Shown one piece after another: positions 1-64,000 of a stretch of DNA of 64,000 nt (its first letter is position 1; every line of letters begins with the position of its first letter). The notes beneath the pieces are model-generated. The model ran no database searches. It was given only the letters and a program-made list of their open reading frames with translations, and was not told the origin of the DNA. The position numbers and the translations under genes were made by a program. Source of the stretch: Paenibacillus sp. D2_2 (GTDB taxonomy: Bacteria; Bacillota; Bacilli; Paenibacillales; Paenibacillaceae); contig NZ_CP133605.1 in NCBI RefSeq assembly GCF_031199965.1, forward strand, positions 2,326,501-2,390,500, given 5' to 3'.

Positions 1-138
1 AAAATTATGATCGTGCCTAAAATCAAGGATGCGAACTGGGTATTCTATCGTACTCGCAATTTGTTTGATACGACAGCTATGGGAGACCGTCTAGAGCAGT
101 TCGCACACACTCACAATGTTCCGTTTGAGAGAGAATAG
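1..138 (+). CDS. 3' end of an unrecognised CDS
   Basis: Reading frame 1 is open from the first base and stops at TAG (136-138), giving the last 45 residues of a protein whose start lies outside the window. The tail contains IVPKIKDANWVFYRTRNLF and ends NVPFERE. I do not recognise the family. The frame is codon-like and ends about 65 bp before the next start, so a real gene terminus is likely. No function is proposed. Confidence 0.5.
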   Translation, partial: KIMIVPKIKDANWVFYRTRNLFDTTAMGDRLEQFAHTHNVPFERE

Positions 139-201
139 GATATTTCCGTAGAGCGCATAGCAAATAATGCATTTGTCATGGGAGAGGGAGGCTTGGTCGG
201 A

Positions 202-996
202 ATGGCCATTAAAGCGGTATGTTTTGATTTAGATGATACATTGCTCTGGGACGATCGAAGCGTGAAAGAAGCTTTCGAGGAGACGTGCCGTAAGGCTGAA
301 TCCCTAACGGGCTGCAACCCAGTTGAGCTGGAAGCAGCTGTCCGTAGAGAAGCAAGGGAATTGTACGAATCCTATGAGACATTTCCTTTTACGAAAATGA
401 TCGGGATTAACCCCTTTGAAGGGTTGTGGGCAAACTTCTCAGCAGGCGAACAGCCGGAATTCCGTCAGCTTGAACAATTGGCACCGATCTATCGCAAGGA
501 GTCTTGGCGTCGTGGCATGCTCTCTTTAGGCATTGATAATGATGAAATGGCTGCTGAGCTTGCCGAAGGTTTTGCTGCAGAACGCCGAGCACGCGCTTAT
601 GTATATGAAGAAACATTCCAAATCTTGCAGGAGCTAAAGGGGAAATTTAAGCTGCTTCTACTTACGAATGGCTGCCCTGCTCTGCAGCAAGAGAAGCTGG
701 ATGGGGTGCCAGAGCTCTCTGCCTATTTCGATAAGATCATTATCTCCGGTAGTTTTGGCAAAGGTAAACCTGATTCCTCGATTTTCAAGCACGCGCTTGA
801 TCAGTTAGGAACGAAGCCCGAAGAGACTTTAATGGTTGGGGACAAGCTTACGACCGATATTCGTGGATCACTCAGCGTAGGCATTCACGCAGTATGGATA
901 AATCGTGATGAGAAGACCCGTAATGATGAGATCGTACCGGATTACGAAATCTCTCATTTATCCCAGTTGCATCAAATTATTACGGAATTTGCTTAA
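202..996 (+). CDS. HAD-superfamily hydrolase (subfamily IA type)
   Basis: 264-residue soluble phosphatase-like protein. Haloacid dehalogenase motifs are visible in order: motif I FDLDDTL near the N terminus (nucleophile and acid Asp), motif II LLLTNG, motif III lysine in GKPDSSIF, and motif IV MVGDKLTTDI. An inserted helical cap lies between motifs I and II. The ATG at 202 is chosen because a purine-rich ribosome binding site (GGAGAGGGAGG, 181-191) precedes it; the upstream in-frame ATG at 178 lies before that site. Such enzymes dephosphorylate small phosphometabolites or nucleotides. The substrate cannot be read from sequence. A dispersed repeat follows immediately. Confidence 0.85.
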   Translation: MAIKAVCFDLDDTLLWDDRSVKEAFEETCRKAESLTGCNPVELEAAVRREARELYESYETFPFTKMIGINPFEGLWANFSAGEQPEFRQLEQLAPIYRKESWRRGMLSLGIDNDEMAAELAEGFAAERRARAYVYEETFQILQELKGKFKLLLLTNGCPALQQEKLDGVPELSAYFDKIIISGSFGKGKPDSSIFKHALDQLGTKPEETLMVGDKLTTDIRGSLSVGIHAVWINRDEKTRNDEIVPDYEISHLSQLHQIITEFA

Positions 997-1003
997 AATA
1001 TAA

Positions 1004-1210
1004 GTTCAAAAGGCCGGTTACAGCACCGAAGCTTATTCTTTCGATGTGCGTTTTTTCAAAACGCTTCAGTTGGATGAAGCTAGGGCGTGAGGAGCGGAGC
1101 GTACGAAGTTTGTACGTGAGCACCGGAAGGCCCGGCTGAATTCAAGATTCGATGTCGAATAACTTCATGATTCACTTCGTGATCAAAAGCGGACTTTTTG
1201 AACTTCCTCT
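1004..1210 (+). repeat. Dispersed inverted-end repeat, long copy A
   Basis: Intergenic element starting GTTCAAAAGGCCGG and ending CGGACTTTTTGAAC then TTCCTCT. Between the ends lie several potential hairpins: GCGTTTT/AAAACGC, CTTCA/TGAAG, CGTAC/GTACG and GATTCAC/GTGATC. The same internal modules recur at 7626, 10916, 19104 (reverse), 22589 and 45832 (reverse). There is no ORF or transposase inside. It resembles a non-autonomous MITE or a REP/BIME-like structured repeat. It ends about 25 bp before the next gene's ribosome binding site. Confidence 0.8.
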
Positions 1211-1251
1211 CAAGACCTCGCCATTTAAGATTCATGAGGAAGGAAGATAAC

Positions 1252-1662
1252 ATGCGAAGAAGAAGCTGGAGTTTTCTGATATTTGCGCTTATTCTCATCG
1301 TGATCAGTGGTTGTGGAGATAAAAGTTCTACCAATCACGTAGACAGCATGGCTATGGAACCGATTCAGGTGGGGCTTCAAGTGAATCCGACTGAGATTCA
1401 AGTAGGTGAAAAGGTCCACTTTGAGGCCAAGGTGACCTATCAAGGGAAGACAGTGGATGATGCCAAAGAGGTCATGTTTGAAATCTGGAAGGACGGAGAT
1501 AGCGAAGACCAGCATAGTAAGGTAACCGTCAAGAGTGCTGGAGAAGGAAGCTACGTGCTGGAGAAAATCTTCAAAGAGGCGGGTAACTACCATGTTACCT
1601 CTCATGTTACGGCCAGAGATCAACATTCGATGCCTTCAGAGGAATTTACTGTGCATGAATAA
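1252..1662 (+). CDS. Lipoprotein with YtkA/FixH-like domain
   Basis: 136-residue predicted lipoprotein. The N terminus MRRRSWSFLIF is followed by a hydrophobic stretch and a lipobox ending VISGC, so it should be lipid-anchored on the outer face of the membrane. The rest (about residues 35-136) is a beta-rich domain of the YtkA-like kind (repeated V.A.V.Y and GNYHV strands) found in bacterial surface and copper/oxidase-related proteins. The ATG at 1252 has a good site (AGGAAGGA) and gives a proper signal peptide. A longer in-frame start at 1198 would place charged residues before the signal and begin inside the repeat. It is followed by a clear terminator, so probably monocistronic. Confidence 0.75.
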   Translation: MRRRSWSFLIFALILIVISGCGDKSSTNHVDSMAMEPIQVGLQVNPTEIQVGEKVHFEAKVTYQGKTVDDAKEVMFEIWKDGDSEDQHSKVTVKSAGEGSYVLEKIFKEAGNYHVTSHVTARDQHSMPSEEFTVHE

Positions 1663-1691
1663 GAATTCAATCTAATTGTCTTGTAAGAAAG

Positions 1692-1720
1692 CTGCTCTTC
1701 ATGCGAAGGGCAGTTTTTTT
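1692..1720 (+). terminator. Rho-independent terminator after the lipoprotein gene
   Basis: CTGCTCTTC, loop ATGC, GAAGGGCAG (one G-U pair) followed by seven T. A textbook intrinsic terminator closing the lipoprotein transcript. Confidence 0.85.
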
Positions 1721-2097
1721 AATGGCGTATTCCAGTCTGAATTTATGTCTATAGAAGCTTCAAGTTTCAATGGGACATGAAAAGAATAGCGTATATCATT
1801 GTGATATTGAAACTAATAGCAATCATGAAATGAGTCGCCAATTACGAACGATAACTAATCGAAGCGTAATTTCGTTCGTGTTTAATAATCCGATTACATA
1901 CATTGGGATACATATATTTACTTCTCCGTTAGTAGAATTTGATTCGATTTAATTATTGATACTGACCCTTGAAACGTTTATTGAAATTTAACCCTAAGGT
2001 CAGTCATGGCGCGTGGTTCCCGATTTGGAATTGCATCTTTTCTTAATGGCTGACTTCTGATACACTAAAACTTAACGTTTTGCGGGAGGGATAGAAC
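1721..2097 (+). other. metH upstream region with two inverted repeats
   Basis: AT-rich gene-free stretch before metH. Two inverted repeats are visible: ACGAACGA/TCGTTCGT (1844-1851 and 1872-1879) and ACTGACC/GGTCAGT (1961-1967 and 1998-2004). Neither is followed by a U tract. I see no SAM-I (S-box) or cobalamin riboswitch core, which might be expected before a methionine synthase gene. A ribosome binding site (GGGAGGG) precedes the ATG at 2098. A 60-codon open frame at 1770-1952 has no ribosome binding site or protein-like composition. Confidence 0.4.
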
Positions 2098-5000
2098 ATG
2101 AGTAAGCCGAGTCTTGAGTCCAGAATGAAAGAACGAATATTAATCCTCGATGGGGCTATGGGTACGATGATTCAGCAGAGGGACCTGTCACCAGCCGATT
2201 TTGGTGGGGAAGATCTGGACGGTTGTAATGAAATGCTTGTGCTCACCCGTCCGGATGTGATTCAGGATATTCATGAGCAATATTTAGAGGCGGGAGCCGA
2301 TCTCATAGAGACAAATACATTTGGTGCTACTTCGATAGTTCTTGCTGAATACGAACTGCAAGACCGTGCACGTGAGATTAACTTAGCCGCTGCGCGCCTA
2401 GCAATTGATGCAGCTAATAAGTATAGCACACCGGATCATCCACGATACGTCGTTGGTGCTCTTGGACCGACGACGAAGACATTATCGGTTACTGGTGGGG
2501 TCACTTTTGATGAGCTAACGGACAGCTACGAGGAACAAGCATTGGCATTAATCGAGGCTGGTGTTGATGTGCTGTTGCTTGAGACATCACAGGATACGCT
2601 TAATGTGAAGGCAGGGAGCATCGGAATATCCCGTGCTTATGATAAGTCCGGTACAAGATTGCCGCTGATGATATCCGGTACGATCGAACCGATGGGAACA
2701 ACGTTGGCCGGACAGAATATTGAAGCTTTTTATATCTCGCTGGAGCATTTGAAACCGATCTCGGTCGGACTGAACTGTGCTACTGGACCGGAATTTATGC
2801 GCGATCATATTAGAACGTTGTCTGATATGGCAAGAACAGCAATTAGCTGCTATCCAAATGCCGGGTTGCCTGATGAGAACGGCAACTATCATGAATCGCC
2901 GGATTCGCTGGCCCAGAAGCTGGCGGGATTTGCGGAGCAAGGCTGGCTGAACATCGCTGGTGGCTGCTGTGGAACGACCCCTGCTCATATTGCCGCTATG
3001 GCCGATAAGATGAGCCAGTATGAGCCAAGAACAATCAGCGGCGAGCATCCTCCAGCATTGTCCGGCATTGAACCGGTCTATGTTGAAGTGGACAATCGTC
3101 CATATATGATCGGTGAGAGAACCAACGTTCTTGGATCGCGCAAGTTCAAACGGCTTATTGTAGAGGGCAAATATGAGGAAGCATCGGAGATTGCCCGTGC
3201 TCAGGTGAAAAATGGCGCTCAGGTGATCGACGTCTGCGTCCAGGACCCGGATCGTGATGAAGCAGAGGATATAAAGCTGTTCTTGGAGCTCGTAGCCAAG
3301 AAGGTGAAAGTGCCGCTGATGATCGATACCACGGACCCCAAGGTACTTGATCTTGCTTTGACATACTGCCAAGGCAAATCGATAATTAACTCCATTAATT
3401 TTGAAGATGGTGAAGAAAAATTCGAGAGCGTGACTCCTCTGATCCATAAGTATGGGGCATCGGTGGTCGTTGGGACGATTGATGAGAAGGGACAGGCAAT
3501 TACTCGGGAAGATAAACTGGAGGTTGCCAAACGTTCGCATGATTTGCTCGTGAACAAGTATGGACTTTCTGCGGAGGATATTATTTTTGACCCGTTGGTG
3601 TTCCCGGTTGGTACTGGGGATGAGCAATATATTGGCTCGGCTAAGGAGACGATCGAGGGGATTCGTCTAATTAAGCAGGCGCTACCTGCCTGCCACACTG
3701 TGCTTGGGATCAGTAACGTCTCCTTCGGTTTGCCGGAAGCAGGGCGCGAAGTATTGAACTCTGTCTTCTTGTATGAATGTACGAAGGCAGGGCTTGATTA
3801 TGCGATTGTGAATACCGAGAAGCTCGAACGTTATGCTTCGATTCCGGAGGAAGAACGCAAATTAGCGGAAGAGCTGATTTATAATACGAATGATGAGACC
3901 TTGGCTGCATTTGTCGCTGCTTTCCGTAACAAGAAGGTAGAGAAGAAGGAGAAGGCCGTCAACCTATCGCTTGAGGAGCGACTCGCTTCTTATGTAGTGG
4001 AGGGCACGAAGGAAGGTCTGATCCCGGATCTGGATGAAGCGTTGAAGCGTTACGGTGCACTTGAGATCATTAATGGCCCGTTGATGGCTGGGATGGAAGA
4101 GGTTGGACGTCTATTCAACAACAATGAGCTGATCGTGGCAGAGGTATTGCAGAGCGCTGAGGTCATGAAGGCATCAGTAGCTTATCTAGAGAATTTCATG
4201 GAGAAGAATGAGACATCCGTCAAAGGTAAAATCCTACTGGCGACCGTAAAGGGAAATGTCCATGATATCGGTAAAAACCTAGTGGAAATCATACTCTCTA
4301 ACAACGGTTACAAGATCGTGAATTTGGGCATAAAAGTACCACCGGAGCGTATTATTGAAGCTTACCGTGAAGAGAAGGCTGATGCGATTGGATTATCCGG
4401 CCTGCTCGTCAAGTCGGCTCAACAGATGGTAGCCACAGCACAAGATCTACGCGGTGCGGGGATCGATGTACCTATCATGGTAGGTGGAGCGGCGCTGACG
4501 CGCAAATTTACACGGACACGCATTCGTCCTGAGTATAATGGACTTGTTGTCTACGCCAAGGATGCGATGGATGGACTAGATCTGGCCAACAAGCTCATGG
4601 ATAAGGAACAACGTGAGAAGATGCGACTTGATATGGAAGCGGAGAAAGAAGCGGATTCTAAAGTTGCTGAGAAGGCACCGCTGCCACAGTTAACCCGGGT
4701 TGAACGCTCGAAAATATCACTTGATGTGCCTGTATATCAGCCACCTGATCTGGAGCGTCACATTTTAAGAGACTATCCGATTCAGCACATTATTCCATAT
4801 ATTAATATGCAGATGTTATTGGGACATCATTTAGGATTGCGAGGCTCGGTCGAGCAGTTGCTTGCTCAGGGTGACCCGAAGGCTGTTCAACTGAAGGAGA
4901 CGGTAGATGAGATTCTAGCGCATGCGACACGTGACGGAATTATCCGTGCGAATGCAATGTATCGGTTCTTCCCGGCTCAATCGTCAGGCAACGATATTAT

Positions 5001-5535
5001 CGTGTATGACCCAGCAGATCATAGTAAAGTACTCAAAACCTTCAGCTTCCCAAGACAACAGGTTGAACCGTACTTATGTCTAGCGGATTTCCTGAAGCCG
5101 GTGGACAGTGGTATTATGGATTATGTGGGCTTCCTCGTGGTTACAGCTGGACAAGGTGTTCGTGAATTGTCTGAGAAATGGAAGGACAGCGGAGATTATT
5201 TGCGCTCCCATGCGCTGCAATCTGTCGCCTTGGAGACAGCAGAAGGCCTTGCGGAACGGGTACATCATATTATGCGCGATATTTGGGGCTTCCCGGATCC
5301 GCAGGATATGACGATGAAGCAGCGTCATGGCGCTCGCTATCAAGGTATCAGGGTCTCCTTCGGCTACCCGGCATGTCCGAATCTTGAGGATCAGGGGCCG
5401 CTGTTTGAAATTATGAAGCCTGAGGATATCGGCGTAGAGCTGACCGAAGGATTTATGATGGAGCCAGAGGCTTCAGTCTCTGCCATGGTGTTTGCTCATC
5501 CGCAGGCTCAATACTTTAATGTAGATAAAGCCTAA
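2098..5535 (+). CDS. metH: Cobalamin-dependent methionine synthase MetH
   Basis: 1145-residue four-module enzyme that moves the methyl group of methyl-tetrahydrofolate to homocysteine through cobalamin, making methionine in the cytosol. Modules in order: homocysteine-binding barrel (about 10-310) with the zinc cysteines Cys227 (GLNCATGP) and Cys290/Cys291 (GGCCGTTP); pterin-binding barrel (about 330-590, GERTNVLGS); cobalamin cap and Rossmann domain (about 620-860) with the cobalt-ligand histidine in GNVHDIGKN; C-terminal AdoMet-binding reactivation domain (about 900-1145, FGYPACPN, ELTEGFMMEP). The cobalamin motif has Asn720 where the E. coli enzyme has Asp757 of the ligand triad. It stands alone with a GGGAGGG site; a strong hairpin follows. 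Confidence 0.97.
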   Translation: MSKPSLESRMKERILILDGAMGTMIQQRDLSPADFGGEDLDGCNEMLVLTRPDVIQDIHEQYLEAGADLIETNTFGATSIVLAEYELQDRAREINLAAARLAIDAANKYSTPDHPRYVVGALGPTTKTLSVTGGVTFDELTDSYEEQALALIEAGVDVLLLETSQDTLNVKAGSIGISRAYDKSGTRLPLMISGTIEPMGTTLAGQNIEAFYISLEHLKPISVGLNCATGPEFMRDHIRTLSDMARTAISCYPNAGLPDENGNYHESPDSLAQKLAGFAEQGWLNIAGGCCGTTPAHIAAMADKMSQYEPRTISGEHPPALSGIEPVYVEVDNRPYMIGERTNVLGSRKFKRLIVEGKYEEASEIARAQVKNGAQVIDVCVQDPDRDEAEDIKLFLELVAKKVKVPLMIDTTDPKVLDLALTYCQGKSIINSINFEDGEEKFESVTPLIHKYGASVVVGTIDEKGQAITREDKLEVAKRSHDLLVNKYGLSAEDIIFDPLVFPVGTGDEQYIGSAKETIEGIRLIKQALPACHTVLGISNVSFGLPEAGREVLNSVFLYECTKAGLDYAIVNTEKLERYASIPEEERKLAEELIYNTNDETLAAFVAAFRNKKVEKKEKAVNLSLEERLASYVVEGTKEGLIPDLDEALKRYGALEIINGPLMAGMEEVGRLFNNNELIVAEVLQSAEVMKASVAYLENFMEKNETSVKGKILLATVKGNVHDIGKNLVEIILSNNGYKIVNLGIKVPPERIIEAYREEKADAIGLSGLLVKSAQQMVATAQDLRGAGIDVPIMVGGAALTRKFTRTRIRPEYNGLVVYAKDAMDGLDLANKLMDKEQREKMRLDMEAEKEADSKVAEKAPLPQLTRVERSKISLDVPVYQPPDLERHILRDYPIQHIIPYINMQMLLGHHLGLRGSVEQLLAQGDPKAVQLKETVDEILAHATRDGIIRANAMYRFFPAQSSGNDIIVYDPADHSKVLKTFSFPRQQVEPYLCLADFLKPVDSGIMDYVGFLVVTAGQGVRELSEKWKDSGDYLRSHALQSVALETAEGLAERVHHIMRDIWGFPDPQDMTMKQRHGARYQGIRVSFGYPACPNLEDQGPLFEIMKPEDIGVELTEGFMMEPEASVSAMVFAHPQAQYFNVDKA

Positions 5536-5547
5536 GATGATTAATTG

Positions 5548-5578
5548 CGAGAACCCTCCGTCTAACGGAGGGTTCTCG
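5548..5578 (+). terminator. Strong hairpin between metH and rnz
   Basis: Perfect 13-bp stem CGAGAACCCTCCG/CGGAGGGTTCTCG with a TCTAA loop, 12 bases after the metH stop. There is no proper U tract after it (GGCAATTT), so it may be an inefficient terminator or an mRNA-stabilising 3' hairpin. Confidence 0.6.
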
Positions 5579-5617
5579 GCAATTTGAGGGCACTAACGCC
5601 CGAAGGAGGTTATAGTC

Positions 5618-6553
5618 ATGGAATTGTATTTCATGGGAACGAATGCAGGGGTTCCTTCATTGGAGCGCAACGTAACGTCCCTGGCGCTTCGTCTGTTCGA
5701 CGAACGGCGCAGCTTCTGGTTGTTTGATTGTGGAGAGGGTACGCAACATCAAATACTTCGCTCGCCCCTTAAGCTTAGCAAGCTGGAGAAGATCTTCATT
5801 ACGCATCTGCATGGTGATCATCTGTTCGGACTGCCAGGGCTCATCTCGAGCAGAGCTTACCAGGGGGAACACTCCGCTGACTATATATGGCCCGCCTGGG
5901 TTAAAGCAATATATAACAACATCGCTGAGTATCAGCGAGTCGAGGATCGATTATCGGCTAGATATCGTCGAACATGAAGGTGGAGAATTGTTCGAGGATG
6001 AGACCTTTCGCGTCGAGTCCGCACTGCTGGATCATCGGATCGCGAGCTATGGATATCGAGTCATTGAGAAAGATCTCCCGGGTAAGCTCGATTCTATTTT
6101 GCTAGGCAGTCACGGCATTAAGCCGGGTCCGCTATATGGCAGGCTAAAGCGGGAGAGAGCGTGGAAGCACCGGATGGTGTTATTATTACGCCGGACGAAG
6201 TACTGGGGAGTCCGAAGCAAGGGAGGATTGTAGCGATTCTCGGAGATACCCGTCCATGTAAGGCTGTCATTAGTCTGTCAGAAAGTGCAGACGCTATAGT
6301 TCATGAATCTACGTTTCTCAATGAGTTGGCACAGACGGCTTATGATTATCATCACAGCACTGCAAAGCAGGCTGCCGAAGCAGCGAAGGCGGCAGGTGCG
6401 AAGCAGCTCTATCTTACTCATTTCAGCTCAAGATATAAATCTGAGGAACAGCTTCACCGCTTACTTGTTGAAGCGCAGCAGACTTTTGCGAATTCTGAGC
6501 TAGCCCGGGAACATGTTATATATCCTGTGACACGTGCTGACGGGGAAGAGTAG
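5618..6553 (+). CDS. rnz: Ribonuclease Z (tRNA 3' endonuclease), frame broken twice
   Basis: Metallo-beta-lactamase fold nuclease that removes 3' trailers from tRNA precursors. It begins [14 protein letters not shown] and carries the zinc motif [15 protein letters not shown], the ILGDTRP strand, the HESTF motif and the C-terminal LTHFSSRY motif, all in family order. Two single-base changes split the frame: one extra G in the G5 run at 5863-5867 and one missing A in the A3 run at 6146-6148. They compensate, so the corrected protein is 311 residues, the usual length. An essential-type gene with intact motifs on both sides of each break suggests sequencing error. The ribosome binding site GAAGGAGG lies upstream. 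Confidence 0.9.
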
Positions 6554-6752
6554 GGTGGGAGATTACAGTGCTCTAATGAATTATTTTCCGGGAAAGCGCA
6601 GGATCTGACAGGCGATTGCAAAGTTTGCTATATCTATAAATAAGATAGATCCGTCTTCGATGTTGTTCGACGCGGCATGACGGGATCATGCGAAAGTTTG
6701 ACAGAATCACGGCCCGATTACTGATTATTTTGACAACGGAATGTTCGGAAAT

Positions 6753-6782
6753 TTGCTTGTCCTTTTGTTTTCCATGTACAAT
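6753..6782 (+). promoter_or_regulatory. Probable sigma-A promoter for the YutF-type phosphatase gene
   Basis: TTGCTT, 18-bp spacer, TACAAT, about 28 bp before the start codon at 6811. The fit is moderate at -35 and good at -10. A better -35 (TTGACA, 6730) lies too far from this -10. Confidence 0.4.
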
Positions 6783-6810
6783 GATATTTGATACAGAGGA
6801 GGATAAAACG

Positions 6811-7616
6811 ATGAGCAAATTAACAGCCGACTGGAAGGCTTATCTTATAGATTTGGATGGAACTTTATATCACGGAAGCCGTATGATACTTGGAGCAGAC
6901 CGATTAATATCCGATCTCCAGGATGCTGATATTCCTTATCTGTTCGTTACGAACAATTCATCACGAACTCCAGCGGAGGTTGCCACCCATTTGCAGCAAA
7001 TGGGAATTCCAGCCGATGAACATCACGTATGCACCTCGGCTGTAGCTGCTGCGCAGTACATCGCTGAGCAGTACCCGAGTAGCAAAGTGGCTCCGATCGG
7101 TGAGTATGGGCTGCTGGAAGCTCTTCGCGAGGCGGGACTAGAGTGTGATGAAGAGCATCCCGATGTAGTAGTTCAGGGGATTGACCGTTCCTTTACATAT
7201 GAGAAATTAACGAAGGCGGCTCGGTTGATTTCGGGGGGGCACGATACGTTCTGACTAACCCTGATTTGCAGTTGCCCTCACAAGATGGACTGATGCCCGG
7301 TGCTGGTACTATCGCCGCAGCTATCAAAGCGGCATCGGGCCGTGAGCCGATCGTTATCGGTAAGCCGTCGGGAATACTGATGAAGTTCGCGATCGACAGG
7401 CTGGGTCTTCGTAATGAAGAGGTCGCTGTGATTGGTGATAATATGCTGACGGATATATCTGCAGGAGTCCATGCGGGTTGTGGCACGATTCTGACACTAA
7501 CTGGCGTGACTACCGAGGACAACTTGGAGGAGTATGTTATCAGCACAGGGATTCAGCCTGATGTGATCTGCAAGAACCTGGATGAGATTCGCAAGCTGGT
7601 GTGTGAGAAAAGGTAA
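6811..7616 (+). CDS. HAD-IIA (NagD/AraL/YutF-type) phosphatase, frame broken once
   Basis: Sugar-phosphate or nucleotide phosphatase of the NagD-like class IIA HAD group, close in layout to B. subtilis YutF. Motif I is LIDLDGTLYHG, then LFVTNNSSRTP (motif II region), VLTNPD, IGKPSG (motif III Lys) and VIGDNMLTDI (motif IV). The frame breaks in the seven-G run at 7233-7239; one more G restores GGARYVLTNPD and gives 268 residues, normal for the family. ATG 6811 is preceded by GAGGAGG. An in-frame ATG at 6688 lies upstream of the promoter and is rejected. A dispersed repeat follows. Confidence 0.88.
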
Positions 7617-7625
7617 TTTAAATAA

Positions 7626-7730
7626 GTGTTCAAAAAGATCAGTTTTCAGCACCGAAGCTTATGCTTTCGATGTGCGTTTTTTCTAAACGCCTCAGTTGGA
7701 TGAAGCTAGGGCACTTTTTGAACTACCTCT
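7626..7730 (+). repeat. Dispersed inverted-end repeat, medium copy B
   Basis: GTGTTCAAAAAG at the left and CACTTTTTGAAC then TACCTCT at the right, with the central CAGCACCGAAGC, GCGTTTTTTCT and TTGGATGAAGCTAGGG modules. The distal third present in copy A is absent. It lies between the YutF-type gene and the glycosylase gene, with its right end about 27 bp from the next start codon. Confidence 0.8.
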
Positions 7731-7757
7731 AACATGAGAATGAAGGGAAGATGAGCC

Positions 7758-8576
7758 ATGCCGGAACTACCGGAAATGGAAAATTATAAAGTACAACTAT
7801 CACAGCATATCTTAGATTTACCGATTACTTCTGTGATGGTAAATCGCGAGAAATCGATCAACGTGGAAGGAGAAGCTTTCCGTTCCGAGTTGTTGGGCAG
7901 ACAAGTGGTATTTGTGGAGCGCCGCGGAAAGCATCTCTTGTTCCATTTAGATAACGGACGCCGTCTTTTACTGCATTTAATGCTTGGTGGATTATTGTAT
8001 TTGGGATCTTCCGACGATCGACCGGAGCGGAATACACAGATTGAGATTACCTTCGGTTCCGATCTTGTCCTATATTTCATGGGATTAAGACTTGGCTATC
8101 TACATATCCTCAGTGCCAAGGAAGCGGAAGAATCGCTGTCGCATCTGGGACCGGAGCCACTCGGGCGGAGAATGAACGAAGAGAGATTCATCAGTCTTCT
8201 GCAGAATAGGCGTAGCAGTTTGAAGACGGCTTTGGTTAATCAGGATATTATTGCAGGGATCGGTAACTGTTATGCGGATGAAATCGCCTTTGCCGCTGGA
8301 CTACGGCCATCAGCTAAGCTGCAAAATTTCGAAATGGGAGACTTCTCACGTCTGTACCTTGCGATGCAAGAAGTGCTGATTAAGGCAACAGAAGCTGGAG
8401 GATATATGGAGATGCCTGTTATTAAAGGGGATACCTTAACGGGCGGCGCTAATGATATTTGCGAGGTATATGATCGGGGTGGGGAGACATGTTCCCGCTG
8501 TGGAGATCAGATTATAAAGGCAGAGATGGGCGGGCGCAAAGTGTTCTACAGTCCGGGTTGTCAGCATGATCGATGA
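7758..8576 (+). CDS. Fpg/Nei-family DNA glycosylase
   Basis: 272-residue base-excision-repair enzyme. It starts MPELPEME, giving the Pro1/Glu2 catalytic pair after Met removal. A beta-sandwich N domain is followed by a helix-two-turn-helix ending GIGNCYADE and a C-terminal zinc-finger region. The finger reads CSRCGDQ ... YSPGCQ: the third of the usual four cysteines (YCPxCQ) is Ser, so only three ligands remain. The family removes oxidised purines or pyrimidines and cuts the backbone. The 3' end overlaps the endonuclease IV gene by 11 bp, so the two steps of base-excision repair are co-translated. Exact substrate class (Fpg or Nei) is uncertain. Confidence 0.85.
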   Translation: MPELPEMENYKVQLSQHILDLPITSVMVNREKSINVEGEAFRSELLGRQVVFVERRGKHLLFHLDNGRRLLLHLMLGGLLYLGSSDDRPERNTQIEITFGSDLVLYFMGLRLGYLHILSAKEAEESLSHLGPEPLGRRMNEERFISLLQNRRSSLKTALVNQDIIAGIGNCYADEIAFAAGLRPSAKLQNFEMGDFSRLYLAMQEVLIKATEAGGYMEMPVIKGDTLTGGANDICEVYDRGGETCSRCGDQIIKAEMGGRKVFYSPGCQHDR

Positions 8577-9417
8577 GATTAAGGTCGGCGGACATTTCAG
8601 CATTCGATATGGATATTCCGGTGCTGCCAAGGCGGCGCTGCAGATTGGAGCAGGGGCTTTTCAGTATTTCCCCAAAAATCCAAGAGGTCTGTCGGTGAAG
8701 TCCTTTAATGCACAGGATGCAGAAACATGCCGCCAGCTTTGTCTCAAGAATCATATCGTATCAGTGGCACATACGCCTTATCCGAGTAATTTAGCCGCTG
8801 AGCCGAGTAACGAGGATGGACTTTTCCATCGAGTAGTAGACTCGCTGCGTAACGATCTGGAAATTGCAGAAGCTTGCGGTTCTATTGGAATAGTAGTTCA
8901 TTTTGGCACAAATAAGGCTGGAAACCCCTTACAAAGTTATCAAAATATTATACAATGTATAAATAAAGTGCTTGCAAATTGGCGAGGTCAGACTAAGTTG
9001 CTGATCGAGAATCAGGCGGGGGACCATGGGGACATGGGAATGACGCTTGAAGAGATGGTTCAGATTCGCAAGCTATGTGATACTCCGCAGCATATCGGGT
9101 TCTGCCTTGATACTTGTCATGCTTTTGCATCGGGAATGTGGGTTGGTGAGAAGGATGATTTTGCGGATAAGGCACAGCGGCTGGGATTCTGGGAAGCTCT
9201 GTCCGTGGTTCATCTTAATGATTCCATGTATCCGCTGCATTCACGTAAGGACCGACACGCCAGAGTTGGGCAAGGATATATAGGAGAATCAGGTTTTAGA
9301 ACGTTGCTACAGATGGATGCCATTCGACGTGTGCCATTAATTTTAGAGACCGCTACTGGAGCGGATGGAACGTATAGAGAGGATATGGAGCTGGTAAGGC
9401 AGTGGGCGGAGAGCTAG
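8566..9417 (+). CDS. nfo: Deoxyribonuclease IV (AP endonuclease)
   Basis: 283-residue TIM-barrel AP endonuclease of the Nfo family, which cleaves 5' of abasic sites using three metal ions. Family signatures are visible: VGGHFSI at the start, PRGL, VVHFGTNK, LLIENQAG, FCLDTCHAFASG, VHLNDSMYPLHSRKDRHARVG (split here across the metal-binding His/Asp cluster) and LILETATG near the end. The ATG lies within the glycosylase gene, so translation is coupled. It receives abasic sites made by the upstream enzyme. Confidence 0.95.
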   Translation: MIDEIKVGGHFSIRYGYSGAAKAALQIGAGAFQYFPKNPRGLSVKSFNAQDAETCRQLCLKNHIVSVAHTPYPSNLAAEPSNEDGLFHRVVDSLRNDLEIAEACGSIGIVVHFGTNKAGNPLQSYQNIIQCINKVLANWRGQTKLLIENQAGDHGDMGMTLEEMVQIRKLCDTPQHIGFCLDTCHAFASGMWVGEKDDFADKAQRLGFWEALSVVHLNDSMYPLHSRKDRHARVGQGYIGESGFRTLLQMDAIRRVPLILETATGADGTYREDMELVRQWAES

Positions 9418-9448
9418 TGCTGGAATAACAGCGGAAAGGAAGAAGAAC

Positions 9449-9802
9449 GTGATTCATCTATATATGGACGATTTCCGACAATGTCCAAAAGGGTTTACAT
9501 TAGCGCGCTCGGTGGATGAATGCATTGAGTTGCTGCGTTTGACTGAAGTAGATATTTTATCGCTAGATCACGATATGGGTGTAGATGAGAAAACCGGCAC
9601 TGAAGTGGCTGTTACTATCGCCCAGGAGGGTCTATACCCCCGTGAAATCTATTTGCATACATCGAGTAGTTGCGGTAAAAAAAGTATGTACGAAATCCTG
9701 TATCAGAATAAACCGGAGCACGTAGTACTGCATAACGGTCCGATTCCGTTCGAGCGTTTGGACGATATCGCGCGTCAGGCAGAGCAGCGTGCTGGAAAGT
9801 AA
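9449..9802 (+). CDS. Cyclic-phosphate processing receiver (cREC) domain protein
   Basis: 117-residue single-domain protein. It begins MIHLYMDDFRQCPKGFTLAR and continues with DILSLDHDMG, a receiver-like fold with the acidic DD near the N terminus and the DHD loop replacing the usual phospho-acceptor region. I recognise the pattern as the cREC family described for RNA cyclic-phosphate systems. The GTG start has a GGAAAGGAAG site. It sits between nfo and an rRNA methyltransferase gene with gaps of 31 and 15 bp, so probably one operon. A role in repair of nucleic-acid ends is inferred from context only. Confidence 0.7.
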   Translation: MIHLYMDDFRQCPKGFTLARSVDECIELLRLTEVDILSLDHDMGVDEKTGTEVAVTIAQEGLYPREIYLHTSSSCGKKSMYEILYQNKPEHVVLHNGPIPFERLDDIARQAEQRAGK

Positions 9803-9817
9803 GAGAGGTTGCACAAC

Positions 9818-10891
9818 TTGAATATTCACATACAAGAAAATACTGATGCTACGCAGGTCGTAGCGTCGACCCGATACGTGTGTACGGCGAATCATGGATT
9901 CGCTCCGTACGCACAGGAGGAACTGCGTAGATTATTTGGCTCGGTGAAGAGTACCGTGCTTGTATCTGGAGAGGTATTGCTGGTTACTCTACCGTTTGAG
10001 TCACAGGAGATTGAGAGACGTTTTGCTGAGGTGCAGCCTCTATTTTTGCGTCATATGTTTCCAGTCAGTTGGCAGTGGACGGTTGATGTAGAGAATTCGA
10101 ACCGGGCTTGGGAGGATGAGCTTGTAGAGTACCTTCTTGCTGATGGGCGGATCAATGGGGCTAAGGTAGCTATCCAGCCACGGAAATCTGAAGGCTCATT
10201 GTGGCAGGAGAGTGCGCTTTCGTTCAAAGATATGCTTCAAGCACGGCTGGATGAATCCAAAGCTGAGTTTGTGGTGAGAGATGCCGATTTGATCGTATCT
10301 GTATTTATTGGGAAGGATCAAGTCCTGGTGGGAATCTCAACGCCGCAGCAGAATTTATCAGACTGGAATGGTGGAGCAATTCGTTTCCAGCGTGAGGAAG
10401 GGCAGATTTCAAGGGCGAAGTTTAAGCTCCTGGAAGCAGAATCAGTCTTTGATATCGATTTTTCGGCTTTTCATGAGGCGCTTGATATCGGGGCTGCCCC
10501 AGGGGGATGGTCCTCGTTCCTGCTGGAGCGAGGTCTTAAGGTAACGGCCGTAGATCCGGCAAAGATGCATCCATCGATACTTGATTCACCGCGGTTGACG
10601 CATATCCGAAAAAATGCGGACAGCGTTAAATTCCGTGAAGGACAGTTCGATTTACTCGTGTGCGATATGAGCTGGAATCCGAAACAGACGGCAAAAATGG
10701 TCATCGATTTGCTGTATGCGCTCGTACCGGGCGGAACAGCAGTCGTTACTGTCAAGCTGATGAGCAAGAAACCGATGGCGCTTATTCAGGAAGTTATCTC
10801 GCTGTTTGAGGCATCGCAAATGCAAGTACAGCGCGCAAAACAGCTGTTCCATAACCGTGATGAAATTACACTATATATGATTAAATATTAA
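9818..10891 (+). CDS. RlmM-like SAM-dependent rRNA 2'-O-methyltransferase
   Basis: 357-residue protein with an N-terminal RNA-binding-like half (about 1-190) and a C-terminal Rossmann methyltransferase. The SAM motif ALDIGAAPGGWSSFLLE is followed by VTAVDPAKM, the catalytic-type LLVCDMSWNP and a conserved lysine in VVTVKLMSKK, matching the K-D-K pattern of RlmM/FtsJ enzymes. E. coli RlmM modifies C2498 of 23S rRNA; the same target is plausible here. The TTG at 9818 is preferred over TTG 9809 because the GAGAGG site (9803-9808) is then 9 bp away. It is last in the operon starting with the glycosylase. Confidence 0.8.
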   Translation: MNIHIQENTDATQVVASTRYVCTANHGFAPYAQEELRRLFGSVKSTVLVSGEVLLVTLPFESQEIERRFAEVQPLFLRHMFPVSWQWTVDVENSNRAWEDELVEYLLADGRINGAKVAIQPRKSEGSLWQESALSFKDMLQARLDESKAEFVVRDADLIVSVFIGKDQVLVGISTPQQNLSDWNGGAIRFQREEGQISRAKFKLLEAESVFDIDFSAFHEALDIGAAPGGWSSFLLERGLKVTAVDPAKMHPSILDSPRLTHIRKNADSVKFREGQFDLLVCDMSWNPKQTAKMVIDLLYALVPGGTAVVTVKLMSKKPMALIQEVISLFEASQMQVQRAKQLFHNRDEITLYMIKY

Positions 10892-10915
10892 TAGCATGAA
10901 CTAATTATTGTAAAA

Positions 10916-10997
10916 GTGCGTGTTCAAAAAGTACGGTTTTCAGCACCGAGAAGGTTGGATGAAGCTAGGGACTGAGTGGACTTTTTGAACAACCTCT
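10916..10997 (+). repeat. Dispersed inverted-end repeat, short copy C
   Basis: GTGCGTGTTCAAAAAGTACGG at the left (GTGCGTG prefix also seen at 34278), GGACTTTTTGAAC then AACCTCT at the right. The inside is reduced to CAGCACCGAGAAGGTTGGATGAAGC-like modules. It sits between the methyltransferase gene and the promoter of the kinase gene. Confidence 0.8.
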
Positions 10998-11007
10998 AAA
11001 AAAAGAG

Positions 11008-11036
11008 TTTTACTTCTTATAAGTTTATGCTATACT
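11008..11036 (+). promoter_or_regulatory. Possible promoter of the Tad-like locus
   Basis: TTTTAC, 17-bp spacer, TATACT. The -35 is weak, the -10 good. Transcription would start near 11043 and at once enter the terminator-like hairpin at 11065, so the spacing favours a regulated leader. Confidence 0.35.
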
Positions 11037-11064
11037 GATTCCAAAATTATACAAGAATAACAAT

Positions 11065-11124
11065 AGGGAAAGCATCCCGTTTAGTCTCGGCTAGTCCGAG
11101 CTGAACGTGATTGCTTTCCCTTTT
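11065..11124 (+). terminator. Leader hairpin with U tract before the kinase gene
   Basis: Three-tier stem: AGGGAAAGCA/TGCTTTCCCT outside, GTTTAG/CTGAAC in the middle and CTCGG/CCGAG around a CTAGT loop, ending in a short T run. It lies in the leader, ending about 8 bp before the ribosome binding site of the kinase gene, so it may attenuate the locus or end a short leader RNA. Alternatively it terminates read-through from the repair operon. Confidence 0.6.
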
Positions 11125-11146
11125 GTGTTGCAAAGGAGGTTATCGC

Positions 11147-12679
11147 TTGCCGCATATTGCGATGCTTGCTGAAGGAGATGTTATTGCGGGACGATACCGG
11201 ATCGAGCGCTTGATCGGACAGGGTGGCATGAGTCATGTGTATCTAGCTGCAGATTTAAAGCTTCCAGGTAAGCTGTGGGCGATCAAGGAAATGACGGACC
11301 GTGTGCCTAGAGAGATGCAATTGGAGGAGGAGGCAGCACTTTTGATCGCAATGAATCACCATCGTCTGCCGCGGATCGTTGATTTCTGGTCTAGTGAAAA
11401 CGGAGATCGTTCTTATCTTGTGATGGATTATATCGAAGGGGTACATCTTGATAAGTATGTGCGGCAGTTAGGCTCTAGCTTCAAGCCGGAAACACTGGTC
11501 GGGATTGGCATGCAAATATGCGAAGGTCTGCATTACTTACATAGCCGAAAACCACCGATTATTCATCGCGATTTAAAGCCTTCAAATCTGTTGATTGACA
11601 GTAAGGGCGAGATTCGGTTTGTTGATTTCGGCATTGCCCGCAAATTTCGGCCTAACGGTATCGAGGATACGATCAAGCTGGGGACGATTGGATTCGCGGC
11701 GCCGGAGCAATATGGTGGCCGTCAGAGTGATGGAAGGGCGGATTTGTATTCCTTAGGTGCGGTGCTGCTCTATTTGGGGACCCATTGCAAGTATATGGAA
11801 TGCACATCAGAGGCAATGACTCTGCTTGCCAAGAATGGATTTTCACGTCTAGGTCCTGTTATTGAGAAATTGTTACACAGCCATCCGGAGGAGAGGTTCC
11901 AAACAGCACAGGATGCGGGAACTGCCTTATCTAAGCTGCTCGAACGTTCACAGTCTCAAGGCATTAAGGCCAGGGGTAAAGAACAAGAAGGTGAAAAGGG
12001 TACATTTCCCGGTCGTTCTATTGTTATCGCTGTGATGGGAACCGGGCCGGGAGTTGGGGTAACGCATACAGCGATTTCACTGGCTCATTCGTTGGCCAGA
12101 TATTCTCGAAGGGTTGCTGTGATGGAGCTTGATCCCCGGGCAACAGCGTTGGAACGAATTCTGCATAGGCTTGGGGATGAGGGGAGACATTCCAGACAGT
12201 TGCCTAACCGTCGTGCTCGTATTGAGGGAGTTGACTATATCAGAACCAGCTCAAGAGTTGAGATGCTTGATCTATTCGCAAAGGACTACACCTACATAAT
12301 TTGTGATCTTGGTTCAAGCAGGCGTAAGGATTTGCTTGAGGAATATGTCAGGGCGGATCTGGCGATTCTTGTAGGCTCTTCTGCTGTGTGGAGGGTTGAT
12401 GAATTGGAGCTGTTCGCTGCCGCTGCTCCAGGTCAAATCAAGCAATCGCCGGTGTACTGTCTTCCGTTTGTGGCTGGAGCAGAGGTTAGCAGGCTGCAGA
12501 GAACACTGGATACAAAGCAGGTCTATGCATTACCAGCCGATAGCAATCCGTTCGTCCCGGACAGGCCATGGAGATGGCACTGCTCCAGGCATGTAGTGAA
12601 GTGCTACCTCAAGGCATTCGTCCGGTCAAACGTGGATTCTGGTTATCCAGTAGAAAGTAGTGAAGGAGAAGTGAGATAG
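11147..12679 (+). CDS. Ser/Thr protein kinase fused to a MinD/CpaE-like domain
   Basis: 510-residue soluble protein. The N-terminal half is a Hanks-type kinase: glycine loop IGQGGMSHVY, ATP lysine in WAIKEM, catalytic loop HRDLKPSN, DFGIARKF and APEQYGG. There is no PASTA domain or membrane segment. From about residue 295 a second domain opens VIAVMGTGPGVGVTHTAISL and continues with RRVAVMELDP, the layout of MinD/CpaE ATPases but without the P-loop lysine. The TTG at 11147 has AAAGGAGG 7 bp upstream. Near the end another frame reads QAMEMALLQACSEVLPQG and stops at 12660; one missing G at 12559-12560 would join it, giving 504 residues. It heads the Tad-like gene set, so it probably regulates it. 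Confidence 0.85.
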   Translation: MPHIAMLAEGDVIAGRYRIERLIGQGGMSHVYLAADLKLPGKLWAIKEMTDRVPREMQLEEEAALLIAMNHHRLPRIVDFWSSENGDRSYLVMDYIEGVHLDKYVRQLGSSFKPETLVGIGMQICEGLHYLHSRKPPIIHRDLKPSNLLIDSKGEIRFVDFGIARKFRPNGIEDTIKLGTIGFAAPEQYGGRQSDGRADLYSLGAVLLYLGTHCKYMECTSEAMTLLAKNGFSRLGPVIEKLLHSHPEERFQTAQDAGTALSKLLERSQSQGIKARGKEQEGEKGTFPGRSIVIAVMGTGPGVGVTHTAISLAHSLARYSRRVAVMELDPRATALERILHRLGDEGRHSRQLPNRRARIEGVDYIRTSSRVEMLDLFAKDYTYIICDLGSSRRKDLLEEYVRADLAILVGSSAVWRVDELELFAAAAPGQIKQSPVYCLPFVAGAEVSRLQRTLDTKQVYALPADSNPFVPDRPWRWHCSRHVVKCYLKAFVRSNVDSGYPVESSEGEVR

Positions 12680-12682
12680 TAA

Positions 12683-13575
12683 ATGATTAGAAAACGGACA
12701 AGGCAATTTATATATGCCGGAATTGTCGGTGCTGGAATCGTCGGTATTGCCTTCGTAGGTTATGCGATCCATGCTTCAAACAAATTGGAGCAGGTACGTA
12801 CATCCGTGACTAAGCAATACGAATCTGAAATATCCGCGATGAAACAGGCTTCCGGTAATGTTGTCACCGGCTGGACCTTATCGCGGGAAATTCCAGCTGG
12901 AGAACGCATTACGAGACAGGATCTGACTTCGATTGTGCTTCCTGTGGACAGCGTTCCGGGTGATTGGTTGAAGGCCTCTGAGAATATCGTTGGTAAGGCC
13001 GCCAAAATTACGGTCGCTCCCAAAACGCTGCTTACCGACTCTTTGTTATTTGAGGAGGGGCAGTCTCAGACGATCTTCGTTATCGTGAGATGGGCTTCAT
13101 CCAGTTGCCGGGTGAATTGAAGCAGAAGGATGTCGTCGACATTCGGATTCAATTCCCGACCGGACAGGATTATATTCTGCTGTCCAAGAAGCGGGTTGAA
13201 TCACTCTCTCCCGGTGTTGTTACGTCAACCCTCAATGAAGAAGAGATTCTGCTGTTGTCCAGTGGGATCGTAGACGCTTATTTACATAAGGCATCTATTT
13301 ATGCCCTTAAGTATGTGGAGCCGTACTTACAACGGGAAGCTATAATGACGTATCCGCCAAGCGATGCCGTGCTTCAGGTGATTCGAAAGGATCCGAATAT
13401 TGTGGATATGGCGGAGCACGCACTGACAGCTACGATAAGAGCGGGACTGGAGGGCGATTTGGCGTCGGTCACGTCGCAGCGTGCGGCTGAATTTATGAGC
13501 CAGAAATCCACTTCTACTTCGGTCCGCACCTCGCAGGAGGGGAGCGATTCATTTGTGCTCGATGCTGGGAAGTGA
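12683..13575 (+). CDS. CpaB/RcpC-like SAF-domain pilus protein, frame broken once
   Basis: Membrane-anchored protein with one N-terminal segment (IVGAGIVGIAFVGYAIH), a coiled stretch, then a SAF domain starting SREIPAGERITRQDL, as in CpaB/RcpC proteins of Tad pili. The frame shifts in the G4 run at 13057-13060; one more G gives EEGAVSDDLRYREMGFIQLP and a 297-residue protein. The C-terminal part (VVDIRIQFPTGQDYILLSKKRV) continues the beta-clip region. In Gram-negatives CpaB works at the cell envelope with the secretin; here the outer part would lie in the wall zone. Confidence 0.75.
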
Positions 13576-13632
13576 TAGTAACAGGAATCGGGTGGTTTGG
13601 TGGGTTGACAAGGTCTATTTGGAGGGGATCGG

Positions 13633-14349
13633 ATGAAACGTTGGCTATTCGCCGGGGTGAGCGATAAGCGGGAGCTTATCCTCTACATATGTAAGCTGCT
13701 CACTGCGTCCGGACAGCGTGTATTGCTAGTGGATCGAACGGCCGAGAGCAAATATCAATATCTCACTCGTAACAGAGAGGCCGCTTTACCGCTAATCGAG
13801 TTCTGTGGCTTTGATATCACCAGTGGGAAGCTAATAACTACAGAAGAAGGAACTGGATTGCCAGAGGCAACCCGTATTAGGGACGAGAGCTATGATTATG
13901 TACTTTACGATTATGAGTTGGATCAGCCAGAAGAAAGAGGGCTATGCTCGCAAATGGATCAGTTTATATGGGTGACCACCTATGATCATTATGAGGTGGA
14001 ACGAAGTGCTGACTGGTTCAGACAATTGCTTCGCTCGGATCCGGAACTGGCAGGCGTCCGTGTTCATCCTGTTCTGATAAGAACGGTGGAGAGCTACTTG
14101 ACCGCAGATTACATGATAAGTCTGGCAGATGATTTACCGATAGAGTGGAATACAGAGGTTGCGTGCATCCCCTGGAATGAGCTTAATGCGGCCATCCATT
14201 ATGAGAACGGGCATGAGCATATGCTTCATATTCATCGAATCACCAGCTCTTATAGAAGAGCCTTGATATCTTTAATTATACAGTTGACAGGCTGGACTAG
14301 AAACGAAACAAAAAGGGCGATGCGCAGCGCAAAAAGGAGGGTCATATGA
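13633..14349 (+). CDS. Tad-locus protein with degenerate ParA/MinD-like fold
   Basis: 238 residues, start ATG with GGAGGGGATCGG upstream. The N terminus reads RWLFAGVSDKRELILYICKL then QRVLLVDRT: a beta strand, loop, helix and second strand placed as in ParA/MinD ATPases, but the P-loop KGGxGKT is absent. Later segments (YDYVLYDYEL, FIWVTTYDHYEVERSADWF) resemble the switch and effector strands of that fold. The stop overlaps the next start (ATGA). I infer a CpaE-like localisation role without ATP hydrolysis; no exact family is recognised. Confidence 0.55.
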   Translation: MKRWLFAGVSDKRELILYICKLLTASGQRVLLVDRTAESKYQYLTRNREAALPLIEFCGFDITSGKLITTEEGTGLPEATRIRDESYDYVLYDYELDQPEERGLCSQMDQFIWVTTYDHYEVERSADWFRQLLRSDPELAGVRVHPVLIRTVESYLTADYMISLADDLPIEWNTEVACIPWNELNAAIHYENGHEHMLHIHRITSSYRRALISLIIQLTGWTRNETKRAMRSAKRRVI

Positions 14350-15173
14350 GTCGAATTGTTATATGGGATTACGGTTATAGCGGTGCAGAGGATATCGCGG
14401 CGGCGATAGCCATTGTAACATCACTATACCAGAGACGGCGTGTATTGCTGATTAATGAAGAGGATGTCGGGCATGGAGTAGAGCAAGGATTTCCCGTGTA
14501 TGACGCTGCAGTTAATAGAGATAGCTCGAAGATTACGGAGACCGGGACGGAAGCTTTGCTGCGGCTTCTTATCACTCAGCGCATATCACGGTATAACTTT
14601 GTGGACTATACAAGACCGTTGATTAACAGTCGTCTTGACCTCATCCCCGGTGCTAGTGGAGGACTGAACAGGCAGGCAGACGCTGCGCTGTTGCAACAGT
14701 TATATGCAGTAGCGGAGGATGTGTATGAATTCGTATTCCTGCATCGGAGCGGCATGTCGCTACCTGTTGAAGAAGCGGAAGAGGTGCTGCTGCTGCCTGT
14801 ACTTCAACAGAATCGTATCGGACTTGACCCATTTTTTGCATATTATCGATCTTGTTCTGAGGTCTCAAGGAATAAGGTAAAAGGAATCATTCTCCGTAAC
14901 TACGATCGTCAGGCCAAATGGAATATCGCAAATATCAAACGGTACTATAATTGTGAAATTCCGATTTATGGCATCTGTTATGATACTGGGTTCGCAGATT
15001 CATGGAATGAGCATGACCTGCTTCGGTATTTCCGTCGAATTCACTTGCCTGGTCGCATGGGAGCAAAACGTGGGACTATGCTGGAAGCTCTACAGGAGCT
15101 TGGTGGAGCATTATCCGCAGTCTCAGATAATTATTTACCTCCGTCATCCCTATCTGATGACAAGGGGGCTTAG
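14346..15173 (+). CDS. Second Tad-locus protein with degenerate ParA/MinD-like fold
   Basis: 275 residues, overlapping the previous gene by 4 bp and with AAAAGGAGG in its end. It opens RIVIWDYGYSGAEDIAAAIA then RRRVLLINEED, again a first strand, loop, helix, second strand in MinD layout with no P-loop lysine. YNFVDYTRPL and YEFVFLHRSGM could be later core strands. It looks like a diverged relative of the preceding protein and of the kinase's C-terminal domain. Function unknown; location points to the Tad-like machine. Confidence 0.5.
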   Translation: MSRIVIWDYGYSGAEDIAAAIAIVTSLYQRRRVLLINEEDVGHGVEQGFPVYDAAVNRDSSKITETGTEALLRLLITQRISRYNFVDYTRPLINSRLDLIPGASGGLNRQADAALLQQLYAVAEDVYEFVFLHRSGMSLPVEEAEEVLLLPVLQQNRIGLDPFFAYYRSCSEVSRNKVKGIILRNYDRQAKWNIANIKRYYNCEIPIYGICYDTGFADSWNEHDLLRYFRRIHLPGRMGAKRGTMLEALQELGGALSAVSDNYLPPSSLSDDKGA

Positions 15174-15175
15174 CT

Positions 15176-17016
15176 ATGGAACGACTTACGAACGGGATCG
15201 GGATTGCTTTGATTCTGCTTCTGGCACTTCTTCTCGTCTGGCTAAGGGCTAGAGCAGTATCTGAAGATAAATCAACGAGTAAGGTGATTCATGAACGTTA
15301 TAGCCTACCCGATCTCATCGCCTATGTGAAGTTTCAACTACATGAACTGAGCCGCAATAAGATCAATCAATGGGGAATGGGGAGGAGTCCTGGGCACGTA
15401 AAGTGAAAGCAAGAACAGAGCTGCGCCAGGCACTGAGGGGATGTACTTATGGAGACCGTAGTGATAAGCGATTCGTTCAAACTTATATCCGTGATTTGCT
15501 ACTTGAAGGATACGGGGTAACTGAGGAGAACATTGAACAGATTATTCCCTTTCAACAGCCATCAAGGCTGACTCACCAGGATCGGTTCGAGGTAATCTTC
15601 TATCTATATCGCAAAAGATACGGTGAAGATGCATTGTCGGTTCTAATTGAGGAATACGAGCTCGACGAGCCGAAGCAGACGACAGAAGTTGAAGAAGGGT
15701 ATGTGTACGAAATTAACGGCGATGATATTGATTACTGCTTCGGTAGAGAATACAGACAGCTCTGCTTCGAAGAGAAGCTGGATATCGTCGTTCAGCGCGT
15801 CTATCAGTCCTATAAGGGTTTCTCTGTCATCGATAGTATGCTGGAGCAACGAATCGATGGAATAAGCGGCGGAGTAAGCGGAATATCCGGATCCGGTCAT
15901 CTTGGTTATGAGCAGAATGATGTTAATGGAGCTACGTTTGGGACAGGCATTGAAGCTCCACTGGACGAAGATGGGCGAGATATATCTCGAGTATGGGAGA
16001 GCGTTTGGATATTTTATAAAGGGAAGAGTATCAGACTTCCTTTCCTATCCTTCGACAGTGAGTTCGAGCTCAGAAGGATCTGCCAAAATATATATAAATA
16101 CAATTTGCCAGGTCAATTGTCAGAGGCCAGCGGATTTAAGGTGAACGATATGAAGGATGGTTCCCGGGTTGTCGTTGTCCGGCCTCCTTTTGCAGAGTCG
16201 TGGGCCTTCTTCGTCCGTAAATTTGATACTCAGGGAGCGACGCTTGAACAATTAATACAGGGCCGGGATTCAGAACTTCCAGTTCAGCTTCTGAAATATC
16301 TTATGAAGGGCAGCCGGATCACTTCGATTACTGGCTCGCAGGGCTCAGGTAAAACGACGCTGTTAATGGCGCTGGTCAAGCATATCTATGCATCTTATAC
16401 ACTTCGTGTTCAGGAGATGTCTTTCGAATTGAATCTGCGAAAGCTGTATAGTGCAAGAAATATACTTAGTTTTCGAGAGACAGAATACGTAAGTGGACAG
16501 GCTGGCCTTGACCTGCAGAAGAAGACAGATGGGACCGTACATATACTCGGTGAGGTAGCTACGGATGAAGTTGCTTCCTGGATGATACAAATGGCACAGG
16601 TAGCAAGCCTCTTTACCGTGTTCACGCATCATGCTAAGACCTTTCCTGATTTGGTCGATTCATTACGGAACTCGCTGTTGAAGACGGGAGTGTTCCGGGA
16701 TGAGCGGGTCGCCGAGCTGCAGGTTGCTGGGGTTATCGATTTTGACATCCATTTGCGCAGAGACATTCACGGCAATCGTTATATTGAGCGGATTACGGAG
16801 TGTTGCCGCCGAAGCGATGGCGAAGCCGAAATATTGACCGGAGAACGAACCTATCAGGCAAGGACGATTGTTGAATATGTAGATGGTCAATACCGGATCA
16901 TGCAACCGATAACCGAACAATGTCGTAATGAAATGCGGCGTGAGATGCTTCCGGAAGATGCCCTCCGTTTTGAGCAATTTCTGACTCAGTATTGGGGGGA
17001 GCAGATTGGAGCTTAA
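15176..17016 (+). CDS. tadA: TadA/CpaF-type secretion ATPase, frame broken once
   Basis: Corrected length 613 residues. It starts with a membrane segment (IALILLLALLLVWLRARAV), unusual for a TadA ATPase, then an N-terminal domain and the RecA-like motor: Walker A GSQGSGKTTLLMAL, Asp/Glu box VQEMSFELNL, Walker B region HILGEVATDEV and His box FTVFTHHAKTF. The frame breaks in the G4 run at 15372-15375; one more G joins NKINQWG to NGEESWARKV. An alternative is two genes, with a 76-residue membrane protein first. It powers assembly of pilin subunits at the cytosolic face. The stop overlaps the next gene's TTG start. Confidence 0.82.
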
Positions 17017-19103
17017 ATCGATCTTGTTATGGATCGCATTTATATCATTTCTATTATTTGGCGGCGTCTATTTGATCGCTTTAGAGATTCGTAGGCGTGA
17101 AGAGAAGAAGGCAGGAGAGCTTGGGATTGCCTTAAATACTGCGACAGCGGGGCCAGGACTCTCATCCAGCTTCAAAGTATTCTGGGCGGCTCTACTATTA
17201 CGATCCTATGCCTTTTCAATGAAAGTGCCACCCTTACGGTTATATGTGCTGAAGGTACGTGGCCGCATCTCGTTGCTGCAGACACCAGATGAATTCGAAT
17301 TAAGAAGGCAGACGATGAAGCTCGTATATTCATTGCTTGGCCTATCTGGGATTGCGGTGGTCTCGCTGACATTGATGCATCCTAACGTGCTGTTCTTCCT
17401 CACAGTCATAATTGCTGTTGTCGTCATTCATGGGCTTATGCTCGAAGGTTATGTGGGGAGGCTGGAGAAGAAGCTACTGCTGCAAATGCTGCAGTGGTTC
17501 GCTGCGGTTAGACATGCCTATCATGCACACGAAATGGTAGCGGATGCGATCGACGAAGCGAATGAAGGCGCGAGTGAGGAACTGGCCAGACATGGGGAGA
17601 AAATCTATGAAGCTCTTATCTCAGCTGAGCCGGATAAGGAGCTTGATCGCTACTATGAAACTGCACCTAATCGTTTTCTGAGGGGCTTTGCCTCGATTTC
17701 CAGGCTGATTATGGAGTACGGAGATCGTAAGGATGAACAACAGGGATCGCTGTATTTGCGCGGGATCTCGAGCCTGACTGGGGAGATACAGCTAGAATTG
17801 ATGCGCAGGAACAAGCTTGATTACTTGCTAAAAGGACTCAGTCTAATTGCACTAGCTCCTATTTTCTTCACGAAGCCTATTGAACTTTGGGCCAGACGGA
17901 ATTTTCCACTGATGGATCAATTTTATTTAAGCAAGCTCGGAATCTCTATTCATATCGGCCTGTTCATTGTTATTATGCTCAGCTATATCCTGCTGCAGAA
18001 ACTAAAAAGTGAGGAAGCAACCGCCTATCGGGCTGGCGTGGATATTTCGGCTTGGGAGGCAAAGATCTATCGCTATAAGGCGGTAAGAATGATTGTCAAC
18101 TGGTTCTGTCCACCGCCAGGATCACATTGGTACGATCACATCGTCGAACTGCTTAAGGAGACGAATCAGACCCTTCGTGTTGAATTACTTCAGGTAAGAC
18201 GAATCGCAATTTATCTTGGTTGTCTATTCCTCATGGTGGGCTCCATTAGTTGGACACATTGGAAGAGCAGGGAATGGATTGTAGCTGAGCCGCCTGGCAA
18301 GTTACGTATTTCTTGGCACACTCTCAAAGGAAGAAGGGGAAACTGCTCAGAAGATGGTAGAGCTGGAGCGGCAGATCCTACGCAGCCCAGGGATATCCAC
18401 GGCGGACGATGATGCAGTAACACAAATCGTTACCACGGTGACGAAGCAGATCGGCTTGAAGCTGGATAAAGGCAAGGTAGAAGCGATTACCCAACGTGTT
18501 ATGGACAAGCTTGATCGCTATCAAGCGGAGTACTGGAAATGGTGGGAGGTTATGCTTGCCCTCGCATTGCCCATGCTCGGGTATTACAGTCCGATCTGGA
18601 CACTTCATTTCCAACGTAGATTAAGATTGACAGATATGAGGCATGAAGTGTATCAATTCCAGACGATGATCATGATTTTACGAGAGTTCGAACGTATCTC
18701 GGTAGAAGCGATACTGGAGTGGCTATACAGTTACGCCATTATTTTTAAAGCCCCACTTGAGAAGTGCTTGGCCTATTACAGCGCAGGAGCCCAAGAGGCT
18801 CTTCAGGGATTGAAGAATGAGATTGCGCTGGAGGAGTTCCAGCGCTTGAGCGAGCACTTGGCTCAGGCAGAGGAGAAAATACCAATTAGAAAAGCGTTTG
18901 ATGATTTGCAGAGCGAGATGGGGTTTCAGTTTGAACGGAGACGACTTGATTATGAGAAGGATTTGGATATGAAGGCTGAACTGGGCCGGATGATCGGTTT
19001 TGCTCCCATGTACTCCATGATTTTCGCATATTTAGTTATTCCACTGATTTGGATGAGCTTCAAGCAGATGGATGTCTATTTTCAACAAATTCAAAATCTA
19101 TAA
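17006..19103 (+). CDS. TadB/TadC-like integral membrane platform protein, frame broken once
   Basis: Up to 698 residues with about seven membrane segments: one at the N terminus (LLWIAFISFLLFGGVYLIAL), a long hydrophobic pair near 110-150, two near 280-340, one near 400, and two in the last third (WWEVMLALALPMLGYY and MYSMIFAYLVIPLIW). A cytosolic helical domain (LLLQMLQWFAAVRHAY) fits the T2SS-F platform fold. One extra base near 18290 separates the two parts; removing a C gives VAERLASYVFLGTLSKEE. It may be one large protein or a tadB-tadC pair. The TTG start overlaps tadA's stop, with GGGGGGAG upstream. Confidence 0.65.
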
Positions 19104-19217
19104 TGGTAGTCAAAATAGCTCCGCTCTTCAGACCCTAGCTTCATCCAACTGAAGTGTTTTGAAAAAACGCACATCGGAAGAATAAGCTTCGGTGCTGAAA
19201 ATCGAACTTTTTGAACT
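19104..19217 (-). repeat. Dispersed inverted-end repeat, copy D (reverse), inside the Tad-like locus
   Basis: Read on the minus strand it starts GTTCAAAAAGTTCG, has CAGCACCGAAGC, the GTTTTTTCAAAAC hairpin and GGATGAAGCTAGGGTCTG, and ends GAGCTATTTTGAC with a decayed right arm. It separates the platform gene from the small pilin-like genes, splitting the locus into two parts. Confidence 0.78.
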
Positions 19218-19243
19218 CGAAATTATAACTAGGAGGAAAAAAT

Positions 19244-19729
19244 ATGAATAACGCTTCATCCGCATTAAAGGTAGCAGCTGGAATCTTCCTAACGATCGCG
19301 CTGATTACGATTGTTGTTGTCTTATTCGTCTCGGCTCAGGAGGCGACGAAGACGGCGCAGAACAATTTTTCAGACATTCAGACCGAACTGTCTCAGGCCG
19401 CTTTTACAGTATACGATGATACGACCGTTAGCGGTTCGCAGGTAACGAATGCACTACGTAAATTTAAAGACCGCGATCAATTCGGCATCCGGGTTCTTAC
19501 GGGTAAGAACCGTCAAGGGGAGTGGTATGGAAATACTCTGAATATTACTGGTAATGCCGATGAATTTGGGTCTGTCATAAATAAAAGTAATACGGACATC
19601 AGCAATTCATGGAACGAGAGCTTAAATGAATATGTGAATCCGAGCGGGAAGTTCAAGGCCCGGGTTGTTAAGGATAATTCTAATGTCGTGCGCGGCCTGA
19701 TCTTCACGCAGACAACTGTGAGTCCTTAA
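19244..19729 (+). CDS. Small pilin-like protein of the Tad-like locus
   Basis: 161 residues. A short N-terminal stretch (MNNASSALKVAAG) leads into one hydrophobic helix (IFLTIALITIVVVLFVSA) and a polar, Asn/Thr-rich domain to the end, the general shape of a pilin or pseudopilin. There is no clear prepilin peptidase site with Glu+5 and no Flp signature. The start has CTAGGAGG. It follows the repeat and opens a set of four tightly spaced genes, each with an N-terminal membrane helix. A major structural subunit is a guess from shape and position. Confidence 0.55.
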   Translation: MNNASSALKVAAGIFLTIALITIVVVLFVSAQEATKTAQNNFSDIQTELSQAAFTVYDDTTVSGSQVTNALRKFKDRDQFGIRVLTGKNRQGEWYGNTLNITGNADEFGSVINKSNTDISNSWNESLNEYVNPSGKFKARVVKDNSNVVRGLIFTQTTVSP

Positions 19730-20145
19730 TGTACCGTTCGCTCAAGGATATGATGTGGCTGCTCTGTTCCACGATACTGTGCATGGGCGCCCTTATATAT
19801 ACGCTTGATCATAGCGAGAGGCAAGCTCTGGTATTGGAAGGGATGGTCCCCTATATTCAGAATCAGAAGGTTAGTGTAAATACGCAGAATTGGATGAATA
19901 AAGCTATTCTGACGCAAAGCAGTTACGCTGGTGCGCAGATTTTATACGGTCTGGCAGATTGGCTGGATCAAGGAGTACAACTTCAGGTAGAAGATGTCCC
20001 CATTTCAGAGGTAGTTGACATCCCTTCTATATTGAAGACTGTCATTGAGCTCGATCGTAGTTATACCTATGATGCCGAATATGATCAGATGGGGCAGCTG
20101 TGCAACCTTTCCTTTCACCTAGTTACAGGAGGCGTTACTCCATGA
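19729..20145 (+). CDS. Unrecognised Tad-locus membrane protein
   Basis: 138 residues, start overlapping the previous stop by one base (TAATG), so translation is coupled. One N-terminal hydrophobic segment (MMWLLCSTILCMGALIYTL) and an outer domain with WMNKAILTQSSYAGAQILYGL. No family is recognised. Order and topology suggest a minor pilin or assembly factor. Confidence 0.5.
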   Translation: MYRSLKDMMWLLCSTILCMGALIYTLDHSERQALVLEGMVPYIQNQKVSVNTQNWMNKAILTQSSYAGAQILYGLADWLDQGVQLQVEDVPISEVVDIPSILKTVIELDRSYTYDAEYDQMGQLCNLSFHLVTGGVTP

Positions 20146-20696
20146 GTAATCCGCTATCGAAGATAGTTGCGGCGCTGTTGGTAGTGGCTCTGCTGGTGCT
20201 GTACCCTGCAGTTCAAGCAGCAGAGCGCGAGGAGAATATAGCCGTATTAGCTGCTTACAATACGATGGTTCAATTCACGGATGCTGTTAGAAATAAAGGT
20301 TACTTGTCTGCTAGTATGTACGAAGATCTCGAGCGTGAGTTGGCTGTCTCCGGCCAGGTCTATGAGGTGGAGTTAGAGCACAGGCATAAGAAATATCATC
20401 CTGAGTATGACGATCCGGCTGATAGTGCGACGTTTCAGGATCGATTCAGCGTCATCTATGATTCCTACTATACGCCAGAGCTTATAGGTCGGTTATTTCC
20501 TGAAAACAACGGGTCGGTAGATGATCTAGACAGGTTGTACAAGATGGAGACAGGTGATTTCTTCTCTGTTGCGCTGACGAGACGCTCGGTTTCTCCGTAT
20601 CAGGTGTTGACTGGATTCCTGAAGGTTCCATCTGCGGCCGGGAGGGATTCGCAGACGATGCATTATGGGGGAATAGTTCTAAATGAAGATTACTGA
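20142..20696 (+). CDS. Unrecognised Tad-locus exported protein
   Basis: 184 residues from the ATG at 20142, preceded by AGGAGGCG and overlapping the previous stop (ATGA). A signal-like segment IVAALLVVALLVLYPAVQAAER could be a signal peptide with cleavage after AQAA-like VQAA, or an anchor. The outer part (YNTMVQFTDAVRNKGYLSASMYEDLERELA) resembles the general plan of TadE/F-like minor subunits but carries no motif I can name. Confidence 0.5.
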   Translation: MSNPLSKIVAALLVVALLVLYPAVQAAEREENIAVLAAYNTMVQFTDAVRNKGYLSASMYEDLERELAVSGQVYEVELEHRHKKYHPEYDDPADSATFQDRFSVIYDSYYTPELIGRLFPENNGSVDDLDRLYKMETGDFFSVALTRRSVSPYQVLTGFLKVPSAAGRDSQTMHYGGIVLNEDY

Positions 20697-21663
20697 TTGG
20701 GCTATTATCTTTGTCATAATCGTCAGCCCATTTCTCTGGGCTCTTTCACTGTATACCACGGATCTGCAGGAGGTTAACCGCCTGCAGATCCACTATACAA
20801 CAGCGCTTCGGACTGCGGTACAGGATGCAGGGAGCGTGTTGAACCGAAATGAACTTCAGCAATTTGAGGTGGGATACGGCTCTAGTAAATATATGCGGGC
20901 AGATAAAGAACGGGCCCTGTCAGTTCTTCTGCAGTCGCTCGCGATCAACTTTGGTATAGCAGATGACCCACTGGCTCAAGCGGCATTTATGAAATATATT
21001 CCTTCTATAGTAGTGATCGATTACGACGGATATTGGATCTATGCGCTGGATGAGATTCGCGGAGCTGATGGAGAGCCAAGTTTAGAGTACCGCTGGCACC
21101 CAAAGAAGCGCTATGTTTATATGGATGGTGAGGGGAACAGCGTTGCTTTTACGCTGGATTCTTATATTAGGGTGATCTCTTCATCTACTGGTGAAGAGGT
21201 ACGGGGGTTACTCGAGGATATTGCTACAATAGTTGACATACCGTTACTGCAGGATGCAGCTGTGTTCGACCAAGTAAGACGTTCGACCATCGTGCACCAG
21301 ATTGAAGAGGATTTGCAGCAAGTCATCGCTGTACATAATGAATTTACCGCTAGATTAGGCTACACCTATACCTTCACTTTGCCTACGATCCCTCAAGAGG
21401 AGTGGAATAATACGTTGGATGATGTCGGGATTATCGCCTTCCTGCAGGGAATTCCCGTCGGGAATCATTACTATAACAACTTTGCTCTTGGGGGTGGGAG
21501 GCTGAGAAAGGCAGAGAGAATTGAAGGCGGATTCGATCCGGCAACGGGGATAAAATACTATTACTATGCAAAGTGCGAGGTTCCTTATAAAACCGAAGAG
21601 GTGTTCGCACGCAAACAGGAAGCTGCATCACAGGGTTATTATGAAGCCGATTGCAGGCCATAA
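20683..21663 (+). CDS. Unrecognised Tad-locus membrane protein with large outer domain
   Basis: 326 residues, overlapping the previous gene by 14 bp. One N-terminal membrane helix (WAIIFVIIVSPFLWALSLY) then about 300 residues of soluble domain containing YIPSIVVIDYDGYWIYALDE and FTLPTIPQEEWNNTLDDVGI. Family not recognised. It is the last gene of the Tad-like set, followed by a strong terminator. A minor pilin, tip protein or assembly factor would fit the topology. Confidence 0.5.
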   Translation: MKITDWAIIFVIIVSPFLWALSLYTTDLQEVNRLQIHYTTALRTAVQDAGSVLNRNELQQFEVGYGSSKYMRADKERALSVLLQSLAINFGIADDPLAQAAFMKYIPSIVVIDYDGYWIYALDEIRGADGEPSLEYRWHPKKRYVYMDGEGNSVAFTLDSYIRVISSSTGEEVRGLLEDIATIVDIPLLQDAAVFDQVRRSTIVHQIEEDLQQVIAVHNEFTARLGYTYTFTLPTIPQEEWNNTLDDVGIIAFLQGIPVGNHYYNNFALGGGRLRKAERIEGGFDPATGIKYYYYAKCEVPYKTEEVFARKQEAASQGYYEADCRP

Positions 21664-21666
21664 AAG

Positions 21667-21702
21667 AACAGGCGCCACTCTGATGAGAGTGTGCGCCTGT
21701 TT
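21667..21702 (+). terminator. Terminator closing the Tad-like locus
   Basis: AACAGGCGC ... GCGCCTGTT with an inner ACTCT/AGAGT extension, followed by TTGTG. The left flank is A-rich on the other strand too, so it can serve the convergent SDR gene as well. Confidence 0.75.
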
Positions 21703-21717
21703 GTGTATTGTGCTATG

Positions 21718-22467
21718 TTATTTAAAGGAGGCATATCCTTCATCGGCCATAACGACGCTGCCGTTGATAGCGCTCGCGTTCGGAGTGGAGAGTAGGTATA
21801 CCGTATCGGCAATCTGTTCAGGCTGAGTCAGCTTATTGCCCATTACCTTGGACTTCATTGCATCAACTAGGCCTTGATCCTTATAGCCTTGAATAATTGG
21901 AGTATCGACGGCACCCGGAGCTACGGCAACAACGCGGATGCCATGTGGAGAGAGTTCGAGAGCCGCTGATTTGGTCATCATAATAACTGCGCCTTTGCTA
22001 GCGTGATAGGCGAAGGTTCCCGGAGAAGCCAGGAATCCGAATACAGAGGCAGTATTGATAATTACGCCATGGATCCCCATTTCTCTCATCTTCTTGCCAG
22101 CGGCGATGATCCCGTAGGCCACCCCATGCTGGTTCACGTTAATGACGGCTTGGTAATCTTCCAGTTTCTGATCTAGAACTGGGGTCAGACGGCCAATTCC
22201 GGCGTTATTGAACATCACGTCAATTCTGCCAAAGGTTTTAACGGCTTGCTCGACCAGAGCTTCGACATCTTCGAATTTTGATACATCCGTTTTAACGAAA
22301 ATGGCTTCTCCGCCATTTGCCTTGATCTCATCAACAACAGCTTGTCCGGCTTGTTCATTGAAATCGGCAACGACGACGCGATCCCCTTCGGCTGCGAATT
22401 TCAATGCTGTTGATTTACCGATACCACTTGCACTACCTGTAATAACTGCAACTCTCTTTGTATCCAT
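21718..22467 (-). CDS. Short-chain dehydrogenase/reductase
   Basis: 249-residue classical SDR, a cytosolic NAD(P)-dependent oxidoreductase. Cofactor motif TGSASGIG (residues about 11-18), NNAG near 90, catalytic Ser in NTASV and the YHASK pair near 155-159 are all present, followed by PGAVDTP. Asp in VVVADFN after the second strand suggests NAD preference. The minus-strand site AAAGGTGG precedes ATG at 22467. Convergent with the Tad-like locus and divergent from a lysR gene; the LysR protein may control it. Substrate unknown. Confidence 0.88.
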   Translation of the reverse strand: MDTKRVAVITGSASGIGKSTALKFAAEGDRVVVADFNEQAGQAVVDEIKANGGEAIFVKTDVSKFEDVEALVEQAVKTFGRIDVMFNNAGIGRLTPVLDQKLEDYQAVINVNQHGVAYGIIAAGKKMREMGIHGVIINTASVFGFLASPGTFAYHASKGAVIMMTKSAALELSPHGIRVVAVAPGAVDTPIIQGYKDQGLVDAMKSKVMGNKLTQPEQIADTVYLLSTPNASAINGSVVMADEGYASFK

Positions 22468-22588
22468 ATGAGAACTCCACCTTTCTAGAAGTTGTAATTT
22501 ATCTACGAGGTCATTGTAACAAATGTCATTGTTTAATAAAATTTATATATATTTATCTGCAATTAAATAATACTTAACAATTAGAATT

Positions 22589-22922
22589 GTTCAAAAAGTT
22601 CGGTTTTCAGCACCGTATCTTATTCTTCCGATGTGCGTTTTTTCAAAACGCTTCAGTTGGATGAAGGTAGGGTCTGAGGAGCGGAGCTACACGTTTTCGT
22701 AGAAAACGACTTCGTAAGCATTTGCTTAGACCCGGGTGAATTCAAGATTCGATGCTGAGTTACTTCTTCGATTTACTTCGTGTTAGATATAGAATTTATA
22801 AGTTATCAGCAAAGCTGATGAAATTCTATATCGTAAGAAAACCTACCTTTGAATCGCGGTCGCTCATCCATGAATTGGACTCGATTGGTTTTCTTATCAA
22901 AAGCGGACTTTTTGACTACCTT
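22589..22922 (+). repeat. Dispersed inverted-end repeat, longest copy E with a nested insertion
   Basis: Left end GTTCAAAAAGTTCGG, right end CGGACTTTTTGAC then TACCTTGTGAGA. The order of modules equals copy A until CACTTCGTG-like TTACTTCGTG; about 118 bp are then added (22782-22899) before AAAAGCGG resumes. The added piece holds two inverted repeats: GATATAGAATTT/AAATTCTATATC (22786-22797, 22821-22832) and GTAAGAAAACC/GGTTTTCTTATC (22833-22843, 22887-22898). It fills most of the SDR-lysR divergent gap and ends just before the lysR start. Confidence 0.78.
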
Positions 22923-22940
22923 GTGAGAGGCGGGTTGTAA

Positions 22941-23822
22941 ATGAATCTGGAACAGCTGGAGTATATCGTGGATGTGGCGAAGACGAAATCACTGACCAAG
23001 ACAGCGGAGCGTACGCATGTAACCTTATCGGCGGTTAGTCAATCCATTTCTATGCTTGAGTCTGAGCTGGATGTTGTGTTATTCCACCGTTCTCGTGGCA
23101 TCGGAGCAATTCCAACGGCAGAGGGCCAGGCTCTGATTGAGATTGCGGGCGAAATCTTGAACCTTGTGAAGCATCTGAAGGAGGAAGCGGGTAATTATAG
23201 CGAGCGATTAAATGGCGTATTATTCATCGGAACCATTCCTGGCCCTATGCACTTGCTGATGGAGCTGATCGCGGATTTCAAGATCGATTATCCAGATGTG
23301 AAGATACAGATCATTGAGAAGGGACCGAAGGATATTCTTGATGAGCTGCACAACAATCAGATTGACATTGGATTCATTGCACTAAATGAGAAGCAGATCA
23401 ATCAGAACAAGACGCTGCGTTTCGAACGAACCTTTATGGGCAAGATGGTTGTCGGAGTTAGAGCCGATTCTCCGCTGGCTCTGCGGAAGTCCATACATCC
23501 GCGGGAATTACTGAAATATACGCTCGTATTGTACGATGACGAATATATCAGATCCTACATCACGGAGTTCGTGGCCAAGTTCGGGGAGCTTGATATTTTA
23601 TTCATTTCTAACAATGTTCCGGCGATTCAGAAGGCTGTATTAGGTGGTCTAGCGCTTACGGTCGGCCTGGATTACTCGTTTAAAAATCAAGAGCTACCTG
23701 ATAATATAGTGCCGATTGAGCTGGAGAATCATTATCCGGTATATTATGGCTGGGTAAGCTCTACTCAGAATCAGACCAATCCGATTATTAAACGCTTCAT
23801 CCAACGGCTGAGGCATATGTAA
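22941..23822 (+). CDS. LysR-family transcriptional regulator
   Basis: 293 residues. N-terminal winged helix-turn-helix MNLEQLEYIVDVAKTKSLTK ... SAVSQSISMLESELDVVLFHR, then a two-lobed ligand-binding domain (GVLFIGTIPGPMHLLMELI, DIGFIALNE). LysR proteins act as tetramers that sense a small molecule and commonly control a divergent gene, here the SDR gene. The ribosome binding site (GAGAGGCGGG) lies directly after the repeat's right end, so the repeat occupies the position where the promoter would be expected. Confidence 0.9.
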   Translation: MNLEQLEYIVDVAKTKSLTKTAERTHVTLSAVSQSISMLESELDVVLFHRSRGIGAIPTAEGQALIEIAGEILNLVKHLKEEAGNYSERLNGVLFIGTIPGPMHLLMELIADFKIDYPDVKIQIIEKGPKDILDELHNNQIDIGFIALNEKQINQNKTLRFERTFMGKMVVGVRADSPLALRKSIHPRELLKYTLVLYDDEYIRSYITEFVAKFGELDILFISNNVPAIQKAVLGGLALTVGLDYSFKNQELPDNIVPIELENHYPVYYGWVSSTQNQTNPIIKRFIQRLRHM

Positions 23823-23844
23823 GTCTCATAGTTTCGAACTCCGA

Positions 23845-23990
23845 TCAATTAGGCTTTGCATGGATTGCTAGATTACGAACGATGGCTTGATATGCTACAA
23901 TAAATTCTTGATTGTCCACATATTCAGAAGGACAAGCATGAAGTTTGAACGTCTAAATTCTACCTTTAGTTTTTCGAAAATAGTGATCTA
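23845..23990 (-). pseudogene. Possible gene relic
   Basis: On the minus strand the gap after lysR translates as LDHYFRKTKGRI, one stop, then TFKLHACPSEYVDNQEF and IVAYQAIVRNLAIHAKPN with a terminal stop. The composition is protein-like but there is no start or ribosome binding site and one internal stop. I do not recognise the parent. It may be a fragment of a lost gene, or chance. Confidence 0.25.
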
Positions 23991-24057
23991 AAGTTTCGTT
24001 AGAAGAGTAGTTAATAAGTGGATTCGCATAGAAACTTGGAATAAGGGAGTGGATCCT

Positions 24058-25080
24058 GTGCAGGATCGGTATTCGAGGCAAAAGTTGTTCCGACCTATAG
24101 GGCCGACTGGCCAGCAGATGCTCCTCGATGCTAAGGTGCTTATTATTGGAGCAGGCGCACTAGGTACTGGTCTAGCCGAGTCATTGGCCCGATCTGGGGT
24201 CGGCCATCTGGTGGTAGCAGATCGTGATTATATAGAATGGAGCAATCTCCAGCGTCAACAGTTGTTCACGGAGGAGGATGCTGCTTGCCGTAAGCCCAAG
24301 GCAGTGGCGGTCAAGGAGCGGCTCGCCATGATCAATTCTGAGGTGCAAGTTGAAGCGTATGTGATTGACGTTACTAGAGAAGAGTTGGAGGAACTGCTTC
24401 CTGGTGTCCAACTTATCCTTGATGCAACAGATAATTTTGATACCCGGCTGTTGATTAATGACATCTCCCAGAAATACCGAATTCCTTGGATTTATGGTGG
24501 CTGTGTTGGCAGCTATGGGATGACTTATACGATCCTCCCCGATGTGACGCCTTGCTTGAACTGTCTGCTTGGCACGATGCCGATTGGAGGGGAGACTTGC
24601 GATACGATTGGAGTTATCCCTTCCGCAGTACAGACTGTCGTCGCGCATCAGGCTACAGAAGCAATTAAGCTTTTGACGGGACAAGTTGACGCCTTACGTG
24701 GGACTCTGTTAACCTTTGATCTGTGGAAGAATGAACAGGTAGCTATTAAAGTCGATTCAGCCCGTCGAAGTGACTGCGCTTCTTGCGGAGAGGCGGCGAC
24801 ATACCCCTATTTATCTGCAGTTGGCACTAGAAAGACAGAAGTACTGTGCGGCAGAGATACGGTTCAGATCCGTCCCGCGCAACCCAAGGAACTGAATCTG
24901 GCTGAGATGGCACAGACATTAGGTAGATTAGGTGAAGGTCAGGTAGAGCGGAACCCTTTCTTGCTGTCATTTTCTATCGGGGATCATAGAATTGTGTTGT
25001 TTGCAGATGGAAGGGCCTTGATTCACGGGACGAAAGATCCGATGGAGGCTAGAGCAATTTATGACCGTTACTTTGGTTAA
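24058..25080 (+). CDS. ThiF/MoeB-family adenylyltransferase
   Basis: 340-residue E1-like enzyme that adenylates the C terminus of a small sulfur-carrier protein (ThiS or MoaD) for thiamine or molybdopterin synthesis. Nucleotide motif IIGAGALGTG, Arg finger region RDYIEWSNLQRQQLF, DATDNFDTR, zinc ligands CLNC and CASC, and a conserved Cys in GETCDTIGV are visible. The last 90 residues lack the rhodanese domain of some relatives and resemble a short C-terminal extension. GTG 24058 has AAGGGAG 8 bp upstream; GTG 24049 overlaps that site and is rejected. No carrier gene is adjacent. Confidence 0.85.
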   Translation: MQDRYSRQKLFRPIGPTGQQMLLDAKVLIIGAGALGTGLAESLARSGVGHLVVADRDYIEWSNLQRQQLFTEEDAACRKPKAVAVKERLAMINSEVQVEAYVIDVTREELEELLPGVQLILDATDNFDTRLLINDISQKYRIPWIYGGCVGSYGMTYTILPDVTPCLNCLLGTMPIGGETCDTIGVIPSAVQTVVAHQATEAIKLLTGQVDALRGTLLTFDLWKNEQVAIKVDSARRSDCASCGEAATYPYLSAVGTRKTEVLCGRDTVQIRPAQPKELNLAEMAQTLGRLGEGQVERNPFLLSFSIGDHRIVLFADGRALIHGTKDPMEARAIYDRYFG

Positions 25081-25112
25081 CAGCCAATATATAATTATTT
25101 CGTATTTTACGG

Positions 25113-25150
25113 CCATTCCTGATCTACACGGGAATGGTTTGTTTATTTTT
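25113..25150 (+). terminator. Terminator after the ThiF/MoeB gene
   Basis: CCATTCC/GGAATGG stem around an 11-base loop, then TTTGTTTATTTTTT. Good intrinsic terminator. Confidence 0.75.
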
Positions 25151-25230
25151 TGACCACTTTAATACTAAGTTGGAACAAGATATACATTCACATATACAGT
25201 TTGTTTGACGGACAGAAGGTGGGGGACAAC

Positions 25231-25902
25231 ATGAAGGCAAATTTGTTGCTGATTACAGATGATGAGAATTGGGGAGCAAAATGGCAGAACGATCTGGAAA
25301 GTACAGGATTCAAAGTTCATTTAGTTCTGGATACTGAGCAAATAGATCGGGAAATTGCCATAGAATCGCCAGAAGTTATTGTTATTTCGGGCGATTGGTC
25401 TTATGTTATTGAAATTATGCCAAGGTTAGGAGATGAACCGGCTTTTCCCATTATCGTATTGCAGCGGTCACCAAGAACGGCGGATACAGTAATGGCCTTC
25501 CAATATGGTGCAAATGATGTCATCAACGAGAATATGGCTATCGAAGAGATTAATGCGCGGATCGTTAGCTTGATAAGATTATTCAGGCGCATTATGGACG
25601 TTTATTCGGATGAACTATCCTTCGAGGATTTACGAATGGAGTTGAAGAGCCGTAAGGTGTTCCGGGAAGGTGAATTGATCCGTCTTACGCCGAAGGAATA
25701 CGAACTGCTGAGGCATTTGCTCAAAAGAGTAGGTGAAGTCTGTCAGAGAGAGGCGATTCTGCAGGAGGTATGGGGGTATGATTTTGCCACCGGCACAAAT
25801 GTGGTTGACGTGTATATTCGGCATCTGCGCAAGAAGATCGACAAGGGTAGGGCTCGCAAACTGATCCATACCGTAAGAGGAACGGGATATATGATACAAT
25901 GA
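25231..25902 (+). CDS. Atypical OmpR/PhoB-type response regulator
   Basis: 223 residues: receiver domain (1-120) and winged-helix DNA-binding domain (about 125-223, LTPKEYELLRHLLK, VDVYIRHLRKKID, GTGYMIQ). In the receiver the acidic pair (TDDE) is kept, but the phospho-acceptor Asp position is Ser53 (VIVIS) and the conserved Lys of the KPF loop is Asn (VINENM). Classical phosphorylation is therefore unlikely. No histidine kinase is adjacent. ATG 25231 follows AAGGTGGGGG. Its targets are unknown; the convergent neighbour is a cell-wall hydrolase. Confidence 0.85.
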   Translation: MKANLLLITDDENWGAKWQNDLESTGFKVHLVLDTEQIDREIAIESPEVIVISGDWSYVIEIMPRLGDEPAFPIIVLQRSPRTADTVMAFQYGANDVINENMAIEEINARIVSLIRLFRRIMDVYSDELSFEDLRMELKSRKVFREGELIRLTPKEYELLRHLLKRVGEVCQREAILQEVWGYDFATGTNVVDVYIRHLRKKIDKGRARKLIHTVRGTGYMIQ

Positions 25903-25950
25903 GGGCTGATCCCTGGCCAATATGGCACAGCGGGAACAGCCCTCGACTTT
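25901..25950 (+). terminator. Terminator overlapping the response-regulator stop codon
   Basis: GAGGGCTG-TCCC paired with GGGA-CAGCCCTC, loop about 18 bases, then GACTTTTTC. The left arm begins within the TGA stop. It separates the regulator from the convergent NlpC/P60 gene. Confidence 0.75.
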
Positions 25951-25976
25951 TTCATATCTTTTGTATGTTTTTTGTA

Positions 25977-26498
25977 CTACAGTACGCGACGTGCTTTCAA
26001 GTAAGTTTTCTTCCAGTTACCGGAGTTAAGATCGGAGATCGTTACACCTGGTTTACCATAAGTGTGCAGGATTTTTCCGTTGCCCATGTATACTGCAACA
26101 TGCGTTACGTTCTTGCCATTAGCGCGGCTTCCGCTTGAGAAGAACACCAAATCTCCGGCTTTCAGATTGCTCTTGGATACAGCTTTTCCGACCTTGGATT
26201 GAGCAGCAGCTGTGCGCGGTAGAGTTACGCCATATTTTTTGAAAATATGCTTCATAAAGGACGAGCAGTCAAATACTTTAGTAGTAGAAGTGGAAGCGCC
26301 GAATTGATAAGGGGTTCCCATATAAGTTTTACCATAATTGACAACTTGCGTTCCCTTGGATGTTGCGGTAGCTTGAGCTGCTGTATTCGATGCGGATGCG
26401 GATGCTGCATCAACGCCAGTGACCATAAAAGCGCTAAATCCGATTGTAGATGCAAGGCCGACAGCTAATATTTTTTTGGATATGTTGTTCATCTTCAT
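25977..26498 (-). CDS. Secreted NlpC/P60 peptidoglycan endopeptidase
   Basis: 173 residues with a signal peptide (KKILAVGLASTIGFSAFMV, cleavage near VDAAS), an Ala/Thr-rich linker, then a C-terminal NlpC/P60 domain: GTPYQFGAS, catalytic Cys in FDCSSF, LPRTAAAQ, GDLVFF, catalytic His in VTHVAVYMG and a second His in ILHTYG. Such enzymes cut gamma-D-Glu-meso-DAP links in wall peptides. There is no separate wall-binding domain. The start has GGAGGTAA upstream. I looked for a c-di-AMP (ydaO) riboswitch upstream and saw none. Confidence 0.92.
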   Translation of the reverse strand: MKMNNISKKILAVGLASTIGFSAFMVTGVDAASASASNTAAQATATSKGTQVVNYGKTYMGTPYQFGASTSTTKVFDCSSFMKHIFKKYGVTLPRTAAAQSKVGKAVSKSNLKAGDLVFFSSGSRANGKNVTHVAVYMGNGKILHTYGKPGVTISDLNSGNWKKTYLKARRVL

Positions 26499-26717
26499 GT
26501 TGTAGTTACCTCCAAAGTGACTAGATAGATTTTGTGTTATTGGTTAACCGAATCAAGTTAACCAGCTGAGATAAACTATAACAGAACTTTAATGTCCTAA
26601 TAATTGGAATGGGTATGCTTAAGCTGGATACACCAAGGGTTTGAGGACGATTATTAAAAAACGATTAAAGTTACAAAATGTTAATTTGTTGACAACTTAT
26701 TTATTATGAAAACAATG

Positions 26718-26745
26718 AAAAAACCTTGGTATCCCAAGGTTTTTA
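26718..26745. terminator. Bidirectional terminator
   Basis: AAAAACCTTGG, loop TATC, CCAAGGTTTTT: perfect symmetric stem with A and T flanks, able to act in both directions. It follows thiN on the minus strand and lies in the otherwise empty 297-bp gap between thiN and the NlpC/P60 gene. Confidence 0.85.
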
Positions 26746-26795
26746 ATCGTTGTAATAGTTTGTTTTAAAAGGTTACAATTTTGTATTATTCGATT

Positions 26796-27436
26796 TCAAT
26801 CTTTACTTTGAATGATTAGTAACAGACCGCTGCGAATGGATACTGTTCCCTCTTTGCCTTCGAGACGGTTGCTTACTGCGAGCGACTGACCCATTTTTAA
26901 GGTGGCATTATGTAATGGATATTGGAAGCCTGTTAGATCAATTCCTGTTACCTCTGTGGTGATAGGCAATAAGGAGATATAAGTAAAACCTTGATTTTGG
27001 ATATTAATGATGGAATCGGTTAAGGTTACATAATTGTTCTGATCCCAGATGGCGCATAGGATGTGCTGCTCCAGGCTCTTAACTAACAAGTGAATATTAG
27101 CTAGAGTATGGTCGAGTCTTGTCCCAGTGACACCGAACAGTACAATTTGTTCTGGCTGCTGTTCAATAGCGATATCGAAAGCAAGCTCCGTATCGGTTAA
27201 ATCTTTGTTAATCGCATCGCAAGCCAGCATTTGTTCACTATGCTCTGAGATTTCCTCTAATTCAACAGGACTCACGGAATCAAAATCGCCGACAGAGAAA
27301 TGTGGCTTAATTCCGTGCTGAACGAGAAATAAAGCTCCTCGGTCCGCGCCAATGATAATATCCTCAGATTGTATTTCTTCTATAAAGAGGAATCGATCGA
27401 TCCTCCGGCAAAAATGAGTACTCGTTGTGCTGCCAT
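26796..27436 (-). CDS. thiN: Thiamine pyrophosphokinase, frame broken once
   Basis: Makes thiamine diphosphate from thiamine and ATP. Corrected length 213 residues. The start MAAQRVLIFAGGSID is in one frame; EEIQSEDIIIGADRGALFLV, KPHFSVGDFDSVSP, LFGVTGTRLDHTLANI and the C-terminal strand-rich part are in the next. One base is missing within 27381-27400. GDFDSV and GTRLDH are the diphosphate- and metal-binding signatures. Thiamine diphosphate is the E1 cofactor of the pyruvate dehydrogenase encoded 2 kb away, though the genes are not in one operon. The minus-strand site AAAGGAAGAG precedes the ATG. Confidence 0.85.
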
Positions 27437-27479
27437 ATTCCTACTCTTCCTTTCTCTATCAGGCTAGTGGCCTCAGTTC

Positions 27480-27530
27480 AGTATAATTTAAATTTAAGTC
27501 TTGCACAATTAATGGAAGCGAGACTACAAT
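27480..27530. promoter_or_regulatory. Back-to-back promoters between thiN and the TRIC gene
   Basis: Plus strand: TTGCAC (27501-27506), 18-bp spacer, TACAAT (27525-27530). Minus strand: TTGTGC (27508-27503), 17-bp spacer, TATACT (27485-27480). The two -35 boxes overlap by four bases, so the polymerases would compete. Confidence 0.45.
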
Positions 27531-27581
27531 GTATTGTATTATGCAATGAGAGCGCGAAGAAAGGGCAGTGAAGTACGGGGC

Positions 27582-28250
27582 ATGGAACTATTTGAGATTT
27601 TTAGCGTAATTGGAACGGTTGCCTTCGCGTTGTCAGGCGCTTACGTGGCGATGGAAGAGGAGTATGACATTCTTGGTGTACTTGTATTAGGATTGGTTAC
27701 GGCATTCGGTGGAGGGATCGTTCGTAACATCGTCATTGGTGTCCCGGTTACCATGATATGGTCCCAGGGAGGACTACTCCTGCTTGCGATCATTTCAATT
27801 GTTGTCGCGTTTATTTTGCCGTTATCATGGATTCACCATTGGAAGAAGACGGAGGCCTGGTTCGATGCCATCGGATTGGCGGCATTTGCGATTCAAGGTG
27901 CCCTTTACGCTACTGGCATGAAACATCCGGTTCTGGCTGTGGTTGTTGCCGCGATGCTGACAGGGATCGGAGGAGGAATTATCCGCGATCTACTGGCTGG
28001 CCGTAAGCCGCTGGTGCTGCGTGAGGAGATTTATGCTGTCTGGTCGATTGTTGCCGGACTTGTGATCGGACTTGGTATCGCCAAGTCTACAGTTAGTTTG
28101 CTGGTGTTGTTCGTCCTGGTGGTAAGTTTCCGAATGCTGTCTGTGTACTATAAATGGAAGTTGCCGCGTCGTTCTCTGAAGTTCGGAACGGTGGAGAATC
28201 CTTCTGCGAATCATGATAGCACGAAAGAACAGACGAAGACTCAAATGTAA
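27582..28250 (+). CDS. TRIC-type (UPF0126) membrane channel protein
   Basis: 222 residues, seven hydrophobic segments arranged as two similar triplets. The two copies of the family signature are visible: TAFGGGIVRNIVIG and TGIGGGIIRDLLAG, the glycine-rich kinked pore helices of bacterial TRIC channels. The family conducts monovalent cations, chiefly K+, in studied members. The C-terminal tail (PSANHDSTKEQTKTQM) is polar. ATG 27582 matches the family's start (MELFEIFSVIGTVAFALSGA); an in-frame ATG at 27534 is less likely. Confidence 0.88.
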   Translation: MELFEIFSVIGTVAFALSGAYVAMEEEYDILGVLVLGLVTAFGGGIVRNIVIGVPVTMIWSQGGLLLLAIISIVVAFILPLSWIHHWKKTEAWFDAIGLAAFAIQGALYATGMKHPVLAVVVAAMLTGIGGGIIRDLLAGRKPLVLREEIYAVWSIVAGLVIGLGIAKSTVSLLVLFVLVVSFRMLSVYYKWKLPRRSLKFGTVENPSANHDSTKEQTKTQM

Positions 28251-28316
28251 TGCAGCTATTATATAGATAGAAGTTGTCCGACGATGGACAAGATCTTACG
28301 ATTAAATTAAACAAGA

Positions 28317-28365
28317 AGAGCGGACCGCGGTATATATGATTCCCGCGCAATCCGCTCTTTTTTTC
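28317..28365 (+). terminator. Terminator after the TRIC gene
   Basis: AGAGCGGA-CGCGG paired with CCGCG-TCCGCTCT then seven T. A smaller hairpin TTGTCC/GGACAA lies just upstream (28274-28291). Confidence 0.8.
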
Positions 28366-28379
28366 GCATATGTTAGTTA

Positions 28380-29105
28380 TTATAAAAAATACGTAAGCGC
28401 CTCAGGCAGTTCTTTCTGCCAAAATCCCCAGAGATGCTGGCCATCCTTCTCCAAATACTTCACTTTAGCGCCTCGCTCCTCAAGCAGCTTCTTAGCTTCG
28501 CGGTTCAATTCCACGAAATTGCAGGTTCCAAATGAATTAGTAAACTTGTCTTCCTGCAAACCGATAATCATATAGAGGGAGAGATTTGATAAATCATGTT
28601 CAGCAGCGATCAATTTCAAGGATGGTTCATAGTATGCACCGGACAAGCTGATGATTTTGGAAAACAGTGTGCGGTTTTTCATAGCGATATGCAAAGAGAC
28701 TGAACCGCCGAGTGAGTCTCCGGCAAGAATGCGCTCCTGCGCCGTACGGCGGACGGGATAATTGCGCTCTACAAAGGGAATAATTTCTTCAGTGAAGCAG
28801 GCTGTATAAGCCTCATACCGTTCTCCTTCAGGAGAATATTCCGCGGTACGAACGGAGGTGTCCACTTCTACGCCGACAATGATAAACGGATCTATGTCTT
28901 CATCGAGAATCAGCTGATTTGCTGTCGTAGCAATGCGTCCGAAGTTGAAAAATTCCTCGCCGTCCTGGCAGTAAACCACCGGATAACTAATAACTTCATT
29001 ATATCCTGGAGGTAGGTAGATGCGTAGGGACCGTTTCTCTCCCAGATGCTTACTATCGATTTCTTCTTTAATAATGGTTCGTTTCAGATAGCGCGAATCC
29101 GTCAT
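28380..29105 (-). CDS. Putative alpha/beta-hydrolase esterase (esterase D/Fes-like)
   Basis: 241 residues, no signal peptide. Catalytic Ser in the nucleophile elbow GDSLGGSVSL (about 125-130), catalytic His in GQHLWGFW near the C terminus, and an early VVYCQDGEEFF strand typical of the putative-esterase (PF00756) family. Members hydrolyse S-formylglutathione, siderophore esters or acyl esters. No siderophore genes are nearby, so the substrate is open. The gene is convergent with the TRIC gene. Confidence 0.8.
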   Translation of the reverse strand: MTDSRYLKRTIIKEEIDSKHLGEKRSLRIYLPPGYNEVISYPVVYCQDGEEFFNFGRIATTANQLILDEDIDPFIIVGVEVDTSVRTAEYSPEGERYEAYTACFTEEIIPFVERNYPVRRTAQERILAGDSLGGSVSLHIAMKNRTLFSKIISLSGAYYEPSLKLIAAEHDLSNLSLYMIIGLQEDKFTNSFGTCNFVELNREAKKLLEERGAKVKYLEKDGQHLWGFWQKELPEALTYFL

Positions 29106-29274
29106 TTTGCGTGTATCTCCTTCTCGATTGTTTTGCTTTGCAGATGTATTTAAGTTAACATAACCATAGGGACAAGGGTAGCACAGTACCTTGAACCACG
29201 AACTCTGTTACATAAATTTGATACACCTGTTATACAAACAAAAATAAAAATTTTGTTGTTTAAGCGCATTTCCT

Positions 29275-29304
29275 TTGACTTAACGACTAAAACAGTTGTA
29301 TAAT
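29275..29304 (+). promoter_or_regulatory. Promoter of the pyruvate dehydrogenase operon
   Basis: TTGACT, 18-bp spacer, TATAAT: strong sigma-A-type match about 50 bp before pdhA. The promoter is bracketed by CTGTTATA (29227-29234) and its reverse complement TATAACAG (29310-29317), a possible operator pair. Confidence 0.7.
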
Positions 29305-29356
29305 AATTCTATAACAGAGATCCATGATATTCAAATATTTCGTCGAGGTGAAAAAA

Positions 29357-30424
29357 ATGAGCAAGATTCCTTATGAAGTATATACGGAGGACGTCGAAGC
29401 TTTGTCCGTGCTGTCGCCAGACGGTGAAATCGTGAACAAAGAGAAAGCTCCTGACTTAACCGATGATCAATTAAAAGAACTTATGTATCGCATGGTATTT
29501 ACCCGTACTTGGGACGACCGTGCTGTTAACCTGGGCCGTCAAGGACGTCTCGGTTTCTATGCTCCTGTATCTGGACAAGAAGCTACAATGGTAGGTAGTG
29601 AATTTGCTCTGGATAAAGAAGATTTCGTATGCCCTGGCTACCGCGATATGCCGCAGCTCGTATGGCACGGTCTTCCACTTTATCAAGCATTCCTATACTC
29701 CCGTGGACATCAGCATGGTGGAGAAATTCCAGAAGGTGTTAACGTATTGATGCCGCAAATCATCATTGGCGCTCAAGTGCTTCATGCTATGGGGATTGCA
29801 ATGGGCTACAAATTGAAACAACAAAAGCATGTAGCTATTACCTACACAGGTGACGGTGGTTCTTCTGAAGGTGATTTCTACGAAGCATTGAACTATGCTG
29901 GAGTATTTAAACTTCCGGTTATTTTCTTTGTGCAAAATAATGGCTATGCCATTACAACTCCATTCGCTAAACAAACCGCAGCTAAGTCGATTGCACACAA
30001 AGCAGTTGCAGCCGGCATCCGTGGCGTGAAAATTGACGGTATGGACGTATTTGCTGTAATTAGTGCGGTACGTGAAGCTGCTGAACTCGCTCGTAACGGA
30101 GAAGGAGCAACATTGATCGAAGCCGTTACTTACCGTTTCCGTCCACACTCTTTGTCCGATGATACTTCGAAATACCGGACTAAAGAAGAAGAAGGACAAT
30201 GGAATGAGAAAGATCCAATCGCTCGTTTGGCTAAATACTTGGAAAAGAAAGGCCTTTGGACTGAAGAAGATACGGCTCGCGTAAAAGAAGAAGCCAAGGC
30301 TAAAGTAAATGAGCAAATCAAAAAAGCAGAACAAACTGAGAAGATGACTGTTTCTGGTTTGATCGACAGCATGTTCGAAACAACTCCTAAACATTTGGAA
30401 GCTCAAAAAGCTGATTTTCAATAA
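29357..30424 (+). CDS. pdhA: Pyruvate dehydrogenase E1 alpha subunit
   Basis: 355 residues. With PdhB it forms the thiamine-diphosphate-dependent E1 that decarboxylates pyruvate and loads the lipoyl group of E2. ThDP motif GDGGSSEGDFYEALN ... NNGYAITTP and the phosphorylation-loop-like YRFRPHSLSDDTSKYR are present. ATG 29357 has GAGGTG upstream; the in-frame ATG at 29324 lacks a site. Codon choice (GCT, GTA, CGT, AAA) is that of a highly expressed gene and differs from most neighbours. First gene of pdhABCD. Confidence 0.96.
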   Translation: MSKIPYEVYTEDVEALSVLSPDGEIVNKEKAPDLTDDQLKELMYRMVFTRTWDDRAVNLGRQGRLGFYAPVSGQEATMVGSEFALDKEDFVCPGYRDMPQLVWHGLPLYQAFLYSRGHQHGGEIPEGVNVLMPQIIIGAQVLHAMGIAMGYKLKQQKHVAITYTGDGGSSEGDFYEALNYAGVFKLPVIFFVQNNGYAITTPFAKQTAAKSIAHKAVAAGIRGVKIDGMDVFAVISAVREAAELARNGEGATLIEAVTYRFRPHSLSDDTSKYRTKEEEGQWNEKDPIARLAKYLEKKGLWTEEDTARVKEEAKAKVNEQIKKAEQTEKMTVSGLIDSMFETTPKHLEAQKADFQ

Positions 30425-30439
30425 TTAATTTGATCTTAA

Positions 30440-30478
30440 CCCTATAAGTGTGTGTTTTTTAACAACTTCTATATAGGG
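30440..30478 (+). other. Hairpin and repeat remnant between pdhA and pdhB
   Basis: CCCTATA/TATAGGG arms surround GTGTGTG followed by TTTTTTAACAACTTCT. The inner text resembles the left tip (GTGCGTG) and right tip (TTTTTGAACAACCTCT) of the dispersed repeat joined with the middle missing. It could tune pdhA versus pdhB expression. Confidence 0.35.
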
Positions 30479-30528
30479 ATAAATATGCTGATTGGTTGTT
30501 CTAGTTCTAATGAGGAGGAAATGAAGCA

Positions 30529-31506
30529 ATGGCACAAATGAATATGAAAGAAGCAATTCGCGATGCGATGCGCGTAGAAATGAAGCGGGATGCGAATGTA
30601 CTTATCTTCGGTGAGGACGTAGGTAATGTCGGCGGCGTATTCCGTGTAACTGAAGGTTTGCAAAAAGAATTTGGAGAACAGCGTGTAATCGATACTCCGC
30701 TGGCTGAATCAGCTATCGGCGGTATGGCAGTAGGTCTTGGAATTCAAGGCTTCCGCCCAATCGCGGAAATCCAATTCGTAGGTTTCATTTTTGAAGCGCT
30801 CGATCAAATCCTGGTTCAAGCAGCGCGTATGCGTTATCGTTCCGGTGGTCGTTACAACTCCCCAGTTGTATTCCGTACACCATTTGGTGGCGGCGTAAAA
30901 GCAGCTGAGTTGCATACTGACTCTCTTGAAGGCTTGATCGCACAAACTCCTGGTATTAAATTGGTAATTCCTTCGAGTCCTTATGATGCAAAAGGTTTGT
31001 TGATCTCGGCTATCCGTGACAACGACCCTGTCTTCTTCATGGAGCATTTGAACTTGTACCATGCTTTCCGTGATGAAGTACCTGAAGGTGAATATACTGT
31101 AGAGCTTGGTAAGGCTAACGTTGTCCGTGAAGGTTCCAATGTTACGATCCTTTCCTATGGCTTGATGGTTCATACTGCAGTGAAAGCTGCCGAAGAGCTT
31201 GAGAAGAATGGCGTCAAAGCTGAAGTTATCGACTTGCGTACTTTGGTACCGCTCGACCTGGATACGATTCTTGCTTCCGTTAAGAAGACGAACCGTGTAA
31301 TTATCGTTCAAGAAGCTCAGAAATCTGCTGGTATTGCTGCAGAAGTTATCGCTCAAATTAATGAGCATGCCCTTCTGCATTTGGAAGCTCCAGTACTTCG
31401 CGTTGCTGCTCCGGATACCGTTTATCCGTTCGCGCAAATCGAAGATCAATGGCTCCCAACAACAGCTCGTATTATCGAAGGCGTTAATAAAGTACTCGAA
31501 TTTTAA
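30529..31506 (+). CDS. pdhB: Pyruvate dehydrogenase E1 beta subunit
   Basis: 325 residues, second half of the E1 heterotetramer. Recognisable segments are [15 protein letters not shown] (ThDP-binding Glu), [31 protein letters not shown] and the C-terminal transketolase-like part with [22 protein letters not shown] precedes the ATG. Same high-expression codon style as pdhA. Confidence 0.96.
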
Positions 31507-31537
31507 TAAAACGTAATATTTATAGGAGGTCCTCCAA

Positions 31538-32815
31538 GTGGCAAAGTTTGAATATCGTTTTCCAGAGCTTGGTGAAGGTTTGCATGAAGGCGAAATTATT
31601 AAGATGCACATCAAACCAGGCGACAAAGTAACTGACGAAGACATCATCATGGAAGTACAAAACGACAAGGCTGTCGTTGAAGTTCCATGTCCGGTAGAAG
31701 GTACAGTACAAGAAGTGTTCGGTACGGACGGCGCTATTTTCCGCGTGGGTCAAGTCGTTGCTATCATCGACGCAACTGGTGACATTCCTGAGCAAGATGC
31801 ACCTGCTGAAGAAGAAGCTCCAGCAGCAGAAGCAGCACCTGCAGCACCGGCTGCAGCACCTGCAGCTGCGGCAGAAGCACCAGCTGCTCCAGACCGTGAA
31901 GTACTGGCTACTCCTAGCGTTCGCAAATTTGCTCGTGAGCAAGGTATCGACATTGCGCAAGTAGCTGGCACAGGTAAAGCTGGCAAGATCACTCGCGAAG
32001 ATGTTGAAGCGTTCAAGAATGGTGGCGTAGCTCCAGCAGCAGCACCGGCTTCCACAGACGCTGGTCAAGCGGCAGCAGCAGTTGCAGCACCAACAGCAGT
32101 ATCTACTGCAGCTGGTGAAGAAGAACGCGTTCCATTCAAGGGCATCCGTAAAGCCATTTCCAATGCGATGGTTAAATCGGCTTACACAGCTCCGCACGTT
32201 ACGATTATGGACGAAGTTGATGTAACAGAACTCGTTGCTTTCCGTAAACGCATGAAACCTGTAGCTGAGAAGAAGGGCATCAAAGTAACTTACTTGCCAT
32301 TTATCGTGAAGGCACTCGTTGCTGCTTCCCGTAAATTCCCAGCTCTTAATGCATCGATCGATGAAGTAAATAATGAAATTGTATATAAGAAACACTATGA
32401 CATCGGTATTGCTACAGATACTGATAACGGCTTGATCGTTCCTGTAATCAAGGAAGCAGATCGTAAGAGCATCTGGATGATCGCTGAAGCTATTTCTGAT
32501 TTGGCACTTCGCGGTCGCGAAGGTAAATTGTCTGCTGCTGAAATGAAGGGTAGCACGATCTCGATCTCGAACATCGGATCTGCTGGCGGTATGTTCTTTA
32601 CTCCAATCATTAACTACCCTGAAGTAGCAATTCTGGGTACTGGCCGGATTACTGAAAAACCGGTAGCAAAAGATGGCGAAATCGTTGTTGCTCCGGTAAT
32701 GGCTCTCTCGCTCAGCTTCGACCATCGTCTAATCGACGGTGCAACAGCTCAAAACTTTATGAACTACATTAAACAACTGCTTGGCAACCCTGAGCTGCTT
32801 GTAATGGAGGTGTAA
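31538..32815 (+). CDS. pdhC: Dihydrolipoamide acetyltransferase E2
   Basis: 425 residues forming the core of the complex. One lipoyl domain (1-80) with the lipoylated Lys44 in QNDKAVVEVP; an Ala/Pro-rich flexible linker (about 85-125); a peripheral-subunit-binding domain (ATPSVRKFAREQGID ... GKITREDVEAF); a second Ala-rich linker; and the catalytic domain ending with SFDHRLIDGA (active His and Asp). GTG start with TAGGAGG upstream. The Ala codon repeats (GCA GCA) in the linkers are normal for E2. Confidence 0.96.
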   Translation: MAKFEYRFPELGEGLHEGEIIKMHIKPGDKVTDEDIIMEVQNDKAVVEVPCPVEGTVQEVFGTDGAIFRVGQVVAIIDATGDIPEQDAPAEEEAPAAEAAPAAPAAAPAAAAEAPAAPDREVLATPSVRKFAREQGIDIAQVAGTGKAGKITREDVEAFKNGGVAPAAAPASTDAGQAAAAVAAPTAVSTAAGEEERVPFKGIRKAISNAMVKSAYTAPHVTIMDEVDVTELVAFRKRMKPVAEKKGIKVTYLPFIVKALVAASRKFPALNASIDEVNNEIVYKKHYDIGIATDTDNGLIVPVIKEADRKSIWMIAEAISDLALRGREGKLSAAEMKGSTISISNIGSAGGMFFTPIINYPEVAILGTGRITEKPVAKDGEIVVAPVMALSLSFDHRLIDGATAQNFMNYIKQLLGNPELLVMEV

Positions 32816-32819
32816 CAAC

Positions 32820-34238
32820 ATGGTAGTAGGAGACGCTTCAATCGATATTGATACACTAGTTGTAGGTGCTGGTCCTGGCGGTTATGTGGCAGCAATTCGT
32901 GCCGCCCAGCTCGGACAAAAGGTTATCATCGCTGATAAATCGGAACTCGGCGGCGTATGCTTGAACCGCGGATGTATTCCTTCCAAAGCGTTGATCGCGG
33001 CTGCTCATTCCTATGAGAACGCTAAGCATGGTGACGTTTTTGGTGTTACTGCTGAGAATGTAACTGTAGACTTTGCTAAGACACAAGAATTCAAGAACGG
33101 CGTTGTTAAGCAAATGACTCAAGGTGTTACCGGTTTGCTTAAAGGCAACAAAATTGAAGTGTTCAAAGGCGAAATCATGTTCATCAATGATTCGGAAGCA
33201 CGTGCTTTCAATGAGCATGAATCCCTGCGTTATCGCTTCAAGCACTGCATCCTGGCAACTGGCTCCCGTCCAATCGAATTGAAGCCATTCCCATTCGGTG
33301 GACGCATTCTGTCCTCGACAGAAGCACTGAACTTGGAAGAAATTCCTGGCAGCCTTGTTGTTATCGGTGGCGGCGTTATCGGTGCTGAGCTTGGTCAAAT
33401 GTACTCGAAGTTCGGTACGAAAGTAACGATCATCGAGGGTACGGATGCTATCCTTCCTGGCCTTGATAAGGACATGACTCGTCTTGTTGCGAAGGGCATG
33501 GAGAAGACAGGTATTGAAATCGTAACGAATGCTATGGCTGAAAGTGCTGAGCAAACGGATAAGAGTGTTAAGGTTAAATACTCTGTTAATGGTGAATCCA
33601 AAGAAATTACTGCGGACTACCTGCTTGTAACAGTAGGACGTCGTCCTAATACTGATGGTGACCTTGGTCTTGATCTGGCTAACATCGAATTGACAGATCG
33701 CGGTATGGTTAAAGTTGACCATCAAGGACGTAGTGTAAGTAACCCTAAAGTATTCGCTATCGGCGACATTGTTCCAGGTCTTGCACTTGCTCATAAAGCT
33801 TCTTACGAAGGTAAAGTTGCGGCAGAAGTCATCTCAGGCTTACCATCTGTAATTGACTACAAAGGTATGCCAGCTGTAGTATTCTCAGATCCTGAATGCG
33901 CAAGCGTAGGCTTAACTGAGAAAGAAGCTAAGGAAAAAGGCATCAAGGTTAAAGCGGGCAAGTTCCCATTTGCTGCTAACGGACGTGCAACTTCCGTGAA
34001 TGCTACTGAAGGCTTCGTCAAAATCGTAGCTAATGCAGACAACGAAGTGGTAATCGGCGCACAAATCGTCGGTATCGAAGCTTCGAACCTCATTGCTGAG
34101 CTTGGTCTTGCTGTTGAGATGGGCGCAACGCTTGAGGATGTCTCACTGACAGTTCATGCTCACCCAACACTTGGTGAGATCGTAATGGAAACGGCTGAAC
34201 TCGTTGAAGGCCATCCAATCCACATGATTTCTCGTTAA
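32820..34238 (+). CDS. pdhD: Dihydrolipoamide dehydrogenase E3
   Basis: 472-residue flavoprotein that reoxidises the lipoyl group with NAD+. FAD motif VVGAGPGGYVAA, redox disulfide Cys47/Cys52 in GGVCLNRGCIPSK, NAD motif VIGGGVIGAELG, FAIGDIVPG and the C-terminal active-site HAHPTLGE are present. It starts 5 bp after the pdhC stop, with GGAGGTG inside the end of pdhC. Last gene of the operon. Confidence 0.97.
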   Translation: MVVGDASIDIDTLVVGAGPGGYVAAIRAAQLGQKVIIADKSELGGVCLNRGCIPSKALIAAAHSYENAKHGDVFGVTAENVTVDFAKTQEFKNGVVKQMTQGVTGLLKGNKIEVFKGEIMFINDSEARAFNEHESLRYRFKHCILATGSRPIELKPFPFGGRILSSTEALNLEEIPGSLVVIGGGVIGAELGQMYSKFGTKVTIIEGTDAILPGLDKDMTRLVAKGMEKTGIEIVTNAMAESAEQTDKSVKVKYSVNGESKEITADYLLVTVGRRPNTDGDLGLDLANIELTDRGMVKVDHQGRSVSNPKVFAIGDIVPGLALAHKASYEGKVAAEVISGLPSVIDYKGMPAVVFSDPECASVGLTEKEAKEKGIKVKAGKFPFAANGRATSVNATEGFVKIVANADNEVVIGAQIVGIEASNLIAELGLAVEMGATLEDVSLTVHAHPTLGEIVMETAELVEGHPIHMISR

Positions 34239-34277
34239 TTCGAGGCTTAACGTTTCATCAACTCAAATCCTCTTATA

Positions 34278-34327
34278 GTGCGTGTTTAAAAAGTCAGACT
34301 TTCAGGGTGACTTTTTAAACTACCTCT
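34278..34327 (+). repeat. Dispersed inverted-end repeat, minimal hairpin copy F
   Basis: GTGCGTGTTTAAAAAGTCA, loop GACTTTCAGGG, TGACTTTTTAAAC, then TACCTCT. The arms form a perfect 13-bp stem. Relative to the other copies both arms are changed at the same pair (TTCAAAA to TTTAAAA on the left, TTTTGAA to TTTTAAA on the right), so pairing is preserved. Confidence 0.75.
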
Positions 34328-34354
34328 AGTAGGATTTCTCCTAAGCATATTTTT

Positions 34355-34385
34355 GGCAAGACCGTTATGGTCTTGCCTTTTTTTT
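34355..34385 (+). terminator. Terminator of the pdh operon
   Basis: GGCAAGACC, loop GTTAT, GGTCTTGCC and eight T. Perfect stem. It overlaps the 3' end of the convergent small membrane protein gene. Confidence 0.9.
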
Positions 34386-34661
34386 GCTTATAATGAGCAG
34401 TATCATACTGCAAACGATACTTATTGTACCTACCCAAAACATCCATTTTGCAGCGGTTACGTATGAAGCTGTAATGAGAAGCAGAGCAATGGTAATGGAT
34501 ACATAATGATCGACAGTACTTGGTTTTTTTCTAACGAATGATTGGGCTTGAGAAGCAGCTTTTTTTACTTTTGTGCTTGTATAATAAATCTTATCTTTAA
34601 CTTGATTCTCCGTATCTTTTACTTTTTGATGTAGCGATCTATTCATATAGGCTTTATTCAT
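34365..34661 (-). CDS. Small two-helix membrane protein
   Basis: 98 residues. An N-terminal polar, Lys-rich, probably helical half (VKDKIYYTSTKVKKAASQAQ) is followed by two closely spaced hydrophobic segments (YVSITIALLLITASYVTAA and MFWVGTISIVCSMILLIIS) and a KKKARP tail. The ATG at 34661 has GGAGGGAAAG upstream and lies inside the end of the marR gene (8-bp overlap), so it is co-translated with the regulator. Family not recognised. Confidence 0.6.
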   Translation of the reverse strand: MNKAYMNRSLHQKVKDTENQVKDKIYYTSTKVKKAASQAQSFVRKKPSTVDHYVSITIALLLITASYVTAAKWMFWVGTISIVCSMILLIISKKKARP

Positions 34662-35232
34662 GATCTTTCCCTCCGTATCGCCGTTTGGCGAATTCAGCGA
34701 ATACATTTCCTTGATATTCTGAGATATCCAACTGTGCAGTCTCATCGATTTCCAAATTCGCATCTTCCTCGTAACCATCCTGTTCTTCACCGTCAAAACG
34801 ATATAATTTCTGCAATAGCCTCCAAAAGGTCTCAATCTCGTCTGCTGTAAAGTCATGAAACATATCTGCTAGAAAATATGTGGACCTCTCGGAGCAAGTA
34901 ATTAACGCTTCTTTACCTTCAGGCGTAATCTCGACATTGATAGAACGTTTATCCAGCTTGCTTGGTATCGACTGAACATAGCCTTTGTTCACTAGGCTCG
35001 TAATTAGTTTGTTCGCTGTCTGTTTTGTGGTACCTAGCTTCTTAGCAATATTCATCAGTGAGGTGTTCTCGACAGGTAAGTGAGCTATTGCAATTAGAGT
35101 CATATGCTGCCTTGAAGTTAATATTTCGAGATTCTCGTCTCCGCGTGTTTGAACCTTATTGACAACGGAAAATAATGTGGCATAACTCTGCTGCATGAAA
35201 TGCAGTTCTTTTAGTAAAATGTTGATATCCAT
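34654..35232 (-). CDS. MarR-family transcriptional regulator
   Basis: 192 residues with the winged helix-turn-helix core (about 40-105): SLMNIAKKLGTTKQTANKLI, then the wing KLDKRSINVEITPEGK. The C-terminal 50 residues, rich in Asp/Glu (DGEEQDGYEEDANLEIDE), extend past the usual MarR length. It is transcribed away from the PBP gene; two similar inverted repeats sit just upstream and are the likely autoregulatory sites. The inducer is unknown. Confidence 0.88.
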   Translation of the reverse strand: MDINILLKELHFMQQSYATLFSVVNKVQTRGDENLEILTSRQHMTLIAIAHLPVENTSLMNIAKKLGTTKQTANKLITSLVNKGYVQSIPSKLDKRSINVEITPEGKEALITCSERSTYFLADMFHDFTADEIETFWRLLQKLYRFDGEEQDGYEEDANLEIDETAQLDISEYQGNVFAEFAKRRYGGKDHE

Positions 35233-35249
35233 AGGCTGCTCCTTTTAAA

Positions 35250-35313
35250 TTAGTAACCATACTGACTATTTAATAATATCGACTATTTACTTATTAGTCA
35301 ACATACTGACTAA
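35250..35313. promoter_or_regulatory. Two candidate MarR operators
   Basis: Site 1 (35294-35313) is the perfect palindrome TTAGTCAACATACTGACTAA. Site 2 (35250-35269) is a close imperfect version, TTAGTAACCATACTGACTAT. The sites start 44 bp apart, about four helical turns, right before the marR start codon. Confidence 0.6.
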
Positions 35314-35428
35314 TTTATCGCGTAAATTAATGAATATTTTAAAAAACTGTTTGATTGTGGATTTTTATGAAATATAATGTATCCATATATAGCTATGCAT
35401 TCTATTAATCTTATCAAGAGGTCATATT

Positions 35429-37637
35429 ATGATTAGAAGATTAAAAATAAGAACGTTAGTCATAGGCGGCTGCATTACTTTTTTCTTCATCATATTGTTA
35501 GTACGTGTATTCTGGGTGCAGGTCATGGAGACGGACTTCTGGCAGGCGTATGCCGAGAAGCAGTGGTCAAGACGCCAGATCTTGTATGCGACCAGAGGGA
35601 CGATCACGGACCGTAATGGCGAGGTCCTGGCTATGATGGCACCTGCCTATACGGTGTCGGTCAATCCGAAGCTGATTAATAGTCTAGGACTGCAGGAGGA
35701 AGTGGCCACTGGACTTAGTGAAGTGCTTGGCAAGAACAAAGACGAACTGGTCAAGCTGGTGAATGCGAAGAATAAGGATGGGAACTTCTACGTACAGCGA
35801 GAGATACGCTATGAGGGCTATAAGATCGATCAGGAGCTGAGTGACCAAGTAGAGGCATTTACCCAGAAATTGAAGGACAAGCATGAGATCATTGACGTAG
35901 GGATCTATCAGTCAAAGGAGCAAAAGCGGTTCTATCCGTGGAAAAGTCTCGCGGCGCATGTTCTGGGATATGTTGACCGTGACGGCAAGTCCGTGTCCGG
36001 ACTCGAATCGATGTATGATGAGGAATTGAAAGGACAGGATGGCTCTTTTGAATATAAAAGTGATGGCCGGGGAATTACGGTCACAAGGGCGGATGAGATC
36101 TACAATCCAGCGAAGGACGGAATGAATATCGAGCTGACGATTGATCATACGATCCAATATTATATCGAAGAAGCGATGAAAGAAGCATTTGATGAGCTGC
36201 AGCCGATCAGTATGACGGTCATTGCCGCTGATCCGAAGACGATGGAAATATTGGGCATGGCAAACCTTCCTACCTATGATCCGAATACGTATTGGCTGGA
36301 AGATGATCTGGGAAATTTTTATAATCATGCAATCAAATCGGTGTATGAGCCGGGTTCGACTTTCAAGATTGTGACGCTAGCTGGTGCTGTAGAGGAGAAT
36401 CTATTCAATCCAGAGGCCAAATACATGTCGGGGAGCATTAAAGTGCCGGGCGCGACATTGCATGACATTAAGCATGCAGGCTGGGGAATATAAGCTATCT
36501 GGAGGGAGTCAAGCGTTCCAGTAACGTAGCCTTCGTCAAGCTTGGTTATGAAATGCTCGGACCAGAGCGTTTGAAACAGTACGTCGATGACTTCGGATTT
36601 GGGCAAAAGACAGGTATCGAACTGCCCGGTGAAGCTGGGGAGTCGTGAATCCGGAACGACCAGTCGAATATGCGACCATGTCCTATGGACATGGGATATC
36701 GGTTACGCCTCTGCAGCAGCTGGCTGCGGTAGGTGCTGTAGCCAACGGGGGATTGTTACTTAAACCGCATATCGTTAGATCGATTACCGATCCGCTGTCC
36801 GGAGAAGTAACTAAGACAAAGCCGGAGCCTATTCGTCAAGTAATAACAGCGGACAAAGCCCGTGAAGTTGGAGAATATCTGGAGCAGGTTGTATCCGATA
36901 GCGAGTTAGGGACCGGACGCTACGCTTATATTGAGGGTTATCGAATTGCCAGGCAAGACGGGTACAGCAGTTAAGTCAATCAAGGGCAAATATGATTATA
37001 ACAAGCAGGTCGTGTCATTTATCGGATACGCGCAGGTCGATGATCCCAAGGTCGTGATGCTGGTTGTGATCGATCAACCGAGTAATTCAGACCTGGGCGG
37101 GGGTAAGGCAGCAGCACCGGTATTCAGGAAAATTATGAGTCAGACGCTCCAATATTTAGGAGTAAGTAAGAAGATCACCAAGTCAGACAACAAAGACGTA
37201 GCAGAGGCAGAGGTCATAGATTTGCTCAGAGCGCCGGATTTAAGCAAGCTCTCTTGCAGCAGGCAACAACTGAGCTTCGCAATAGGAATATTCCTTATTC
37301 CTTGCTAGGCGATGGGCAAGAGCTTGTATCACAATTTCCGAAGCCAGGGAGTTCGCTGATTAAGGGGCAGCAGGTATATCTTCTGACCGAAGCGGTGGAG
37401 CATATCGAGGTACCGGATCTCAAGGGACAATCTCTGAGAGATGCGCTTGAACTGCTATCAGTGCTTAATATTTTTGTAACGTTAGAGGGTGAAGGCTTTG
37501 TTGTCTCGCAGAAGGTCTATGAAGACAGCGGGAATAAACAGGTGAACCTTGTGCTTAAACCCCCGAGTGAGGGAATTAGAGGTAACGAAGAAGAACAAGA
37601 AGACGGCGATCAAGCTGTTGAATCCGGAAGCGATTAG
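35429..37637 (+). CDS. Class B penicillin-binding protein with PASTA domains, frame broken four times
   Basis: Peptidoglycan transpeptidase, corrected length 736 residues. N-terminal anchor ([19 protein letters not shown]), dimerisation domain ([12 protein letters not shown]), transpeptidase domain with SxxK in EPGSTFKIV, SxN in KRSSNVAF and KTG in GKTGTAVKS, then two C-terminal PASTA-like repeats ([20 protein letters not shown] and [16 protein letters not shown]). Breaks: missing G at 36483-36486, missing G at 36637-36640, one extra base near 36951, missing T at 37239-37241. All motifs survive, so sequencing error is likely. The layout is SpoVD/PBP2-like, but no division genes are adjacent. 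Confidence 0.88.
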
Positions 37638-37665
37638 CAGACGGTGTTGAATGCATTTGAACAGG

Positions 37666-37705
37666 GACGGACCATCATTTTTGGCATCGTCCTTTTTTAT
37701 TTTTA
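37666..37705 (+). terminator. Probable terminator after the PBP gene
   Basis: GGACG/CGTCC arms with an 18-base loop, then TTTTTTATTTTT. Short stem but strong T run. Confidence 0.5.
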
Positions 37706-37749
37706 CATGGAGTAGTATTGATCAGAGAATTTGTTTTTGTTAAAATAAA

Positions 37750-37763
37750 ACCGTCTGGACGGT
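37750..37763. promoter_or_regulatory. Candidate TetR operator
   Basis: ACCGTC-TG-GACGGT, a 6-2-6 inverted repeat about 45 bp before the tetR start and next to an AT-rich TAAAAT promoter-like element (37741-37746). Symmetry and place fit an autoregulatory site for the tetR-SMR operon. Confidence 0.6.
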
Positions 37764-37807
37764 ACAGTAAATTTATGCGTAGTATTGAACATAAGGAGGT
37801 TGCAGTT

Positions 37808-38346
37808 ATGGCGAACTCTAAGCGCAAGCTCCTCTTGGAGGCAGCTTCCGCAATTATTATGGAGCAAGGCATTCGCCGCTTAACGCTTGAAGAGGTAGCA
37901 GCCCGGGCGGGAGTCAGTAAAGGCGGACTGTTGTATCATTTTGCAAGCAAGGATGAGCTGATCAAGGGGCTGAACGAGGAGACGATCCGAGAGTTCCGCG
38001 AATTGCTACAGCAGGCACTGGAGGAGACGGGCAGCTATACGAAGTCTTATTTACTAGCTACAGTTCGACAGCTGGAAGGCTTGGGTCATTACAATGCTAG
38101 CTCCAGCATGCTAGCGGCGATTGCTACGAATATGGATCTGATTCAGCTATGGGAAGATGACTATCAGCGGTTCCGCAGCGAGATGACAAAGAGGGGCTTC
38201 CGCCTGAGGCTGGCCTAGTCGTTAGGTTAGTAGCCGACGGTTTTCTCTATTCCAGGTTATTCAACAGTGACCCGTTAAGTCAGGAGGAAGGACGGAGAGT
38301 CATTCAATATTTGTTAGATTTGATTGATAAGGAGAAAGATAAATGA
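37808..38346 (+). CDS. TetR-family repressor, frame broken once
   Basis: Corrected length 179 residues. N-terminal helix-turn-helix: LEEVAARAGVSKGGLLYHFASKDEL. The frame breaks in the G4 run at 38193-38196; one more G joins MTKRG to LPPEAGLVVRLVADGFLYSR and ends LLDLIDKEKDK. The restored stop overlaps the first SMR gene start (ATGA), so repressor and pump are one translational unit. AAGGAGG precedes the ATG. It probably senses a cationic drug or metabolite exported by the SMR pair. Confidence 0.87.
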
Positions 38347-38653
38347 GTTACTTGTTGTTAGGCCTAGCGATCGTGATGGATGTTTTCGCTGCGACAATGC
38401 TGAAGTGTCGAACGGCTTCGCTAGGTGGCTTCCGATTATTGGCGTTATTGTAGGATACGGAATTGCATTTTGGCTCATGGCGCAAGCGCTGAATTTTCTA
38501 CCGCTGGGATTTGTATACGCAACTTGGAGCGGCGTGGGAACGGTCTTGACTGTTCTGGCCGGGATGTGGCTGTTCAAAGAGAAAATGAACCGTCAAGCCT
38601 GGATTGGAATGGGCATTCTGATTGCCGGTATCGTCTTGTTGAATGCAGCGTAG
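38343..38653 (+). CDS. SMR-family efflux pump subunit 1, frame broken once
   Basis: Corrected length 103 residues, four membrane helices, small multidrug resistance family. Key segments: LGLAIVMDVFAATMLK, FVYATWSGVGTVLTV and the last helix GILIAGIVLLN. A T is missing near 38405 (AAGTGTCG for AAGTTGTCG), after which SNGFARWLPIIG continues. The membrane-buried acidic residue, Glu14 in EmrE, is Asp13 here. The next gene encodes the partner, so a heteromeric pump (EbrAB/YkkCD type) is likely. Confidence 0.87.
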
Positions 38654-38670
38654 TAGAAGGAGGCACTAGA

Positions 38671-39033
38671 ATGTCTGGAGTATTATATTTAACGTTGGCG
38701 ATCATTTTTGAAGGTTTCGCTACAACGATGCTGAAGCTGTCGGAAGGCTTCACTATAGTTCTACCTAGTATTGGAGTAGTTGTAGGTTATTTGCTTTCTT
38801 TTACATCGCTTAATTTTTCTTTGAAGTATATTTCCCTGTCAACCGCTTACGCGACATGGAGTGGAGTGGGAACAGCATTATCGGTAATTATCGGGATCAT
38901 AGTCTTTGGAGAGCAAGTCAACGGGCTGAAAATCGTTGCGATCGTGTTTGTCATTATCGGTATTGTAGTGATGAACCGTGCTAAAATCGAGAAAGAGGCT
39001 GGTGGAGTGAGTTATTCAGAACATGCACAATGA
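38671..39033 (+). CDS. SMR-family efflux pump subunit 2
   Basis: 120 residues, four membrane helices. Conserved acidic Glu14 in AIIFEGFATTMLK, AYATWSGVGTALSV in helix 3, and an additional 15-residue polar tail (KEAGGVSYSEHAQ). AAGGAGG lies 8 bp before the ATG and 18 bp after the first subunit's stop. It exports cationic compounds by proton antiport together with subunit 1. Confidence 0.9.
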   Translation: MSGVLYLTLAIIFEGFATTMLKLSEGFTIVLPSIGVVVGYLLSFTSLNFSLKYISLSTAYATWSGVGTALSVIIGIIVFGEQVNGLKIVAIVFVIIGIVVMNRAKIEKEAGGVSYSEHAQ

Positions 39034-39085
39034 ATTGATGTTCATAACATAATGTAGATCATAGACAAACTTATTTTCTGTAGCT

Positions 39086-39101
39086 ATACTTTATAAAGTA
39101 T
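39086..39101. promoter_or_regulatory. 16-bp perfect palindrome
   Basis: ATACTTTATAAAGTAT in the gap between the SMR pump and the YjdI-like gene. It could be an operator or a chance AT-rich palindrome. Confidence 0.3.
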
Positions 39102-39181
39102 CATACTAAACTTGTGAAAACCATTCGGATCGGTAATGGGTTTGAAGTTATACATTTTCAAAATGGAAGGTTGTGTTTGGC

Positions 39182-39424
39182 ATGAGTAAGAAAGTGTATA
39201 GAGGCGAAGAAATCGAAGTTTATTTTGATGCAGAGAAATGTACTCATTCTGGTGTATGTGTGAAGGGAATGCCGGAGGTATTTGATCTGAAGAAGCGGCC
39301 ATGGGTCAATACGGAAGGCGCATCTGCCGATAAGATCGCTGCACATATCGATACTTGTCCTAGTGGAGCGCTTACCTACAAATGGAAATCCAAATCTTCT
39401 GATAACGCAATGGAGAAGGAGTGA
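39182..39424 (+). CDS. YjdI-like mononuclear/4Fe-4S-type small protein
   Basis: 80 residues of the YjdI (Fer4_19-like) family: KVYRGEEIEVYFDAEKCTHSGVC near the start, then VFDLKKRPWV and DTCPSGALTY. Three conserved Cys plus His could bind an iron-sulfur cluster. ATG 39182 has GGAAGG upstream; the GTG at 39173 would be too close to it. It is followed by a small GNAT gene, the same order as yjdI-yjdJ in E. coli. Function is not established. Confidence 0.75.
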   Translation: MSKKVYRGEEIEVYFDAEKCTHSGVCVKGMPEVFDLKKRPWVNTEGASADKIAAHIDTCPSGALTYKWKSKSSDNAMEKE

Positions 39425-39429
39425 GATTC

Positions 39430-39708
39430 ATGAGCAAGGTTCAACATAATGCGGAAGAGCATCAATTTTATATTCAAAATAATGGGGAGCTTATTGGAGA
39501 AATGACTTACAGCATATCCAGCGAATCTCTCTATATTATCGATCATACTTATGTGGATGACAAATATCGAGGACAAGGATTGGCTGAGGAATTGATGTCC
39601 ACTGTTGTTGATTATGCAAGACACCATCAGATCAAGCTATTCGGACTTTGTCCCTTTGCCAAGCGGCAATTGGAGACGAAATTGGAATATGCAGATGTGA
39701 AGTATTAA
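39430..39708 (+). CDS. Small GNAT-type acetyltransferase (YjdJ/COG2388-like)
   Basis: 92 residues. FYIQNNGELIGEMTYSI, then IDHTYVDDKYRGQGLAEELM gives the acetyl-CoA pyrophosphate loop (R/Q-G-x-G-L/A) and LFGLCPFAKRQLE the end of the fold. These short GNATs keep the CoA-binding core only. AGAAGGAG precedes the ATG; the gene starts 5 bp after the YjdI-like stop. Substrate unknown. Confidence 0.82.
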   Translation: MSKVQHNAEEHQFYIQNNGELIGEMTYSISSESLYIIDHTYVDDKYRGQGLAEELMSTVVDYARHHQIKLFGLCPFAKRQLETKLEYADVKY

Positions 39709-39727
39709 TAATGATTGAGCAGGCTGA

Positions 39728-39760
39728 GGCAGGTCCTTATCAGGGCTTGCCTTTTCTGTT
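39728..39760 (+). terminator. Terminator after the YjdI/YjdJ pair
   Basis: GGCAGGTCC paired with GGGCTTGCC (two G-U pairs), loop TTATCA, then TTTTCTGTT. Confidence 0.6.
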
Positions 39761-39859
39761 ATTGGCTAATCAAGGTTTGAGATAGCTTAGATCTGAGTAA
39801 GAGTTGACCTAAATTCACAGCTGTTATATTCTTTGGAATAACGTGGGGAAGGCTCTCGT

Positions 39860-40142
39860 ATGAAGCTGCTATTTCTGTTCTGTTCGGGCCGCAAGCCGTT
39901 GGTAAAATGACCATCGGACATGAGCTTGAGAAAATAACGGATTTAAAGCTGTTCCATAATCATATGACGATTGAACTGGTGTCGCCCTTTTTCAGCTATG
40001 GAAGCCAGCCTGGACGATGGAGAACCACAGATTGAATTCCTATGCAGGGGAAATTCAAAAGGACAATCATTTGCGCATCAACAATACGGCAATTAGCACT
40101 GTCAATGTCGCTAAGATAATCAAAGAGAGCTTCGAACTGTAA
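39860..40142 (+). pseudogene. Decayed P-loop (AAA/shikimate-kinase-like) ATPase gene
   Basis: A frame reads ISVLFGPQAVGKMTIGHELE then LKLFHNHMTIELVSPFFSYG, the N-terminal P-loop part of a small kinase-like ATPase family. The next segment in another frame reads HLRINNTAISTVNVAKIIKE and SFEL with a stop, matching the usual C terminus of that family. The middle (over 100 residues) is missing, the start is frame-shifted from the P-loop, and stops intervene. This looks like genuine decay by internal deletion, unlike the single-base breaks elsewhere. Confidence 0.6.
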
Positions 40143-40166
40143 ACATATATGGAGGACTGATAATTA

Positions 40167-40412
40167 ATGATACCAATTAAGCTGCCGAAGGAGCAGAAGC
40201 AAGAGATTGTAGAGAGTGTAAAGGAATATTTCGAAATGGAGCGTTCAGAGAGTATAGGGGATATTGCTGCGGAACAATTGCTCGATTTTATGCTCAAAGA
40301 GCTGGCACCTTATGTCTATAACAAGGCGATCGATGAGGCACGGCAGGCTGTAGAACAGAAATTAGCATCGATCGAGGAAGAACTGTACTCCTTGAAGAAA
40401 CCACTGCGCTAA
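40167..40412 (+). CDS. DUF2164-family small protein
   Basis: 81 residues, mostly helical and charged: KLPKEQKQEIVESVKEYFEM, then IAAEQLLDFMLKELAPYVYN and a coiled-coil-like tail. The pattern matches the DUF2164 family of unknown function. The site TGGAGGA is 10 bp upstream. Confidence 0.7.
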   Translation: MIPIKLPKEQKQEIVESVKEYFEMERSESIGDIAAEQLLDFMLKELAPYVYNKAIDEARQAVEQKLASIEEELYSLKKPLR

Positions 40413-40435
40413 TCTGGACGGCAGTTGATATAACC

Positions 40436-40466
40436 AAAAAGGGATGTGGGGGATCCCATATCCCTT
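40436..40466 (-). terminator. Minus-strand terminator
   Basis: AAGGGATGTGGG, loop GGAT, CCCATATCCCTT: 12-bp stem. The run of A at 40436-40440 gives a U tract on the minus strand, so it ends the transcript of the 89-residue protein gene. Confidence 0.75.
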
Positions 40467-40523
40467 AAGCATGGCCATACAATCTAATAGACAGGTCGTC
40501 AGAGCGGACTTGCTCAACAATCT

Positions 40524-40793
40524 CTATAAGAAGAAGGGGAGCAGATATAAACCAGTTATTCCGTAAAAAGGGATACGCCGACGGAAGAAGCGGCGTCGTG
40601 GAAAGAAACCGGGATGGTATCCGAACTGTCGTTTGTTCGCTGGCATTCCTGCCATCATTTCATCGGTAGGAACGGCAAGAGTAACACCGTCACTATCAAC
40701 GTGTGCAATAAATCCGTCATAGCTCTGACCATCATTCGTAGTTATGCCGACATATTTATTCATACAGTTCCAGCATACTTGTTGATAATCCAT
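40524..40793 (-). CDS. Small Arg/Phe-rich protein with LSm-like N half
   Basis: 89 residues. The N half (CMNKYVGITTNDGQSYDGFI, then AHVDSDGVTLAVP) resembles the short SH3/LSm-like strand repeats of some spore or coat-associated proteins. The C half is FGYHPGFFPRRRFFRRRIPF and ends in a hydrophobic YLLPFFL. An AAGGAGG-type site (minus strand) precedes the ATG. No family is recognised with confidence. Confidence 0.6.
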   Translation of the reverse strand: MDYQQVCWNCMNKYVGITTNDGQSYDGFIAHVDSDGVTLAVPTDEMMAGMPANKRQFGYHPGFFPRRRFFRRRIPFYGITGLYLLPFFL

Positions 40794-40912
40794 AGCTAAC
40801 CTCCTTGTTAGATTAGGTTCTCAACCATAGTCTATGGATTATTACCTATAATGCTCACGACATTCGCCCATATTGATTATAAATGAATGTGAAATGCAAG
40901 TACGCCCTCTTA

Positions 40913-41113
40913 TCAGTTCACTCCAACAAAAAAGACGATGATTCCTATAAGGATGGCTACTCCACCGCCTATCCGAGTAAACGCAAGGTAAGTGTCGCTC
41001 GGTTCGGAATTTCCATCCACCTTCCAGCCTTCTTTTAGATACCAGGCAAACTCTGGCTTCGCCAAATTAAGTATACCGATAATGATACATATAATCCCGA
41101 ATACAAAATTCAT
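40913..41113 (-). CDS. Small membrane protein (DUF6199-like)
   Basis: 66 residues with two hydrophobic helices: FVFGIICIIIGILNLAKPEF and GGGVAILIGIIVFFVGVN, joined by a loop with WYLKEGWKVDGNSEPSD. This plan (a KPEFAW motif and WKVDG loop) is that of the DUF6199 family. ATG 41113 has AAGAGGAG upstream on the minus strand; the longer start at 41134 is rejected. Function unknown. Confidence 0.65.
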   Translation of the reverse strand: MNFVFGIICIIIGILNLAKPEFAWYLKEGWKVDGNSEPSDTYLAFTRIGGGVAILIGIIVFFVGVN

Positions 41114-41189
41114 CGTGATCAACTCCTCTTGCAATAATTACGCGCAAGAAGAAATAATGTTTCGGTCACATGAACATGTCCGATGCAAA

Positions 41190-41231
41190 GAGGCTATCCT
41201 TGAAGTCACACGGAGTGACCTGGATAGCCTC
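41190..41231 (-). terminator. Terminator after the persulfide enzyme gene
   Basis: GAGGCTATCC/GGATAGCCTC outer stem and GTCAC/GTGAC inner stem. On the minus strand it lies just past the stop at 41240 and is followed by TTTGC. Confidence 0.7.
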
Positions 41232-41239
41232 TGCTTCAT

Positions 41240-43723
41240 TTAAATGAATAAATTAATGCCCGATTGATCTGCTTTACCGAGGTAGTAGCCGACCCCGGCG
41301 ATCTTAACACCGTCGATTAACTCCTCCTGCTTGATGCCCATCACGTCCATTGACATTTGGCAGGCTACGATCTCTACGCCTTGCTGGATCGCTGATTGAA
41401 TCAGTTCCTCGAGAGAGGATACATTGTTACTGTTCATAACGGAGCGGATCATCTTCGCTCCCATACCCATCATGTTCATCTTGGATAGGGACAGCTTCTT
41501 ACTGCCGCGCGGCATCATCGCTCCGAACATGCGTCCGATCATATTCTTAGACACAGCTACCTTCTCCGGCTTACGGATGACGTTCAGCCCCCAGAAGGTG
41601 AAGAACATCGTGACCTTCTTACCGCTAGCTGCTGCGCCATTGGCGATGATGAAGGAAGCAATTGCCTTATCCAGATCGCCGCTGAAGACGATCATTGAAC
41701 TTCCGTCAGCTGCTGCTTGCACCGGAGCGCTTGAGGCTGTTTTCTCGGTCAAGGCGGCTCCTTTTTCTACATATGCTTCAATTGTGCCGTTCGGATTTTT
41801 GCTAACTTGTTTAAGTTGGTTACCGGACATGTTGACCCAGGCCTGAACATCTTCATAGAAACCGGCATCTGTTGCTATTACATGTAGGATCTCGCCATCG
41901 TTTAAATCATCCATCTTCTTCTTTAGCTGAACGAGTGGTCCTGGGCAGCATAATCCGCATGCGTCCAGCTCAGCAGTAGCCTGGATCATTGGTTCGGCTG
42001 TCGAGGCGATCTGCGCTTTGGCAGCCGTAGGCTCATGCTTTGTTAATTCTTGCATCGGGGGCGTAGCCGCTTTGCCAGGCTTATAGTTTGCCATTTGATA
42101 AGTTTTATAGCCACCGGTCAGATTACGAACTTTGAATCCCTTTTGCTGCAATATACGAGCACTAGTATACCCTCTTAAACCTACTTGGCAGTAGACCCAA
42201 ATTTCTTTGGAAGCATCCAGTTCATCAAGCCGGCTGCGCAATTCATCAACAGGAATGTTCAAGGAGTCCGGAATATGGCCATTAGCATGCTCAAGCTCAG
42301 AACGAACATCGACCAAAATCGTATTGGCTGAATCCCGATCAGTGAGTTGCTCCACTGTGAAAACTTGTGTTCTTCCGCTTAGAATGTTCTCGGCGGTGTA
42401 GCCTGCCATATTTACCGGGTCTTTTGCGGAGGAATATGGCGGTGCATAGGCCAGTTCTAGCTCTGTTAAATCCGTAACATTACCGCGGAAGCGAATTACA
42501 GTAGCTATGTCATCAATGCGTTTGTCGACCCCGTCATAGCCAACTGCCTGGGCGCCAAGTACCGTTCCTTGATCATTAAATAACAGCTTCAATGATAGCG
42601 GAGTCGCTCCTGGGTAATAAGTGGCATGGGAGTTCGGATGAACATAGGAAACGTGGTAAGGTAATCCCAGACGGCGCAAAGTCTTCTCATTATTACCCGT
42701 TGCCGCACCCGTCAATCCGAATACCTTGATGATGGAAGTTCCTTGCGAGCCTTTATAGGTCGTTCCAAGACCGCACACATTGTCTGCGGCGATCCGACCC
42801 TGTTTGTTTGCTGGTCCTGCCAATGGAATCGCCGTTTTGCTTCCATTTACGAAATCCACGACCTCAACTGCGTCACCTACCGCATACACTTGATCCAGAT
42901 TGGTCTCTAGAGAATCATTAACAATGATATGGCCGCGTGGCCCAAGTTCTAGCCCGCTATTCTTCAGGAAGCTGGTATCCGGGGTAACGCCGATGGCCAG
43001 AATGACAATCTCGCTGGTTAATGTGCTACCGTCAGCGGTTTGAACTTGAATACGATTGTCTGTCTCCTGGAATGAAGATACGGTCTGAGACATTAACAGA
43101 TTCACACCACGTTCTTCAAGTTCTTTGGTTAATACTGCTGACATTTCAGGATCGAAGGGAGCCAAAATTTGCGGTCCACCTTCAATCAAGGTAACATCGA
43201 GACCGATATCGCGCAGGTTTTCAGCCATTTCTACGCCGATGAACCCGCCGCCGATGACGATCGCGGATTGAACCTTCTCTTCGACGACACGCGCTTTGAT
43301 ACGATCTGTATCGGGGATATTACGTAGTGTATGGATGCGTGAACTATCGATTCCTGGCAGATTCGGCCGGATCGGTCTCGCACCAGGGGAGAGGATCACT
43401 GCATCATAGCTCTCCTCATATTCGCCGCGTTCCTTGCTGCGCACGAGTACGGTCTTACTGTCCGGGCGAAGCTCCATAACCTCGCTCTCGGTACGAATGT
43501 CGATATTGAAGCGGCGATACATCGCTTCTGGTGTCTGTACAAGTAGCTTGGAGCGCTCCTTGATGGATTCTCCTATATAATAGGGAAGTCCGCAGTTGGC
43601 GAAAGAGATGTAAGCATCTCGTTCAAACATGACGATATGCGCATCCTCATCCAGTCTCCGCAGTCGTGCTGCAGCGGTCGCACCTCCGGCAACACCGCCT
43701 ACGATTAATACTTTTTTGCTCAT
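41240..43723 (-). CDS. CoA-disulfide reductase-rhodanese-TusA-DsrE fusion
   Basis: 827 residues. Module 1 (1-450) is a CoA-disulfide/CoA-persulfide reductase: FAD motif VGGVAGGATAAARLRR, active Cys44 in SFANCGLPYY, NAD motif IGGGFIGVEMAE and YAVGDAVEV. Module 2 (about 460-550) is a rhodanese with active Cys in WVYCQVGLRGY. Module 3 (about 590-665) is TusA-like, DACGLCCPGPLVQLKK. Module 4 (about 680-827) is DsrE/F-like with a conserved Cys in VACQMSMDVMG. All active cysteines remain, so one chain could receive, relay and reduce persulfide sulfur. An ArsR repressor gene overlaps its start by 4 bp. Confidence 0.93.
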   Translation of the reverse strand: MSKKVLIVGGVAGGATAAARLRRLDEDAHIVMFERDAYISFANCGLPYYIGESIKERSKLLVQTPEAMYRRFNIDIRTESEVMELRPDSKTVLVRSKERGEYEESYDAVILSPGARPIRPNLPGIDSSRIHTLRNIPDTDRIKARVVEEKVQSAIVIGGGFIGVEMAENLRDIGLDVTLIEGGPQILAPFDPEMSAVLTKELEERGVNLLMSQTVSSFQETDNRIQVQTADGSTLTSEIVILAIGVTPDTSFLKNSGLELGPRGHIIVNDSLETNLDQVYAVGDAVEVVDFVNGSKTAIPLAGPANKQGRIAADNVCGLGTTYKGSQGTSIIKVFGLTGAATGNNEKTLRRLGLPYHVSYVHPNSHATYYPGATPLSLKLLFNDQGTVLGAQAVGYDGVDKRIDDIATVIRFRGNVTDLTELELAYAPPYSSAKDPVNMAGYTAENILSGRTQVFTVEQLTDRDSANTILVDVRSELEHANGHIPDSLNIPVDELRSRLDELDASKEIWVYCQVGLRGYTSARILQQKGFKVRNLTGGYKTYQMANYKPGKAATPPMQELTKHEPTAAKAQIASTAEPMIQATAELDACGLCCPGPLVQLKKKMDDLNDGEILHVIATDAGFYEDVQAWVNMSGNQLKQVSKNPNGTIEAYVEKGAALTEKTASSAPVQAAADGSSMIVFSGDLDKAIASFIIANGAAASGKKVTMFFTFWGLNVIRKPEKVAVSKNMIGRMFGAMMPRGSKKLSLSKMNMMGMGAKMIRSVMNSNNVSSLEELIQSAIQQGVEIVACQMSMDVMGIKQEELIDGVKIAGVGYYLGKADQSGINLFI

Positions 43724-44010
43724 GCTAGTTCCTCCTCGAATAATGCTATCATCAGCTTCCGAATTTTCTCATCCATGATACGGTAATTGATCTCCAGACC
43801 ATTACGCTCTGCTTCCACAATTCCGGCACTGCGCAATTTCTGCAAATGCTGCGATACTGTAGATTGCGGTAAATTCAAGCATTCCTGCATATGAGAAACG
43901 TTGCATTGCTTCTTCTCCATTAGCCCTCGAATAATACAGAGCCGCACAGGATGAGCCAAGGCTTTCAATATTTCTGCCTTCTGGTTATAGTCTTTAAAAT
44001 TGTTATCCAC
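43720..44010 (-). CDS. ArsR-family repressor, possible persulfide sensor
   Basis: 96 residues, winged helix: ILKALAHPVRLCIIRGLMEK, recognition helix LPQSTVSQHLQKLR and wing EAERNGLEINYRI. It has Cys25, Cys36 and Cys44; the metal-site patterns of ArsR or CadC are not obvious. In a gene pair with a persulfide-handling enzyme, thiol sensing as in SqrR/BigR is a fair inference. Its stop overlaps the enzyme's ATG. A 20-bp perfect palindrome sits upstream. Confidence 0.85.
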   Translation of the reverse strand: MDNNFKDYNQKAEILKALAHPVRLCIIRGLMEKKQCNVSHMQECLNLPQSTVSQHLQKLRSAGIVEAERNGLEINYRIMDEKIRKLMIALFEEELA

Positions 44011-44037
44011 AACGAATTCACCTCATACTATTTCGTT

Positions 44038-44057
44038 ATATCGTAATATTACGATAT
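44038..44057. promoter_or_regulatory. ArsR operator: 20-bp perfect palindrome
   Basis: ATATCGTAATATTACGATAT, 28 bp before the arsR start codon. Size, symmetry and location fit an ArsR-dimer site controlling the arsR-persulfide enzyme operon. Confidence 0.7.
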
Positions 44058-44166
44058 ATAGATATTTAAGTCAATTTCATATTCATTGTACAGGCGTGCA
44101 TATATATGGGACATATGTAGTGCTAGGCTAGGCTGTCACAATGAATTACAAGTTAATAAGCAATGC

Positions 44167-44196
44167 TTGATTTCTTGTACACTGAACTGGTAAAGT
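44167..44196 (+). promoter_or_regulatory. Possible uppP promoter
   Basis: TTGATT, 18-bp spacer, TAAAGT, about 60 bp before uppP. Fair -35, weak -10. Confidence 0.35.
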
Positions 44197-44258
44197 TGAA
44201 ACGGGCCAAATTTTAATAAGATGAAGACGAACGTTTTGAAAAGGAGATTAGGCAGGAA

Positions 44259-45116
44259 ATGGACAATATTTTGGACTTTTTAAAATCAATTATTCTAGGT
44301 ATCGTAGAAGGGATTACCGAGTTCTTGCCGGTATCCTCCACAGGCCATCTCGTTATCTTCGAGAACCTGTTAGGCTTTGAGGGTACAACCCCTTCCTTTG
44401 TAGAAATGTATACTTATGTAATTCAGCTTGGTGCCATTCTGGCAGTTATTGTTCTGTATTGGGCCAAGATCAAAGACACGCTCGTGAACTTTTTCCCTGG
44501 GAAGGTTGGATTTGAGCGTTCCGGGTTTAGGTTCTGGCTGATCCTGGCGATCGCATGTATTCCTGGCGGCGTATTCGGCATTTTGCTTAATGACCTATCA
44601 GATAAGTATCTGTTTACACCGGTTGTCGTAGCTATTACGCTATTCTTCGGCGGTATTTGGATGATGTATGCTGAATCCAGATTCCGGAACAATAAAGCTC
44701 CCGGAGTGAGCGGCGATGAGCTTAACGTAACCGTCAAGCAAGCGTTAATTATCGGTGCTTTTCAGTGTCTGGCGATTATTCCGGGAATGTCCCGTTCAGC
44801 TTCGACGATTATTGGCGGATGGGTGTCTGGATTGTCTACGGTTGCGGCAGCGGAGTTCTCGTTCTTCCTGGCGATTCCGGTTATGGTTGGTATGAGCTTG
44901 TTGAAAGTTGTGAAGATCGGCGGGCTGACAAGTCTGACAAGCGCTGAAATTATTTCGCTTATTATCGGATTTGTTGTATCTTTCATTGTTGCATTGGCTG
45001 TAATTCGGAAGTTCATTTCTTATTTGCAGAAGAAGCCAATGAAGGTATTTGCGATTTACCGGATGATCTTTGCTATTGTCGTTCTGGTAGCTGGGTTAAT
45101 GGGGATTTTCCACTAA
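44259..45116 (+). CDS. uppP: Undecaprenyl-diphosphate phosphatase UppP (BacA)
   Basis: 285-residue polytopic membrane enzyme that recycles the lipid carrier for wall synthesis by removing a phosphate from undecaprenyl diphosphate; also gives bacitracin tolerance. Both catalytic signatures are intact: EGITEFLPVSSTGHL near the N terminus and IPGMSRSASTI in the second half. About eight membrane helices. AAAAGGAG precedes the ATG. The next gene, tmrB, concerns tunicamycin, which blocks the same lipid cycle. Confidence 0.96.
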   Translation: MDNILDFLKSIILGIVEGITEFLPVSSTGHLVIFENLLGFEGTTPSFVEMYTYVIQLGAILAVIVLYWAKIKDTLVNFFPGKVGFERSGFRFWLILAIACIPGGVFGILLNDLSDKYLFTPVVVAITLFFGGIWMMYAESRFRNNKAPGVSGDELNVTVKQALIIGAFQCLAIIPGMSRSASTIIGGWVSGLSTVAAAEFSFFLAIPVMVGMSLLKVVKIGGLTSLTSAEIISLIIGFVVSFIVALAVIRKFISYLQKKPMKVFAIYRMIFAIVVLVAGLMGIFH

Positions 45117-45137
45117 TTAATTTAATAGTTGATTGAT

Positions 45138-45189
45138 AAGACGCCTGGGCATGTGGAAGTAACCTTTATCGCTCAGGCTTCGTCTTTTT
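45138..45189 (+). terminator. Terminator after uppP
   Basis: AGACG-CCTGGGC paired with GCTCAGG-CGTCT (small bulges), then TTTTTATAT. Confidence 0.65.
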
Positions 45190-45250
45190 ATATACTAGTA
45201 AACAACATCTCATAGCGGTAGTGGGTTAATTCAGATTGGTGGGTGAGAAT

Positions 45251-45841
45251 GTGATTATTTGGATTAATGGTGCCTTTGGTGTGGGTAAGACAACGACGGC
45301 ATTCGAATTACAGCGTAGGATACCAAATTCTATCGTGTATGATCCTGAGCATGTCGGATACTTCATAAGAAAGAAACTGCCAAAATCTATACATAAAGCG
45401 GATTTTCAAGATTACCCGATGTGGCGAGAAATGAACTATTCGATGTTACATCATTTGAGCGAGGAATTCATAGGGACCATTATCGTACCGATGACAATTA
45501 CAAATCCGGATTACTTTGCCGAGATTGTTGGACGATTGCGAGGTGCTGGAGCTGATATAAGTCATGTAACTTTGCTTGCTTCCAGGGATACCTTGCTGAA
45601 GCGCCTCAAGGGACGGGGAGAGAAGGCAAACTCATGGCCGGTTCAGCAGATCGATCGCTGTCTAACCAGTCTTGGTACAGAGGTATTCGCCGAACATGTC
45701 TATACCGATGATTTGATGGCGGATGATGTTGTCGAACGAATTGCTTCGATTAGCGGTGTTACGCTTTCGCCCGATACGAGAAGCCGCTTCCGGAGAGCAA
45801 TGGACCGCAAGCTGATTACGATCCGACATATTCGCTTTTGA
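45251..45841 (+). CDS. tmrB: TmrB-like tunicamycin resistance ATP-binding protein
   Basis: 196-residue P-loop protein close to B. subtilis TmrB: IIWINGAFGVGKTTTAFEL (Walker A), YDPEHVGYFIRK, ADFQDYPMWREMNYSML, IIVPMTITNPDYF, LLASRDTLLKRLK and QIDRCL all follow TmrB order. TmrB is thought to bind tunicamycin at the membrane. GTG 45251 fits the family start (GGGTGAG upstream); TTG 45236 would add five residues. The last codons (CGC TTT TGA) coincide with the reverse right portion of the dispersed repeat, which appears to supply the stop codon. Confidence 0.88.
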   Translation: MIIWINGAFGVGKTTTAFELQRRIPNSIVYDPEHVGYFIRKKLPKSIHKADFQDYPMWREMNYSMLHHLSEEFIGTIIVPMTITNPDYFAEIVGRLRGAGADISHVTLLASRDTLLKRLKGRGEKANSWPVQQIDRCLTSLGTEVFAEHVYTDDLMADDVVERIASISGVTLSPDTRSRFRRAMDRKLITIRHIRF

Positions 45842-45985
45842 TCACGAAGTGAATCAAGAAGTAAACTGGACATCGAATCTTGAATTCAGCCGGGTCTTCC
45901 GGTGCTCACGTACCCAAAACGTACGCTGCGCTCCTCAGACCCTAGCTTCATCCAACCTTCTCGGTGCTGAAAAGCGAATTTGAAC
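45832..45985 (-). repeat. Dispersed inverted-end repeat, copy G (reverse)
   Basis: Read on the minus strand: start GTTCAAATTCG, CAGCACCGAGAAGG, GGATGAAGCTAGGGTCTGAGG, GCGCAGCGTACG, GGTGAGCACCGGAAGACCCGG, GAATTCAAGATTCGATG and CACTTCGTGATCAAAAGCG. The terminal CGGACTTTTTGAAC arm is missing, cut at the end of tmrB. Internal order matches copy A. Confidence 0.78.
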
Positions 45986-46092
45986 TCACATTTTAATGTC
46001 AGAATAAGATCATATTCTACTACATTGTAAAATTACAGTCTGTTATAATGAACAAGATGTGTTATTAAACGAGTATTTGGGGTGTGAGATAG

Positions 46093-46886
46093 ATGAGAAA
46101 TTATTTGGATTTACTGCAGGATGTTATGGATCATGGGACGGAAAAGAGGATCGGACAGGCACGGGCACTTATTCGGTATTCGGTAGACAATTGCGCTTTG
46201 ACCTCAGCAAGGGTTTCCCGCTGATGACGACGAAGAGAATTCACTTGAAATCAGTTGTTCACGAATTACTCTGGTTCTTGAGTGGGGACACCAACATTAA
46301 ATATCTGAAGGAAAATGGAGTTACCATTTGGGATGAATGGGCGGATGAGAACGGAGATTTAGGGCCTGTGTACGGCTCACAATGGCGTTCATGGCCGACA
46401 CCGGACGGAAGAAGAATCGACCAGATTGCAGGTGTGATCGAGTCGATCAAGAACAATCCAGATTCGCGCCGTCACTTGGTCAGTGCTTGGAACGTAGCTG
46501 AAATTGACGAGATGAAGCTGCCGCCTTGTCATTTCGTATATCAGTTCTATGTGGCTGATGGGAAGCTGTCTTGTATGCTGACGATGCGATCAGTCGATAC
46601 TTTCCTCGGTTTGCCATTTAATATCGCCAGCTATGCGCTACTCACGCATATGGTCGCACAGCAATGTGGCTTGGAGGTCGGTGAATTCATCTGGTCTGGT
46701 GGAGACGTGCACATTTACAAGAATCATCTTGAACAGGTGAAGACTCAATTGGAGCGGGAACCTTATTCTTTGCCACAGCTTGTGATTAAGCGCAAACCGG
46801 AATCTATTCTTGACTATGTCTATGAAGATTTTGAATTTGTCGGTTACCAGCATCATCCAGGCATTAAGGCCCCTGTCGCGATATAG
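46093..46886 (+). CDS. thyA: Thymidylate synthase ThyA, frame broken once
   Basis: Makes dTMP from dUMP with methylene-tetrahydrofolate. The true start [18 protein letters not shown] is in one frame and [15 protein letters not shown] in the next; one A is missing in the A4 run at 46142-46145. Corrected length is 264 residues, the standard size. Active-site Cys in [36 protein letters not shown] and the C-terminal PVAI are present. It lies just upstream of folA, which regenerates its cofactor, a classic pairing. Confidence 0.93.
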
Positions 46887-46957
46887 AGCCAGACTTGGAT
46901 AGGCAAGCATGAAGAGCAGTTTACGATGAACGGATTCCTAGGAAGGTGGATAACGAG

Positions 46958-47454
46958 ATGGGAATGACATTTATTTGGGCTATGGCCAGAGATGGGGTTA
47001 TCGGTCGGAACAATGATTTGCCGTGGCGTTTACCCGCGGATATGGCCTTCTTCAAAGCACAAACGACTGGGAAGACCGTGCTTATGGGCCGCAAAACCTG
47101 GGAGTCGATGCGTAGCCGCCCGCTGCCAAACCGCCGCAATGTCGTGATGACGAACGATCACTCGTATCATGCTGAGGGCGCTGAGATCGTGCATTCGGTG
47201 GAAGAGGCGTTAACTCTGGCAGATAGTGAGGAATTGATGGTGATCGGCGGGGCCGGGATTTTCAAGATATTGATTCCTTATGTGGATCGCTTGCTCGTGA
47301 CTATGATTGAAGAGGATATTCCCGGGGATACCTTCTTCCGCAAATCGATTGGTCCGAATTCCAATTGGAGCAGGAGCGCGAAGGAATTCGCGATGAGAAG
47401 AACCCTTATAATTACCGGTTCTTGTCCTATGTGAGACTGCAACCGACTGTGTAA
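46958..47454 (+). CDS. folA: Dihydrofolate reductase, frame broken once
   Basis: Reduces dihydrofolate made by ThyA. FIWAMARDGVIGRNNDLPWRLPAD (given here across the substrate site), VLMGRKTWESM, RRNVVMTND and VIGGAGIFKI are diagnostic. Near the end one C is missing at 47338-47339; restored, the tail reads FFPQIDWSEFQ ... NYRFLSYVRLQPTV and the protein is 165 residues. ATG 46958 has AGGAAGG upstream; GTG 46946 overlaps that site. Probably co-transcribed with thyA. Confidence 0.93.
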
Positions 47455-47465
47455 TCGTGATACAC

Positions 47466-47535
47466 TTACGATATCGAGTGAAAATATGTTATAATATATG
47501 TTAGCTACAGGGCTGCGCGGAGCGCGGCCCTTTTT
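47466..47535 (+). promoter_or_regulatory. Promoter-like element followed by terminator hairpin before topB
   Basis: TTACGA, 18-bp spacer, TATAAT (47490-47495), then GGGCTGCGC, loop GGA, GCGCGGCCC and five T (47510-47535). The hairpin is a good terminator for thyA-folA. If the promoter is used, its transcript would meet the hairpin within about 10 bases, so this could also be an attenuated leader of topB. Confidence 0.55.
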
Positions 47536-47578
47536 ATCTGTGGAACTGGAATGCTAGGAAAGTGGGGCGCTTGAAACA

Positions 47579-49888
47579 ATGAAAACGCTCGTAATTGCTG
47601 AGAAACCCGATATGGGGCGAACGATTGCTGCGGTGATTGAACCGCGGGCGAAGAATAATCGCTCCTATCTGGAGGGAGAGCAATATATTATTACCTGGGC
47701 GATTGGACATCTGCTTGGATTGGCCGAGCCTGACGCTTATGATGACAAGTATAAAAGATGGAATTTCTACGATCTACCGATTATGCCGGAGCAATTCAAG
47801 ATTGTGCCGAACCCAAGAACGAAGGATCAATTGAAGACGATCGGTGAACTAGCCAAAAGATGTAATGCGGTCGTGAATGCATGCGATGCCGGGCGTGAAG
47901 GACAATATATCTTCGCGTTGATTCAGCAGCGGCTTAAGCTCATGCAACCGGTTAGGCGGCTCTGGATCTCTGACTTGACCTCGGAGAGCATCGCCAAAGG
48001 CTTCGCTGAACTTCGGGACAGCTCTGAATTCGCCAATTTAACGAAGGCGGCGCGAGCGAGGAGCGAGGCAGATTGGCTCGTCGGTATGAACGCATCACGT
48101 GCCTTCACGACGAAGCATAATACACTGCTCTCGGTTGGCAGGGTACAGACACCTGTGCTCGCGCTGATTTATGACCGTCAGAAGGAAATAGAGAGCTTCG
48201 ATTCCTTGACTTATTACGAGATCAAGGCTGAGTTTGAACAGTCTGAGCGTTCATATATCGGTACCTGGCAAGGAGACCGATTGACCGATGGAGAGAAGGC
48301 CAAGGAATTAGCGGATAAAGTTCGCGGCAAGCAGGGTCAGATCGTGGAATATGAGGTTAAGGAGACGAAGGAGTATCCTTACAAGTTATATGACCTGACG
48401 CTACTTCAACGCGATGCGAACGCAAAGTTCGGTTACTCTGCTAAGAAGACACTTGATTTGGCACAAGCTTTATATGAGCGCCATAAGCTGATTACATATC
48501 CGCGCACAAACTCCAATTATGTAACTGAACAGAACATCGAAGGAATGCACAAAACGCTGCATATGCTGAAATCTACAGATTACAAGGAGCTTGCCGATGG
48601 CGGGAATCAGAGTCTGGTAAATGTGAACAACAAGTCGGTTTGTAATCCTTCCCGTGTAGAGGATCACCATGCAATACTGCCAACCTTGAGAAGACCGGGA
48701 ACGCTTAGCAAGGAAGAGGGGAATATTTATGATCTCGTCGTCCGCCGCTTCCTGTCGCATTTCTATCCGGCGGCCGAATATAAGCAGCATATGGTGATGA
48801 CGGAAGTAGAGAAGGAATTGTTCAAGACGAATGTGAAAGAACTGCTGTCTTTGGGTTGGAAGATATGTCTGCCTGGGGATGACAATAAGGCTTCGAAGCG
48901 TGGCAAGAAGAAGGATGAAGAGGAAGAACAGGAGGAGGAGGTGAGTGAGCCGTTCTCTGTTGATCGCAATCAGCCGGTGTTGTGCAAGGAGGCTGAGGCG
49001 AAGGAGAAGGCGACTCAGCCGCCAAAGTCATATACAGAAGGCACTCTGCTCAAAGCAATGGAGAGCGCTGGTAAGCAGCTGGAGAATGATGAGCTCCGTG
49101 AAGCGATGAAGGATGCGGGTCTCGGAACGCCGGCGACTCGAGCAGCGACGATCGAGCGTTTGAAGAGTGTCGGATATATCACGATGCAGGGTAAACGGAT
49201 TACGGTTACGCAGAAGGGGCGCACTGCCATCGAGCTAATCAGACATGCTGGAGTAGAGCTGCTGACCTCACCCGAGATGACGGGGCAATGGGAACGCAGG
49301 CTGTATCAGATCTCCAAGGGAGAGGCAACCAGCGAGAAATTTATGGAGAATGTGAAGAAGTTTACGGTCTCTATCATCGAGAAGGTGCGCGTACAGAAGA
49401 AAGCGGACGCTTCGATGTTCGAAGGCGGACCCGAGGAGAAAGGCAAGCGTGGCAGCCGCACAGGTTCTCGGTCCAAGGGAGGCGATTCCAAGACGGGGAC
49501 CGCTTCCAAGCGGGGAAGTGGCTCATCTGGTAGTGGCAGGACTCCCGGGACAACTTCAGCCGGACAAGCTGCTAGCTCCGGAGGTTCGTCCGGCGGCGTA
49601 GCTGGAGGCTTCGAAGCGTTGGCGTCGTGTCCGCGAAGTGGCTGTGGCGGTCAGTTGATCGAGGGCCGCAAAGGCTATGGCTGTACCCATTACAAACAGG
49701 GTTGCGGCTTTGTTATTTGGAAAGAGTACGCCGGCAAGAAGATTTCGCGTTCGATGCTGCAATCATTGCTAGAGAAAGGCCACACTCAAATTTTGTCCTT
49801 TAAGCAGCCAGAAGGAGATTACAAAGGCCGGATTGAGCTGCTCGATCATGAGAGTGGGAAGCTGAGCTTGGAACGGACAGAAGGCTAG
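47579..49888 (+). CDS. topB: DNA topoisomerase III
   Basis: 769-residue type IA topoisomerase that passes single strands and resolves linked DNA. TOPRIM domain at the N terminus (VIAEKPDMGRTIA, acidic NACDAGREGQ), active Tyr in ITYPRTNSNYV, GRVQTPVLALIYDRQ and the downstream EGTLLKAMESAG ... GLGTPATRAATIERL segment. A low-complexity Ser/Gly/Lys tract (about 610-665) precedes a Cys-containing zinc-ribbon-like end (SCPRSGCGGQLIEGRKGYGC). An acidic Lys/Glu insert near 445-460 (KKKDEEEEQEEE) is unusual. No frame breaks. Confidence 0.94.
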   Translation: MKTLVIAEKPDMGRTIAAVIEPRAKNNRSYLEGEQYIITWAIGHLLGLAEPDAYDDKYKRWNFYDLPIMPEQFKIVPNPRTKDQLKTIGELAKRCNAVVNACDAGREGQYIFALIQQRLKLMQPVRRLWISDLTSESIAKGFAELRDSSEFANLTKAARARSEADWLVGMNASRAFTTKHNTLLSVGRVQTPVLALIYDRQKEIESFDSLTYYEIKAEFEQSERSYIGTWQGDRLTDGEKAKELADKVRGKQGQIVEYEVKETKEYPYKLYDLTLLQRDANAKFGYSAKKTLDLAQALYERHKLITYPRTNSNYVTEQNIEGMHKTLHMLKSTDYKELADGGNQSLVNVNNKSVCNPSRVEDHHAILPTLRRPGTLSKEEGNIYDLVVRRFLSHFYPAAEYKQHMVMTEVEKELFKTNVKELLSLGWKICLPGDDNKASKRGKKKDEEEEQEEEVSEPFSVDRNQPVLCKEAEAKEKATQPPKSYTEGTLLKAMESAGKQLENDELREAMKDAGLGTPATRAATIERLKSVGYITMQGKRITVTQKGRTAIELIRHAGVELLTSPEMTGQWERRLYQISKGEATSEKFMENVKKFTVSIIEKVRVQKKADASMFEGGPEEKGKRGSRTGSRSKGGDSKTGTASKRGSGSSGSGRTPGTTSAGQAASSGGSSGGVAGGFEALASCPRSGCGGQLIEGRKGYGCTHYKQGCGFVIWKEYAGKKISRSMLQSLLEKGHTQILSFKQPEGDYKGRIELLDHESGKLSLERTEG

Positions 49889-49961
49889 TGGAAGTGTGTG
49901 TAGTTGCCGAGCAGCCGAGCTAAACGAAGTGAACTAAAGAAAGAGCAGGGAATAGGCAAGA

Positions 49962-50078
49962 GGGTGAAATGGCTCTGGAGAAGCGTAGCGTTCGCCTTTG
50001 TTAACGGATTTCTCCCTAGTTGGATTCTATTAGATTAGGAAATCCGTGAGCAACTGCGATCGGAAGAACATTTCACCC
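49962..50078. repeat. Intergenic inverted-repeat element of a second type
   Basis: GGGTGAAATG (49962-49971) and CATTTCACCC (50069-50078) bracket 97 bp holding an inner inverted repeat ACGGATTTC/GAAATCCGT (50004-50012, 50039-50047). The text GAAGCGTAGCGTTCGCC in the left half looks like a recurrent Paenibacillus intergenic sequence from memory, which I cannot confirm here. No ORF. It fills the gap between topB and the convergent HAD gene. Confidence 0.5.
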
Positions 50079-50127
50079 GACTGCGCTTCCTCCGTTACAA
50101 GCATTTGTTCAACTACCATAGTCACAC

Positions 50128-50170
50128 AAAAACTGGGCTGAAGGAGGATATCCATCAGCCCAGTTTTTTC
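50128..50170. terminator. Bidirectional terminator between topB and the HAD gene
   Basis: AAAACTGGGCTGA ... TCAGCCCAGTTTTTT with a 14-base loop. Works for the convergent genes on both strands. Confidence 0.85.
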
Positions 50171-50173
50171 ACA

Positions 50174-50950
50174 CTATCTAGATCTGTGAGATAGTTTATT
50201 AGAGCTACGAGTTTGCCCGGTGTTGGTGATAATGGCTGGGACCTCTTCGAGTGAGACTACCGTGTATAAATAAGAATCATTACGAGGAGGTATCTCTATG
50301 ATATTATAGGTCCATTCATCGGGATGATTGATATGGATGGCATGGATACCTGCCGAGAGAGCTGGCGAGATATCGGTCCGTAGACTATTACCGATCATCC
50401 AAGTATTAGGACGGTTGAACGGGTGAGAGGTCAGGATTTCCTCCAATGCCTCTATGTTCTTATGCTGACGGATAAAGATACGGTCCTGAAAATAATCGGC
50501 CAGCTTCATCTGCTCAATTTTCCGTTGTTGGATCACAGTTTCGCCGCCGGTGTACAAGTACAGCTCATGCCGCTGACTTTGCAGGAAATCGAGCGTCTCG
50601 ACCATTCCAGGATAAGGTTCAATGGATTGTTCATATACACTAAGGCCGAGCTTCATAAGCTGCCTTTCCTTAAGTTCATCATATCTCTCACCGAATTGCT
50701 GGCAGAAGTAGCGGTAGGTGTCAATCAGTGATTCCGGAAAATGTCGGCTGGCGAATCCTACTTGCTGTACTCCGGCTACATCGATTTCGATTTGCTTATC
50801 GCGAATCTCCTTAATCGGAAGCTGGTACTTATTGAACCATTCCGATACAATGTCGGCAAATTGACCTAGAATCAGATCAAAGTATTTGTTGCAATAGATC
50901 AACGTATCATCGAGATCAAAAATGATTTGTTGTTGTACATTATGTTTCAT
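50174..50950 (-). CDS. HAD-superfamily hydrolase
   Basis: 258 residues. Motif I is IIFDLDDTLIYC, motif II YLYTGG, motif IV WMIGNSLRTDISPAL. In motif IV the usual first acidic residue (GDS) is Asn (GNS) while the second Asp is kept, a pattern seen in some HAD-IA proteins. ATG 50950 has AAGGAG upstream on the minus strand; the longer start at 50971 overlaps the site. Substrate unknown. Not closely similar to the HAD protein at the start of the window. Confidence 0.82.
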   Translation of the reverse strand: MKHNVQQQIIFDLDDTLIYCNKYFDLILGQFADIVSEWFNKYQLPIKEIRDKQIEIDVAGVQQVGFASRHFPESLIDTYRYFCQQFGERYDELKERQLMKLGLSVYEQSIEPYPGMVETLDFLQSQRHELYLYTGGETVIQQRKIEQMKLADYFQDRIFIRQHKNIEALEEILTSHPFNRPNTWMIGNSLRTDISPALSAGIHAIHINHPDEWTYNIIEIPPRNDSYLYTVVSLEEVPAIITNTGQTRSSNKLSHRSR

Positions 50951-51051
50951 CTCTATCACTCCTTCTTGCACTTTCCCTTTATCATATTTATCCTAACTTA
51001 GCAGAAGAAGCAGCAGAAATGCAAATATCAATCTTCATGTCGGGACAGCCG

Positions 51052-51969
51052 CTAGATCCGAATATATGATTCAAGGAACATCTGTAGCTCGGATACACCG
51101 TCCGGACGGATGCTGAACTTCTCCGTACTACGGTCCGTGAGATGGACGCGAAGCATGCCTGCAGATCTTAGAATCATCAGTTCATGATGCAATTGGGCTC
51201 TCGATTCGTTAGTGTCCCGGATCATCTCCTGCATCGACTTGGGTTCATTCGCCAAATAGCGCAGCAGTTGCAGACGCTCCGGCTTGGATAAGGCCTGGGT
51301 CAGTCGGAGCAGGCAGATAGGCGGCTCCTCTTCGTCAGCCTCCGGAATGTCGATCGGATATTGGATAAGCAACACTTCTTCATAGAAGCAGTAGGTATTC
51401 ACTGGTCTGAAATGAATCGAAGGAACGAGGATAATATGCTTCACTGGTAATTGCTGATCGAGTACAAGTCCACCCGATGCGAATTCAACCAGAGGCTCGG
51501 GATCCATTTTCTCAAGCAGATCCTTCTTCTCCATAGCGTCCTCTTCCATCATAACTGCGTATTGTTCCTCAATACCTTGAAAGTAATTGTTGTACCAAAT
51601 GTTCAGAAGCGGTGCATAGTATTTCTGAATCCGTTGCGCATCTTCCAGAGTCGTACCTGGTACATGAGGAAGCATTCGGGCAAGCAGGGCATCGGCATTA
51701 CCGTGAGATAAATCTTCAAGATAACCATTAATTTGCATGGTTGAGTCCCGCTCAAGCGCCAGGGCGAAGAGCAGATCATAATCTCCGAACGGATAATCGG
51801 CCGCCTCGGCGAAGGCTTGGCGAGCCTCCTCGCTCAGACTTAGTTGGATATCGTGAATCCATTCCCGTCCTATGTCCAAATTGTTAATCCATTTTCGTGT
51901 AGTATATAACATGAAGCTGCTGAGCAACTCATAAATCGGCGACACATCGACTTTTACATCATAAGCCAT
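51052..51969 (-). CDS. ArsR-type regulator with large N-terminal domain (DUF5937-like)
   Basis: 305 residues. The last 90 carry a winged helix: ALSKPERLQLLRYLANEPKS, then ESRAQLHHELMILRSAGMLR. The first 210 form an all-helical then strand-containing ligand-like domain (VDVSPIYELLSSFMLYTTRK) as in DUF5937-ArsR proteins. It is divergent from the MFS transporter gene with a 186-bp gap and may control it. Confidence 0.75.
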   Translation of the reverse strand: MAYDVKVDVSPIYELLSSFMLYTTRKWINNLDIGREWIHDIQLSLSEEARQAFAEAADYPFGDYDLLFALALERDSTMQINGYLEDLSHGNADALLARMLPHVPGTTLEDAQRIQKYYAPLLNIWYNNYFQGIEEQYAVMMEEDAMEKKDLLEKMDPEPLVEFASGGLVLDQQLPVKHIILVPSIHFRPVNTYCFYEEVLLIQYPIDIPEADEEEPPICLLRLTQALSKPERLQLLRYLANEPKSMQEMIRDTNESRAQLHHELMILRSAGMLRVHLTDRSTEKFSIRPDGVSELQMFLESYIRI

Positions 51970-52155
51970 CCGTAAGGCCTCCCAGAACTATATTGCATAC
52001 CTCTTAATTATGCTTGTGGGATTAGGGCTTGTCTACTATAATGTTTAGGAGTCGTTTCACGGGTTAAGGGGTTAATTACACTATCACATATGACTTAAAG
52101 TAGAAATCGTCATATTGTCTTGACGGTTTTCTTTGTTGTGCAGGGGGAAGGCATC

Positions 52156-53358
52156 ATGACAATAACATCAAATTCTAGTAAATTTCCGATTCGTTTATCG
52201 CCATTTTTCTTATTAACAATGGTAATTATTATATCGGGGTTAAGCCAAGGACTGCTCTTGCCGGTTCTTGCCATCTTTATGGAGGAGCGGGGGATTCCAT
52301 CCTCTGTGAACGGGATGCACGCTGCCGCTCTCTATGTCGGCTCATTTGCAATGACGCTGGTTGCCGAACGGGTACTTGGCCGTGCCGGTTTTAAGAAGCT
52401 GCTAATTGGCGGTATGGTAGCAGTTATGATCGCTTTACCGATCTTTCCATTAGTCTCGAACTTGTCCATTTGGTTCGTACTGCGTCTGATCGTTGGAATC
52501 GGCGACAGCGCAATCCATTTTACATCACAGCTCTGGCTACTTCTATTGTCGCCTAAGGAGCGTCGCGGACGTAACCTCTCTCTTTACGGCATGTCCTATG
52601 GGCTTGGCTTCAGCTTCGGACCCTTCGGTATCCGGCTTTTAAGCTACGGTCAGCTTCTTCCTTTTATCTTGTTGTCCATTCTTACTGCTATGGGAGTACT
52701 TCTTGTTATGGTTCGTATGCCTAATATGTATCCGGAGAAAGTAGCAGGTAATGCACGGGAGACACGCAAATACGGGCGAATATACAGATTGGCCTGGTTT
52801 GCTCTGTTTACCCCGCTATTATATGGGTATATGGAATCAACGATGAACAGTAACTTCCCAATCTACGGCCTGCGGATTGGATTGAGTGCAGAGCAAATCG
52901 CAACTTTGCTTCCTTTCTTCGGGATCGGTGGACTGATTCTGCAGCTTCCACTAGGAATGCTTAGCGACCGTTATAACCGAAAACTTGTATTAATGATTGC
53001 CAGGTCTAGGTGGTGGAGTGCTGTTCCTTATCGCTCCACTGGCAGAAAATCATTTTTGGAGCCTGCTGCTGTTGTTCATGGGAGCGGGGGCTTGGTTGGC
53101 TCCTTCTTCTCACTCGGACTGGCTTATACCGCCGACATATTGCCAGCAGGGCTGCTTCCTGCCGCAAATGTTATTGCTTCCTTCCATTTCTGCATCGGTA
53201 GTATTCTCGGTCCGAATGTAGGTGGGGCAGCGATGGAGTTCGTAGGTCCGGGTACGTTGTTCGTACTTCTGGGCAGTCTATATATGATTTTTACCTTGGC
53301 TGGATTCGGCTTTAGGAAACAATCTCTCGAAAAAAATGAAAATATGAACAGGCTGTAA
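52156..53358 (+). CDS. MFS transporter, frame broken twice
   Basis: 400 residues, about twelve membrane helices, a major-facilitator drug or metabolite exporter. LSPFFLLTMVIIISGLSQGL opens helix 1; LLLLSPKERRGRNLSLYGMS holds the loop between helices 4 and 5; GMLSDRYNRK is the central A-like motif. Two compensating changes garble residues about 282-311: one extra base near 53001 and one missing G in the G5 run at 53086-53090; corrected text is IAGLGGGVLFLIAPLAENHF and MGAGGLVGSFFSLGLAY. ATG 52156 has GGGGGAAGG upstream. Substrate unknown. Confidence 0.85.
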   Translation: MTITSNSSKFPIRLSPFFLLTMVIIISGLSQGLLLPVLAIFMEERGIPSSVNGMHAAALYVGSFAMTLVAERVLGRAGFKKLLIGGMVAVMIALPIFPLVSNLSIWFVLRLIVGIGDSAIHFTSQLWLLLLSPKERRGRNLSLYGMSYGLGFSFGPFGIRLLSYGQLLPFILLSILTAMGVLLVMVRMPNMYPEKVAGNARETRKYGRIYRLAWFALFTPLLYGYMESTMNSNFPIYGLRIGLSAEQIATLLPFFGIGGLILQLPLGMLSDRYNRKLVLMIARSRWWSAVPYRSTGRKSFLEPAAVVHGSGGLVGSFFSLGLAYTADILPAGLLPAANVIASFHFCIGSILGPNVGGAAMEFVGPGTLFVLLGSLYMIFTLAGFGFRKQSLEKNENMNRL

Positions 53359-53449
53359 TGGATTTTCACGGCTATTTCCAATAAACTATAGAGTAGAACG
53401 ACTTATGTATACTTACCTTTATAAATAGACAAAGGTACAACAAAGGCGA

Positions 53450-53546
53450 GTTCAAGAAAAAGCCGGTTGTAGCATCGAATCTTATGCTTCCGATGGACCT
53501 CGGTTGAGAGGTTTGCTTAACAAGAGCGGATTTTTGAACAACGTCT
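53450..53546 (+). repeat. Dispersed inverted-end repeat, diverged copy H
   Basis: Left GTTCAAGAAAAAGCCGG, right GCGGATTTTTGAACAACGTCT. Inside, GTAGCATCGAATCTTATGCTTCC resembles CAGCACCGAAGCTTATTCTTTC of other copies; the TAGGG region is replaced by GACCTCGGTTGAGAGG (itself an inverted repeat CCTC/GAGG). It ends 3 bp before AAAGGAGA of the ABC gene. Confidence 0.7.
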
Positions 53547-53563
53547 ACAAAGGAGAATCGGAC

Positions 53564-54298
53564 ATGATCAAGGTTAGCCACTTAAAGAAATCGGTGGATG
53601 GAAATAAGAAACAGGTACTCCGTGATATCAATACTGAATTTGCTCAAGGGGAAATGGTTGGTATTGTCGGCGCAAGTGGTAGTGGGAAAAGCATGCTGCT
53701 CCGTTGTCTGGCACTTCGTGAGACTTGGAACAGCGGGGATTATTCATGGAACGAGGACAAGCTAATCCAGGGCGGCGGTAAGGGAACGCATAAATTCCGC
53801 TCCAGATTTGCTTATTTGGAACAGAATCCTACTCTTTATCCTGAGAGAACGGCGCTTAAGAATGTTCTGATCGGACAAGTTGGTCAAGTCTCGGCGATTC
53901 GCCGCTTTACCGGCATGGTCCGTTCTGATGATTATATGGGGGCGATGGATGAGCTTGAGAAATTCGGCTTACTCGACAAGGCCCATGTCAAAGCTGGCAA
54001 GCTTAGTGGTGGAGAGAAACAGCGGGTAGCAATCTGTCGTGCACTTGTCCATGGCGCCAAATTTGTCGCTGCGGACGAGCCGACAATCGGGCTGGATCCG
54101 AAATCGGCGGAGCGCGTCATCGAGACCTTCAGCCAGCTATGCAAAACTCAGGGAACGACCGTCGTGACTGCACTTCCACTTGAATTTGCTGAGAAATATT
54201 GCACGCGAATTTTGGGTATTCATTCCGGTGAAATTAAGGTGGATATTGTAGGGAGACGGTTGACGGCTGAGGAGAAACGGTTGATTGATTTAGCATGA
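53564..54298 (+). CDS. ABC transporter ATP-binding protein (PhnC-like)
   Basis: 244 residues. Walker A GASGSGKS, Q-loop EQNPTLYP, signature LSGGEKQR, Walker B FVAADEP and the switch region (VVTALPLEF, lacking the usual His) are visible. The overall layout resembles the phosphonate-type PhnC/LolD group. No permease gene is adjacent. The stop overlaps the start of the next gene, a lipoprotein, so the two may form an unusual unit. AAAGGAGA precedes ATG 53564. Confidence 0.87.
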   Translation: MIKVSHLKKSVDGNKKQVLRDINTEFAQGEMVGIVGASGSGKSMLLRCLALRETWNSGDYSWNEDKLIQGGGKGTHKFRSRFAYLEQNPTLYPERTALKNVLIGQVGQVSAIRRFTGMVRSDDYMGAMDELEKFGLLDKAHVKAGKLSGGEKQRVAICRALVHGAKFVAADEPTIGLDPKSAERVIETFSQLCKTQGTTVVTALPLEFAEKYCTRILGIHSGEIKVDIVGRRLTAEEKRLIDLA

Positions 54299-55578
54299 AA
54301 AGAGTGATGAGTTTGAAAGGTAATCTAAGAAGCTGGCTGATGCTATGCTCTGGCTGCGTGCTGTTGTTCCTACTCAGCGGCTGCAGCATTATCGATGATC
54401 CAAAAGCTTTGATGCGCACGCCGCAGCTCTCCTCTGACCGGGAGTCGCTGTTCAACGTCATAAATGTCGAGACCAAAGGCTCGATTATCGCGCCGAAGGA
54501 TGTGAAGAGCTCGATCCGAACTGCTGATCTGGACAATGATGGTGTGAAGGAAGCGATTGTCTTCTACGAGACTCCGGATGAGACGGTACGAATCCACGGG
54601 ATGATTCTCGAACAACAAGGAGACAGTTGGATCGTTAAGGTTCGATTTGACGGCGAAGGGCAGAATCTCGAGACCTTCGATCTGAAGGACTTGGCCGGAG
54701 ATGGTCGTCTGAACATTATCGCAGGCTTCTCTGGTGGGGGAGAGGATGTACAGAAAGGTCTAACTGTGTACTCTTATGACGGGCAGAAAGTAGATAATCT
54801 GTTAACCATACCATATAGCAATTTCCTGATCGATGACCTTAATCAGGATGGACAACTGGATATTACAGTCGTCAACTTGAAGCGGGAACAGAATGCAACT
54901 GTAACAGCATATCAGTTCGATGGAACATCGTTCAAGGAGCTGGATCAAATCCAATTGGATGATGCGGTTGAGGAATATTACAATACGGTCAGCGGTAACA
55001 TTACACCAAAGCTGAGAGGTATCATTTTGGACGCCTCATTCGGGGCGCATTATGCCTATTCTCATATGCTTGTTATGAAAGATGGCAAGTTTGAGGATCT
55101 GGTTCCATCCCAGGATTTCACGTTCAAGAACTATCCAGTATACAGTGGGGACGTGGATGGCGATGGCATCCTCGAAGTGGGACGCTCGGAGAAGCCAATT
55201 GGCTGGGATGAGCCCCCTTATGAAATGCCACTCTTCTCTTACTATCAGTGGAATGAAGGAGCCGGAGATGATAAGACGAGCTGGAAGTTCGTTAAGCAGC
55301 AGTATATGGACCCTTCTGGCCGATTCTACTTCAACTTCCCTAAGGAATGGAACAGGACCGTAACGATCGACCCGAAATCCAATCCGGATGAGCATTTGTG
55401 GTTCGTCAAGGTGGATAATGGGGAGACGGTAGCGGAAATACGCTTCTTCTCGCTGTCGGAGTGGGAGAATTACAAGGATCAATGGGAGCTGCTGGCCTGG
55501 GATTATGACAAGGTTATCGGTTTCTATAGTAAGACGAATATGAAGGTTAACAAGGGTGAACAGGAAATTAAGCGTTAA
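54295..55578 (+). CDS. Lipoprotein with VCBS/FG-GAP-like Ca-binding repeats
   Basis: 427 residues, signal peptide with lipobox LLSGC near residue 30, so surface-anchored. Three acidic calcium-loop motifs are spaced through the chain: DLDNDGVKEA, DLNQDGQLDI and DVDGDGILEV, as in FG-GAP/VCBS beta-propeller repeats. The last 90 residues have a Trp-rich domain (WKFVKQQYMDPSGRFYFNFP). It overlaps the ABC ATPase stop by 4 bp and is followed 32 bp later by a response regulator gene. A sensing or binding partner of the transporter or two-component system is an inference. Confidence 0.75.
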   Translation: MKRVMSLKGNLRSWLMLCSGCVLLFLLSGCSIIDDPKALMRTPQLSSDRESLFNVINVETKGSIIAPKDVKSSIRTADLDNDGVKEAIVFYETPDETVRIHGMILEQQGDSWIVKVRFDGEGQNLETFDLKDLAGDGRLNIIAGFSGGGEDVQKGLTVYSYDGQKVDNLLTIPYSNFLIDDLNQDGQLDITVVNLKREQNATVTAYQFDGTSFKELDQIQLDDAVEEYYNTVSGNITPKLRGIILDASFGAHYAYSHMLVMKDGKFEDLVPSQDFTFKNYPVYSGDVDGDGILEVGRSEKPIGWDEPPYEMPLFSYYQWNEGAGDDKTSWKFVKQQYMDPSGRFYFNFPKEWNRTVTIDPKSNPDEHLWFVKVDNGETVAEIRFFSLSEWENYKDQWELLAWDYDKVIGFYSKTNMKVNKGEQEIKR

Positions 55579-55610
55579 ACGCTGTTTATGATAGAGGGAG
55601 GAGACGCGAA

Positions 55611-56309
55611 GTGAGCAAAGTTTTGATATTGGAAGATGAAGAATCAATCCGAAGTTTTATCGTGATCAACTTGAAGCGGAATGGCTTTGAGGTGCTAGAG
55701 GCAGGTGATGGACACGAGGCGCTTGCGAAGCTGCAGAGCGTGCCGGATATCGATATCGCGCTGCTTGACGTGATGGTTCCAGGCATCGATGGATTTGAGG
55801 TGTGTCGCAGAATCCGCGAGACGAACGAACGGATCGGGATTATTTTTTTGACGGCAAAAGTACAGGAACAAGACAAGGTCTACGCGCTGTCTGTCGGAGC
55901 GGATGATCATGTCAGCAAGCCGTTTAGTCCTACCGAACTGATCGCCCGCATTCACTCTTTGTTGAGAAGGGTCAATGTTTATCGGGAGAGCAGCACGAAG
56001 GTTACTTTTACATCCGGACCATTCACCCTTGATCTGATCTCTAAGCAATTCAAGCGTGGCAGCCAATTAATAGAACTGACTCCGACCGAATTTTCACTGG
56101 TGCAATATTTCCTGGAGAACGAGAACTCCCCGCTTAGCCGCGATCAGCTGCTTGATCATGTATGGGGCAAAGAATATATGGGCGATCCGAAAATAGTTGA
56201 CGTCAATATCCGTCGGCTTCGCCAGAAGATAGAGAATAATCCTTCCGAGCCGATGTTCCTCCAGACGGTCTGGGGGTTTGGCTATAAATGGAAGGGCGAG
56301 GTACAATGA
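55611..56309 (+). CDS. OmpR-family response regulator
   Basis: 232 residues with a complete receiver: acidic LEDEE, phospho-Asp in ALLDVMVPG, Thr in FLTAK and Lys in VSKPFSP. Winged-helix output domain (ELTPTEFSLVQYFLENENSP, DVNIRRLRQKIE, WGFGYKWKG). GTG start with AGGGAGGAGA upstream. It overlaps the histidine kinase gene by 4 bp (ATGA). It probably controls the upstream ABC-lipoprotein genes, as all lie on one strand. Confidence 0.95.
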   Translation: MSKVLILEDEESIRSFIVINLKRNGFEVLEAGDGHEALAKLQSVPDIDIALLDVMVPGIDGFEVCRRIRETNERIGIIFLTAKVQEQDKVYALSVGADDHVSKPFSPTELIARIHSLLRRVNVYRESSTKVTFTSGPFTLDLISKQFKRGSQLIELTPTEFSLVQYFLENENSPLSRDQLLDHVWGKEYMGDPKIVDVNIRRLRQKIENNPSEPMFLQTVWGFGYKWKGEVQ

Positions 56310-57761
56310 TCAAGAAGGGTATCGGACGGCAAATTGTAATGCATTATTTTATCGTCGTATTCGTAACTCTGTTCATGGTTGAATTGATCTTCTCTTGGCC
56401 ATTCGCATGTATTATTACGATACGATCTATAACCATATGTCGAATCACACGACATGGGCGTCCGATTATTTTCAGAAATTCGTAAAGCTCAACGCGGATA
56501 ATGATCCGAATTATTTTACGGAAATGCTCGATGCCTTTGAATTAAAGGATACAGAGCTTCTGATTCTGAACCGGAAAGGCAATGTCAAGGCGAGCAGCAA
56601 TCCGTTCCAGGACGAGAAGGCGATACAGACTAGCGATGTATTGCAGGCCGCTTCAGGCAGTGTCGGTAAATGGATTGGTAGGCAGCCCTCTACAGGCGAG
56701 ATGGTGATGGCCGTGTCATCCCCTCTACAAGTACGAGGGGAGAACGCCTACATCGTTCGTTATGTCACATCACTTGAGTCGGTTAATTCCAAGATGATGA
56801 ATCTGACTTTGCTCTCTTCTGCGGTGTGTGTAGCCGTATTGGCGCTTGTTACCTTATTCAGTATCGGGCTAGCCAATTCGATCGTGAAGCCGATCAACAA
56901 CATTCGTGCAGTATCTGCCCAGTTAGCGAAGGGGAAATTTGATACGCGTATCGAGGGCGAATATAGATATGAATTAGGAGAGTTGGCCTCTACGCTGAAC
57001 TATATGGCTCAAGAGATCGTCCGCAGTAATCAGATAAAGGATGATTTCATATCGTCCATCTCCCATGAGTTGCGTACTCCGTTAACGGGAATCAAGGGAT
57101 GGAGCGAGACGCTGACCTCAGGAGGATTCGATCCGGACGAGACAAAGATTGGTATGAACATCATCTCCAAAGAGACAGACGGCTTATTGGTCTGGTTGAG
57201 GAGATGTTAGATTTCTCCAAGCTGCAGCAGAATGAGATGAAGCTTGTGATCGGTCGTGTCAAGCTGCAGGATTTGCTCAAGGAGATTATGTTAAACGTAT
57301 GGGCGAAGGCGGAGAAGAAGCAAATCCAGATCAAGCTTGATGGTCAAATTGATAAGCCGATCACGGTCATTGGTGATGCCAATCGATTGAAGCAAGTCTT
57401 CCTTAATCTGGTGGATAATGCGATTAAGTTCTCGCATGAGAATAGCTGGATCCATCTCGTGATCAATCCATTATCGGCGGATCAGGTGCAGGTTGAAGTT
57501 GTCGATAGCGGGATTGGGATAAGCGAGGAAAATCTGAATCGAGTTCGCGACCGCTTCTTCCAGGTCAATCATCAAGGCGGAGGAACTGGACTTGGATTGG
57601 CGATTAGTCAGCAGCTCGTTGAGCTGCACCATGGTCAAATGGATATACGAAGCGAGCTTGGGGTTGGTACTACAGTATCGGTCACATTACCGATGCCTGT
57701 TCATGATCCCGAAAATCGGGACGAAGAGGTAGAACAAATAAACTCCGAGGATCAAAATTAA
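56306..57761 (+). CDS. Sensor histidine kinase, frame broken twice
   Basis: Corrected length 485 residues. Two membrane helices bound an outer sensor domain (about 30-165): YFIVVFVTLFMVELIF and LLSSAVCVAVLALVTLFSIG. Then HAMP, HisKA with phospho-His in SSISHELRTPLTG, and the ATPase domain with LVDNAIKFS (N box), DSGIGIS (G1) and GTGLGLAIS (G2). One C is missing near 56391 (join FLLAIRMYY) and one near 57180 (join TDRLIGLVEEM). Partner of the upstream regulator; signal unknown. Confidence 0.92.
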
Positions 57762-57779
57762 ATATGTAGTTGCATCATG

Positions 57780-57820
57780 AAGGGACTCTCTAAGGAATGC
57801 TGTACTTTAGAGAGTCCCTT
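57780..57820 (+). terminator. Terminator after the two-component system
   Basis: AAGGGACTCTCTAA/TTAGAGAGTCCCTT, perfect 14-bp stem, 13-base loop, then TGTTATAAG. The T run is weak but the stem is very strong. Confidence 0.75.
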
Positions 57821-57848
57821 TGTTATAAGTGTGTTTTTAAATATTTAA

Positions 57849-57880
57849 GTGTGCGTTCAAAAAGTCCGGGTTCTACCTCT
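57849..57880 (+). repeat. Terminal remnant of the dispersed repeat
   Basis: GTGTGCGTTCAAAAAGTCCGG followed at once by GTTCTACCTCT: the left end and right tip of the family fused, with the middle and most of the right arm gone. It overlaps the stop codon of the convergent glgC. Confidence 0.55.
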
Positions 57881-59099
57881 AAGATGGCATTCCTTCTGCT
57901 CGGAGTCGCGGCGTCTTCTCATAGACCTCCATAAGCAATCTTGTTGGTTGCGGAATGAGAACTGGCTTGGCTGTAACGGTCTCACCGGGCCCAACGACCA
58001 TAATATCGCCTAGTGCTCCCTTGATTATTGACCCATCTTTAATGATTGCATTTTCGCCAATAATGGCCTTCTCGATCCAGACATTGCGGCCAATCTTGGC
58101 TCCGGGCATTACGACGCTATCCTTAATCTTCGTATAGCGTCCGATGCTTGCTCCACCGAAGACAACCGATTGCTCAATCTGTCCTTCCAATTCGCAATTA
58201 TGATGTACCAGTGAGTTGTTGATTTGCGTATGAAGGGCCAGAAAGGATGGAGTGCCGGGCAGTCCTTGGGTGAACATCGGCCAGGTTTCATTGTTTGTTA
58301 ATTTCCAATCCGCGTTCTCGGTCAGTAAATCCATATGCGCTTCCCACAGACTTTGAACTGTGCCTACATCGCGCCAATACCCCATAAATTCATATACATG
58401 CAGTGGCTCTGTGCCTGTCAACATTTTAGGAATTAGGTCTTTGCCGAAATCATGGCTACTCATATTATCTTCCGCATCATCGATCAAATGCTGTTTAAGA
58501 AAATCCCAATTAAATAAATAAATACCCATGGAAGCTAAATTACTTGTCGGATGCATAGGCTTCTCAGCAAACTCTGTAATTCTGTTCTGTTGATCTGTGC
58601 TCATCACGCCGAAACGGTGCGCTTCTTCCCATGGTACGGGCATAACGGAGATGGTCGCTGTAGCATTTACTGACAAGTGATAATCAAGTAGCTTGCGGTA
58701 ATCCATATGATAAATATGGTCACCCGACAAGATAAGCACCTGATCTGGCTTGAATTTGTCCACATACTCTATATTTTTGAATATTGCATCTGCTGTTCCT
58801 GCATACTCCTGTACACCGGCATTATAAGATGGCAGCAGGGAAATACCACCATGCTCATGCTTCGGGAGGTTCCATGCCTTACCCTCGCCAATATGTTCAT
58901 GAAGAGATTCAGCCTCATACTGAGTAAGTACACCGATCGTATCAATTCCTGAGTTCACGCAGTTGCTGAGAGGAAAATCGATGATCCGGTAATGGCCGCC
59001 GAACGGTACAGCTGGTTTAGCAAGTTTGGATGTCAGCGGTGTTAACCTGCGACCTTCACCTCCAGCCAAAAGCATTGCAATACAATTTTTCTTATTCAC
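57879..59099 (-). CDS. glgC: Glucose-1-phosphate adenylyltransferase GlgC
   Basis: 406 residues; makes ADP-glucose, the donor for glycogen synthesis. Nucleotidyltransferase signature [13 protein letters not shown] and [15 protein letters not shown], then [14 protein letters not shown] and GVMSTD, with a left-handed beta-helix C-terminal domain ([20 protein letters not shown]). GTG start with GGGAGGG upstream. It is divergent from glgB-glgA, an unusual order compared with the single glgBCDAP operon of B. subtilis. Confidence 0.95.
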
Positions 59100-59319
59100 T
59101 TCGCTTTTTCCCTCCCGTGTGGTTTGGACTGTGTTGTTCTTACGTACACTAGATATGACTCACTGAAATTAAAGGTATGGAAATTATCAGAAATTATTAC
59201 AAGGAATTTTGCAAAAAGCATTTTTATTTTCATGCGCTGGGAGTTATCGTAATAATCATTAATAAGTGCGTGATTGAGCAACCCCTATAAAATTATTTGG
59301 AGAAGCGGGTGATTATACA

Positions 59320-61286
59320 TTGTCCAATCGAGTAGATACGATATCTAAAGAAGATATTTATTTATTTCACGAAGGAATATTGTACCGAAGCTACCTAACC
59401 CTAGGATCGCATCTAACGATCGAGAATGGTCAGTCCGGCGTTCGATTCACCGTATGGGCTCCTAATGCGCAGCAAGTATCCGTTGCCTCGGATTGGAACC
59501 GATGGTGTGGGAGAATGATTTATTATATAAGATACCCGAATCGGGATTTTGGACTCGTTTTTTCCCGGATGTAGAGGAAGGAACTTTTTACAAGTATGAA
59601 ATTACCGACTTGGATGGTGTTAAAAGCCTAAAGGCCGATCCGTATGCCTACTATGCTGAAGTTCGCCCTGCCACGGCATCCATCGTTAAATCGATTTCGG
59701 GTTATTCATGGCATGACGGGAACTGGCAGCACAGCCGAAAACCAATGTACCGTAGGCCAATGAACATTTATGAGCTGCACTTCGGAACTTGGCGCCAGAA
59801 GGAAGACGGCAGCTTCTATACATACCGGGAGATGGCAGACATTCTAATTCCTTATATTGTGTCGATGGGATATACGCATATCGAATTGATGCCACTGGCC
59901 GAACACCCTTATGACTTATCCTGGGGGTATCAAATTACAGGCTACTATGCTCCGACAAGCCGTTATGGCAAACCAGAGGATTTGATGTACTTCGTCGATC
60001 GCTGCCATCAGGCTAGGATCGGTGTTTTACTCGATTGGGTACCTGGCCATTTTCCCAAGGACGCACACGGTCTACGGCGATTCGACGGTACTGCATTGTA
60101 CGAATATGAGGATGAGGCGAAGGCGGAGAGGCCGGGTTGGGGGACACTAAGCTTTGATTTTGGTAAGCCGGAGGTCAGGTCTTTTCTCATTTCGAATGCT
60201 TTGTTCTGGATGGATGTGTATCACTTCGACGGGCTAAGGGTCGATGCAGTAACCAGTATGCTACGCCTTGATTTCGAAAAGCAGGTTGGCCAGCATCCAC
60301 TAAATGAGCATGGAAGTGTGGAGAATCTGGAGGCGATCGATTTCCTGAAGCAGCTGAACAAGATCGTCTTCAAATATTACCCCAATGCTCTGATGATGGC
60401 AGAGGAATCTAGCTCCTGGCCAGGAGTTACTACCCCAGTGGATGAAGGCGGACTTGGCTTCAATTACAAATGGAATATGGGCTGGATGAACGATACGCTT
60501 GGCTTTATGGAGACTGATTTTGGTGAACGTCCGATGAATCATCATTTGCTTACATTTCCGATCTGGTATGCCTTCGCAGAGAATTACACGCTGCCTTTAT
60601 CGCATGATGAAGTGGTACATGGTAAGAAGTCCTTGCTCAGTAAAATGCCAGGAAACTATGAGCAAAAGTTTGCCGGTCTGCGGATTTTACATGGTTATTT
60701 GATGACATCACCGGGAAAGAAGCTGCTGTTCATGGGTGGAGAATTCGGTCAGTTTATCGAATGGAGAGATCAGGCGGAGCTGGACTGGCTACTCCTGGAT
60801 TACGATATGCACCACAAAATGCTGGAATATACCCGTGCGCTTAATCATTTCTATTTAAGAGAGCCCGCCTTGTGGGAGAATGATCATAGTGGAGGCGGCT
60901 ATCAGTGGATTAATCCACATGATGCGAATCAGAGCGTCATTTGCTACTTACGCAAAGGTCAGCGGGCCAGCGACACGCTGTTGGTCATCATTAACTTTCA
61001 GCCGGTAGAGCGGGATAATTACAGAATTGGAGTTCCCCAGAGTGGAGCATACGTGGAGATGTTCAATAGCAATTTGGATGTTCATGGCGGCGCTGATCGG
61101 ATGCGCATCGCCCCATTGCATAGTGAGCCGAAGTGTTGGCATGATTGTTCGCACAGCATTGAGCTGGTACTTCCGCCGCTAAGCTTCATGATCTTGAAGC
61201 CGGTGACCAGATCTGGGCGGAGGCTTAAGCCTCACCGACCGAAGCTGGCCAGATATGGCAAAAAACCGAGGAGGAAGTATAAATGA
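59320..61286 (+). CDS. glgB: 1,4-alpha-glucan branching enzyme GlgB, frame broken once
   Basis: Adds alpha-1,6 branches to glycogen. Corrected length about 655 residues. N-terminal CBM48-like domain ([20 protein letters not shown]), then the GH13 barrel: [29 protein letters not shown], nucleophile Asp in [12 protein letters not shown], acid Glu in [12 protein letters not shown] and [13 protein letters not shown] base is missing near 59497-59505, where VASDWN must join [12 protein letters not shown]. The C-terminal tail is Arg/Lys rich ([20 protein letters not shown]). TTG start. It overlaps glgA by 4 bp. Confidence 0.93.
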
Positions 61287-62708
61287 AGATATTGTTTACT
61301 GCAGCTGAGGTTTTCCCGTTCATTAAGACAGGCGGGCTGGCTGATGTGATCGGTGCACTCCCAAAGGCGCTGCATGAGGCTGGCCATGATGTACGGATCG
61401 TATTACCTAAATATAAGGATATTCCATCCATCTACACAGACCAGCTGACCCATCTAGACGAGATGGTGGTGCCTGTCGGCTGGCGTAAACAGTACGGAGG
61501 AATCGAGTATTTAATCCATCAAGGTATGACTGTATATTTTATCGATAATGAGTATTACTTCGGCCGGGATGGTGTCTATGGTTATTGGGATGATGGAGAA
61601 CGGTTCGCCTTTTTGAACCGGGCTGTACTTGAGATGCTGCCACGGATTGAATTTATGCCAGATATTCTCCATTGTCATGATTGGCATACGGCAATGATTC
61701 CGTTGCTTCTCAAGGAGCATTTTCAGGCCAATAAGGCCTACGCAAATATTCGAACTGTATATACAATCCACAATCTGCTGTACCAAGGGATTTTCCCATT
61801 TGAGATTCTGAACGACTTATTTAGTTTGCCTGAGCATTATTTTACAGCAGACGCGGTCGAGTATTACGGTAATGTAAGCTTCATGAAAGCCGGGCTTGTG
61901 TTCGCTGATCACGTAACGACAGTGAGTCCTACCTATGCTGCGGAAATTCGCACTCCCTATTATGGCTACGGAATGGACGGGTTGCTAAGTTCACTTGGTG
62001 ATCGGTTGTCGGGGATTGTGAATGGCATAGATGCGGAGCTGTATAACCCGTTTACGGATGGGGAGATATATGCTAAGTATTACAACAGTCTGTTCAAAAA
62101 GAGGCAGAATAAGCTGGCGCTGCAGAAGGAACTGGGACTTCCTGAAGCAACATCGATACCCCTGATCGGCATGGTAACGCGGCTGGTTGAGCCGAAGGGC
62201 CTCGACTTGATGACACGTATACTGGATGAATGGCTATGGCAGGACGATGTACAGTTCGTATTGCTCGGTACAGGAGATAAGAGTTATGAGGATTGGTTCA
62301 GGGAAGCGGCGCAGCGCCATCCACAGAAGCTATCGGTACAAATTTTGTTCAGCGACAGATTGTCACGCCGCATTTATGCTGGCAGCGATCTATTCCTTAT
62401 GCCTTCGCGCTTTGAACCTTGTGGCATTAGCCAATTGCTGGCCTTACGTTACGGGAGTATTCCTGTCGTCCGTGAGACGGGGGGCTAAACGATACGGTGC
62501 ATTCCTATAACGGAAATACAGGTGAGGGGAACGGATTTACTTTTCACGATTTCAATGCGCATGATCTGTTAAATACCTTACGAAGAGCTGTATCCTTCTA
62601 TAAACAGCCAGAAATCTGGGAGAGTATTGTCAAGAATGCGATGACCGGGACTATAGTTGGCTGCAATCGGCAAAACAGTATAGTGATATTTATGCAAGGC
62701 TTAAGTGA
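61283..62708 (+). CDS. glgA: Glycogen synthase GlgA, frame broken twice
   Basis: Extends glycogen from ADP-glucose (GT5 family). Corrected length 475 residues. ADP-glucose loop [68 protein letters not shown] and [20 protein letters not shown] are family signatures. One G is missing in the G6 run at 62479-62484 (restores [13 protein letters not shown]) and one in the G3 run near 62646 (restores [16 protein letters not shown]). It ends ARLK. Translation is coupled to glgB. Confidence 0.94.
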
Positions 62709-62716
62709 GTATAAAT

Positions 62717-62778
62717 AAAAGCCGGGCTGGTATAATCCATTTGGATGGATTGATCTACCAGATTTCCGGCTTTTTTTG
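62717..62778 (+). terminator. Terminator between glgA and the amylase gene
   Basis: AAAAGCCGG ... CCGGCTTTTTTT with inner stems CTGGT/ACCAG and ATCCAT/ATGGAT. Long multi-part stem, strong on the plus strand and, with its A flank, usable from the minus side. Confidence 0.85.
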
Positions 62779-62779
62779 T

Positions 62780-64000
62780 TCATATGATATGGCGATACAG
62801 AATGCGGAAGCCATAGGGATCCAAATTGAGGTTCATCAGACCTGATTCAGGAGCAACTCTAACGCCAGATAATGCATCTTGCCAATCGCTTGTCTGAATC
62901 GGATGCGATAATACACAAGCTTTATCCGTATTATTCATCCAGACCATAAAATGCATCTTCTGATCCATACGCTCATATATAATGCAGGGATTACCTCTAT
63001 TGGCCTGAAGGAAGCGGAAGCGCCCTTGCCTCAGTACGGTATGCTCCTTGCGCAGCGCGATCATCATTTTATAGAAGTCAAGCAGCTCGCGGTCCTGCTT
63101 GTTCGAATCCCACTCCATACATTTGCGGCAGTCAGGGTCAGCGTTCCCCGTTAATCCGATCTCGTCGCCATAGAAGATGCATGGTGTACCGATATAGGTG
63201 AAAAGGAAGACGACGCATAGCTTAAGCTTTCTTTTGTCGCCACCGACTCGGGTTAACAGCCGTGGCGTATCATGCGTACAGAGCATGTTGAAGATCACTT
63301 CATTCGTCTGCTGAGGATAACGCATAATGAGTGAGCCCATCTCGTTCGAGAAGTTGTAGCCATCCATTCCACCACAGAAAAATTCGAGCACCTTATCAGC
63401 GAAGGGATAGTTCATGACAGAATCGAATTGATCGCCAAGCAGCCAGTTCAATGAATCGCTCCATACTTCCCCGATAATGTATGCCTCCGGGCTCACTTTC
63501 TTCACGACGTTACGAAAATCACGCCAGAAATGATGATCGATTTCGTTGGCAACATCGAGCCTCCATCCATCCAGCTTAATTTCCCGTATCCAATATTCAG
63601 CTACACCTAGCAAATACTCCTTCACTTCGGGGTTGGCTGTATTAAATTTAGGCATATTCCCGTAGAAACCGAAGGTATCATAGGTCGGGACTCCATCTTT
63701 GATCTTCAATGGGAACTCATTGATATGGAACCAATCTGCATATTTAGAGTCTTGACCATGCTTCAGTACATCTTGGAACGGTGGGAATTGTTCTCCACAA
63801 TGATTGAAGACTGCATCGAGTACGACGCGAATACCACGCTCGTGACAGGCTTCGGTGACCTTCCTCAGCAGATCGTTATCGCCGAAATGAGGGTCCACTT
63901 GACGATAATCTGTCGTATCGTACTTATGATAAGACGGCGAAGTAAATAAGGGTGTGAAGTAAATGGCGTTAATCCCTAGATCGGCGAGATGATTCAGATG
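62780..64000 (-). CDS. GH13 alpha-amylase/neopullulanase-type enzyme, 3' part
   Basis: The window holds the last 406 residues; the N terminus lies beyond base 64000, where the frame is still open (NAIYFTPLFTSPSYHKYDT). Barrel motifs: DAVFNH (region I), nucleophile in DGWRLDVANE (II), acid Glu in IIGEVW (III), LCTHDTPR (IV) and MPKFNTANPEV (region V), the last being typical of neopullulanase, cyclomaltodextrinase or maltogenic amylase (GH13_20). No secretion signal can be judged. Such cytosolic enzymes break down maltodextrins, fitting the glycogen gene neighbours. Confidence 0.9.
   Translation of the reverse strand, partial: HLNHLADLGINAIYFTPLFTSPSYHKYDTTDYRQVDPHFGDNDLLRKVTEACHERGIRVVLDAVFNHCGEQFPPFQDVLKHGQDSKYADWFHINEFPLKIKDGVPTYDTFGFYGNMPKFNTANPEVKEYLLGVAEYWIREIKLDGWRLDVANEIDHHFWRDFRNVVKKVSPEAYIIGEVWSDSLNWLLGDQFDSVMNYPFADKVLEFFCGGMDGYNFSNEMGSLIMRYPQQTNEVIFNMLCTHDTPRLLTRVGGDKRKLKLCVVFLFTYIGTPCIFYGDEIGLTGNADPDCRKCMEWDSNKQDRELLDFYKMMIALRKEHTVLRQGRFRFLQANRGNPCIIYERMDQKMHFMVWMNNTDKACVLSHPIQTSDWQDALSGVRVAPESGLMNLNLDPYGFRILYRHII

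Follow-up and report, generated by a model that had tools for sequence, protein, structure and literature searches.

A kinase-MinD fusion at a fixed chromosomal spot and the Tad-like operon that it heads in Paenibacillus and related bacteria

At a constant chromosomal position, many genomes of the Paenibacillus family encode a protein kinase joined in one chain to a degenerate ATP-switch domain. In many of them this fusion stands first in a gene cluster for a pilus-type machine, over which, judging from the sequence, it likely exerts control. We favor, with a probability of about 0.5, a reading that gives the kinase a more general role as a soluble hub, with the kinase-governed Tad-like machine as its optional client. 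The window, i.e., the whole stretch of 64,000 nucleotides analyzed here, occupies 2.327-2.391 Mb of the Paenibacillus sp. D2_2 genome; coordinates refer to the window, and all features are on the plus strand.

Conserved operon headed by a kinase-MinD fusion

The operon comprises, in this order, genes for the kinase-MinD fusion, CpaB, the MinD-fold proteins P238 and P275, a CpaF/TadA motor, a large membrane protein, and the single-helix proteins D1-D4. The same gene order is recognizable in 40 loci fetched by their TadA and is kept in 75/76 named loci that span at least 19 kb, which were taken from the best 80 of 205 and hence represent close relatives. The recurrence of the gene set in related genomes is far beyond chance, and the operon-bearing strains include named P. 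polymyxa, P. macerans, and P. amylolyticus. The initial annotation, which had described a Gram-positive Tad-like machine headed by such a fusion and proposed checking its gene order in relatives, is supported in this reading, and its coordinates and most of its observations hold. The upstream neighbor of the kinase is an FtsJ-like methyltransferase gene ("RLMM", 9809..10891; PF01728, E 1.2e-15), which adjoins it alike in loci with the full operon, in partial loci, and in orphan loci. A lysine-less MinD-like domain lies within 8 kb of 92/129 strong TadA places (threshold E 1e-70 among matches listed down to E ~1e-17, split TadA places counted once). An ORF of at least 488 aa is present at 82 of these 92 places, a length criterion that does not assess the kinase case by case; 27 of the 33 unlinked places were fetched.

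The fusion (11147..12679; domain, profile, and alignment searches) starts with a TTG codon at 11147, preceded by AAAGGAGG. Its N-terminal part matches PF00069 (E 1.4e-38) and the remainder matches CbiA (E 9.2e-6), in agreement with the proposal of a complete Hanks-type Ser/Thr kinase fused to a MinD/CpaE-like domain. A profile of 25 sequences of the latter has Soj as its best PDB match (E 6.5e-6); in this comparison of sequences alone, the similarity to known structures is mainly confined to the first ~50 residues. The kinase lysine (VAIK), [HYF]RD, DFG, and the catalytic Asn are all present in 56/57 fusions, the exception being the degenerate L119; the set includes L067, which had been dropped from the ORF-based extraction. 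The T-H of the lysine-less domain is retained in 55 of the 57 (exceptions, L036 and L119), and the P-loop lysine is found in none. The kinase domain takes the place of an N-terminal atypical receiver, and no receiver domain was recognized in the non-kinase paralogs.

The claim that none of the three MinD-like domains has the KGGxGKT lysine stands for the fusion and very nearly for P275, in which one of 29 sequences (L049) has it; it holds in part for P238, whose glycine loop is shortened but in which a lysine occupies that place in 29/32. Loss of the P-loop lysine is not tied to the presence of a kinase, since lysine-less domains occur behind non-kinase N-termini in some paralogous operons (L066, L072, L073, and L075) and a canonical KGGxGKT CpaE is kept in others (L056 and L057). 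The suggestion that phosphorylation substitutes for ATP-driven CpaE placement is conjectural: lysine loss does not track the kinase, and the kinase persists without the machine.

Four frame breaks were observed within 10.5 kb of this assembly, affecting CpaB, TadA (N-terminal membrane helix), the platform gene, and the kinase C-terminus, where the last ~35 codons fail to align with relatives (a probable break, judged from this loss of alignment). Taken at face value, they would make the locus a decaying, non-functional pseudo-operon in this strain, which we regard as improbable: the genes are single open frames in relatives, among them Paenibacillus sp. GM2 (L121), the closest that is named; the genome completeness is 93.4%; and splits also affect other genes of this genome, namely a second TadA and a PBP-like gene at 35429-37637 (the latter read by eye). 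Because the splitting extends to unrelated genes, assembly errors are a likelier source than decay, and the breaks were set aside as a biological feature.

Kinase without the operon and its leader hairpin

Loci without the full operon include 19 from one genus, four with the kinase and P275, and one with the kinase and P238. In the tree, the 19 orphans group as a single clade with 100/100 support, placed among kinases of operon-bearing loci; the five partial loci require two further events. This topology gives three losses of the operon (19 + 4 + 1 loci), through which the kinase was retained with its active site intact. A second tree left out L094 and L119 and carried a long-branch warning for L224, L230, L223, and L222. 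The dN/dS ratios of 0.19-0.27 among orphan kinases (7 pairs; 0.05-0.15 in 5 other pairs) indicate that the retained kinase is under purifying selection. The orphan values are somewhat above those of the other pairs, as relaxed constraint would give.

A kinase in the same niche was also found in 12/13 examined genomes of other genera, none of which is on the strong TadA list; six of the 13 had been chosen for a pattern match (kinase in 6/6) and seven had not (6/7). The MinD-like tail gave a profile match in 4 of these 12 kinases, the rest being judged from the loop alone. As the kinase persists where the operon is gone, it is not dedicated to the machine and probably does something more general; the natural deletions thus separate its general role from its machine.

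The same observation could be read differently. Since kinases are found at this position even where the operon is absent, their adjacency to it could be passive, the locus encoding a conventional Gram-positive Tad/type IVc pilus whose pilin has diverged and the kinase gene being a mere neighbor that shares the promoter; the CpaF-family TadA and the presence of CpaB also fit. We hold this explanation to be unlikely. The MinD-like half of the fusion occupies the CpaE position of the operon, and the locus has no TadV and no gene recognized as a Flp pilin. Moreover, the fusion is present in 26/26 methyltransferase-niche operons examined, and four operons from other families (L083, L084, L086, and L094) likewise begin with it, whereas L085 from another family begins with a mostly non-kinase form. 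Some paralogous operons have no kinase at all.

The kinase is preceded by a terminator-like leader hairpin (11066..11125; window z -5.9) with arms GGGAAAG[C/T]ATCCC ... [G/A]CTTTCCC and a variable inner stem. Upstream of it is a weak sigma-70-like promoter candidate (11009..11036) that matches 9/12 positions, with TG before the second hexamer; the promoter scan of the region gave 2 sites, with 0.7 expected in shuffles. Since the inner stem defied alignment, per-sequence shuffles were used, and across 98 distinct hairpins the median interior z is -3.8, with values below -1 in 96. The invariance of the 5' arm among these 98 is partly produced by the search pattern, and 8 further loci have a different tail; two-sided changes were observed in 1/8 aligned arm pairs. 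The arm motif is present in 50/57 fusion loci, being absent from L061, L083, L084, L086, L094, L119, and L120. Among 197 genomes, 70/82 pattern matches are within 2.5 kb of the MinD-like domain of the fusion. Seven of the 12 others are located directly behind the methyltransferase gene (the rest are in G028, G065 (second match), G168, G160, and G020 (first match)), and in each of these seven regions the next gene is a kinase.

In the window the hairpin ends ~21 nt before the kinase start, which is why we propose an attenuator role. Among the 43 fusion loci with an assignable start (7 more are without one), this spacing is at most 40 nt in 35 and above 60 nt in 6, four of which (L101, L107, L113, and L114; 101-286 nt) have room for a promoter. 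The hairpin may act as a terminator of the methyltransferase gene; that it is merely this is countered by the kinase gene that follows in all seven fetched regions. In the window copy, which has a short U-tract, a terminator scan gave no site. Specificity of the leader to the Tad operon was rejected, as it also precedes orphan kinases and the same-niche kinases of other genera, and an Rfam search for a known RNA family returned no match up to E 1.

Components of the machine

P238 (13633..14349) has a shortened glycine loop and a predicted MinD-like fold, as proposed initially: the best PDB matches of its profile are MinD, FlhG, and ParA (E 0.0018-0.004), and hhalign relates it to the MinD-like domain of the fusion (88%, E 3e-6), aligning its conserved lysine (Lys12) with the P-loop lysine column. 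For P275 (14346..15173), the structure prediction suggested by the initial annotation yielded a MinD/ParA fold (AlphaFold2 pLDDT 87.8, pTM 0.87; best Foldseek match 3ea0, E 4.9e-10), and the P-loop lysine is absent from 28/29 sequences.

The expected presence of TadA and of a CpaB-like SAF protein was borne out. The CpaB/RcpC-like gene (12683..13575), read in two frames here and a single gene in relatives, matches SAF (PF08666) over the cut-off and TIGR03177 at E 6.8e-10, which for the split gene is below the cut-off of that model. The TadA/CpaF-family ATPase (15176..17016) matches TIGR03819 at E 3.2e-10, below its curated cut-off; a profile of 12 relatives has CpaF as its only PDB matches at E 0.001 (best, 1.4e-12). 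An N-terminal hydrophobic helix is present in 7/7 relatives checked; in this assembly, it is encoded in a different frame from the remainder of the gene. In the place of TadB and TadC there is a single multi-pass membrane protein of ~700 residues (17006..19103, two frames here) with 6-9 hydrophobic segments, some overlapping, in seven relatives. T2SSF has no match in the window, in an intact relative, or at the platform place in three genomes, and it also misses the TadB-like genes of the 1.26 Mb locus of this genome; the protein gave no match to TadB of the genome's own Tad loci in comparison with a weak, two-sequence profile. Support for calling it a TadB/C-like platform comes from its topology and its place in the gene order, with none from sequence matches, and it is a candidate for that role.

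The four distal genes, as had been noted, each encode one N-terminal hydrophobic segment in the relatives checked. D1 (19244..19729; ~160 residues) is the most conserved protein of the operon (74-83% identity to aligned same-genus copies) and is modeled as a long N-terminal helix with a small beta head (AlphaFold2 pLDDT 83.9), making it a candidate filament subunit; Foldseek and VIA-align gave no PDB match for the model at E 0.001 and listed no pilin. Many D1 copies are annotated as "ABC transporter permease". The D2 profile (19729..20145) cross-matches D1, D3 (20142..20696) was assigned by gene order and its hydrophobic segment, and the large D4 (20683..21663), a tip-like candidate, starts with MKIT[D/E] in many relatives. 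The lack of a Flp pilin signature and of a prepilin peptidase in the window was confirmed. The prepilin cleavage pattern, crude in that it matched only 1/2 control pilins, was found in 2/34 D1, 2/32 D2, 13/35 D3, and 5/36 D4 sequences, and no Flp pilin was recognized with it at the operon in the named loci. The search elsewhere in the genome for a TadV-type peptidase located PF01478 at two places, 1.258 and 4.250 Mb. D1 is probably unprocessed by a prepilin peptidase; if so, a type IV-like filament without prepilin processing would be possible in common soil bacteria.

The D1 head, unlike Flp pilins, would also suit a protein-secretion or DNA-handling machine in which D1-D4 form a short pseudopilus pushing cargo. 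Some paralogous operons are followed by exported proteins that are SLH-domain or copper-amine-oxidase-N-like (translations read by eye), and the paralogous operon L069 holds a WXG100 gene. Nevertheless, no constant cargo gene was seen beside the operon, and the T7SSg-like genes of this genome (read by eye) are at another Tad locus, and such a machine seems unlikely.

Under the favored reading of a general kinase with an optional machine, transcription of the kinase, and of the operon with it, would pass the hairpin acting as an attenuator. The MinD-like half of the fusion would dock with P238 and P275 into a TadZ/CpaE-type scaffold gathering the motor and the membrane protein, and the kinase would phosphorylate the scaffold or the motor, setting whether they assemble. 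TadA, predicted to be membrane-anchored, would then drive a D1 filament or piston through the CpaB channel. In lineages that have lost the operon, another target would remain for the kinase. A broader version, which we advance tentatively and rather doubt, is that of a family-wide module whose fixed niche core is the soluble kinase with its "dead" MinD domain behind a dedicated, conserved attenuator hairpin, and whose interchangeable output, dropped repeatedly, is a type IV-like machine, leaderless and independent of a peptidase, that contains three pseudo-MinD subunits.

Comparison with known systems

The locus shares with the Tad/type IVc (Flp) pilus a CpaF/TadA motor, a CpaB/RcpC SAF protein, a MinD-fold protein of the CpaE/TadZ type, and the clustering of these genes. 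It differs in lacking a recognized Flp pilin and TadV, in the N-terminal membrane helix of its motor, in one large protein without a T2SSF match instead of TadB and TadC, and in three MinD-fold proteins and a kinase fusion. Since no Flp pilin was found, TadV is missing from the locus, and the platform matches no known family, its sequence features do not allow it to be filed as a Tad system.

In Eubacterium rectale, TadZ reportedly has a MinD-like domain with a degenerate Walker A and heads a Tad-like cluster. The fusion resembles TadZ/CpaE in these respects, and has a complete Hanks-type kinase where TadZ has an atypical receiver, providing a specific example, open to experiment, of a CpaE-type protein whose receiver position is taken by a kinase. 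TadZ/CpaE is described in one passage as having an "atypical Walker-A" (PMC6668835); here, the P-loop lysine is missing in 57/57 fusions, and that of P238 is in a shortened loop (29/32).

The Gram-positive tad-like loci of C. kluyveri, D. hafniense, and others, according to the section devoted to them, contain tadA, tadZ, rcpC, and unknown genes and no recognizable prepilin (PMC3244431), and are similar to the present locus in these gene types and in the missing prepilin. They differ in having tadV and tadC, and that section names no kinase; Paenibacillus is not mentioned in the text of that article. T7SSg/T7SSh are described as having neighboring Tad genes in Paenibacillus, with kinases common in T7SS clusters (PMC11217815), whereas in this genome the T7SSg-like genes recognized by eye belong to a different locus, at 1.26 Mb, which has a peptidase gene. 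Finally, YabT is characterized as a Hanks kinase without an extracellular receptor domain (PMC6333020), a feature that it shares with the kinase of the locus; the C-terminus is a membrane helix in YabT and a MinD-like tail in the kinase described here.

Gene order and conservation of the locus

The operon (positions 11147-21663, one strand) encodes a fusion of a Hanks-type Ser/Thr kinase with a MinD-like tail (11147..12679, +), an SAF/CpaB protein, the proteins P238 (13633..14349, +) and P275 (14346..15173, +), a CpaF/TadA-type ATPase, a membrane protein of approximately 700 residues as measured in relatives (the platform, 17006..19103, +), and four proteins with a single N-terminal hydrophobic helix each (D1-D4, 19244..21663, +). 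Paenibacillus sp. GM2 and P. motobuensis are close relatives of this genome, a single contig of 5.75 Mb (D1 identity 92 and 94%, respectively). The gene order is recognizable across 40 loci of related genomes chosen for their TadA: 20 of these (L036-L055) are primary orthologs, and most of the other 20 are paralogous or remote, although five of the latter 20 (L058, L061, L064, L067, and L068) share the position beside an FtsJ-like methyltransferase gene (9809..10891, + in the window). In a search of named genomes, the best 80 of 205 loci were kept; among these, all 76 loci of at least 19 kb contain TadA, the platform, and D1-D4; the kinase fusion is present in 75 of them, L189 being the exception. 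Thus, the locus is real and conserved.

In the window, the reading frame shifts within the genes for CpaB and the platform and within the N-terminal part of TadA, and the C-terminus of the fusion loses alignment with relatives. These breaks are probably assembly errors, since CpaB, TadA, the platform, and the kinase are each encoded by a single open frame in relatives, including the nearest named one (L121), and other genes of this genome are also split, among them a second TadA. Given these probable errors, the proteins are described from intact relatives. A penicillin-binding-protein-like gene (35429-37637) is likewise broken into several frames, a further sign of assembly indels.

MinD-fold domains and machine proteins

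The fusion tail matches CbiA (E 9.2e-6), and its profile, built from 25 sequences, matches Soj/ParA/FleN structures in the PDB, with a best E of 6.5e-6 and an alignment largely limited to the first ~50 residues. The predicted structure of P275 has a MinD/ParA fold (pLDDT 87.8, pTM 0.87). Searching the PDB with it (E up to 0.001) gave 274 matches, and the 50 of them listed belong to the ParA/MinD superfamily (ParA, MinD, FlhG/FleN, BcsQ, McdA, Soj, nitrogenase Fe protein, HypB). The P238 profile matches MinD/FlhG/ParA entries of the PDB at E 0.0018 to 0.004 and the fusion-tail profile at 88% (hhalign). The initial annotation held that none of the three domains has the KGGxGKT lysine. This is borne out for the fusion, which lacks it in 57/57 sequences (56 from fetched loci plus the window), and for P275, which lacks it in 28 of 29 (GKT in L049), but not for P238, where the glycine loop is shortened and a lysine aligned by hhalign to the P-loop lysine column is kept in 29 of 32 sequences. 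Two residues, T-H, follow the position of the missing lysine in 55 of the 57 fusions (exceptions L036 and L119), and 56 of the 57 keep the catalytic kinase residues.

TadA was assigned to the CpaF family by a structure-database profile; its Walker A lysine is kept in 12 aligned relatives, and an N-terminal hydrophobic helix is present in all seven relatives checked. No T2SSF domain was recognized in the platform protein, whose hydrophobic segments number 6-9. D1, the candidate filament subunit, is the most conserved protein of the operon; its model (pLDDT 83.9, pTM 0.62) consists of a helix of 53 residues and a small beta head and has zero PDB matches at E 0.001. Many public D1 records are labeled "ABC transporter permease," whereas the model has a single N-terminal helix and a beta head. 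In many relatives, D4 (20683-21663 in the window) starts with MKIT[D/E], so that the fifth residue of the unprocessed chain is acidic; mature type IV pilins carry Glu5 at that position.

Kinases without the operon, and the leader hairpin

The lysine-less domain was found at 125 places in 197 family genomes (E up to 1e-30); a strong TadA lies no more than 8 kb away at 92 of these places, and the other 33 are unlinked. Inspection of 27 fetched unlinked places revealed 19 genomes of one genus in which the methyltransferase gene is followed by the kinase and then by ABC-F and/or ThiF, with no recognized operon genes in between; for 16 of the 19, the TadA search list contains no strong TadA. The kinase is retained with P275 in four genomes of another genus and with P238 in one genome of the window's genus, while the remaining three places are L119, L120 (both beside canonical Tad genes), and L090 (shorter, with a partial kinase match). 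In the 57-row kinase tree, the 19 orphan kinases form one 100/100 clade amid operon-bearing kinases, and two further events are needed for the five partial loci. Loss of the operon is the simpler reading, though not a proven one. The dN/dS ratio is 0.19-0.27 in seven orphan pairs and 0.05-0.15 in five other measurable pairs, one more pair being saturated.

We also considered 13 genomes from seven genera where the fusion profile is absent at E 1e-8 (six picked for a leader-pattern match, seven not). All but one (G057) have a kinase gene of 520-562 residues in the same place, and none of the stretches fetched (5-9.5 kb) has a recognized operon gene. Only 4 of these 12 kinases have a tail matched by the MinD-like profile, and all 12 tails, judged by eye, start with a lysine-less loop of the GxG[A/S/G]T type; a second tree groups the 12 on one side of a branch with full support. 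In genera without the operon, a conserved response-regulator-like gene often follows the same-niche kinase (L217, L219, L226, L227, L229, and L230), and in several cases a histidine-kinase-like gene comes next.

The arms of the hairpin between the methyltransferase and kinase genes (11066..11125, +) are nearly constant, whereas its inner stem varies. The fusion loci carry the arm motif in 50 of 57 cases; among the kinases from other genera, 11 of 12 have it. The inner stem folds better than the shuffle mean in all 98 distinct sequences, in 96 of them by more than one standard deviation. The leader pattern gave 82 matches in 79 of the 197 genomes (two for the reversed-pattern control). The lysine-less domain is no more than 2.5 kb away for 70 of the 82, and seven of the remaining 12, two of these overlapping, precede same-niche kinases. 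Its exact form occurs once in this genome, and the leader has zero Rfam family matches. A terminator scan misses the window copy because the U-tract is short. The gap between hairpin and start codon is ~21 nt in the window, with a median of 24 nt in 43 loci with an assignable start (up to 40 nt in 35 loci). Since so short a gap would carry kinase transcripts through the hairpin, it may act by attenuation; the gaps of 101-286 nt in four loci would leave room for a promoter. What stays constant is the kinase together with its niche and leader; the machine is optional.

Relation to Tad systems

Paralogous operons vary at the head gene. Two (L056 and L057) begin with a canonical KGGxGKT CpaE, and four (L066, L072, L073, and L075) combine a non-kinase N-terminus, the lysine-less domain, and a C-terminal hydrophobic helix; therefore, lysine loss is independent of the kinase. 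By position, this N-terminus may be receiver-like; neither Pfam nor, for the L057 copy, a PDB sequence search recognized it. The pairing of kinase and machine is probably old, because operons of another family (L083, L084, and L086) also start with the fusion, gene transfer being a possible alternative. Kinase-MinD fusions also adjoin a canonical TadA or TadE-like gene in L119, where the kinase site is degenerate, and L120. In some paralogous operons, the CpaE-like gene and CpaB are separated by a small gene that encodes a WXG100 protein in L069 (2951-3289; PF06013, E 3.6e-7) and a WXG100-like one, by eye, in L074 (2990-3334).

The window locus is neither of the two other Tad loci of this genome, each of which has a peptidase and small Flp-like pilins. 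L201 (1.254-1.2735 Mb) encodes a prepilin peptidase, an Flp-like pilin, and a degenerate MinD-like protein, together with YukD-like and DUF5050-like genes read from translations; it looks like a T7SSg-linked Tad locus, its gene content fitting the T7SSg neighborhood reported in PMC11217815. L202 (4.2465-4.2625 Mb) encodes a prepilin peptidase, TadE-like proteins, an Flp-like pilin, and a CpaE that carries GGLGKTT; in this assembly, the TadA and CpaE genes of L202 are split between frames.

Literature searches aimed at the combination of a kinase-MinD fusion with a Tad-like machine returned no description of it. In Paenibacillus sp. NAIST15-1, deletion of putative pili genes at two loci, one of which may correspond to the window locus, left motility unaffected (PMC5072692). 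Clostridial tad-like loci without prepilin signals, yet with tadV, are described in section 12 of PMC3244431. Tests for an Flp pilin, TadV, and a receiver recognized none of these at the window locus, and the P-loop lysine is absent from the fusion and almost always from P275; the machine probably works like a Tad machine, yet for these reasons cannot be filed as Tad. In PMC6668835, a TadZ with an atypical Walker A is reported and a fission scenario for TadB/TadC is tested, and the single large platform would fit the fused form of that scenario.
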